This document shows, in pieces, positions 1-36,379 of a DNA stretch of 36,379 nucleotides (positions within the stretch are counted from its first letter, which is position 1; each line of letters starts with the position of its first letter). The DNA is from an uncultured Rhodospirillales bacterium. GTDB lineage: Bacteria > Pseudomonadota > Alphaproteobacteria > Azospirillales > Azospirillaceae. The DNA lies in the NCBI GenBank assembly GCA_903931735.1, contig CAIZDL010000039.1:1-36379 (forward strand), in the 5' to 3' direction. The position numbers were made by a program, and so were the translations under genes. A model generated the notes under the pieces. The model saw nothing but the letters and a program-made list of their open reading frames with translations. It had not been told where the DNA came from and did not search any database.

Positions 1-1
1 G

Positions 2-556
2 ACCGGCGCTGCCCGGCCGGGCAGCGTTGACCCCCACGCTTGGCAAAACATCGCCAACGTCAAAGGATATGTCGCCCACATCGGGAAGGGACTCGCGACC
101 GCCGACCCGGCCCATGCCGCGACCTACCGCAGCAACGTCGCAACCTACGCCGCCACGCTCGATACGCTAGACCGCGAAGTCCGCACGACACTCGGCGCCA
201 TTCCGAGAGAGCGGCGCAAAATTATTACCTCCCACGATGCCTTCGGCTATTTTGGCGCGGCCTATGGCCTGACCCTCATGGCCCCGGTTGGATTCGGCAC
301 CGAGTCCGAGCCGTCGGCGCGGGCGGTGGGCGCACTGATCGACCAAATCCGGCGGGACCACATCCCCGCGATCTTCATTGAAAACATGAGCGATCCCCGG
401 CTCATTCAACAGATCGCTCGGGAATCCGGGGCGCGCATTGGCGGCAAACTATTTTCCGATGCGCTCTCAAAGCAGGGCGGCCCCGCAGACACCTACATTG
501 ATCTGGTCCGACACAACACCAAGCTACTCGTTGATTCCCTTGATGTATCTCCCTAG
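2..556 (+). CDS. Metal (Zn/Mn-type) ABC transporter substrate-binding protein, 5'-truncated
   Basis: The reading frame is open from base 2 to the TAG at 554-556, so the window holds the last 184 residues; the start lies outside. The family (ZnuA/TroA/PsaA, cluster A-I) captures Zn2+ or Mn2+ in the periplasm and hands it to a membrane permease. Visible family marks are a DPHAW motif with a ligand-type His at fragment residue 12, a second TSHDAFGYF motif with His 78, and a C-terminal lobe containing ENMSDPR. The missing part would carry the signal peptide and the first metal His. Its partner ATPase and permease genes are not in the window and may lie upstream. The metal cannot be assigned from this fragment because the His-rich loop region is not seen. 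Family assignment is confident; specificity is not. Confidence 0.9.
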   Translation, partial: TGAARPGSVDPHAWQNIANVKGYVAHIGKGLATADPAHAATYRSNVATYAATLDTLDREVRTTLGAIPRERRKIITSHDAFGYFGAAYGLTLMAPVGFGTESEPSARAVGALIDQIRRDHIPAIFIENMSDPRLIQQIARESGARIGGKLFSDALSKQGGPADTYIDLVRHNTKLLVDSLDVSP

Positions 557-606
557 CCCAACGCACACCTTGTCGGAACGGAGCCGCCATGTTAGCGTGC
601 GTGATA

Positions 607-670
607 GTCAGTGAGTGATAACGTATATAGTCAGTGAATGATAACGTGATCGTCAGTGAGTGATACTGTG
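607..670. repeat. Three 22-23 bp direct repeats upstream of the hemerythrin gene
   Basis: Three copies of a GTCAGTGARTGATAACGT-like unit begin at 607, 630 and 652. Spacing is 23 and 22 bp, about two DNA helical turns. The first two match over about 18 bp with one change; the third diverges after GTGATA. Such phasing would place bound proteins on the same DNA face. The array lies between the metal-binding-protein gene and the hemerythrin gene, upstream of a candidate -10 box at 708. An operator or activator array is an inference; the cognate regulator is unknown. Confidence 0.7.
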
Positions 671-707
671 CCTACGGTTGGCACGGCAAGCGCGGTTGGT
701 TACGAAA

Positions 708-713
708 TATAAC
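708..713 (+). promoter_or_regulatory. Candidate -10 box for the hemerythrin gene
   Basis: TATAAC at 708-713 matches five of six positions of the sigma-70 -10 hexamer. It lies in a short AT-rich patch 62 bp before the ATG at 775. No good -35 hexamer sits 16-18 bp upstream, which would fit an activator-dependent promoter using the repeats at 607-670. This is inference from sequence only. Confidence 0.35.
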
Positions 714-774
714 GCTTTAAAAACAATCACACTCTGGCACAGCTTGGTGCCGATCCGAGGAAAGATAGGGGTAG

Positions 775-1467
775 ATGGCCGTCGAACTCAGAAAAATTTC
801 TTCGGGCGACGAAGGAATTGATGACTCTCACAAGCAATTGGTCGATCTGGCGACAGCGATCAGTGCCTTGTGCGAGGCTGGGGACTATCATGCTATCTCC
901 GAAGACGAGATGCTGCATCTTTTTAACATATCGACCACAGTTTTTGACCTCGAACAAGCGGCGATGGAAGGCCTGAGCTACCTCAGAGCACGAGACCACC
1001 TGGAAGAACACGAAATCCTGGTCGCCACCATCCAGAGTGCGCTGGGGAAAGTCAAAACCGGATCTCCCGCCCTTATTAAAGACGCCGTGTCGGTGATGCT
1101 GTTTTCCATCTCCGGGCATATCGAAACCATGGATATTCCCCTCGCCGATCAGATTTCCAAAAAAATCCGAACGCCGGCGGTGTCGACACGGCGGAGTTTT
1201 GAACCGGTCCACCGGCCACTCACGCCCCCTACGCCGAACCGGACCGATGACCGCAAAGCGGGCAATGGCGGCGACGATGGCGCCAGCATCAAAACCATTA
1301 TCGTTAATTCTTACGCCTCGGCGCTCCTCGACCTTCGGGCAAGCAAGGGAATAACCGGCGAACGGGCGAAGACCGTGGCCTATGAAATCGTTGCAAGAGC
1401 AGTGAACAAGGCAACCGGCAAGAAGATCAGCGCCGACTTCGTAAAACAGATCATTATTTCCAAATAA
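775..1467 (+). CDS. Bacteriohemerythrin-like protein lacking one iron-ligand His, with extra C-terminal domain
   Basis: This 230-aa protein has an N-terminal hemerythrin four-helix-bundle domain (about residues 1-125). Such domains bind O2 at a diiron centre for storage, delivery or sensing. Ligand positions are visible: His19 (DDSHKQL), Glu60, His75 and His79 (DHLEEH), His115 and Asp120 (GHIETMD). The usual HFxxE motif reads VFDLE here, so the His expected at residue 56 is Val. Six of seven ligands therefore remain. A Pro/Arg-rich linker (about 130-165) leads to a helical segment of about 60 residues at the C-terminus that I do not recognise. The gene stands alone, preceded by a direct-repeat array and convergent with the phosphoesterase gene. 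It could be a one-iron site, a different metal site, or a sensor that no longer binds O2. Confidence 0.85.
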   Translation: MAVELRKISSGDEGIDDSHKQLVDLATAISALCEAGDYHAISEDEMLHLFNISTTVFDLEQAAMEGLSYLRARDHLEEHEILVATIQSALGKVKTGSPALIKDAVSVMLFSISGHIETMDIPLADQISKKIRTPAVSTRRSFEPVHRPLTPPTPNRTDDRKAGNGGDDGASIKTIIVNSYASALLDLRASKGITGERAKTVAYEIVARAVNKATGKKISADFVKQIIISK

Positions 1468-1472
1468 TGGCG

Positions 1473-1502
1473 GCGCATTAGAACGGATCATGCTCTAAGC
1501 GC
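1473..1502. terminator. Stem-loop between convergent genes
   Basis: GCGC-A-TTAGA (1473-1482) pairs with TCTAA-GCGC (1494-1502), nine base pairs with a one-base bulge and an 11-base loop. It lies in the 45-bp gap between the hemerythrin stop and the phosphoesterase stop, which read towards each other. There is no T-tract, so intrinsic termination is only a possibility. The loop side contains a GATCATGCTCTAA string that recurs in related form near 4636. Confidence 0.35.
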
Positions 1503-1512
1503 ACCACCGATA

Positions 1513-2886
1513 TTACTCCTCAAATGCGGCGCTAAAATCAGCGGCTTTGGCGTCGCGGTCTCCTAATGGGGCGAGGCCAAAGCGATGCTCGATGGTCGCC
1601 AGGATTGAGGTTGTATTATAAAGGGTGTGGTCGACAAAGCCCTTGCGCGCTTTTGGCGACACGATAATCGCGGGAATTCTGGTTCCCGGTCCCCAACGGT
1701 CACCGGCCGGTGGTGCTGCATGATCCCAAAAGCCGCCATTCTCATCGTAAGTAATAATAACGGCGGTACTCGGCCACTGCGGGCTGCGCGTCAGGCGGTC
1801 GATCACGTCGCCAACATGGCGATCACCCGAGACGATTTCAGCATATCCCGAATGCTGATTGAGCGCGCCAATCGGCTTATAAAAGACCACCTTCGGCAAG
1901 GCTCCCTCATCAATCGCCCGCATCAGATCGGCGCCGTCTTTAAGGTGCTCGGCCCGCGCCGCCGTGCCCACACCAAAGTGCGCAAAATAGGCGAAGGGCT
2001 GGTGATGAAACTGAAACAGCGGGTCGGGCGTACCGGCGTTGGCGTCGTCCCAGCCGCCCGAATACCACGCCCACGAAACACCTTTTTCCGACAACCGATC
2101 ACCGATAGTGACCATGGTCTGCGGCGGTAATAACAGGGCGGGATCGGTTATCGCCGGGCTGTGAGGCGGCCCGCTCGCCTGAATCGTGTTCACGGCATAG
2201 CCATCCGGCGTGACAACCCCTTCCCTCATCACCGTGCCCCGTTGATCCATCGTGGTCAACAACGCCTCGGGCGGGTTGGGGTATTTGGGGGTACACGCGC
2301 ACACCACCCAAAAATGATTGAGGAACGAGCCGCCAAAAGCGCCCTGAAAGAAGTTATCGGCGAGGGTGAAATCTCGAGCAAGCTGCCAGATCCGGCTACC
2401 CGTTATATCCCGATACCCCAGCGCAAGCGCCTTAGCGTCGGAAAGCGCGACAAACTTGTCATTCAGACCGCCATGAATCTGCTGCTGGTTGGTATAAAAG
2501 CGGTGAACCAGATCGCTGATTTTCTGATCCGCCGGCACATAGCGGCCAATATCAAATGGCTGATTGGGCAGATCTATGGGAAAGCGGGTATCGGGCGCGG
2601 CCGTTGGCTGGCCGGTGAGCATCACAGGGGGCAACAGCGCATAGGGCTTGCCATCGGGATCGACCTGGAGCGCGGCCCTTCCCGCGTTTGCACGGCCATT
2701 GGCCCCTGGAAATGCGCCAAAAAGGGCATCAAAGCTCCAGTTTTCCAGGAAAACCACCACGATGTGGTCGATTTTCGCCAAGGGCGGCGGCGGCGATAAG
2801 GCCCCGGCCACGCTGGCATTCATCGCCAAAGCCGCCAGCATCAAGCCACCGAAAACCACGCTTCGGACCGTCGGGGTGGTGCTCAT
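1513..2886 (-). CDS. Secreted phosphoesterase, AcpA/phospholipase C family
   Basis: This 457-aa protein starts at an ATG with GGGAG about ten bases upstream. An N-terminal signal peptide (hydrophobic about residues 9-29, ending near AGALS) predicts export. The rest matches the phosphoesterase family of acid phosphatase AcpA and bacterial phospholipase C, which hydrolyse phosphomonoesters or phospholipid head groups. Visible family motifs are FLENWSFD (Glu48, Asn49), GAFGGSFLNHF with a candidate nucleophile Ser187, and ITYDENGGFWDHAAPP (Asp381, Glu382). The first motif usually reads ENRSFD; here the Arg is Trp. The length is normal for an acid-phosphatase-type member and short for hemolytic PLC, which has extra C-terminal domains. 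Acid phosphatase is therefore more likely than phospholipase C. It is divergent from the agmatine-deiminase-like gene across a 140-bp gap. A role in phosphate scavenging is inferred. Confidence 0.9.
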   Translation of the reverse strand: MSTTPTVRSVVFGGLMLAALAMNASVAGALSPPPPLAKIDHIVVVFLENWSFDALFGAFPGANGRANAGRAALQVDPDGKPYALLPPVMLTGQPTAAPDTRFPIDLPNQPFDIGRYVPADQKISDLVHRFYTNQQQIHGGLNDKFVALSDAKALALGYRDITGSRIWQLARDFTLADNFFQGAFGGSFLNHFWVVCACTPKYPNPPEALLTTMDQRGTVMREGVVTPDGYAVNTIQASGPPHSPAITDPALLLPPQTMVTIGDRLSEKGVSWAWYSGGWDDANAGTPDPLFQFHHQPFAYFAHFGVGTAARAEHLKDGADLMRAIDEGALPKVVFYKPIGALNQHSGYAEIVSGDRHVGDVIDRLTRSPQWPSTAVIITYDENGGFWDHAAPPAGDRWGPGTRIPAIIVSPKARKGFVDHTLYNTTSILATIEHRFGLAPLGDRDAKAADFSAAFEE

Positions 2887-3026
2887 CGCATCGAACTCCC
2901 AAACTCTGTGCGCAAGATTGCCTGCGGGGTGGTTGCCAAACGCCCATCAGACCGCTAGGCTAGCTTACGGCCTATCACAGCGCCAGCGCCACGTTGCCGA
3001 AGCTGCTTGCCGGAGTCTTTCACACC

Positions 3027-4073
3027 ATGCCCATCCCCTCACTCGGGCGCTGGCACATGTCGGCGGAATGGGAACGCCACAGCCGATGCTGGGTAGGGTG
3101 GCCGAGTTGCGCTGGGGCGTGGCCGGGCGGGCTGGAAGCGGCCAAAGCGGCCCTGGCCGAGCTGGCGCAAACCATCGCCGCCTTCGAGCCGGTCACCGTG
3201 GTCTGCACCCCAGACGACGCCGTGGATGCCTCGCTCGCCTGCGGTGCCGGCATCCAGGTGCTTCCGCTGGATATCGGCCATGGCTGGCTGCGGCGGACCG
3301 GGCCATCGTTTTTAATCAACGAAACCGGGGGGATAGCCGGGGTAAGCTGGCTGGCGGGAGGCGGGGGAAATGGGGCGGAGGCTCACGACGCCGACGCCAC
3401 CATCGGCCGCCGCATCCTCGACCATTTAACGCTGCCGTGCTATAGGACCCCTCTCTTTTTAAATGGCAGTGCTCTTTCGGTCGACGGCGCGGGGGCTGTC
3501 ATGGTGACCGAGCAATGCCTGCTCAACGACCCCCGCACCGCCGGGCTGAGCCGGGCAGAAATTGAGCAGCATCTCAAATGCTGCACCGGGGCCAGCACCG
3601 TGATTTGGCTCGGCACCGGGTGCGAGTGGGCTGACAACGGCGGGTTGGTCGAAGATGTCGCGTGCTTCGCGGCGCCGGGAGTGGTGCTCGCCCTCACCAC
3701 CGACGATCCGCTCGACGAAAATTTTCCCGCCCTGCAAGACAATCTCGACCGGCTCAAAAAGGCGCGCGATGCCCACGGTCGGCCGCTGGAGGTGGTAACG
3801 GTTCACCAGCCGGCCCGGCGCCCACGCGACAATGGCAGCGGCCGGCTCTCCATGTCCTATACCAACCTTTATTTACCCAACGATGCGGTGATCCTGCCCG
3901 GGTTTGGCGACGCCGCCGACCAGGAAGCACGACGGACCCTGCGTAAGCTCTTTCCCCAGCGCGAAGTTATCCAACTCCCGGCACACGATTTCGCCGCCGC
4001 TGGCGCCGGCATTCACAGCCTGACGCTCCACCAGCCGGTCGCCTTCGCCCTGCCCTACGATCCGGTGATCTGA
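3027..4073 (+). CDS. Agmatine deiminase-fold protein without the catalytic residues (pseudoenzyme)
   Basis: The 348-aa protein aligns end to end with agmatine deiminase/peptidylarginine deiminase-type enzymes: MSAEWERHSRCWVGWP near the N-terminus, a TGPSFLIN block, VDGAGAVMVTEQCLLN, VIWLGTGCEW, ACFAAPGVV and YLPNDAVILP. The active-site motifs are altered. The usual DDxWMRDxGP reads GHGWLRRTGP (residues 84-93). LEGGSIHVDG reads LNGSALSVDG. DGHVDN reads GGLVED, so His becomes Leu207 and Asp becomes Glu209. The nucleophilic Cys in GxIHC is Ser331 (GIHSLT). The frame is intact with normal codon use. I chose the ATG at 3027 (GGAG upstream, start fits the family) over an upstream in-frame TTG at 2994. 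Hydrolysis of agmatine is therefore unlikely. A ligand-binding or regulatory role is inference. Confidence 0.88.
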   Translation: MPIPSLGRWHMSAEWERHSRCWVGWPSCAGAWPGGLEAAKAALAELAQTIAAFEPVTVVCTPDDAVDASLACGAGIQVLPLDIGHGWLRRTGPSFLINETGGIAGVSWLAGGGGNGAEAHDADATIGRRILDHLTLPCYRTPLFLNGSALSVDGAGAVMVTEQCLLNDPRTAGLSRAEIEQHLKCCTGASTVIWLGTGCEWADNGGLVEDVACFAAPGVVLALTTDDPLDENFPALQDNLDRLKKARDAHGRPLEVVTVHQPARRPRDNGSGRLSMSYTNLYLPNDAVILPGFGDAADQEARRTLRKLFPQREVIQLPAHDFAAAGAGIHSLTLHQPVAFALPYDPVI

Positions 4074-4135
4074 GCGCAAAGTTTCCACCAAGGGGGAACC
4101 GGCGGCCTTTTTATACGGAACATCCCCGATTCTTA

Positions 4136-4164
4136 TTGAAAAATTCGGCGATTGCGATTAGTGT
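4136..4164 (+). promoter_or_regulatory. Candidate sigma-70 promoter for the small protein at 4172
   Basis: TTGAAA (4136-4141) and TAGTGT (4159-4164) are separated by 17 bp, giving five of six and four of six consensus matches. The -10 box ends only seven bases before the ATG at 4172, so a transcript from it would start at about the start codon and be nearly leaderless. That weakens the call or implies leaderless translation. Confidence 0.4.
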
Positions 4165-4171
4165 GTAGGGT

Positions 4172-4489
4172 ATGAATATTGGAAATTACATCATGGCGCC
4201 TGCCGTTCGGCAAGCTGCTCCCCCGCCTCCACCCAGCCCGGGTGTGACGACGGCGGCGAATGCGGCCATCCTTGCGGCACAGAACGTCTCGGTACAAACC
4301 CGCACGCAGACGACGACGGCGTTGCAGGCGACGGGTGGGTCCGATCAAACGCGCACCGGCCTCTCGCGAAAGAATACCGGCGAGAGTGTCGACACCAGCG
4401 CCAACGCGGTTACCGCCCGCAGCAACGGTGGCGGCGGTGGCCGGAGCGGCGCGCCACATCGCGGGGGCACTCTCGATATTCGGGCCTAA
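4172..4489 (+). CDS. Small low-complexity protein (hypothetical)
   Basis: This 105-aa ORF begins with ATG and has coding-like codon use. It lies between a candidate promoter and a clear intrinsic terminator on the same strand, which supports a real monocistronic gene. Composition is unusual: a Pro-rich stretch near residues 16-23, a Thr/Ala/Gln-rich middle, a Gly run near 86-91 and a C-terminal RGGTLDIRA. No signal peptide or transmembrane helix is evident, and most of the chain is probably disordered. I vaguely recognise small alphaproteobacterial proteins ending in a similar Gly-Leu-Asp-Ile tail, but cannot name a family or function. AGGG lies just upstream of the ATG but very close to it. 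Confidence 0.6.
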   Translation: MNIGNYIMAPAVRQAAPPPPPSPGVTTAANAAILAAQNVSVQTRTQTTTALQATGGSDQTRTGLSRKNTGESVDTSANAVTARSNGGGGGRSGAPHRGGTLDIRA

Positions 4490-4532
4490 CGGGATATTGG
4501 ACGCGTTGGGCTGTGTAAGGCCCGTTGGGCGT

Positions 4533-4561
4533 GGCGCTTCCCCTTGGGAGGCGCCTTTTTT
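4533..4561 (+). terminator. Intrinsic terminator of the small protein gene
   Basis: GGCGCTTCCC (4533-4542) pairs with GGGAGGCGCC (4546-4555) around a three-base loop, ten pairs including one G-T, followed directly by six T residues (4556-4561). This is the clearest Rho-independent terminator in the window. Confidence 0.9.
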
Positions 4562-4646
4562 GTGGCCAAAACCCTTTTGTGTGGCCAACCGGAGGGCGGG
4601 TAGAATCAGCCCGTAGCGGCAATCAAAAAAGTGAAAGCATGATGCT

Positions 4647-5600
4647 CTAACCGTGCTGTTCGATCCGCTTTACCACCTTTTCGAGGGTGGCGATGGCCTT
4701 GCTATCCTCAACTTGGCAAGTCCCGGCCGCATCGTGACCGCCGCCGCCAAATTCGATCATGATCGAGCCAATATGCGCCAGCGATCGGCGGTTGACGATG
4801 GATTTACCAACCGCGAGCACCGTATTTTGCCCCTTAAAGCCGGTTATCATATGAACCGATAGGGTAGCGGCTGGAAACAGGGCGTAAATCATAAAACGAT
4901 TTCCGGCATAAATCGGATCATGGCGCCGCAAATCAACAATAACAACATTGCCCTCCTGATGAGAAGAGCGCTCAAGCTGGTCGATGAAGGCCGGCTCCTG
5001 CTCCCAATACAAATCGAGCCGCTCCTTGACATCGGGGAGCGCCAAAATCTCAGAAATTGTATGGGTTCGGCAATATCCGATCAACTCCATCATCAACTGA
5101 TAGTTTGATACTGCGAATTCTCGGAACCGCCCCAAGCCGGTGCGCGGGTCCATAAGAAAATTTAACAATGTCCAGCCCCGGGGAGCTAAAATATCAGCAC
5201 GGCTATACTGCGCGGAATCTGCTTTGTCCACCGCTGCCATAATCTCATCTGAGACGCCTGGAAAGGCATCCTTGCCGCCATAATATTTATACACCACCCG
5301 GGCTGCCGAGGGTGAATTTGAATCGATCACATAATTGGTGCGGGGCTTCGACCACCGGTCGGAAGAATGCGAAAACCGCTCCACTTCGCTGGCATGATGA
5401 TCGAAGACCAAATGCGCGCCCTCAATATAGGGCAAATTGGTCGTAATATCGCGCTCGGTAATTGCGACTTTACCATCCTGCATGTCTTTAGGATGAACGA
5501 AGATAACCTCATCGATCATCCCCAACTCGCGCAACAACATTGCGCACACCAAGCCATCAAAGTCCGAACGGGTTACCAAACGGAACTTGCCTTCGATCAT
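4647..5600 (-). CDS. DHH-family phosphoesterase (exopolyphosphatase/nanoRNase-like)
   Basis: This 317-aa protein carries the DHH/DHHA1 layout. Motif I is RSDFDG (Asp13, Asp15), motif III is FDHHASEV (Asp67, His68, His69), and the C-terminal substrate motif is FGGGGHDAAGT (about 284-294). The family cleaves phosphodiester or phosphoanhydride bonds with Mn2+ (RecJ, NrnA, exopolyphosphatase, cyclic-dinucleotide phosphodiesterases). The substrate of this subgroup cannot be read from the sequence. I place the start at the ATG of MIEGKFRLV because GGAG lies six bases upstream. A TTG 16 codons further up and an ATG 4 codons up are less likely. It lies downstream of the unrecognised 420-aa gene on the same strand, with a 132-bp gap. 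Confidence 0.88.
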   Translation of the reverse strand: MIEGKFRLVTRSDFDGLVCAMLLRELGMIDEVIFVHPKDMQDGKVAITERDITTNLPYIEGAHLVFDHHASEVERFSHSSDRWSKPRTNYVIDSNSPSAARVVYKYYGGKDAFPGVSDEIMAAVDKADSAQYSRADILAPRGWTLLNFLMDPRTGLGRFREFAVSNYQLMMELIGYCRTHTISEILALPDVKERLDLYWEQEPAFIDQLERSSHQEGNVVIVDLRRHDPIYAGNRFMIYALFPAATLSVHMITGFKGQNTVLAVGKSIVNRRSLAHIGSIMIEFGGGGHDAAGTCQVEDSKAIATLEKVVKRIEQHG

Positions 5601-5732
5601 GGGAAACTCCATGAGGTCAAAGTGAAGTCGATGCGAGGGGGTAGCCAACGATCCTCAAGAGGGTAGCAGATATCCATCCAAAGTTTAAGGCATTTTGGCG
5701 ATAGTCGACAGATAGATCGACCAATAAGGTAT

Positions 5733-6995
5733 TCAATTAAAACTTGCCAATTTCTTTCCCAACTTCGTCGCTTCAAAACGACGGCGATCGACGATGTGAA
5801 CGCGCGGCGCCAGCATCTCATCCCACCCCTTCAACTCGCCATAGAGACGGGGGTAATTCCCGGTATCGAGGGTAATCGACAGCCCCCCAAAACGAACCGC
5901 CATCACCACATGCACCATGTTAAACACAAACTTGGCCATGTAACCTTGAGCTGGCTCCGCCGCCGGGCTGGGGATCAGCGGCATACTAACGCCCTTGCCG
6001 AGCATCTGCTGCATCGATGAAATAATATAATCGTAACTCGACTCAACCTTTTTCTCGAGCCGTCCAAATTTTATCTCCAGAGTTTCTTTCCGGTCTTCAA
6101 GTATTAACTGATTAACTCCGGTGGAAAATTTCCGGCAAGCGTCAAAATCGGCCTTGGGATCGATGGTCGCAAAGTAGGATTCAATCGACTGGCGCAGCAA
6201 CTCCATCTCCCGCCGCTTGCTCTCGCGCAGATGCTCCGCCATATCATCGAACGACAGCATAGCCTCGATCGTCGCGGAGAGGGCCTGCGACACCCCCTCG
6301 CGCCACTCCTCCAAAGATTGCTCCCCGCCCCGGGTCAACACATCGCCCAGTTGCCCCAGGCCGATCAGCGCCTTATCCTTGGTTGCCACAATCATCGTCT
6401 GCAAGTGCTTGCGCTTACTCTCGTCCGGGTCCAGGAGCGAGTCGGGCGCTTCGAGCAGGGTATCGATGGTCTCAAGAGATTTGCGAGTCTCCTGGAGCCC
6501 GGCCAGCAACTCCCCAATATCGGGAATCTGCACCCCTTCCGGCTCGGGGGAAGGTTTGCGCGCTTCCGAGGCAGCGCCACCCGGCTTGGGCGGCGTATCT
6601 AAATCCGAGACCTGCTGCACCAGCGCATGTCCCTCCTTGCTCCGACCAACGAGGACGCAAGGGCGGAACTCAATCAACAGTTTTTTGCCGGTGCCCTCAT
6701 CGCGGGCCACCCCGTTATTGCTCATAAAAACCATGCGAGTCAGCATGTTCGCGCGCCGACCCTCGGTCGTAAACCGCAAATAGGGGATCGAAACGTCAAT
6801 ATCCGGGTTTTTCGGCAAAATACCGTCGGGCAGCACGAACCAAAACTGGTTGCCATCGCGAATGACCAACGTCAGCGCGTCGGTCATCGCATCGGCATCA
6901 GCATAAACCGCGTCCAGGCTGCTCGAAAACGCCAACGGATCCTTCGATCTCTTATTGTTAGATCGTTTCCCGCCAGATTCCGGTTGCTTCGCCAT
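5733..6995 (-). CDS. Unrecognised 420-aa protein
   Basis: The ORF has coding-like codon use and no competing gene, but I do not recognise the family. The N-terminus (about 1-20) is basic and probably disordered. Residues about 25-130 look like a mixed alpha/beta domain (LTLVIRDGNQFWFVLPDGIL, then SIPYLRFTTEGRRANMLTRM). A Pro/Glu-rich linker follows at about 138-160. Residues about 160-340 are strongly helical, charged and probably coiled-coil. A Pro/Ala linker then leads to a final compact part ending in HIVDRRRFEATKLGKKLASFN. There is no signal peptide or transmembrane helix, so it is probably cytoplasmic. The start could also be a TTG five codons upstream, which has GAAGG at better spacing than the ATG used here. 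The DHH phosphoesterase follows on the same strand. Confidence 0.8.
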   Translation of the reverse strand: MAKQPESGGKRSNNKRSKDPLAFSSSLDAVYADADAMTDALTLVIRDGNQFWFVLPDGILPKNPDIDVSIPYLRFTTEGRRANMLTRMVFMSNNGVARDEGTGKKLLIEFRPCVLVGRSKEGHALVQQVSDLDTPPKPGGAASEARKPSPEPEGVQIPDIGELLAGLQETRKSLETIDTLLEAPDSLLDPDESKRKHLQTMIVATKDKALIGLGQLGDVLTRGGEQSLEEWREGVSQALSATIEAMLSFDDMAEHLRESKRREMELLRQSIESYFATIDPKADFDACRKFSTGVNQLILEDRKETLEIKFGRLEKKVESSYDYIISSMQQMLGKGVSMPLIPSPAAEPAQGYMAKFVFNMVHVVMAVRFGGLSITLDTGNYPRLYGELKGWDEMLAPRVHIVDRRRFEATKLGKKLASFN

Positions 6996-7225
6996 CGGTG
7001 CCGATACCAAACCTTGCCTTCGATCTGAAGAAAGTTAACGATAATTGCGCTTCAACTCTACCCGCCCCCCTTACCAAAGGAAAGCCAAATACCAGCGAGC
7101 CGGCACTCAGACGGCAACCTAAGAGATATATTTGGGGAGATACACCGAAGACCGCGGCCGACAGCGACTCGCAAACGCCCCTCGCGCGGTGCCAAAATCT
7201 TCAGCCCCAGCCTGAAGGTGACGCC

Positions 7226-7546
7226 TTAATCTTCCGCATCATCCTCGGCATCGTCATCGAGCGCGGCCCGCCGCTCTTCGGCCCATTCCGCGCCCGCAAG
7301 GAACGCAAAGGCTGAAATCACTGCCATGGTGCCATCATCCTGACCGGTGCCATAAACAATCTCGGCCTCAATCGTGCCGGGGTTCAGCTCCAGGTCCCAC
7401 TCGACCAGACCATCGGGCCAGACGTGCTGGATCAGATTAAACGGCTGATCATTCAGCGCGCACCAAATGTTGAACTCATCAACAGTGGCGATGCGCGACT
7501 TCTCGGTATAGGCCGGACGATAGGGGGTGCTCGGTTTCATCGTCAT
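7226..7546 (-). CDS. Small acidic hypothetical protein
   Basis: This ORF of about 106 aa starts at one of two adjacent ATGs (7546 or 7540, giving MTMKPST or MKPST). A longer open frame upstream is only the shadow of the PAS gene. The chain has a conserved-looking core (VDEFNIWCALNDQPFNLI, WPDGLVEWDLELNPG) and a strongly acidic tail, DDDAEDDAED. I do not recognise a family. It begins 13 bp after the stop of the PAS_5 gene on the same strand, so the two are probably co-transcribed. The 230 bp between it and the next gene downstream shows no feature I can support. Confidence 0.7.
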   Translation of the reverse strand: MTMKPSTPYRPAYTEKSRIATVDEFNIWCALNDQPFNLIQHVWPDGLVEWDLELNPGTIEAEIVYGTGQDDGTMAVISAFAFLAGAEWAEERRAALDDDAEDDAED

Positions 7547-7559
7547 CCCGAAGCGACTT

Positions 7560-7994
7560 CTACAATTCATACGCGGCGACAAGCAACTTATCGATAGCCT
7601 GACCATCGGTAGAGAGCGGCAACACCACCCGCTCCCACGTCTGCTTCGCACCGTTAAAGGTTGCGGTGTAGACGCGATGAAGCGGCGAACGCTGCCGGCA
7701 CACCAACTCATACTCCTGCCGCAAGATATCACGCACCGCCTCGGGCAAATCATTCAGGGTTTGGCCGAGGCGGCTCTCCCCAAAAGCGCGAGCCAGCGAG
7801 CGGCCGTAATAGGAATAAAAAAACTCGCCATCGGTGTGCAGGTGCATGATCAGCAGGTTCGGCAGCCACCGGCGCAGGTCCGCAGGCTCCATATCGGAAC
7901 CCAACGGCAAGCCGCCTTTCGGGCATTGCTTCAACCAGAATGCGCAGAGAGCCTGCACTTCGGGGTGTCTCAGTCCTGTGGGTTCATCGACCAT
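7560..7994 (-). CDS. PAS_5 (PAS-fold) domain protein
   Basis: This 144-aa protein is essentially one PAS-like domain of the PAS_5 type, common in Rhodospirillales as small single-domain proteins. Family-typical text is visible: MEPADLRRWLPNLLIMH, then HTDGEFFYSYYGRSLARAFG and a C-terminal ERVVLPLSTDG. Members are presumed ligand sensors, but their output is generally unknown; no kinase, GGDEF or DNA-binding part is attached. The start is the ATG at 7994; no strong ribosome-binding site precedes it. The upstream 159 bp contains a short direct repeat (cattggtgaag, twice, 15 bp apart) and no gene I can support. The small acidic protein follows 13 bp downstream. Confidence 0.8.
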   Translation of the reverse strand: MVDEPTGLRHPEVQALCAFWLKQCPKGGLPLGSDMEPADLRRWLPNLLIMHLHTDGEFFYSYYGRSLARAFGESRLGQTLNDLPEAVRDILRQEYELVCRQRSPLHRVYTATFNGAKQTWERVVLPLSTDGQAIDKLLVAAYEL

Positions 7995-8153
7995 GTGATC
8001 TTAGGAGAAGTCATTGGTGAAGACAGCATTGGTGAAGGCGGCGTAGGATCAGGCCCGCACCCCGGAGCGTCGCCGCCCCGAACCGCGCAAGCACACCATA
8101 ACGCCCGACCAACGGGACGCGCAATCGCTATCTCGCAACCCGATGCAGGCCAT

Positions 8154-8336
8154 TCACGCTGGCTCATCCAGTTTCTTGCCATCGAGATCGCGGCAACCGC
8201 GATCTTTGGCGGCGCGATCGGCTTGCTTTTCCGCCTTGGGCCGGCCGGTACGAGCCCGGTTAACGCCGGCTTCCTGCTCCCGCACACGTTGCTCACGCTG
8301 CTTGCGATAGCGATTGAGGTTGACGATCTCGCCCAT
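8154..8336 (-). CDS. DUF4169 family protein
   Basis: A 60-aa highly charged protein starting MGEIVNLNRYRKQREQR and continuing GVNRARTGRPKAEKQ with a final LDGKKLDEPA. This is the DUF4169 pattern: an N-terminal VNLxxxRK, a central NRxxxGRxKAEK and a C-terminal LDG. The family is widespread in Alphaproteobacteria and has no established function. I chose the inner ATG at 8336 because GGGGAGG lies six bases upstream; the open frame extends 23 codons further without support. In many relatives it sits near fumC and sspB, but neither is present here. Confidence 0.87.
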   Translation of the reverse strand: MGEIVNLNRYRKQREQRVREQEAGVNRARTGRPKAEKQADRAAKDRGCRDLDGKKLDEPA

Positions 8337-8543
8337 GCCTGCCTCCCCAACCAAAAGAAAAATCAGCCGGACCGAAAATGGGAAGCTCCCGTTGCGTCCG
8401 GTCATCCGACCTTATAGCTTAACTCAGGCGCGCCCGGGTGCAAGCCCTACCGCAACGCTCCCAATATTTTTCCCCGGAGCCGCGGACCGGCGCCCGCCTC
8501 CTTTTTGAGACGCCCATCCCCGTTTTCAAAGGAACTCCGGCCG

Positions 8544-8972
8544 ATGTCCCCGATCAACCTAGTGCTCAACATACTCTGGATTGTGTTTGGTGGCCTTCCG
8601 ATCGCGCTGGGCTGGGCCATTGCCGGCATCATAATGGCCCTCACCATCGTCGGCCTGCCCTGGGCGCGGGCGGCGTTCACCATGGCGTTCTATGCCCTTG
8701 CCCCGTTCGGACGCCACGTGATGCGCAGCGACGAGGCGGAGGGGCACCCAACCATCAGCACCGGGCCGCTCGGAACCATCGGCAACATTATCTGGGTCCT
8801 GCTGGTCGGCTGGTGGCTGGCGCTGGAACACCTTGCCTTCGCCCTCGCCCTCGCGGTCACCGTCATCGGGCTGCCCTTCGCCTGGGCCCACCTTAAACTG
8901 GCCGGATTGTCGCTCTGGCCGGTTGGCATGGTCATCGTGTCCGATTCGGAAGCTGTGCCGCCACGATCATAA
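8544..8972 (+). CDS. yccF: YccF-family inner membrane protein
   Basis: This 142-aa membrane protein has the duplicated YccF layout: two similar halves, each with a hydrophobic hairpin and a VGLPxA motif (IMALTIVGLPWARAAF near residue 30 and VTVIGLPFAWAHLKLA near residue 112). The first half begins with NLVLNILWIVFGG and the second with GTIGNIIWVLLVG. Four hydrophobic stretches are visible. The family is broadly distributed with no settled function. I place the start at the ATG with AAAGGA ten bases upstream, not at the earlier in-frame codon at 8505. It is divergent from the DUF4169 gene. Confidence 0.88.
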   Translation: MSPINLVLNILWIVFGGLPIALGWAIAGIIMALTIVGLPWARAAFTMAFYALAPFGRHVMRSDEAEGHPTISTGPLGTIGNIIWVLLVGWWLALEHLAFALALAVTVIGLPFAWAHLKLAGLSLWPVGMVIVSDSEAVPPRS

Positions 8973-9014
8973 CGACAGCATGACAGCCGGACCTTTTGCG
9001 ATATGATACCCACC

Positions 9015-9074
9015 ACGGCTTTCCCACCCCAACGACGGCTTCCCCACCCCAACCACAGCTTCCCCACCCCAAAA
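9015..9074 (+). repeat. Three tandem 20-bp repeats in front of the LTxxQ protein gene
   Basis: ACRGCTTYCCCACCCCAAC-type units occupy 9015-9034, 9035-9054 and 9055-9074, exactly 20 bp apart with only two or three differences. The last copy runs into the AAAAGGAG ribosome-binding site of the gene at 9088. The array therefore lies in the 5' leader or core promoter. It could be a phase-variable spacer or a C-rich leader element; both are inference. Confidence 0.85.
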
Positions 9075-9087
9075 GGAGTGACCACCC

Positions 9088-9681
9088 ATGAAACGAGGCG
9101 CATTAACCCTGGCGATAGCGGGCATGGCCCTGGTGTTAACCCTCCCCGCCGCCAGCGCTGAAACGATCATGCCCGGCGGACTGATCCAACTGGCCCAAGC
9201 CTCCAATCAGGTCGAACCCGCTCCGGCCGCGCCCGACGCCCGGCGCCCGCGCGGCGATGAAGGCAAAGCCCGCCCCGACCGCCACCGGACTATGACCCAG
9301 CGCACCCAGGAAATGTGCGAATCAGCCGACGCCCATCATGTGGCCACCCTCGCCTTCTCGGAAGCCCGGCTCAAGCTCACCCCGGCCCAAAAGCCCACTT
9401 GGGCTAAGTTTGTCGAAGCCGCAACAGCGGCCCACCAGGGCATGATCAAGCTGATGTGCACCGACACCAAGGGCATGACCCCGCCAACCACCCTGCCCGC
9501 GCGCCTCGCCCGCGACGAGCAGATGGCCCAGGCCCGGCTTTCCCACATCCAAACCCTGCGTCCGGCCCTGGAAGACCTCTATAAGTCCCTCACCCCCGAA
9601 CAACAAAAAACCGCCGACACCTTGCCGCTGGGCGGCCCTGGCCATGGTCGCGGCTCGCATCGAACCCAACAGGGCTGGTAA
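9088..9681 (+). CDS. Periplasmic Spy/CpxP-like LTxxQ protein
   Basis: A 197-aa protein with a clear signal peptide (MKRGALTLAIAGMALVLTLP, cleavage probably after PAASA) followed by a disordered Pro/Arg-rich stretch and a helical domain. Two LTxxQ-type motifs mark the Spy/CpxP group: LTPAQKPTWAKF (about residue 92) and LTPEQQKTAD (about 168). E. coli Spy and CpxP are periplasmic helper proteins that prevent aggregation or inhibit CpxA; a comparable envelope-stress role is inferred. Two Cys (in EMCESA and LMCTDT) could pair in the periplasm. The gene has a good ribosome-binding site (AAAAGGAG) immediately after a tandem 20-bp repeat array. It is followed 45 bp later by the cobalamin adenosyltransferase gene. 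Confidence 0.85.
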   Translation: MKRGALTLAIAGMALVLTLPAASAETIMPGGLIQLAQASNQVEPAPAAPDARRPRGDEGKARPDRHRTMTQRTQEMCESADAHHVATLAFSEARLKLTPAQKPTWAKFVEAATAAHQGMIKLMCTDTKGMTPPTTLPARLARDEQMAQARLSHIQTLRPALEDLYKSLTPEQQKTADTLPLGGPGHGRGSHRTQQGW

Positions 9682-9726
9682 GGATCGGGCTCGCTATGGC
9701 GACGAAAACTTGGTAAAATCGCCGCC

Positions 9727-10296
9727 ATGGTGAAGCTTACCCGTATCTATACCCGTGGTGGTGACAAGGGCCAAACCTCGCTCGGCAGTGGCCGGCGGGT
9801 GGCCAAGCACGATATGCGCGTGGCGGCCTACGGCGCGGTGGACGAGGCCAACGCCGCCCTTGGCTTGGCCCGCCTGCACACCAAAGACCTGCCCAAGATC
9901 GATGCCATGCTCGCGCGGGTCCAGAACGACCTGTTTGATCTTGGCGCCGACCTGTGCACCCCCCACGAAGACCAACCGAACAATCCGCCGCTGCGCATCG
10001 TGCCAGCCCAGGTTGATCGGCTGGAACAGGAAATCGACGCCCTCAACGCCAATTTGCCAGCGCTGGACTCCTTCATCCTGCCCGGGGGCACCCCGGCCGG
10101 CGCGTGGCTCCACATGGCCCGCACCATCACCCGGCGCGCCGAACGCGACATGACGCTGCTGGCCGAACACGAACCGGTGGCGGCCCCGGCTCTCCACTAC
10201 ATCAATCGTCTTTCGGACCACCTCTTCGTGCTTGGCCGCGCCGTCAACGACCAAGGGCGGGCCGATGTGCTGTGGATACCGGGAAGCAATCGCTAA
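9727..10296 (+). CDS. ATP:cob(I)alamin adenosyltransferase, PduO type
   Basis: This 189-aa protein matches PduO-type corrinoid adenosyltransferases, which transfer the 5'-deoxyadenosyl group of ATP to cob(I)alamin to make coenzyme B12. Family motifs are complete: YTRGGDKGQTSL (ATP-binding loop, about residues 8-19), YGAVDEANAALGLAR (about 35-49), TRRAERD (about 137-143) and YINRLSDHLFVLGR (about 158-171). Length is typical of the trimeric family. No cobalamin-dependent enzyme or other B12 gene is nearby. The moeB-like gene starts 21 bp downstream, so the two may be co-transcribed. Confidence 0.95.
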   Translation: MVKLTRIYTRGGDKGQTSLGSGRRVAKHDMRVAAYGAVDEANAALGLARLHTKDLPKIDAMLARVQNDLFDLGADLCTPHEDQPNNPPLRIVPAQVDRLEQEIDALNANLPALDSFILPGGTPAGAWLHMARTITRRAERDMTLLAEHEPVAAPALHYINRLSDHLFVLGRAVNDQGRADVLWIPGSNR

Positions 10297-10317
10297 CCCC
10301 CCGACCAACGCACCGCC

Positions 10318-11106
10318 ATGGACTTCACCGATTCTCAACTCGAACGCTACGCCCGTCATATCATGTTGCCCGAGGTCGGCGGCGCCGGGCAAGCGCGGCT
10401 GCTTGGGGCGCGGGTGCTGGTGGTGGGCGCGGGCGGTTTGGGCTCGCCGCTGCTGCTTTATTTGGCCGCCGCCGGACTTGGCACGCTGGGCGTAATCGAC
10501 GCCGATGTGGTTGATCTTTCAAACCTCCAGCGCCAAGTGATCCACGACGGCGCCTCCCTCGGCCGCCCCAAGGTTGATAGCGCCGCCGAACGCATCCGGG
10601 CGATCAACCCCGACATTACGGTTGAGCGCCACCATGCCAAGCTGACCAAGGCCAACGCCGCCGCGCTGATCAGCCGCTACGACGTAATCGCCGACGGCAC
10701 CGATAATTTCTCCGCGCGCTTCCTGATCAACGATGCCTGCTTTTTTGCCGGCAAAACGCTGGTTTCAGCGGCGATATTGCGGTTTGAAGGCCAGATATCG
10801 ACCTTTAAGCCCCATGCCGGAGCGAGCCACCCATGTTATCGGTGCATTTTTCCCGAACCACCGCCGCCAGGGCTGGTGCCAACCTGCGCCGAGGGCGGGG
10901 TTTTTGGCGCGCTGGCCGGCGCTGTCGGCTCATTTCAGGCGATGGAAGTGCTGAAAGAAGTGCTGGGCATCGGCGACAGCCTTTCCGGCCACCTGCTCCT
11001 GATCGACGGGTTGACCAGCATTTTCCGCAAAATCAAAATCCCCCGCGATCCCGGCTGCCCCCTTTGCGGCCCCTCTCCTGCCATCAGGACGCTGGAAACA
11101 GGATGA
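10318..11106 (+). CDS. moeB: MoeB/ThiF family adenylyltransferase (E1-like)
   Basis: This 262-aa protein activates the C-terminal Gly-Gly of a ubiquitin-like sulfur carrier (MoaD or ThiS) by adenylation. Visible marks are [16 protein letters not shown] at the N-terminus, the nucleotide-binding GAGGLGSP (about residues 40-47), [23 protein letters not shown], and two CxxC zinc pairs (CYRC, CPLC). It has no rhodanese domain, so it is the short MoeB/HesA form. MoeB is the usual annotation, but ThiF or a dual role cannot be excluded. It follows the adenosyltransferase gene by 21 bp and precedes a chemoreceptor. Confidence 0.93.
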
Positions 11107-11135
11107 TTTCCGACTAATCACTGGTATGCTAACAC

Positions 11136-11159
11136 TGTTTCAGTGTTTCAGTGTTTCAC
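11136..11159 (+). repeat. Three tandem 8-bp repeats
   Basis: TGTTTCAG is repeated at 11136, 11144 and 11152, with the last copy ending in C. The repeats lie between moeB and the chemoreceptor start at 11195, in the region expected to hold the leader or promoter. No function can be assigned. Confidence 0.6.
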
Positions 11160-11194
11160 GGGTCGGACGATCACCAGCCAATATGGGAGCGGTC

Positions 11195-13708
11195 ATGGCA
11201 AACGCGGGTTTCTTTGAACGCTACAAGGTCGGTGCCCGTATCAATTCTGGCTTTGCGATCGTGTTGCTGCTGCTGGTCATCGTCGCCATTATGGCGGTGA
11301 TGGATTTGCGGAGCAGCGCCGCCAGCCTCAAGGATTATGCGCGGGTCGCCGGCAACACCGTTCAGGTGGTCAGCATTGCCACCGATGTCGCCGAAATGCG
11401 CCGCCGGGTGGTGCTGTTCGCCGATACCGGCGAGGAAAAGCCGCTCAGCCGCGCGCGCGAGCTGATCGGAACCATCGCCGCCAACCTCGAAACGTTTGGC
11501 AACGCCACCAAAGCCACCGATCGCCGCCAAATGCTGGTCGAACTGGGCGATCTGGTCCACCGCTATGGCGCCAACCTGGAACGCGCGGTCATCCTGCGCG
11601 CCGACCGCGAAACCATGTTCGCCACGACCATGGCTGCGGTCGGCACCAAGCTGAGCGGGGCCATCGCCGACGCCACCAAACAAGCGATGGCCGATAACGA
11701 CTTTCCGGTCGCGGCCCGGGCTGGCATCGCGGAAAACGCCTTCACCATGGCCCGCTACTGGGCCGCCCGCTATACCGCCAAAGGCGAGCAGCGCTTCGCC
11801 GATCAGGTCAGCGCCCAAGTCTCCCTGTTCGGCAAAGATGTGGACGCGCTGCTGCCCCAGGTGACCAACCCGAAAGTCGTCGAGCGGCTGAAAACCGCAG
11901 CGACGGCCGCGAGCGAATACCACCAGCGATTCGGCGAGGCGCAAGCGCTCAACCGCGCGTTCGATGAAATGGTTTACCAAACCTTGGCTAGCATCGGCGT
12001 CGAGTTTGCCGACAAGGCCGCCAAGCTGCGCGACCACCAGCTCGCGCGCAACGCCGATCTGCTCGCCGAAACCGATGCCGACATGGCCGCCGCCGCCTCA
12101 AGGACCATTGGCCTCTCGATCTTGGCGCTCTTAATCGGCTTGCTCGCCGCCCGCCTGATCGCGCGCAGCATCATCACCCCGGTCGAGGGGGTGCGCAACG
12201 TCATGGTCGAGCTGGCCGAGGGGCGCCTCGATGTCATCGTGCCTTACACCGAGGGGCTCGACGAGCTGGCCGAAATGGCGCGGGCGGTCAACACCTTCAA
12301 AGACGTTTCCACCGGCGCGGTGCGCGCGGGCTGCGCGCTCGATCAAGTGACCGCCAACGTCATGATGGCCGATACCAACGGGCTGATCACCTATGTCAAC
12401 CCAGCCCTCACCCAAATGTTCCGCACCGCCGAGAACGACCTGAAAGAGGTGATGCCAAACTTTGATGCCGGCGCACTGGTCGGGCGGAATTACGACGAGT
12501 TCCACCAACGCCCCGAGCGCCAACGCCAAATGCTGGCCAATCTGACAACGACCCTCAAGGGCGGGGCCAAAGTCGGGCGCCGGACCTTTACCGTCATCGC
12601 CAACCCGGTACTCAGCCGACTCGGCGTGCGACTCGGCACCGTGGTTGAGTGGCGCGACCTGACCGACGAGTTGCTGATCGAAGAAGAGATCAAGGATATC
12701 GTTGAGGGCGCCCTTCATGGCGACCTCTCGCGCCGAGTCTCCCTTGAGGGAAAATCCGGCTTTTCCCTCGAAATCAGCCAGGGGATCAACGGCATCGCCA
12801 GCACGATCTCCGACGTTTCTGAAGAGCTGGCGACAGCCCTCGACGCCATGGCCAACGGCGATATCAGCCAACGAATCACCACCCACTACGAAGGTGTTTT
12901 CGGACGTCTGAAGGACGACTACAACGCCACCTCCGACAAATTGGGCGAAGTGGTGGGCCGGATCACCGACGCCACCCAGGCAATCAGCAACGCCTCGGCC
13001 GAAGTCTCGGCTGGCAGTTCCGATCTCGCCGACCGCACCGAGCATCAAGCCTCCAACCTCGAAGAAACCGCGGCGGCAATGGAACAGCTTGGCGCCACCA
13101 CCCGCAGCAACGCCGAAAACGCCAACGAAGCCAACCAGATGGCCGGTAAGGCCAAGCAGGCGGCCGAGCACGGCGGAAAGCTCGCGGGCTCGGCGGTGGA
13201 GTCCATCAAGCATATCGAACAGGCGTCACGCCGAATCACCGACATCATTGGCGTCATCGACGAAATAGCCTTCCAAACCAACCTGCTCGCCCTCAACGCC
13301 GCCGTCGAGGCCGCCCGAGCCGGAGACGCCGGCAAAGGCTTTGCCGTGGTGGCCCAAGAGGTGCGGGTGCTGGCCGGGCGATCGGCCCAAGCGAGCAAAG
13401 AAATCAAAGCGCTGATCACCGCCAGCAACAATCAGGTGCGTGAGGGCGTCGAGATGGTTCAAAAGGCGGGCAGCGCGCTCGGCGGCATTGTGGAGAGCGT
13501 CAACCGCGTCGCCGCGATGATCGAAGAAATGGCCACCGCCAGCTCGGAGCAAGCCAGCGCCATCGACGAAATCAACTCCTCGGTGGCCCAACTCGATGAA
13601 ATGACCCAAAAGAACGCGGCATTGGTGGAAGAAACCAGCGCCGCCGCCCAAGCAATGGCCGGACAGTCCCGCGATTTGAAAGACCTGATGGCGTTTTTTG
13701 TCACCTGA
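11195..13708 (+). CDS. Methyl-accepting chemotaxis protein with internal PAS domain
   Basis: This 837-aa chemoreceptor has a short cytoplasmic tail, TM1 (about 19-37), a helical periplasmic sensor (about 38-303), TM2 (about 304-321), and a HAMP domain. A PAS-like domain follows (about 382-495, starting [21 protein letters not shown]), then a second HAMP-like segment and the long signalling coiled coil. The hairpin tip [20 protein letters not shown] begins near residue 688. Signals from the sensor would be passed to CheA/CheW at the tip. No C-terminal CheR-binding pentapeptide is present. The start is the ATG with GGGAG six bases upstream; an in-frame ATG at 11126 lies in the repeat region and is less likely. 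An internal PAS can bind haem, flavin or nothing, so oxygen or redox sensing is only possible. Confidence 0.93.
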
Positions 13709-13737
13709 TCGGGAGGGGGCGAGTACAATAAAACCTC

Positions 13738-13759
13738 AGAGGCTGTCCGGACAGCCTCT
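13738..13759. terminator. Perfect 22-bp palindrome after the chemoreceptor gene
   Basis: AGAGGCTGTCC is followed directly by its reverse complement, giving an 11-bp perfect inverted repeat 29 bp after the chemoreceptor stop. There is no T-tract on the plus strand; an A-rich run precedes it, which would be T-rich on the other strand. It may terminate transcription or act as a binding site; the first is more likely by position. Confidence 0.55.
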
Positions 13760-13816
13760 CAGCCTAGCCCCACCGGCCAAACGCGCTATCATCATGGGAT
13801 ACCAGGAGAGAGTATC

Positions 13817-14065
13817 ATGAGCGCCGTTCCATTCGACACACTGAAGCTAGCCGACCGCCTCCAGGCCGGTGGATTCACTTCGGAACAATCGCGTTCGGCG
13901 GCAGCGGCCCTGGCTGAAGCAATGTCCGGAGCGGACCTTGTGACACGGGATCATCTTGACGCCAAGCTCTCGGAAACCAAAGCCGATATCCTGCGCTGGA
14001 TGGTTGGTGCCATGGCAGCCCAGACGGCGCTGATTGTCGGTCTTGTCAAACTGCTCGGCCACTAA
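13817..14065 (+). CDS. DUF1640-like (coiled-coil, membrane-anchored) small protein
   Basis: This 82-aa protein has the layout of the DUF1640/CCDC90-like group: MSAVPFDTLKLADRLQAGG at the N-terminus, a Glu/Ala-rich helical segment, a coiled-coil stretch around VTRDHLDAKLSETKADI, and a C-terminal membrane anchor (about residues 61-79, WMVGAMAAQTALIVGLVKLL). Bacterial members are common and uncharacterised. GGAGAG precedes the ATG at suitable distance. It is shorter than many relatives because the coiled coil holds only a few heptads. It lies between the chemoreceptor and the convergent DUF1178 gene. Confidence 0.8.
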   Translation: MSAVPFDTLKLADRLQAGGFTSEQSRSAAAALAEAMSGADLVTRDHLDAKLSETKADILRWMVGAMAAQTALIVGLVKLLGH

Positions 14066-14104
14066 CGGAAATAGCCGGCGAGCCCCCCGGCCCCTTCGTC
14101 AAAA

Positions 14105-14341
14105 CTACCCCATCATCGGGCAGGCGCCACCGCCACTGCACGAGGGCGCGCCACAGGGTGCTGGGGCTGCGGGCTGGGACTTGCCAACCCTTGGCGCCAT
14201 GATCGCCTTATCGACCCGATGGCCACTGCAAGACGGGCAGCTCAGCGCACTCCCGCTTTTCTGGCTATCGTAATCGGCCATGTTATCAAACCACTGGTCA
14301 AACTCGTGGCCGCAATCACAGCGCAGCGAATAGAGGATCAT
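14105..14341 (-). CDS. DUF1178 family zinc-ribbon-like protein, short form
   Basis: The 78-aa protein begins MILYSLRCDCGHEFDQWF, typical of DUF1178, and has a second Cys pair in LSCPSCSGHRVDKAIMAP. The four Cys probably bind zinc. Typical DUF1178 proteins are roughly 140-150 aa; this one ends soon after the ribbon in a Cys/Gly-rich tail (APCGAPSCSGGGACPMMG). The start is the inner ATG at 14341, which matches the family N-terminus; the open frame continues 34 codons upstream into the promoter region without support. Function is unknown for the family. Confidence 0.82.
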   Translation of the reverse strand: MILYSLRCDCGHEFDQWFDNMADYDSQKSGSALSCPSCSGHRVDKAIMAPRVGKSQPAAPAPCGAPSCSGGGACPMMG

Positions 14342-14391
14342 GACGGCACTTTCGCGAAAAAATCCGGGCTCGGTGGACCGGTTCGGCAGGA

Positions 14392-14419
14392 TAATTATCG
14401 CGAACAGGCCCGATGTCAA
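14392..14419 (-). promoter_or_regulatory. Candidate promoter for the DUF1178 gene
   Basis: Read on the minus strand, a perfect TTGACA (14414-14419) is followed after 16 bp by TAATTA (14392-14397) within an AT-rich patch, about 50 bp before the gene's ATG. The -35 box is strong and the -10 box weak. Confidence 0.4.
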
Positions 14420-14429
14420 CACCACCGGC

Positions 14430-14459
14430 TTGACCTGCCACACCGCCAGCCACTACATA
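14430..14459 (+). promoter_or_regulatory. Candidate promoter for trxA
   Basis: TTGACC (14430-14435) and TACATA (14454-14459) are 18 bp apart and lie 64 bp before the trxA start. It is back to back with the candidate promoter of the divergent DUF1178 gene. The -10 match is modest. Confidence 0.33.
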
Positions 14460-14522
14460 GTCGTTTAGCTGGCGTCTCTGCCGGCACCCATCCTGCCCCT
14501 TAAAGCCCCTCCGCGAGGACCC

Positions 14523-14846
14523 ATGAGCACTCCCATCAAGGTCACCGACCAGAGTTTCCAAACCGACGTTCTGGGAGCCGCAGGGCCAGTGCTGCTGGAC
14601 TTCTGGGCCGAATGGTGCGGCCCCTGCAAGCAGATCGCGCCGCTCCTCGACGAAATCGCCAAGGAGTATGCCGGCAAGCTGACCATCGCCAAACTCAACA
14701 TCGACGAGAACCCGGTCACCCCCTCGCGATTCGGCGTGCGCGGGATCCCGACCCTGCTGCTCTTCAAGGGTGGCAACGTCGCCGCGACCAAAATCGGCGC
14801 TCTCGGCAAAGTCGCGCTGAAAAGCTGGATCGACGGGGCGCTGTAA
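14523..14846 (+). CDS. trxA: Thioredoxin
   Basis: This 107-aa protein is a canonical thioredoxin, reducing protein disulfides in the cytoplasm with electrons from thioredoxin reductase. The redox motif WCGPC is at residues 31-35, preceded by LLDFWAE. The cis-proline motif GIPT has Pro76, and FKGGN and the C-terminal helix follow. There is no signal peptide. GAGG precedes the ATG by a few bases. It is convergent with the ubiD-like gene, the two stops being 10 bp apart. Thioredoxin reductase is not in the window. Confidence 0.97.
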
Positions 14847-14856
14847 CCCCCTCCCC

Positions 14857-16365
14857 TCAGCGCCAGATCGGCTTGCCCGAGCCGGGCAGGCCGAAACTGG
14901 ACCATTTGCGGTTGACCTCCTCGATCACCGCATCGCTCATGCCGATTTTTTTGCCCCAGTCGCGGTGGGTTTCCGGCGGCCATTTGTTGGTGGCGTCAAA
15001 GCCGACCTTGCTGCCAAGGCCCGACTCCGGGCTGGCAAAATCGAGGTAATCAATCGGCGTGCGCTCGATCATCGTCAGATCGCGCACCGGGTCCATGCGG
15101 GTTGAAACCGCCCACATCACATCCTTCCAATCGCGGCAATTGATATCGTCGTCGACGACAATCACCCATTTGGTGTACATAAACTGCCGTAAAAATGACC
15201 AAACCCCCATCATTACTCGTTTAGCGTGGCCCGGATAGGCCTTTTTCATCGAGACAACGGCAATGCGATAAGAGCAACCCTCGGGCGGCAGCCAAAAATC
15301 GACAATCTCATGGAATTGCTGACAGAGCAGCGGAATGAACACCTCGTTGAGCGCCTCCCCCAGCACGCTCGGCTCATCGGGCGGGCGGCCGGTGAAGGTC
15401 GATAGGTAAATCGGGTTCCGACGCATGGTGATCGCCGAAAGCTGAAACACCGGGAACGGCTCGACCGAGTTATAATACCCGGTATGGTCGCCATAAGGCC
15501 CCTCTGGCGCCACCTCGTCGGTGATATGGCCTTCAAGAATGATCTCGGCCTGGGCTGGCACCTTGAGCGGCACCGTTTTACACGGCACCAAATCCACCTT
15601 GCGCCCCCGCAACAACCCGGCAAACTGATATTCGGAAAGAGTATCCGGCACCGGGGTCACCGCCGCCAGAATCGTACCCGGATCGGCACCCAGCACCACC
15701 GCGACCGGAAAGGGCTGGGTGTTGCCCGCGGCCTTCCAGCGCCGGTAATGCTGCGCCCCGCCACGATGGGCGAGCCAACGCATGATGCAGCGGTCGCGCC
15801 CCAACACCTGCATCCGGTAGATGCCAAGGTTGAAACCATCCTCGCGGCCCTCGCCCGGCCCGTGGGTGACCACCAGCGGCCAGGTGATCAGCGGGGCCGG
15901 CTCTCCCGGCCAGCAGCTTTGCACCGGCAGGCGGCCAAGGTCGATGTCGCCCCCCTGCCACACCACCTCCTGGCATGGGCCGGAGCCAACGGTGCGCGGT
16001 TTCATCGCCATCACGGTTTTAAGCAGCGGCGCCATTTCCAGCGCCTCGCGAAAGCCGCCGGGGGGCTGGGGCTGGCGCAAAAAGGCCAGCGTCTCCCCCA
16101 CCTCGCGCAACTGGTGCGGCTCCCGGTCCATGCCCCAGGCCACCCGCTCGACGGTGCCAAACAGATTGACCAGCACCGGCATTTCGGAAGGCCGGCCATC
16201 GGCGCGCGTCACGGCCTCGAACAGCACCGCCGGCCCGCCATCGGCCAACAGCCGGGTTTGAATCTCCGTGAGTTCGAGCACACTGGAAACCGGAGTCGCA
16301 ACCCGCACCAGTCGCCCAGCCTTTTCCAGCCGCTCGATAAAGTCCCGAAGGGAGGTATAGGGCAT
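14857..16365 (-). CDS. ubiD: UbiD-family decarboxylase (3-octaprenyl-4-hydroxybenzoate carboxy-lyase)
   Basis: The 502-aa protein is a full-length UbiD, a prenylated-FMN-dependent decarboxylase of ubiquinone synthesis. Family segments visible are [20 protein letters not shown] at the N-terminus, [42 protein letters not shown], and [28 protein letters not shown] towards the C-terminal part. Length and motif order fit quinone-pathway UbiD better than aromatic-degradation paralogues, but substrate is inferred. The start is the ATG at 16365 with AAGGA upstream; an in-frame TTG eight codons earlier is less likely. The prenyltransferase UbiX needed for cofactor supply is not in the window. Confidence 0.94.
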
Positions 16366-16533
16366 GGCCGTGGGGTCCTTCCTCGCCAATGACGGCGGTG
16401 ACGCAACATGTGTGACCGGAAGAGAACAGGAGCAGAGCGGCGGATCAAGAACGAAAAACGCCGATTGAGCTTGCGCACACGCCGCCCTATCTTACATCGG
16501 CATAGCAAAAGAGCATCCACGAAGGAGACCAGC

Positions 16534-16911
16534 ATGACAGGTTGGAGATCGATATGCGCCATGGTGGCGCTAGGAGCCGCAGTGGCGATGCCGCTGGGCG
16601 AGGCTTCGGCCCAACAGGCCCCCGCTGCCCGCGCCCAGGCCGAACAGGCCGCCCCCGCAAAACCGGTCGTCCTGCGGGCAAGAGACCTCATGACACCCCA
16701 AGAGCGTCAAGCATTCCGTCAGGCATTGCGCGCCGCCCGTGCCGACCCGGCCCGCCGAACAGAGCTTCGCACCCAAATGCGGGAAACCCTGCGCCAACGG
16801 GCCATCGCCAAAGGGGGTGTGCTGATGGAACCGGGTATGGCCAAGCCGGGCATGAAGGCACGAGAAGGCGCCGCCCCGGAAAAACGGCCGGCACCACCCC
16901 GGGCGCCATAA
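16534..16911 (+). CDS. Small exported hypothetical protein
   Basis: A 125-aa protein with a signal peptide (hydrophobic about residues 8-22, cleavage probably after GEASA) and a strong ribosome-binding site (AAGGAG, six bases from the ATG). The mature chain is Ala/Pro/Arg-rich with one helical segment, MTPQERQAFRQALRAARADPARRTELRTQMRE, and a disordered tail. The MTPQERQ start of the helix is reminiscent of LTxxQ proteins but too weak to assign. It is probably periplasmic. It is divergent from ubiD and convergent with the next membrane protein gene. Confidence 0.75.
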   Translation: MTGWRSICAMVALGAAVAMPLGEASAQQAPAARAQAEQAAPAKPVVLRARDLMTPQERQAFRQALRAARADPARRTELRTQMRETLRQRAIAKGGVLMEPGMAKPGMKAREGAAPEKRPAPPRAP

Positions 16912-16945
16912 CAGTCCCAGACGCCCGAACCAAAGACGCAAAACG

Positions 16946-17422
16946 TTACGGCAAGGGAGCGGCGACGGCGCTCCCTTGCTGATTGGCGCTCTGCAACCAC
17001 GATAAATCGCCACTGAGCGCCGGAGTCGCCGAAGGCCCGGCGCGATGGGCCGAGAAACTGTCGAACAGGGTCATCCAACCCAGCAGCACCACCGGAGCCA
17101 ACGCCTGCCCGACATAGCACGCGCTTGAAAACACAAACGCCACCGCAGCCGACCCCTCCAGCACCGAGCGTGGCGAGAACGTGCCCCCCATTCCCGCCCG
17201 CAAAACGGCGGGGCCGCCCATTAACCCAACCATCCCCGCCCCCGCGCCGAGCGATGCCACCGCGCATCCAATGCCGCCGACCTCACTCTCGGTGAAGGGC
17301 GATGCCAGTTGATCAAACACCGGCGGCATTCGGGGGGCCTGAGCCAGCGCTGGCGCACCGGCCAACGCCGCCACGATAGCAACCGTGGCGACAATCGACT
17401 GAATAAAACGAGCGTACGCCAT
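16946..17422 (-). CDS. Small membrane protein with signal-like N-terminus (hypothetical)
   Basis: This 158-aa ORF starts at the ATG of MAYARFIQS (a TTG five codons upstream is also possible). It has an N-terminal hydrophobic segment (about 8-28, ending in an ALAQAP cleavage-like site) and about three further hydrophobic stretches: GGIGCAVASLGAGAGMVGL, AAVAFVFSSACYVG and ALAPVVLLGWMTL. It is therefore probably an inner membrane protein. I do not recognise the family. No good ribosome-binding site is visible, which lowers confidence in the start. Its last codons form one arm of a hairpin shared with the convergent gene. Confidence 0.65.
   Translation of the reverse strand: MAYARFIQSIVATVAIVAALAGAPALAQAPRMPPVFDQLASPFTESEVGGIGCAVASLGAGAGMVGLMGGPAVLRAGMGGTFSPRSVLEGSAAVAFVFSSACYVGQALAPVVLLGWMTLFDSFSAHRAGPSATPALSGDLSWLQSANQQGSAVAAPLP
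16951..16979. terminator. Hairpin at the junction of convergent genes
   Basis: GCAAGGGAGC (16951-16960) pairs perfectly with GCTCCCTTGC (16970-16979) around a nine-base loop. It overlaps the 3' end of the minus-strand membrane-protein gene and lies 39 bp after the stop of the plus-strand gene. T-tracts are weak on both sides, so it may act on either strand with modest efficiency. Confidence 0.6.
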
Positions 17423-17515
17423 GGCAAAGCCCAGCAACAGAGGGAAAGCGACGCCGCCACCCTACCCCGATTCGACCCGATTGTCCCCGCGAAGAAGAAC
17501 GAATCTCAGCGGTTG

Positions 17516-18388
17516 TTACCGGGTCGGCACAGGAGGGTCTTGGGAATAATCGTAAAAGCCTTTGCCGGTTTTACAGCCAAGCCACCCGGCCTCAACATAT
17601 TTGACCAGCAACGGACACGGCCGATATTTGCTGTCGGCCAAGCCCTCGTAAAGCACCTGCATCACCGACAGCACCGTATCGAGGCCGATAAAGTCGGCCA
17701 GTTGCATTGGCCCCATCGGGTGGTGCGCACCAAGCTTCAGCGCCAAATCGATCGATTTGACAGTCCCGACACCTTCATAAAGAGTATAGATCGCCTCGTT
17801 GATCATCGGAAGCAAAATACGGTTGACGATGAATGCCGGAAAATCCTCGGCACTGGCCGCAGTTTTGCCAAGCTTCGCCACCACGTCTTTTGCCAAAGCA
17901 AACGTATCCTCGTCGGTGGCAATGCCGCGAATAATCTCCACCAACTGCATCACCGGCACCGGATTCATGAAGTGCAGGCCAACAAACTTTTGCGGCCGGT
18001 CCGTCACGGCGGCTAGACGAGTGATGGAAATCGACGAGGTATTGGAGCCGATCAGTGCCGATGGCTTAAGATGAACGCAAAGCTTCTTTAAAATCTCGCG
18101 CTTCAGTGGCTCATTTTCGGTGGCCGCCTCGACCACCAAGTCGCAGTCGCCAAAAATGTCATAGTCCGCACCGGTCACAATACGGGCGCGGGTCGCATCC
18201 CGCTCCACCGCCTTCAGCCGCCCCTTGGCCACCTGCCGATCAAGATTGGCCCCAATTTTGGCAACCGCCCTCGCCATGGCATCGGCGGAAATGTCCAGCA
18301 ACCGGACCTGATAACCAGCGACCGCGCACACCTGCGCAATCCCCGTGCCCATTTGGCCGGCACCGATAACGCCGATCTTTTCAATCAT
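17516..18388 (-). CDS. hbd: 3-hydroxybutyryl-CoA dehydrogenase
   Basis: This 290-aa protein is a stand-alone NAD(P)-dependent 3-hydroxyacyl-CoA dehydrogenase, converting (S)-3-hydroxybutyryl-CoA to acetoacetyl-CoA. The Rossmann motif GVIGAGQMGTGIAQV is at residues 6-20; VVEAATENEPLK and GSNTSSISIT follow. The catalytic-His motif GLHFMNPVPVM is clear, and the C-terminal dimerisation domain includes NRILLPMINEAIYTLYEGVG and HPMGPMQLADFIGLD. Length is standard. It is the third gene of the etfB-etfA-hbd cluster, 55 bp after etfA, which suggests a role in fatty-acid or butyryl/PHB metabolism. The name paaH/fadB2 would be equally compatible. Confidence 0.95.
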   Translation of the reverse strand: MIEKIGVIGAGQMGTGIAQVCAVAGYQVRLLDISADAMARAVAKIGANLDRQVAKGRLKAVERDATRARIVTGADYDIFGDCDLVVEAATENEPLKREILKKLCVHLKPSALIGSNTSSISITRLAAVTDRPQKFVGLHFMNPVPVMQLVEIIRGIATDEDTFALAKDVVAKLGKTAASAEDFPAFIVNRILLPMINEAIYTLYEGVGTVKSIDLALKLGAHHPMGPMQLADFIGLDTVLSVMQVLYEGLADSKYRPCPLLVKYVEAGWLGCKTGKGFYDYSQDPPVPTR

Positions 18389-18443
18389 GGCAACGCCCCT
18401 TCCCCTTGGCCTGTTCTCCTGGCCCTTTTGCCCCGGCGCCGGC

Positions 18444-19382
18444 TCATCCCAACGCGCGGGTCAATTCGGGCACCGCCTTAAAGAGATCCGCCACCAAACC
18501 ATAGTCGGCAACCTGAAAGATTGGCGCTTCTTCGTCTTTATTGATGGCGACAATCACCTTCGAGTCCTTCATACCGGCAAGGTGCTGAATCGCGCCCGAG
18601 ATACCAATCGCGATATAAAGCTCTGGCGCCACCACTTTGCCGGTCTGCCCAACCTGAGCGTCGTTGGAAATGTAGCCGGCATCCACCGCCGCGCGGGAAG
18701 CACCAATGGCGGCATTCAGCGTATCGGCCAACGCCTCCAGTATTTTGAAGTTCTCGGCCGAGCCAACCCCGCGCCCCCCCGAAACCACCACCCGAGCCGA
18801 AGTCAACTCCGGCCGCTCGGACTTCGACAACTCCTGCCCCACGAAGGCCGAAAGGCCGGCATCCCCCACCGCCGCCAACGCCTCGATCGGTGCGTTGCCC
18901 CCGGTGACCGCAACCGGCGCAAAAGCGGTGCCCCGCACCGTCAACACCTTGATCGCATCCAAAGATTGCACGGTGGCAATGGCGTTTCCGGCATAGATCG
19001 GGCGCTGAAACGTATCGGCGCTCTCAATGGCGATGACTTCGGAAATCTGCGCCACATCCAGCAAAGCCGCCACACGCGGCGCCACTGTTTTACCGGCCGA
19101 AGTCGCAGGAGCGAGCACATGGCTGTAACCACCGCCCTTGACCAGCCCAACCAACAGCGGCGCCATATTTTCCGCAAGGCCGTGGGCATATTCTGAAGAA
19201 TCGGCCACCAGCACCTTGCCCACCCCGGCGATCTTACTCGCAGATAGGGCGACGGCGGCGCAATCGGCGCCGGCAACCAGTAAATGAACCTCGCCGCCAA
19301 GCTTGGCTGCCGCGCCAAGGGTGGTGAGCGTGGCCGATTTTACGGCAACATTATCGTGTTCGGCGATAACCAGGATGGCCAT
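18444..19382 (-). CDS. etfA: Electron transfer flavoprotein alpha subunit
   Basis: The 312-aa protein is EtfA, which with EtfB carries electrons from acyl-CoA dehydrogenases to ETF-quinone oxidoreductase. The N-terminal domain starts [11 protein letters not shown]. The C-terminal FAD domain has the signature [51 protein letters not shown] and [18 protein letters not shown]. All FAD-binding blocks are intact. Its start is one base after the etfB stop, so translation is probably coupled. Confidence 0.97.
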
Positions 19383-19383
19383 G

Positions 19384-20133
19384 TCAGATCACCCGCGCTT
19401 CGTTCTTAAGTTTCTCGACCAACGCCTCGACCGAGGCGACCTTAACGCCGCCCTGGCGTTTGGGGGGCTCGGCCACCTTCAACGTCTTGAGGCGCGGCGC
19501 CAAATCGACTCCGAGATCAGCAGGCGCAAACGCCGAAATCGGCTTCTTTTTGGCCTTCATGATATTGGGCAACGAGGCATAGCGCGGCTCATTCATGCGC
19601 AAATCGACGGTGATCACCGCCGGCAGCTTCAACCGCACCGTCTCCAACCCACCATCGACCTCGCGCGTGACGGTGGCGTGGCCATCGGCGACCACCAGCT
19701 TGGAGGCAAACGTACCCTGGGGCCACCCCAGCAACGCCGCCAACATCTGGCCGGTTTGATTGCAGTCGTCGTCAATCGCCTGCTTGCCCAGAATCACCAA
19801 GCTGGGCTTCTCGCGCTCGACCAAGGCGGCCAGCGCCTTGGCCACCGCCAACGGCTGAAGCTCAAGGTCGGTGACCACATGAATCCCCCGGTCGGCGCCC
19901 ATGGCCAGCGCGGTCCGAATGGTTTCCTGGGCCGATTGAACGCCAAGACTAACGGCGATCACCTCGGTCGCGGTGCCGGCCTCCTTGAGGCGCACCGATT
20001 CCTCGACGGCGATCTCGTCGAAAGGATTCATCGACATTTTTACGTTTGCGGTCTCGACACCCGAACCATCCGGCTTTACCCGGATTTTGACGTTGTAATC
20101 GACGACACGCTTAACGGGAACAAGGACTTTCAT
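19384..20133 (-). CDS. etfB: Electron transfer flavoprotein beta subunit
   Basis: The 249-aa protein is EtfB, partner of EtfA, binding AMP. It begins [19 protein letters not shown] and contains [11 protein letters not shown], a nucleotide-binding region around [13 protein letters not shown], and [24 protein letters not shown]. Length is standard. It is the first gene of the etfB-etfA-hbd cluster, with AAGGG seven bases before the ATG and a good sigma-70 promoter at 20165-20193. The group 1 housekeeping ETF is the best fit, since no FixC/FixX genes of the nitrogen-fixation type are present. Confidence 0.97.
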
Positions 20134-20164
20134 CGGTCACCCTTTGGCCGGCGGCACCCGTGGC

Positions 20165-20193
20165 ACCATAGGATTTGCCCCCACCGCTGTCAA
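20165..20193 (-). promoter_or_regulatory. Sigma-70-type promoter of the etfB-etfA-hbd cluster
   Basis: On the minus strand TTGACA (20188-20193, perfect) and TATGGT (20165-20170, four of six) are exactly 17 bp apart. Transcription would begin near 20158, leaving a leader of about 25 bases with AAGGG before the etfB ATG. This is the best promoter match in the window. Confidence 0.6.
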
Positions 20194-20226
20194 TCGGCCA
20201 GCACCGGCGCCCTCACCCTCCCGCCC

Positions 20227-22506
20227 TCATCCAGGCGGGAAACGAAGCCGTTCCGCCGGAAAAGCCAAAGAAACCGTGGTCCCCGACGGCTCCCCCTGGT
20301 GGCTCTCGATGGTCAGCCGGCCGCCGTGCAGCTCGATCAGGCTGCGCGTCAGATAAAGCCCGATGCCGGTTCCGGTGTGGCGGCGATTCATGGCGGTATC
20401 AACCTGCACGAAGGGTTGCGCCAAATCCCCGATGCGATCGGCCGGAATGCCGCACCCGGTATCGGCAACCTCCAGCCGCAAGCCATCGCCATTCCAAAGA
20501 GCGTTCAGACTAATTTGTCCCCCTGCCGGAGTAAATTTCACGGCATTGGACAACAAATTGAGCAACATCTGGCGCAACGCCCGGCGATCGGCCAACAATT
20601 GAGGTGCGACCCCGGCCAAGCGGGTGATAACCGCCCCCTTTTCAGCCGCGCGCGGCCCCACAAGCCGAACCGCATCTTCAAGGGCATCGGTGACGTTAAG
20701 CCAATCCTCGGTCAGCTCATAACGCCCGGCCTCGATCTTGGCTAAATCGAGCACTTCATTGATCAAGTCCAGCAAATGGCTGCCACTGCTCAAAATCGCC
20801 TCGGCATAGCCACGATAGCGGGTGTTGCCCATCGGCCCCAGCACTTCGCTGGCCATCATCTCGCTGAAACCGATGATGGCGTTCAGCGGGGTGCGCAACT
20901 CATGACTCATGTTCGCCAAAAACTGCGACTTGGACCGGCTGGCCGCCTCGGCCACTTCTTTTGCCTGGATCAACGCCAATTGATCGAGCTTGCGCGCGGT
21001 AATATCCTGACAAACGCCAAACCGGGCGACCTCAACGCCGTCTTCATCGCATTCCCGCTGGCTTTCCGCCCACAGCACCCGCTCCTCGCCACAAGAGCGG
21101 ATAATGCGAAACTCGCCTTCCCGCACCGCCGTGCGCCGGCCGCGCGCGGTAAGCAACCGCAGCACCCGCTCCCGGTCCCGGTCCTCCGGATGAATGCAGG
21201 CGAAAATCGAGGCCGCAGACAGCCGAAACGCCTCGGGCTCAACCCCAAACAAGCGAAACATCTCCTCCGACCACGAAATCTGCCGGGTGCGGTGATCGTA
21301 ACGCCAGCCGCCGAGTTGAGCGATGCGCTGGGCCGTTGAAAGCTCGGCCTCCCGCTCGCGCAGTTTTTGTTCGCGCTGGTGACGCTCGGTAATATCGTCA
21401 TAAACCGTGAGGCAGGCGCCCTCCGCCGCATCCAGCTCGCGCACCTCAAGCCGCCGGCCGCCGGCAACATCGATCTCAAACCGCCCCGGCCGCTGAAGAC
21501 GGCGGGCCAACCGCCACTCGATCCAGCCTTCGATACCGGGGGCGTAGCCTTGGGCATGACCGTGGCCATGGCCCGGAACCTGATAAAAACCCCGCGCTGC
21601 GCAACCGCGCACCAGCTCCTCAAAAGTCCGCCCCGGCACAATCAAATCGGCGGTTTCGCTGAACAGCGCGCGCATCCGGGCATTGGCCAACACGATCCGA
21701 TCGCGAGCGTCGCACAGCAAAAACCCCTCCTGGAGGGAGCCCAGGGCATCGTGAAGCCGGGCGCTGGTTTGCTCCAGGCTGGGCCGGTTCATTTCGTGAT
21801 CGCCGTCGTGGAACACCACCGCCACGAAGCCGGGCGCCTCAGGCGGCACACGCGCCCGCACCAGCAGCAGCACCGGAAAGGTCGAACCATCTTTACGCCG
21901 GCCCAACAACTTGCGCCGCCGCTCGCCCTCCGCCAAACCGGCACGGCTTTGGGCATTCACCATGTAGCGATCATGCTGCGCTGCATAGGACTCGGGCATC
22001 AGCAGCGCAACATTTGCCCCAACCGCTTCAGCGGAGCGATAGCCAAACAGGCGCTCGGCCCCGACGTCGAAGCGATCGATCACGCCCTTTTGATCACTGC
22101 CCACCACCCCATCGGCCGCCGCCGCCAAGATCGAGTAGCCCGGATCGCACCCAATGAACCCCCCGGTGGAGCCGGCAAAGCGCTCGTCATCCACCGTCAC
22201 TGTGGTAACGGTAAACCGGCCGCCGCTCATCCCCGGCATGACCGAGGCCACCGCCACCAGCGACCGCCCCGGCTCCCCCGGGATCGGGAAGCGCAATTCA
22301 GCCCGGTCGCCCAACACCCCGGCGACCAAATCGAGATATCCCGAGGAAAAAATGCCGATCCGCCCGCCTTCCAGCAGCGCCCGCGCCGGAAGGCCGGTCA
22401 GCTCCGCTTCAGAGCGACCATGCAGGCGACTGAACGCCCCATTTACCCGCAAAATCACGCCTGCGGAATCAGTGACGCACAGCCCTGGCTCGGTAGCGAG
22501 AAACAC
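20227..22506 (-). CDS. Multi-PAS sensor histidine kinase
   Basis: This 759-aa protein has three or four PAS/PAC domains and a classical kinase core, with no transmembrane segment, so it should be a cytoplasmic sensor. PAS-like regions lie at about 1-110, 120-245, 255-375 and 385-510 (the last with GGWRYDHRTRQISWSEEMFRLFG). HisKA has SQFLANMSHELRTPLNAIIGFSEMM with phospho-accepting His535. HATPase_c shows NLLSNAVKFTPAGG, VADTGCGIP and TGTGIGLYLTRSLIE. The start is a GTG; an in-frame stop lies 11 codons upstream, and no other start is available between. The first PAS therefore begins almost at the N-terminus. No response regulator is adjacent, so it is an orphan here. The ligand is unknown. Confidence 0.93.
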   Translation of the reverse strand: MFLATEPGLCVTDSAGVILRVNGAFSRLHGRSEAELTGLPARALLEGGRIGIFSSGYLDLVAGVLGDRAELRFPIPGEPGRSLVAVASVMPGMSGGRFTVTTVTVDDERFAGSTGGFIGCDPGYSILAAAADGVVGSDQKGVIDRFDVGAERLFGYRSAEAVGANVALLMPESYAAQHDRYMVNAQSRAGLAEGERRRKLLGRRKDGSTFPVLLLVRARVPPEAPGFVAVVFHDGDHEMNRPSLEQTSARLHDALGSLQEGFLLCDARDRIVLANARMRALFSETADLIVPGRTFEELVRGCAARGFYQVPGHGHGHAQGYAPGIEGWIEWRLARRLQRPGRFEIDVAGGRRLEVRELDAAEGACLTVYDDITERHQREQKLREREAELSTAQRIAQLGGWRYDHRTRQISWSEEMFRLFGVEPEAFRLSAASIFACIHPEDRDRERVLRLLTARGRRTAVREGEFRIIRSCGEERVLWAESQRECDEDGVEVARFGVCQDITARKLDQLALIQAKEVAEAASRSKSQFLANMSHELRTPLNAIIGFSEMMASEVLGPMGNTRYRGYAEAILSSGSHLLDLINEVLDLAKIEAGRYELTEDWLNVTDALEDAVRLVGPRAAEKGAVITRLAGVAPQLLADRRALRQMLLNLLSNAVKFTPAGGQISLNALWNGDGLRLEVADTGCGIPADRIGDLAQPFVQVDTAMNRRHTGTGIGLYLTRSLIELHGGRLTIESHQGEPSGTTVSLAFPAERLRFPPG

Positions 22507-22656
22507 CGGCGCCCCACCCGCAGACGATAAGAACGATCATTCGGGCGCCCGGCACCATCCCCGTGCCGCCCCGCCCCGCTCCCTAAACGGCGGGCCAGCT
22601 AAGCCGCCCGCTCGGAAGAGCATAGGAGTGAACACACGGAATGAAAAGCCTTTTCC

Positions 22657-22677
22657 AGACCCGATGAAACCGGGCCT
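22657..22677 (-). terminator. Candidate terminator after the RidA gene
   Basis: AGACCCG (22657-22663) pairs with CGGGCCT (22671-22677) with one mismatch around a seven-base loop, overlapping the ridA stop codon. Downstream on the minus strand are short A and T runs. Weak. Confidence 0.3.
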
Positions 22678-23059
22678 AGCGGCGCTTGCGCACGGTGATT
22701 TCGATCTCGATCTTGATTCGTGGATCGACCATCTGCACCCCGATCGTGGTGTTCGCGGGACGGCTGTTGCCGAGAAAACGGCCGAACACCGGGGCCACCC
22801 GCTCAAAATCGGTGACATCGGCAAGATACGCGCGCACCAGAACCGCCCGATCGAGGTTGGTGCCGGCCAAAGCCAGGGCCGCCGCGATATTGGTGAACGC
22901 CTGCTCGGTCTGGGCGACCACATCTTCTGAAATGGTGCCGGCGGCATAATCGAACCCGGTCGTGCCCGACACGAACACCCAGCGGCCATCGACCACCGCC
23001 CGTGAATAGCCAGCGACCTTTTCAAAGTCCGACCCCGAGGAAATCAGTTTCCGTCCCAT
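22676..23059 (-). CDS. RidA family protein (YjgF/YER057c/UK114)
   Basis: The 127-aa protein has the RidA fold pattern: SRAVVDGRWVFVSGTTGFDYAAG, the helix QTEQAFTNIAAALALAGTNLDRAVLVRAYLAD, and the C-terminal strand KIEIEITVRKRR. Classical RidA hydrolyses reactive enamine/imine intermediates and requires an Arg near residue 105. Here the corresponding stretch reads NSRPANTTIGVQMVDPR, which contains Arg but not the exact RidA signature, so it may belong to one of the Rid1-7 subfamilies with another role. The start is the ATG with GGGAGAGG eight bases upstream. It lies alone between the histidine kinase and sbcC on the same strand. Confidence 0.87.
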   Translation of the reverse strand: MGRKLISSGSDFEKVAGYSRAVVDGRWVFVSGTTGFDYAAGTISEDVVAQTEQAFTNIAAALALAGTNLDRAVLVRAYLADVTDFERVAPVFGRFLGNSRPANTTIGVQMVDPRIKIEIEITVRKRR

Positions 23060-23220
23060 ATCTTGCCTCTCCCGCTTGCCTTGAAAACCTATGTCTACGA
23101 AAAACCATGTCTGCCCGCGAGCTATCGCTGAAGTCACCCGCCGAAGTCCACGAAATTCCGCTGCCTACTTTATTGGCAACAGCCCAAACGCCCTCGGTTC
23201 TAATCACGGACAGCCACCGC

Positions 23221-26200
23221 TCATATCTGGCCGACCGTGACAACGTGGCTGCGCCCGCCGCCGTCAACCACCACCCGCACTTGAACGCCGATGCGTTCAA
23301 TCATCGCCGGAACATGGCTGACCACCCCCACTTGCCGGCCGCCGGCTTGCAGCGCCTCAAGACACGAGAGGGCGATATCCAAACTACTCGAATCGAGGGC
23401 GCCAAAGCCCTCATCGATAAAGAGTGTGCCGATGCCAGCACACCCGCCGGCCATCGCCGACAACCCAAGCGCCAAGGCAAGTGAAATCAAAAAAGTTTCA
23501 CCGCCCGAAAGGCTATGGATCGAGCGCACCTCAGAGCCCATATCCCGATCCGCCACCTGGATTTCAAGATCGGAGCCGGCGGCACGCTCCAGCTGATACC
23601 TGCGGGCGAGATCCGCCAACTGCACATTGGCGTGGCCGAGCAACTGATCGAGGCTAAGCCCCTGAGCAAACTTGCGAAACTTATCCCCGGTCGCAGACCC
23701 GATCACATGATCCAACCCGGCCCACACCTCATAAACCCGGCGCTGGGCGCCAATCTCGCCCATCAAACCCGTTCGGCCCAAGCGCGCCTCGTCGTCCTTA
23801 CCGACACGTACACCACAGGCGTACAGCCGCTCCCGCGCCACCCCGAGCGCCGTCTCCGCCGCCTCCAGCGCCGCTCTTGCCTCCTGCGCGGTTCCGGCGG
23901 GAGCAGCGACGGCGCATCGATGCTCAGCCACCAGTCTTTGCCGCTCGGCCAAGGTCGCGGTGGCCGTGCCAAGCGCGCTCTCCAAGGCCGCAAGACGCCG
24001 CCCGGCCGCCTCCAACCACGCCTGATCATAGTCCAAAAGCCGCCGAACCGCCGCCTCGTCCTGGCCCGCGCTCTTCAAAGCGGCGTCGAATTTGGCCCGA
24101 TCCCCCGCCGCGACCGCAGTTCGGGCCAAAGCATCATCCACCGCCGAACAATGGGCCTGTACGTGCCTCGCGAGCGCCAAGGCACACCGATCGTGTGCCG
24201 CGGTAGCAACATCAAACTCCCGTCGCGCCTCGCGGACCCGGTGTGTCGCCTCATCCAGCACCACTTTGACCGAACGACCGGACAACACCCCTGCCCGGTC
24301 TTGCCGACAGCGATTTTGGCGGTCGGCAGCATCGGTCGCAAGCGTCACCGACCGATCATGCGCCCTGGCCGCAGCATCAACCCGGTCCACCAGCCCGCCC
24401 CGCCCAACGGCAAGGACGCCATGCCGGCGCTCCGCCTCGGCCAACGCCCGCTGGCCCTGTTGAAAAGCCGACACCTCGCCCGCCAAACTGGTTTGAAAGC
24501 CGGCAGCATCGGCCGCCCAACCGGCGCGCCAAGGGCCAAGGCCGGCGAAAGGCCGCTCCAACTCGGCCAACACCCGCGCCAAATCGCGGCTGGCGCGAGC
24601 CACGGCAACCGCCGCCTCAGCCGCCGCCAACTCCCGCTGGTGGCTGTGGGCCGCCGCCTCATCCGAAGCAATCCGCGCAATTTCCCCATCGGTCTCGGCG
24701 GTGAGCGCGGCCAAAACCGCTGCTGCCGCCGCGCTCGCGGGGTCAGCCGGCAGCACCATCCCGGCCCCGACTCCAGCCCCGACTCCAGCCCCGGCCCCGG
24801 CAGCCCGCCAGGTATCGGCCAACCGCGTCAATCCATCTGCCGCCGCCAGCCGGCGCTGCTCGGCGCGGTCACCGTCCCGCCGTGCCGCTGCCTGCGCCGC
24901 GCGGTGGCCCCCCACCAATATGCTAAGAGTATGGAAATCCGCCTTCAGCCCGTCGACACACCAACGCTGCTCGACCTCCAGCGCTTCAAACGCGGCGCTC
25001 TGCCGGCCCGCCCATGGATGATCCCCGCCACCGCAGACCGGACAAGGCACGCCCGCGACCAAACTCGCCCGCAGCGCATCCACCTCGCCACTCCGCGCAA
25101 GCTGCAAACGATGCAAAGCCGCCTCGGCTTGCCCCAGCGCTGCCCGAACCTGCGCCAATTGCACCGAGGCTGCCTCTTCACCAGCGGCTTCCGCCACCGC
25201 CGCCGCGCCAAGGCGGGCCACGTCCGCCGACGCCTCCGACCGGTCAACCAGCGCCCGAGCGGCATCCTTGACCACCCCACCAAGCGTACGCAACCGGTCT
25301 TGCTGCGCGCTTGCCCGCCCCCGCTCCGCCCGCAGGCTTTCGAGCGCCTTAACCGGCAGCGCAGCCACCTCCCTGCTTTTATTGAGATAAATATCCAGCT
25401 CACGGTCGCATTCGGCAAGCGACCGGTCAACATCAAAACCAACCGGTCCACCCCGCCCGGACAGACCAGACAACCGGGCAACACTCTCCCCCACAGCCGC
25501 AAGCGCGGCGCTGGCGCGTTCCAACGCACCTTCCCACCGTGGCCATTCATCGGCAATTGGCAAGACCGGTGTACGTGCGAGCAAGGCGCTTTGACGCTCG
25601 GCGATCTCACCGGCCAGGGTGGCCAACTCCTGATCCCGAGCCGTCAACGCCGCACTTTCGACGTTTCGGTGGGCGGTTGCCGCCTCGCGGTCGCTCGCCC
25701 GCCCGGCAAGCTCGTTGGCCAAACGCTCCAGCTCACCATCAAGCTGCCGCGCGCGGTCCAAGTCGGGCCCAAGGGCGGCTCCTGCCGCCTCGCAGGCTTG
25801 GTAGTGCTTTTCGGCCGCCTCCCTCCGCGCGACCAAATCTTGATGAGCAGTTTTCGCCTCAGCCACCTGCGCCTCGGCCTTTTTAACCTTATCGGCAGCG
25901 CTTTCAGCGTCCCGATGGCTGCGGTCGTTGGCCTGCTGGACCGGACGAAGGGGTTGAACCCGGCGAACGTGTTCCAGCTCCCCCCGTTCGGCCGCCGCTG
26001 CCTGCCACGCTGCCTCGGCTGCCGCTTTTTCAACGAGCGCCGCCTCAAGATCGCGGTTAAGCACCGCCAGCCGGCCATGCCAATCCCGCGCAACGCCAGC
26101 CGCGGCAAACGTCAATTCCGCCATCGCCCCATCGGCAACAGCCGCCGCAACAGCCGCCTCCAGCGCTGCCCGGGCGGCATCATCCAGAATCGTGAAGGCG

Positions 26201-26877
26201 GCGCACCGCTCCTCCAGCAAGGCCAACTTCTGTTTTTCCGCCTTAGCCCGGCCATCGGCCGCGACCGAGAGACGCGAATAAATCTCGGTTCCGGTGATCT
26301 GCTCCAGCAACGCCGACCGATCTTTGGCCGGAGCCTTAAGAAATGCCGCAAAATCGCCCTGAGCCAGCAAGACCGCGCGGCGGAACTGATCAAAGTTGAG
26401 TCCAAGCAACCGCTCGATTTCTTCCAGGGTCTCGGTAGCGGTGCCGCCAAGCCCGTGCCCATCATCAAGACACTGCAAAGAGTGTTGAATTTTCTGGAGT
26501 TTTCCGCTCGGCCGGTTATTGGCACGCCGAACGTCCCACCGCGCCCGATACCTACGGTGATCGCGCCCCTCAAACAAAACCTCGGCCCACCCCGAGCCGG
26601 CCCCCCGACGCAACACCCCCCGAACATCGTTACTGCTGATCCGCAACTCTGGCGGGTCGCCCTCCCGGCCCAATGTTACACCCTCGGTTTTAGGAAGCCG
26701 GGGCAACTTATTAAAAAGAGCGAGACATAGCGCATCAAGAATCGTGCTTTTACCAGCACCCGTCGGCCCGGTAATCGCAAATAAGCCGGCTGTGGCCAGC
26801 GGTGGGGCCGAAAAATCAATTTCGAACGGCCCACCGAGGCTGGCCAGATTATGCCCCCGAATCGCGAGGATTTTCAT
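23221..26877 (-). CDS. sbcC: SbcC, ATPase/coiled-coil subunit of the SbcCD nuclease
   Basis: This 1218-aa SMC-like protein is the Rad50-type partner of SbcD, which cuts DNA hairpins and processes double-strand ends. The N-terminal half-ATPase starts MKILAIRGHNLASLGGPFEID with Walker A TGPTGAGKST (about residues 35-44) and a Q-loop region LLAQGDFAAFL. Long coiled coils flank the zinc hook CPVC (Cys612, Cys615). The C-terminal half has the signature SLSGGETFLISLALALGLS, Walker B LFIDEGFGALD and the switch region VVSHVPAM. A Gly/Ala/Val repeat encoded by a 12-bp tandem repeat lies near residues 693-705 in the coiled-coil arm. The gene begins six bases after the sbcD stop. Length fits alphaproteobacterial SbcC. 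Confidence 0.97.
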   Translation of the reverse strand: MKILAIRGHNLASLGGPFEIDFSAPPLATAGLFAITGPTGAGKSTILDALCLALFNKLPRLPKTEGVTLGREGDPPELRISSNDVRGVLRRGAGSGWAEVLFEGRDHRRYRARWDVRRANNRPSGKLQKIQHSLQCLDDGHGLGGTATETLEEIERLLGLNFDQFRRAVLLAQGDFAAFLKAPAKDRSALLEQITGTEIYSRLSVAADGRAKAEKQKLALLEERCAAFTILDDAARAALEAAVAAAVADGAMAELTFAAAGVARDWHGRLAVLNRDLEAALVEKAAAEAAWQAAAAERGELEHVRRVQPLRPVQQANDRSHRDAESAADKVKKAEAQVAEAKTAHQDLVARREAAEKHYQACEAAGAALGPDLDRARQLDGELERLANELAGRASDREAATAHRNVESAALTARDQELATLAGEIAERQSALLARTPVLPIADEWPRWEGALERASAALAAVGESVARLSGLSGRGGPVGFDVDRSLAECDRELDIYLNKSREVAALPVKALESLRAERGRASAQQDRLRTLGGVVKDAARALVDRSEASADVARLGAAAVAEAAGEEAASVQLAQVRAALGQAEAALHRLQLARSGEVDALRASLVAGVPCPVCGGGDHPWAGRQSAAFEALEVEQRWCVDGLKADFHTLSILVGGHRAAQAAARRDGDRAEQRRLAAADGLTRLADTWRAAGAGAGVGAGVGAGMVLPADPASAAAAAVLAALTAETDGEIARIASDEAAAHSHQRELAAAEAAVAVARASRDLARVLAELERPFAGLGPWRAGWAADAAGFQTSLAGEVSAFQQGQRALAEAERRHGVLAVGRGGLVDRVDAAARAHDRSVTLATDAADRQNRCRQDRAGVLSGRSVKVVLDEATHRVREARREFDVATAAHDRCALALARHVQAHCSAVDDALARTAVAAGDRAKFDAALKSAGQDEAAVRRLLDYDQAWLEAAGRRLAALESALGTATATLAERQRLVAEHRCAVAAPAGTAQEARAALEAAETALGVARERLYACGVRVGKDDEARLGRTGLMGEIGAQRRVYEVWAGLDHVIGSATGDKFRKFAQGLSLDQLLGHANVQLADLARRYQLERAAGSDLEIQVADRDMGSEVRSIHSLSGGETFLISLALALGLSAMAGGCAGIGTLFIDEGFGALDSSSLDIALSCLEALQAGGRQVGVVSHVPAMIERIGVQVRVVVDGGGRSHVVTVGQI

Positions 26878-26883
26878 AGCGCT

Positions 26884-28095
26884 CTACCCCTCGCCATCAC
26901 CACTATAAGTCGACTCCAACAACTCCTGAAACGCGGCAAGATGGGCGGGGGAGGGCTCGCCACTGTGGCTGCGCTGCCAGCACCGGAGAAAAACCTCCTC
27001 GGGCGCGAGCGCGGAAAGCGGCACCGCCTCGGCCACCAGGGCGCGCCCGTGCCCGCCACTTTCAAATACCCAGCGAACCAGCCGTACGGCTTTGCCCGCC
27101 ACCGCCTCCAGGATCAGCGCCACCAGTCCGGGTTCGGGCTGCTCAATCCTGACCGTCAACTCCAGCAACGGCCAAGTATCGGGATCGCCCGCCGCCGCTG
27201 GCAATGGCGCAAGCACGGCGGCAACGGCGCCCGGCGAGCTGGCCATGAGGCGCAAAATCTGGACAAAACAGGGCACCCGCACCGCTTCAAGAGCAACAAG
27301 CCGCCCGCCCTCAAAATCAACCTGAACCACTTGGTGAGGATAATCAGCCTCGTCGAGGGCCAGTGGCACCGGCGAGCCGCTATAGCGAACCGCCTCCCGC
27401 CCGCCAACCGCCTGGGCGCGATGCAGATGACCAAGCGCCACATAATCCATGTCGGCGGCAAACAGCTCCACCGGCAAAGCATGGAGGTTGCCGCGCAGGA
27501 TTTTTCGCTCGCTCAATTCCGAAAGCGCACCGCCGGCCATATAACAGTGGCCAAGCACGATCACCGGTTCGCCCGGCCCACGCCGCGCCCGGACCACCGC
27601 AAAAATCTCGTCATAAACCGCGCGCACCCCAGCGATCTCGGCATCATCGCCCTCAACTGCCGGCAAATCGGCCGGACGCAGAAAAGGCACGGCGACGCAC
27701 CAACCGCCCCCAGCCAAGGGCACCAGCAACCGGTCGAAATCGAGCGAGCGATCGGCCCGGCGCGGCAAGCTGCCCACCACCCGAACCCCAAGCTCCTCCA
27801 GCAACGGCGAGGGGGCTTCCAGTCGACCGCCACTATCATGATTGCCGGCGATAATCACCACGGATAAATCAGGCCGCAACCGCCGCGCCCGGGCAAGAAA
27901 GCCGAACAATTGACGCTGGGCGCTCACCGGCGGGTTCTGACCATCGAATACGTCGCCCGCGATGACCAGCGTATCAACACCCCGCACAACGAGCTGTTCT
28001 TCCAACCACGCTAAAAATCGTGCGTGTTCATACTCCCGTGTTTGCCCATGCAAAGTCTGCCCCAGGTGCCAATCAGCGGTATGCAGCAGACGCAT
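26884..28095 (-). CDS. sbcD: SbcD, nuclease subunit of SbcCD
   Basis: The 403-aa protein is the Mre11-type metallophosphoesterase partner of SbcC. Phosphodiesterase motifs are in order: HTADWHLGQTL (Asp8, His10), IAGDVFDGQNPP (Asp48), IIAGNHDSGG (Asn85, His86), VLGHCYMAGG and ALGHLHRAQ. These bind the two Mn2+ ions. The C-terminal part would cap the active site and bind SbcC. The start ATG is 15 bp after the chemoreceptor stop and the stop is six bp before sbcC, so the three genes may share a transcript. Confidence 0.97.
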   Translation of the reverse strand: MRLLHTADWHLGQTLHGQTREYEHARFLAWLEEQLVVRGVDTLVIAGDVFDGQNPPVSAQRQLFGFLARARRLRPDLSVVIIAGNHDSGGRLEAPSPLLEELGVRVVGSLPRRADRSLDFDRLLVPLAGGGWCVAVPFLRPADLPAVEGDDAEIAGVRAVYDEIFAVVRARRGPGEPVIVLGHCYMAGGALSELSERKILRGNLHALPVELFAADMDYVALGHLHRAQAVGGREAVRYSGSPVPLALDEADYPHQVVQVDFEGGRLVALEAVRVPCFVQILRLMASSPGAVAAVLAPLPAAAGDPDTWPLLELTVRIEQPEPGLVALILEAVAGKAVRLVRWVFESGGHGRALVAEAVPLSALAPEEVFLRCWQRSHSGEPSPAHLAAFQELLESTYSGDGEG

Positions 28096-28110
28096 GAAGA
28101 CCAGCCTATC

Positions 28111-29790
28111 CTATTCTTGGCGAACGCGGTCGAGGAACGCCGAAACCTGATCCCGCAACCGGCCCTGTTCGGCATTCAGGGCATTGGCCGCCTCCAGCAC
28201 CGACTCGGCGCTCGAACCGGTATTGCTGGCATATTGGGTTACCTGTGAAATACTCTCCGAGACCTCGCTGGTGCCCGCCGAGGCGCGTTGAACATTAACC
28301 GCGATTTCTTGGGTAGCCTTCCCCTGCTCGTCCACCGCCGAAGCGACAGCGTGAGTGATATCACTGATAGCTCTAATCGTGCGCGCAATATCAGAGATAG
28401 CCGCAACCGCCCGTTGTGTTTCCGCCTGGATCGCATTCACTTGGTTTTGAATGTCGTCGGTGGCCTTGCCGGTTTGGTTGGCTAGGTTCTTCACCTCGCC
28501 CGCGACCACGGCAAAGCCCTTGCCGGCATCCCCCGCCCGCGCCGCTTCAATTGTGGCATTCAGCGCCAACAGATTGGTCTGAGACGCGATATCATTGATC
28601 AGTTGCACCACATCGCCGATTTTTTGAGCGGCTTCGGCCAACCCGCGCACGGTCCCCGAAGTCTTTTGCGCCTCGTCGACGGCCTGCTGGGCCACTTTTG
28701 ACGCATCGAATACTTGGCGGCGGATTTCGGTGATGGAGGCACTAAGCTCTTCGGCTGCCGCCGCCACGGTCTCAACGTTCGACGACGCCTGCTCGGAAGC
28801 CCGCGCTACGGTCGAGGTTTCGGAAAGCGTTTGCTGAGCAACCTCGGTCAACTGTTCGGCCGACCCCCGCAGGCTACTGGCGGCACCGCTCAGGTTGCGC
28901 ACCACACCCTCGATTCCCTCGGCAAAACTCTTGGTAACCCGGACCATCTCGCCCCGTCGAGCTTCCTGCTCGGACTGGGAGCGACGTTGCTGGACGCCCG
29001 CCGCATCAGCCTCGCTCAACGACGCCCGAAAGCCCTCAACCGCCCGCGCCATCTCACCAATTTCGTCGGGGCGCCCGGTTTCGGGAACCATCACCGCAAA
29101 ATCCTTACGCGCAAGCGACGCCATAATGCCGTTAAGGACGCGCAATACGCCCATTTCACGCTTAAGCAACCAGAAAATCAAGATGCCAACCAGTGCAGTA
29201 GAGACCAACGCCACCAAAATAATGCGCCACATCAACTGATCAATCATAGCATAGAATTCGCCCGATTTAAGGCCGGTGAATACCGCACCGATAACCTTAC
29301 CCCCGGTATCTTTAAGCGGTTCATACGATGCCAGATACGGCAAATCGAGCACCTTCAACTCGCCCTTCCAGCTCTGACCATGATTAAGAACGGCCTCATA
29401 CGCCGGGCCATGAACGAGCTGGGTCCCAACCGCGCGGGAGCCATCCGGCTTCCTTACTGTTGTCGTAACCCGGAGATCGCCCCGAAAAACGGTGACATCA
29501 ATCCCAAGAATCTTTTTAATCCGATCCGCGACATCAAAATTATCGTCGATAACACGGCCCCCGACCTGCAACTTACCACCAATGATAGCATAGGCCTCGT
29601 TGCCAGGATTGAGGATTTGCAGCGCCACCTCGCCATTGAATCGTTGCCGCTGCACCTCCCCCTCTTTCAAGTGATCAGTAAGCACAATAACCGAAATCCC
29701 CACAATAACGGCGACCGCGACGGCCATGCCAACCACGCTAAACGCGACCAGACGCTGGGTGATCGACAGCCTAAAGAAAAAACTGAACAT
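28111..29790 (-). CDS. Methyl-accepting chemotaxis protein with sCache-like sensor
   Basis: The 559-aa chemoreceptor has TM1 at about 14-38, a periplasmic single-Cache domain of the sCache_3 type (about 39-185, ending in [21 protein letters not shown]), TM2 at about 188-209, HAMP at about 210-263, and a signalling domain to the C-terminus. The tip is [20 protein letters not shown]. Cache domains of this type bind small organic acids or similar ligands; the ligand here is unknown. I use the inner ATG (AGGA nine bases upstream) because the 42 codons before it have no family-like content. No CheR-binding tail is seen. sbcD begins 15 bp downstream, an unusual neighbour. Confidence 0.93.
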
Positions 29791-30418
29791 GGTCGCAATT
29801 CCTAAGCTTTTTAAAACATCCAACTTTATTGACGGGCCGCCACCCACTTGCCAGGAACAGTCCGCTGCTGGAAAGTGACACCGCTCGCCAGCCGACTGCA
29901 ACCAAAATTGTCGCAATTCGTCACGGGGGTCTTGGCGCCGGTTTGGCGCCTGCCACTGAAAATCGGCGGAAGCCCCAGGTTAGGAGACAGGCTGCTTGCC
30001 GGTTCCGATTCGACCCAAACCGACCACGCCACCCACCACAGCCGGTTTCGCGAGTCGCCACCCGGGCCGGAGACTCCAAGGCAGGCTTCAACGCGGCAGA
30101 AACGTCGCCGCCCATTCAAAAACAGCTTTCATCGTCATCAATGGCATCGGGCAAAACTTATCAGAGAATTTATCGCCACATATACCACCCACGGCCTGTT
30201 GCGATACCGCCACGCCGGCGCCAGAATTTGAAGCCTAGGCCGAAAAACTTCCAACAGACCTTAACGTTTCACCTTAATTCTGGAGTCGCGGTCAAAATAT
30301 CAATCACTCATCGTCACGCAAGAGCGTTAGAGAAGCGATCAAGAATGCGCCTTGCCTCTCTGCTCTTGGTCTGTTAAACGCATACTCAACTTGCGCCAAA
30401 CAAAAAACGAGGTCGAAC
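29791..30418. other. 628-bp divergent intergenic region without a supported gene
   Basis: This gap separates the divergent chemoreceptor and mucR genes. Open frames exist on both strands but lack ribosome-binding sites and family features. The half nearest mucR is AT-richer, with T-A steps and A-runs (for example 30294-30312 and 30400-30410). This fits the DNA preference of MucR/Ros proteins, which commonly repress their own genes. Autoregulation is inferred. I see no hairpin or RNA gene that I can defend. Confidence 0.5.
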
Positions 30419-30838
30419 ATGGATACGCTGGATAATAACGACATCACCAGTTTGACGGCGAGAATCGTCGCCGCCTACGTCAGCCATCATCAACTGCCTG
30501 TTTCCGAGCTTCCACGCCTGATTCAGAGCGTCCGCGACAGCCTTCAACGGCTGACCGCGCCCGCCGAAGAGGCGCCCGCCAAGGAAGAACTGAAGCCGGC
30601 GGTTCCGATCAAGAAGTCGGTCACTCCTGATTACATCGTTTGCCTGGAAGATGGCAAAAAGCTGAAGATGCTCAAGCGGCATCTTATGTCCAGCTACGGC
30701 ATCACCCCCGACGAATACCGCGCCAAGTGGGGCCTGCCGTCCGACTACCCGATGGTCGCCCCCAATTACGCCAAGGCGCGTTCCGATCTGGCCGTGAAGC
30801 TCGGGCTTGGCCGCCGCTCGAACGACAGCGAAGGCTGA
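30419..30838 (+). CDS. mucR: MucR/Ros family transcriptional regulator
   Basis: The 139-aa protein is a MucR/Ros-type regulator, a zinc-finger DNA-binding protein that represses many genes (exopolysaccharide, motility, cell cycle) and behaves like an H-NS-type protein. The N-terminal oligomerisation part starts ITSLTARIVAAYVSHHQLP. The DNA-binding part has YIVCLEDGKKLKMLKRHL and then YGITPDEYRAKWGLPSDYPMVAPNYAKARSDLA. Zinc ligands Cys75, Asp78 and His88 are present; the usual second His is Ser92 (RHLMSSY), a change I believe is frequent in Rhodospirillales. A strong hairpin terminator follows. It is divergent from the chemoreceptor gene across a long AT-rich gap. Confidence 0.95.
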   Translation: MDTLDNNDITSLTARIVAAYVSHHQLPVSELPRLIQSVRDSLQRLTAPAEEAPAKEELKPAVPIKKSVTPDYIVCLEDGKKLKMLKRHLMSSYGITPDEYRAKWGLPSDYPMVAPNYAKARSDLAVKLGLGRRSNDSEG

Positions 30839-30868
30839 ACCGCTTCGAACACCGGCTTACGCGAATAG

Positions 30869-30893
30869 CGAAAGAGGGAGCCTCCCTCTTTCG
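30869..30893 (+). terminator. Hairpin terminator after mucR
   Basis: CGAAAGAGGGA pairs perfectly with TCCCTCTTTCG around a three-base loop, 31 bases after the mucR stop. The following sequence (tcgttcgtgttgg) is only partly T-rich, so termination is likely but not textbook. It also lies 29 bp from the stop of the convergent hypothetical gene and could serve both. Confidence 0.75.
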
Positions 30894-30921
30894 TCGTTCG
30901 TGTTGGCCTCACTTAATAAAG

Positions 30922-31401
30922 TTAGGGCCGCTTCCGGTTGCGCGCATAAACCGCGGCGAGAGTTTTGATTGCACTCGCTTGGTCGGCCGGCTGAGCGGAT
31001 TTTAACGCCCCGCCGGGCCTGCGGACCGGAGCTGCTGGCTTGGGCACCGGAGCCCCGCCCAAAATATCTGCGGCACTCAGCTTCTCCCCCGCCCCCCGCT
31101 CATCATCGCCGCTAGCGCCCCCCCCGCCAAGCTGGCTTAGCACCTGCATCAGATCGCTTTGCGATAGCTTAGGCGGTGGCTTGGGCGGCGGGCCGCTCAT
31201 GCCCGGCACGGTCACTCCGCGCTTCACAGCCCCCGCAATTGCGGCCCCAGAAATCGCCTTAATAAAGGGCTGCGCCATTGCCTTGAGCAGACGCTCATCG
31301 GTCAGCGCCCATTTCATCAAGGCGTTTTGGGCCAAAGATCGGCTGCCCTTTGCCGCCAACAACGCCTCGCGCACCTTACTATCGAGGTAGGAATCGCTCA
31401 T
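30922..31401 (-). CDS. Hypothetical protein with Pro-rich middle
   Basis: This 159-aa ORF has a good ribosome-binding site (AGGAGG, eight bases from the ATG) and coding-like codon use. The N-terminal half is helical (DSKVREALLAAKGSRSLAQNALMKWALTDERLL) with an Ala/Gly-rich segment (about 46-65). A Pro-rich linker GPPPKPPPKLSQSDL is followed by another helix, a Gly run and a disordered Pro/Ala tail ending in YARNRKRP. There is no signal peptide. I do not recognise the family and propose no function. It is convergent with mucR. Confidence 0.75.
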   Translation of the reverse strand: MSDSYLDSKVREALLAAKGSRSLAQNALMKWALTDERLLKAMAQPFIKAISGAAIAGAVKRGVTVPGMSGPPPKPPPKLSQSDLMQVLSQLGGGGASGDDERGAGEKLSAADILGGAPVPKPAAPVRRPGGALKSAQPADQASAIKTLAAVYARNRKRP

Positions 31402-31681
31402 CCTGCGGCCTCCTGCTTCATTGCGGCCCGGGTTCGTGGCCGCAGCCGAATAGTTCTGCGATTATATGACGCCATCTTCCCGCTTTCCCTCTATCCCTTA
31501 CATGATAAGTCGTTGCTGGAAATTGGCCTTCACTGAAGCGTCCACCGCCCAACTTTAGCCGATCCTCAGCCGGCAACCAAAAAAATAGTGCCGCCCCCAA
31601 AGGTCTGCCGCCTGCCTTTACGCCGAAATGGCGGTATAGTGCCCCGTGCCCCGGTCGGAGACAGCCCAGAAAGACCCGCCG

Positions 31682-32887
31682 ATGCGTGCGACCGACCTGC
31701 AAGCTCTCGCCATCGCAACCGTTTCGGTGAACAGCGCGTTTGACACCATTGTGAGCGATGTGAGCGCCGCCCTTAACACCCTCGGTGTCTCGTCGCGGAC
31801 ACTCCACCAAACGCCCGGTCAACCCGGCATCGGTTTAGCCCAAGCGCTGATCGGCCATATGCGCAGCGACGGAATGCCGTCCTTTATTCTGAGCTGCAAC
31901 GCCAAAGATCGGTTTGTCCTGCGCCAAGAACAAGGACGCGACATCACCATTCACGAGGCCTGGGCGATGCCCATGGTGGCGCTGATGCTCGACCACCCCG
32001 CCTTACACCTCGAAAACCTGCTGAGAGCACCGCAGAACACCATCATCACCGTGATCGACGAAGGCCACCTCGTCTTTTTAAACCATGCCGGGTTGAACGC
32101 ACGAACCCAAATCTTCTGCCCCCACGGCGGCCCCGAGCCGATACCCCACCCACGCCCGAGCCGCGAACGGCCCATCGATCTCCTGTTTTCCGGCCACATT
32201 CTTAGCCCTGCCCCCATCCCGTTGTGGCTCGACACCGCATCTGGCGGCCAAAGCTGTGTGCGCGGCGGCCTCGAAGAGGCATTCGACGCCGTTCGGAGCG
32301 AGGGCCAAGAGATCTACACCGCCCTTGTGGCAGCTTTTCAACGGCGTGGGCTAGCGGCCACCCCCATGGCCCTCGCAAAGCATGTAATTGCACTTGACAG
32401 TTACGCCATGCAACTGCGTCGCCACGAAATTTTGCGCAACATTACCTGCCGCCGTGTCGTGATATTGGGCGAAATTGGCGATTCGCGCGGCCTTGACCAT
32501 CACGATCTTCGCGGCCCGACCTCATTTGCGAAAACCCGAAGCCTGATGGCCAACGCCAAAATCCTTATCAACAGCCGTTGGACCTTCGGCCGCGGTGGCC
32601 ACGAGCGGATTTTTTATGGCATGAGCCGAGGTGCAGTCATCGCGACTGAGCAGAGTACATTCCTAAGCGAGGACCTTAGCCAAGAAATTGGGATGTTCGC
32701 CCTTCCCCACGATCTAACCACCGTAAATGACCGCCTTAATGAGCGGCTTAATGATCCCGAGCACCTCGACGAGATCCGCGCTCGTGGTTTTACGGGCTAC
32801 CGCCAAAGACATTCATGGCAGGAACGTATGAGCCGCCTCTTGCCCTATCTATATGATTATTATGACGCGGCGCGCTCACCTTGCTAG
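31682..32887 (+). CDS. Glycosyltransferase-like protein (CgeB-like C-terminal domain)
   Basis: The 401-aa protein has no signal peptide. The C-terminal third resembles the glycosyltransferase 'group 1, type 2' domain of CgeB-like proteins: ANAKILINSRWTFGRGGHERIFYGMSRGAVIATEQSTFLSED, where GGHER and GM..GAV form the sugar-nucleotide-binding pattern. The middle contains HPRPSRERPIDLLFSGHI, typical of the strand that precedes this domain. Donor and acceptor are unknown. I prefer the ATG at 31682 to an upstream GTG at 31646; neither has a convincing ribosome-binding site. The next gene begins 12 bp downstream, suggesting a two-gene unit for glycan synthesis or protein glycosylation (inference). 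Confidence 0.78.
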   Translation: MRATDLQALAIATVSVNSAFDTIVSDVSAALNTLGVSSRTLHQTPGQPGIGLAQALIGHMRSDGMPSFILSCNAKDRFVLRQEQGRDITIHEAWAMPMVALMLDHPALHLENLLRAPQNTIITVIDEGHLVFLNHAGLNARTQIFCPHGGPEPIPHPRPSRERPIDLLFSGHILSPAPIPLWLDTASGGQSCVRGGLEEAFDAVRSEGQEIYTALVAAFQRRGLAATPMALAKHVIALDSYAMQLRRHEILRNITCRRVVILGEIGDSRGLDHHDLRGPTSFAKTRSLMANAKILINSRWTFGRGGHERIFYGMSRGAVIATEQSTFLSEDLSQEIGMFALPHDLTTVNDRLNERLNDPEHLDEIRARGFTGYRQRHSWQERMSRLLPYLYDYYDAARSPC

Positions 32888-32899
32888 GACCGTCAACCG

Positions 32900-34180
32900 A
32901 TGTACGACACTTTAATCAACCGCATTAAAACCGATGATAACGACGAGGCGGCATTCCTCGAACTCGGCAACCGCCTTATCCTGAGCGGCAATTTTACTGG
33001 GCTGACGGAAATTCTCACCTATCGTGCCGCCCGTGGCAAGTCCGGCAGCGCATTGGCATTTGAACTTTGTCGCCAGTTGATTCTTAAAGGTGAGCTTGAG
33101 GCGGTGTTAAAAATATCCAGCTGTTTTGGCGATTTGAGCCCATTTTCAGCCGCCTTTTATTGCGCAAGATCGTTCATTCATTTTGCACGCTTCGATCATA
33201 TTACGGGTACGGTGTGCCTTCGGGAGGGCACGAGGCGCCTCTATTTGCTGGCCGATCAATACCCGAGCGAAACCTTGGCACCGTTGTTTCAGGCATCAAT
33301 GTTTCAAATTTCGTTTCTCTTCGACCCCCCGGCCGGCGAGCCCAAAGTTAACGATGAAATCCCCGACTTGGCAATTCTCCACCACGGTGCGGGAGACCGT
33401 TGCAAAGGAGTATCCGCCGCATTTGGCGATTCCCGATATTTTCAAAGCTATGCCGCACGACTCGCCCAGACCTTTTTCAGTCATTCCGGACCCGGTAATG
33501 GCTTGTTTATTGGTATTATCAATCCCGATGCCGATGCCTTAGGGCTCGCTCAAGCGCTATCGTTACGCCACCCGGCGCTAACTATTGCAACAACGCGCTA
33601 TAACGGCGATCTATTGCCAGAATACTGTTGTTCTGCGCGGTTTTTGTTTGCCAACAGACTCCTTAATATGTTTAATGCGCCGCTAGTTTTATTTGATATC
33701 GATAATTCTTTCAGCGATGGCTGTGCCAAAGTGCTTAATATTATCCGCACGTTTCCTTTATCATATGTGAGAACCCAGGACATATGGCCTCATTTAATGA
33801 TATCGGCCGCCGTGGTTGGCGCCCATCCCTGACCAAGCTCGGAAAAGTTTTTTGGCCGCATCGCCAGCTATGTCAGGACCAAAATCAACGAAACCGGCCC
33901 ACTCTGGGCCTATGATCAGGTCGCCCTCTACCAGGCCATCGCCTCACTCCGTCGCGATGGAGACGACATCACCAACGTGAACGCGATATTGCCCAACCAG
34001 TTTCGCCTCCCCGATTTCTTCACCGGCGATCACGTCCTGCTCTTGGAAGATCGCAGAAAAACCCGATCCAACGAAAACATGGTCCTGGTCGGTATTGGCG
34101 CTGATCTAAAGCCAATATATGCCAAACTCGCCCCAACCGCAGCCCCGCCCCACCAACAATGGCGTATGGCCGCGCGTTAA
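32900..34180 (+). pseudogene. GT-A-like sugar-transferase-type gene interrupted by one in-frame TGA
   Basis: An ORF of 310 codons stops at TGA (33830-33832), but the same frame continues with clear protein-like sequence to the TAA at 34178-34180, so a 426-codon gene appears broken by a single stop. Before the stop: a helical TPR-like N-terminus, an alpha/beta region, YCCSARFLFANRLL, and a DxD-like VLFDIDNSF (typical of nucleotide-sugar-binding GT-A folds). After it: EKFFGRIASYVRTKI, GPLWAYDQVALYQAI and LPNQFRLPDFF, the usual C-terminal end of such proteins. No frame change occurs. Many codons end in A or T, unlike the neighbours, suggesting foreign origin or relaxed selection. The alternatives are a recent nonsense mutation, a sequencing error or readthrough. 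Confidence 0.75.
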
Positions 34181-34271
34181 CAGCAGATCTCGAAGAGGCG
34201 AAAATCAACCACACCCACCCGAGCCACGCCCCTCCGCTTGCCCCGGCGGTTAACGCGCTGGCAGCACGCTC

Positions 34272-35609
34272 TCAATGGCCTGCGATGTTCTGCGGTTCCT
34301 GATGTTCAGCGAGTAAGGTCGCCCAACGCTGCTTAACCACCACCAGGGCAACCGCGGCCCAAACCATCGCGGGAATAACTGCCAGCAACGGTGGTGCCCC
34401 GGCGACTGGCATCACCAACGGCAACAGGAAGTCCAAACGGACTGAACTCACCAGCACGGGGAGCATAAAATACGCCCCAAGCAAATAAAGCGCAATCGCC
34501 AGCGTACCCCGCCCGCCACTGCTACTCAGAACCAAATAGTGGAAGACCGCGATATCGCGGAGCGCAAAGAGCAGGACCGCCATAATCAAAGACAAGGGAC
34601 CGGCCGGAAGTGGCGCCCCAGCCCCATTCAGCCCGATAATATTGACCACGGTGAGCACCGCAACCAGCAGAGATACCCCTAATGTGGCGATCCAGGTCGG
34701 CGCGAGGCGAGCGCCATGGAGCATTCGTTTATCGCCGAGCAGCAACAACCAGCGCATCAACCGCGCCGGGCTTTTGGGCTCAACCAAAGCACAAATGTAG
34801 GTCAGGCCGATCGCCGCACAAAAACCGACATAGAGCCTGGTTACCGCCGCGCTGGGCATCCCAACATTACCGGTAAAGCGCAGGAAATAGTCAAACCCGG
34901 CGAGATAAACCACCGCAAAAATCACGAACAACAACCAACTCACCGAGCGGGTCGGATACTGCAACTGGCCGCGCATCAACTGGTAAACACCGAGCACAGT
35001 CCAGCCAATAAATATAAACTGAGATATAAGGATAAAAGCATCTGCCGACATCGTCGCGCCATACCAGTGGACAATGTCCGGCCGATGAATCACGGTAAAG
35101 AACAAAAACGGCAAGATCACTAAAAAGGTTAGTGACTGCGCCATGGTAACCTGAAACCGTAAGCTGGTCGGCTCTCCCCGCATGAGAATCATGCTCAGCA
35201 CCAGAGCCAAAGCCTGCGCCTCTGCCCCCGCCAGCAACAACCGAACAACCGCTCCGATGTGCCCGTGAGAGCTGGCAAGAAAGGCCACGACACACCAAAG
35301 ACTACCGTACCACATAAAAACGGTGCTACCGGCAAGCTTGCCCCACGCCATTTCCCAGGGGGTAATCGCCGACATCCGCTGGAAGTCCCATGTATTCCCG
35401 ATGACCTCGTTAAGCACAGACTCAGCTGCGAGCCGCCCGCCCCAAATAATCAGCAACAAGCCGATTAAAAGCTGCGCTGCGCTCGCGAAAAAGAGCGTAC
35501 CTCCGGCGAGCCAGGCGGCAAAAAATGCCAAAACCAAAACCGCCGGCATCGCCACCAACCGGTGAGGCGGCAACTCCAGCCAAAGATTGCGCTGGAACTC
35601 CGGGTTCAT
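34272..35609 (-). CDS. ABC transporter permease-like membrane protein (ABC-2 type)
   Basis: This 445-aa polytopic membrane protein has roughly ten to twelve hydrophobic stretches, the first at about 18-41 (MPAVLVLAFFAAWLAGG). The segment after the first helices, LNEVIGNTWDFQRMSAITPWEMAWGKLAG, resembles the cytoplasmic loop of ABC-2-type export permeases that contacts the ATPase. The ATPase gene overlaps its start by four bases (ATGA), which strongly supports one transporter. Direction is probably export; the substrate is unknown. The overlap means translational coupling. Confidence 0.82.
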   Translation of the reverse strand: MNPEFQRNLWLELPPHRLVAMPAVLVLAFFAAWLAGGTLFFASAAQLLIGLLLIIWGGRLAAESVLNEVIGNTWDFQRMSAITPWEMAWGKLAGSTVFMWYGSLWCVVAFLASSHGHIGAVVRLLLAGAEAQALALVLSMILMRGEPTSLRFQVTMAQSLTFLVILPFLFFTVIHRPDIVHWYGATMSADAFILISQFIFIGWTVLGVYQLMRGQLQYPTRSVSWLLFVIFAVVYLAGFDYFLRFTGNVGMPSAAVTRLYVGFCAAIGLTYICALVEPKSPARLMRWLLLLGDKRMLHGARLAPTWIATLGVSLLVAVLTVVNIIGLNGAGAPLPAGPLSLIMAVLLFALRDIAVFHYLVLSSSGGRGTLAIALYLLGAYFMLPVLVSSVRLDFLLPLVMPVAGAPPLLAVIPAMVWAAVALVVVKQRWATLLAEHQEPQNIAGH

Positions 35610-36379
35610 CGCTTCGATCCCCGCATTTTTTCACTATAGACCGACTGCATCGAGCGCGTTTCCTCGACCAGGCTTGCCACCTGAAGGCCGGACTGAATCA
35701 ACACCCGCAACAAGTGCGACTGAGCCAAAATATCGCCAGTAAAGTCAAAGCGCGCGCCCAGGCCTTCCACATCCACACCAACCACTTGCGGATCGGCGGC
35801 CAACGCCTGCCGCAGGCCCGGCGAGGGCTGGGCCAATGCCAAGCGCAACCGCCGCGGCCGTCCCACCGGAGGCCGAGTAGCGCAATGCTCGACCACCCGG
35901 CCATTGCGCAAAATCAACATGTGGGTGGTGTAATCTTCCAGCTCAGCCAGAATGTGCGACGACACCACCAGTGTCATCCCCTCCGCCGCCAGCGCCCGCA
36001 GCAACTCCGAAAGGGAGGCCCTGGCTTCCGGATCTAAACCCGAGGCTGGTTCGTCGAGCAACAACACCTTTGGCCGGTGAATCATCGCCTGCGCCACCGC
36101 AAGGCGCTGACGTAACCCCCGGGAGAGCCCGCCGACCTTATCGCCAACCCGATCGGCAAGATCGAGTCGGTCGAGCGAATCTTGGATTCTGCGGGCACGG
36201 TCTCGCAACGGAACAGCGTATGCCGCAGCCTGATAAACCAGGCATTGATGTACGGTGAGGTTATCGTAGAGCCCCAGATCGTCTTGCAGCAAGCCTAGCC
36301 GCCGATGAACATCGCGCGGGGACTCGGCAACATCGACCCGATCCACCGTGAGAGTGCCGGAATACGGCCCCTCAAGCCC
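35606..36379 (-). CDS. ABC transporter ATP-binding protein, 5'-truncated
   Basis: The frame is open to the window edge, giving the last 257 codons; the start and the Walker A motif lie outside. Visible are the Q-loop region LGLLQDDLGLYDNLTV, the signature VGGLSRGLRQRLAVAQAM (LSRG in place of LSGG, still common), Walker B VLLLDEPASGLD, and the switch VVSSHILAELE. A C-terminal extension of about 85 residues follows, as in ABC-2-type drug, polysaccharide or lipid export ATPases. It overlaps the permease gene by ATGA. Gliding-type or antibiotic-export homologues share this form; the substrate cannot be read. Confidence 0.93.
   Translation of the reverse strand, partial: GLEGPYSGTLTVDRVDVAESPRDVHRRLGLLQDDLGLYDNLTVHQCLVYQAAAYAVPLRDRARRIQDSLDRLDLADRVGDKVGGLSRGLRQRLAVAQAMIHRPKVLLLDEPASGLDPEARASLSELLRALAAEGMTLVVSSHILAELEDYTTHMLILRNGRVVEHCATRPPVGRPRRLRLALAQPSPGLRQALAADPQVVGVDVEGLGARFDFTGDILAQSHLLRVLIQSGLQVASLVEETRSMQSVYSEKMRGSKR

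Follow-up and report, generated by a model that had tools for sequence, protein, structure and literature searches.

An agmatine deiminase fold without its catalytic triad, probably kept by purifying selection for a non-catalytic role

One gene of an uncultured Rhodospirillales bacterium raises the question of whether an enzyme homologue that has exchanged its catalytic residues within an intact reading frame has acquired another role or is on its way to being lost. The gene lies in a 36,379-nucleotide stretch of DNA (contig CAIZDL010000039.1), called here the window, and the initial annotation of this stretch had proposed an agmatine deiminase (AguA) homologue turned into a pseudoenzyme with a new function. 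The genome from which the window comes (G000; 3.48 Mb, completeness given as 100%) was compared with four congeners (G001 to G004), giving a genus sample of five genomes, and with other genomes of the family.

The frame contains no internal stop and encodes 348 residues, the G002 orthologue likewise having a Met where this frame begins. The protein matches PF04371 (Pfam PAD_porph) with 284.7 bits (cut-off 25) along the full length of the profile (1–321 of 321), its residues 9–338 align with the agmatine iminohydrolase chain of the solved structure 6nib, and many scaffold residues are retained; thus, an open frame, an AguA scaffold over the whole length, and replaced catalytic motifs were all found as the initial annotation had described them (Table 1). 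Both NCBIfam agmatine deiminase models match the protein below their cut-offs; in the case of TIGR03380, the score is 244.9 bits with an equivalog cut-off of 381.8, and four canonical relatives (351.7–378.7 bits) also fall 3–30 bits under that cut-off, the G000 protein lying 107–134 bits below those four. A structure predicted from only two sequences, that of the window and that of its nearest relative from the contig search (L031, a G002 contig and the 1 relative obtained from 50 candidate stretches), reached a mean pLDDT of 34.5, too low to be of use. The window gene is the sole AguA match in the whole G000 genome, and a second canonical aguA elsewhere in it, which was searched for genome-wide and not found, was therefore rejected. 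An assembly artefact was likewise rejected, as G002, a separate genome, has its own related loss, and the ubiD of the window groups with that of G002.

Table 1. Positions of the pseudo-deiminase gene, its altered motifs and its tail in the window, and of the aguB remnant in a congener
Feature	Location	Strand	Particulars
AguA-like pseudo-deiminase	3027..4073	+	ATG start, 348 aa plus stop; open frame, PF04371 whole-model match
Residues 84-90, GHGWLRR versus canonical xDSWxRD	3276..3296	+	D85H, S86G, D90R; W87, R89 kept
Residues 110-114, AGGGG replacing canonical FNAWG loop	3354..3368	+	6nib alignment, canonical comparison
Residues 146-149, NGSA replacing EGG(S/A)	3462..3473	+	E146N, G148S
Residues 199-210, CEWADNGGLVED, around lost His and Asp	3621..3656	+	Y199C, D202A, T204N, H207L, D209E, E210D
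Residues 322-332, FAAAGAGIHSL, around lost nucleophile; canonical IVxGGGGIHCI	3990..4022	+	I322F, V323A, G325A, G327A, C331S, I332L; H330 kept (canonical comparison)
Genus-specific C-terminal tail PYDPVI	4053..4070	+	Identical in all five species, synonymous differences only
Broken aguB remnant, L061 (G001:C22)	about 7961-8395	-	In-frame stop

The residues named for catalysis or substrate binding in the MtAIH paper (PMC6447857) were mapped onto the G000 protein through the 6nib alignment and served as active-site positions. Position 203, the twelfth of those mapped, is variable in canonical relatives, and the placement of Asp218 and Asp220 of MtAIH on the G000 protein is uncertain by one or two residues. 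Glu146, which we take to be the catalytic Glu, was added to the set. The canonical relatives comprise 27 proteins, namely the 30 loci read residue by residue minus three Cys-less ones, and a further 20 AguA match rows (the best hits of 14 genomes and six second copies) lie outside this residue-level reading. In these 27 proteins, 105 positions are invariant, 11 of them in the active site and 94 elsewhere. The G000 protein is changed at 32 of the 105, including nine of the 11 active-site positions (D85H, D90R, W113G, E146N, D202A, H207L, D209E, G325A, and C331S; only W87 and G326 are still present) versus 23 of the other 94 (Fisher p = 0.00032). The positions of C331S, H207L, D209E, and E146N are each invariant in 27/27 canonical relatives, as are D85, W87, and D90, and at the sequence level the Cys-His-Asp triad is gone from the protein.

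The initial annotation had correctly read Ser331, Leu207, Glu209, Asn146, His85, and Arg90, and had missed the losses of Trp113 (in the FNAWGG loop), Asp202, and Gly325; position 113 is the counterpart of MtAIH Trp125, a residue of the substrate-channel lining (PMC6447857). Its replacements of DD by GH and of EGGS by NGSA do exist, each overstated by one residue, as the canonical residue is G, S, N, or D at position 84 and A or S at position 149. The further statement that only functional positions had been lost was too strong, given the 23 changed invariant positions outside the active site.

Selection on the gene was estimated by means of a codon maximum-likelihood program written for this analysis, with leuA and ubiD as yardsticks; the fits used 7 of 30 aguA, 7 of 9 leuA, and 6 of 12 ubiD loci, and covered the 336 of the 348 codons whose alignment columns contained no more than one gap. 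Omega (dN/dS) as estimated for the terminal aguA branches was 0.086 in G000, 0.079 in G002, and 0.112 in G004, with a background of 0.053, all of these values being rough, as the synonymous sites are almost saturated (the G000 branch carries roughly 1.4 neutral changes per site). A value of omega = 1 was rejected for G000 (p = 1.3e-13, 2dl = 54.9), G002 (p = 1.2e-6), and G004 (p = 3.3e-14), and two other taxon sets gave similar omegas, the five genus members alone rejecting omega = 1 for G002 only at p = 0.02. Compared with the background, neither G000 (p = 0.16) nor G002 (p = 0.23) differed, and G004 reached about twice the background value (p = 0.012). Thus, aguA of G000 is under purifying selection as an average over its branch, and its very recent state is beyond the resolution of the method, since a late loss of the Cys would place part of the constraint in the time when the enzyme still worked. 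A dN/dS near 1, which the initial annotation had named as evidence that would make this a decaying gene, was not observed, and neither were the other marks of a pseudogene, as the frame is open and aguA of G000 and G002 align without any indel across 348 codons at 73% nucleotide identity.

The constraint is unevenly distributed along the protein. When active-site segments and the remaining codons were fitted as separate partitions (branch lengths fixed from the main fit, and the ancestor branch of 0.121 from the omega = 1 fit), omega in G000 was 0.229 (0.142–0.356) in the 53 codons close to active-site residues versus a background of 0.028, and 0.064 (0.046–0.087) in the remaining 283 codons versus a background of 0.059. 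The corresponding values were 0.125 (0.036–0.256) and 0.074 (0.047–0.108) in G002, and 0.138 (0.082–0.219) and 0.107 (0.084–0.135, background 0.059) in G004. Relaxation in G000 is confined to the active-site segments, the scaffold being constrained like that of working enzymes, and the scaffold of G004 is somewhat relaxed too. In addition, among invariant positions at which G002 is canonical, G000 is changed at 10 of the 18 that lie close to the active site and at 5 of the remaining 63 (p = 4e-5), a clustering not expected from uniform decay. In simulations with point changes only and no indels, a wholly neutral G000 branch acquired 6–9 stops on average, with a probability of remaining free of stops of at most 0.003; shorter neutral periods left this probability at 0.06–0.12 (0.15 changes per site) and 0.03–0.08 (0.2), and for periods of at most 0.15 none of the four simulated settings brought it down to 0.05, with which a short and recent release from constraint in G000 may be compatible. 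On the branch leading to the ancestor of G000 and G002, omega was near or above 1 in aguA, and no conclusion is drawn from this value because it was also raised in leuA (0.60) and ubiD (0.18), perhaps because the base composition shifted or the population passed through a bottleneck in this line.

The congeners display several states of the same protein. G001 and G003 keep the full active site, and such orthologues in close relatives, which the initial annotation had likewise regarded as a sign of decay, do not by themselves make aguA of G000 a decaying gene. The G002 protein, 72% identical to that of G000, has lost W113, G325, G326, and the Cys (now Asp), and that of G004 lacks D90, W113, and the Cys (Arg in its place), both keeping the His, Asp, and Glu, so that the loss of the whole triad is peculiar to G000 among the five genomes. 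Nine identical changes at invariant positions, such as S86G, Y199C, G325A, and I332L, are common to G000 and G002. When only the exact active-site positions are counted, changes show no significant enrichment in G002 (4/11 versus 20/94, p = 0.22) or G004 (3/11 versus 15/94, p = 0.28), and in windows of three residues around these positions the enrichment of changes gave p = 0.00035 in G002 and p = 0.059 in G004. The initial annotation had suggested a search for orthologues with the same substitutions: the loss of the Cys recurs in G002 and G004, and the full set of substitutions in no orthologue. In the family, an AguA match is present in 81 of 82 genomes and the GIHCIT motif in 78 of 82, in all 78 inside an AguA match (two tables compared by eye). 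Those without the motif are G000, G002, G004, and G094, the last of which has no AguA match at all, and outside the genus the Cys motif is kept in 76/76 AguA-bearing genomes. One genome of the family, G011, carries four extra PAD_porph matches (contigs C374 and C14), three of them on one contig together with a second aguB over the cut-off.

As for the number of losses, G000 and G002 are grouped in both the aguA and the leuA trees with a support of 100, and G004 is grouped with the canonical G001 and G003 (support of 88 in aguA and 99 in leuA); in the ubiD tree, from which G003 was left out as a fragment, G004 pairs with G001 (99). Because G004 groups with species that keep the Cys, the most economical reading of the trees is that the genus lost this residue on at least two occasions, once in the line of G000 and G002 (possibly twice, considering Ser versus Asp) and once more in G004. 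The ancestor of G000 and G002 would already have been Cys-less, a reconstruction, given that their residues differ, and a misplacement of G004 could reduce the number of losses to one.

The partner gene of the agmatine route, aguB, follows a parallel pattern. With model TIGR03381 (cut-off 410.25 bits), AguB passed the cut-off in G003 and, of 17 other genomes of the family that were tested, in 16; the best scores of G000, G002, and G004 stayed below it at 76.6, 91.3, and 88 bits, respectively; thus, the three genus genomes with a Cys-less AguA are the same three that lack aguB over the cut-off. An intact aguB lies directly upstream of queA in G003, and G001 retains, upstream of queA-tgt, a broken copy that consists of a remnant of the first half, most of the second half being missing, which suggests that the loss of the partner can precede that of the Cys. 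No aguB match better than E = 0.5 was found within 1.5 kb of queA in G000 or G002, and the stretch of G004 ends about 190 bases upstream of queA. Regarding neighbouring steps, SpeA was over its cut-off in none of 22 genomes, agmatinase was over its cut-off in four of ten (G002, G010, G011, and G014), and G000 gave no agmatinase match. G000 also contains a group-III decarboxylase (L102), separate from the true LysA (L103) and under every cut-off, whose identity as an ornithine decarboxylase is only suspected.

All five AguA proteins of the genus end in PYDPVI, and 25/25 outgroup proteins end before such a tail. The encoded motif occurs once in each of the five genus genomes and in neither of two outgroup genomes, and five of its six codons differ between G004 and G000, all of them silently. 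Such a pattern points to selection acting on the peptide whether AguA is dead or live and, if so, the role of the tail would be older than the loss of catalysis.

Taken together, aguA of G000 is best explained as a catalytically dead agmatine deiminase fold that is kept by purifying selection for a putative non-catalytic role, a reading to which a probability of about 0.6 can be assigned. A second role would have been gained in the ancestor of the genus, before or while the AguA–AguB route of agmatine was dismantled, and could plausibly involve a protein–protein contact through the scaffold and the conserved tail. After the loss of aguB, selection would have been lifted from the active site only, with the scaffold being kept; moreover, the pocket need not be in use any more in the Cys-less proteins, since the three of them show three different pockets. 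A wider scenario can be proposed tentatively, and with rather more doubt, in which a bacterial genus would have converted its only agmatine deiminase into a protein with a structural or binding function, with a tail-dependent role in the ancestor and catalysis shed independently in two lineages in step with the loss of aguB, so that G003, G001, and then G002, G004, and G000 would represent the before, during, and after of the process. Of the roles advanced in the initial annotation, a pseudoenzyme with a new function agrees with the constraint, with a dN/dS far below 1, and with the relaxation limited to active-site segments, and a partner deiminase or a shared new reaction does not: assembly with a real deiminase of the AguA family finds no support, as the G000 genome has no other AguA match, and a different reaction, as a shared one, is disfavoured by the differing pocket residues of the three Cys-less orthologues.

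Among the alternatives, the gene could be in decay, aguA having become dispensable when the agmatine route was lost with aguB, and the intact frame reflecting the short time since its full release. This would fit the failing aguB (without a match over the cut-off in the three Cys-less genomes and broken in a fourth, G001), the doubled dN/dS of G004, which includes the rest of the protein, the stop-free frames in more than 5% of simulations for neutral periods up to 0.15 changes per site, and the fact that plain loss does happen, as G094, the one further genome of the family that lacks the Cys motif, has no aguA. Nevertheless, omega = 1 was rejected on the three Cys-less terminal branches (for G002 only at p = 0.02 with the genus members alone), the constraint on the G000 scaffold matches that on working enzymes, its private changes at invariant positions cluster at the active site in a way not expected from uniform decay, and the PYDPVI tail is intact in 5/5 species, so decay seems unlikely.

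The two remaining alternatives retain a use for the pocket. It might have been rebuilt (H85, R90, N146, S148, E209, and S331) for another substrate or reaction that does without the Cys-His-Asp triad, and with several acidic residues now neutral or basic and W87, R89, G326, and H330 kept, the pocket of G000 could suit an anion; however, G002 and G004 lack these residues, no set of new residues is common to the Cys-less proteins, and a new site should be conserved between G000 and G002, yet the active site is the most relaxed part of the G000 protein, which makes such chemistry improbable. A ligand sensor, whose pocket would still bind agmatine or another polyamine without turnover and signal through a partner, would account for the substrate-channel Trp87 kept in all three Cys-less proteins and for Asp85, Asp90, Glu146, His207, and Asp209 kept in G002. 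It is the least probable of these explanations, as residues binding the guanidine group and the terminal amine have been substituted in G000 (D85H, D90R, D202A, and H207L), the channel Trp113 is lost in all three, and agmatine is no obvious signal in G000, in which agmatinase gave no match and neither AguB nor SpeA passed its cut-off.

The preferred reading of a retained, inactive fold has precedents of a similar kind. The G000 protein is an enzyme homologue without catalytic residues and, in this sense, a pseudoenzyme; it resembles AguA (TIGR03380, PF04371; MtAIH 6nib, Arabidopsis 1vkp/3h7c) in its homology over the whole length and differs from it in lacking the triad and most substrate-binding residues, in lacking aguB over the cut-off, and in its extra C-terminal tail. 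DDAH presumably belongs to the same superfamily as AguA and PAD_porph proteins. In a bacterial DDAH, the replacement of Cys by Ser abolishes turnover (cited in PMC10256801), and the DDAH2 of animals, as described there, shares with the G000 protein a replaced nucleophilic Cys and a five-module barrel and does not hydrolyse ADMA, so the kind is already known; however, DDAH2 is a paralogue beside an active DDAH1 (PMC10256801), whereas the sole copy found in G000 is dead. A bacterial pseudoenzyme of a hydrolase family acting on guanidine-type substrates, MetCb of metformin hydrolase, is kept as a binding partner (PMC11271267); unlike the G000 protein, it belongs to the ureohydrolase (arginase) family and not to the penteins, and it pairs with an active homologue, MetCa, a pairing that is unavailable within the AguA family in G000 because there is no second AguA match. 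No report of an AguA pseudoenzyme was found in a literature search, which misses most subscription journals.

Pseudoenzymes have often been described as extra copies beside an active paralogue. Here, the sole AguA copy is dead, and five species of one genus display canonical, partner-less, and dead states side by side, which makes the order of partner loss, release of the active site, and retention of the scaffold directly testable. Moreover, annotation at the family level would suggest an agmatine deiminase even where a genome no longer has the pathway.

As for the surroundings of the gene, among the 27 genes of the window only aguA and generic thioredoxin, kinase, and chemoreceptor matches were found in the stretches of the four congeners. 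A leuA-like frame elsewhere in G000 (L063, G000:C272:10128-11861) contains a TAA in frame (codon 492 of 578), which is either a real truncation or an assembly error, and this frame is open in the four congeners. An acid phosphatase of Burkholderia type (TIGR03397, 493 bits) is encoded divergently from the pseudo-deiminase gene at 1513-2886(-) of the window. Downstream of the latter gene, an Ala/Gly/Thr-rich ORF of 105 aa occupies 4172-4489(+); beyond it, at 4533-4555, lies a 10-pair stem with a T run that resembles a terminator.
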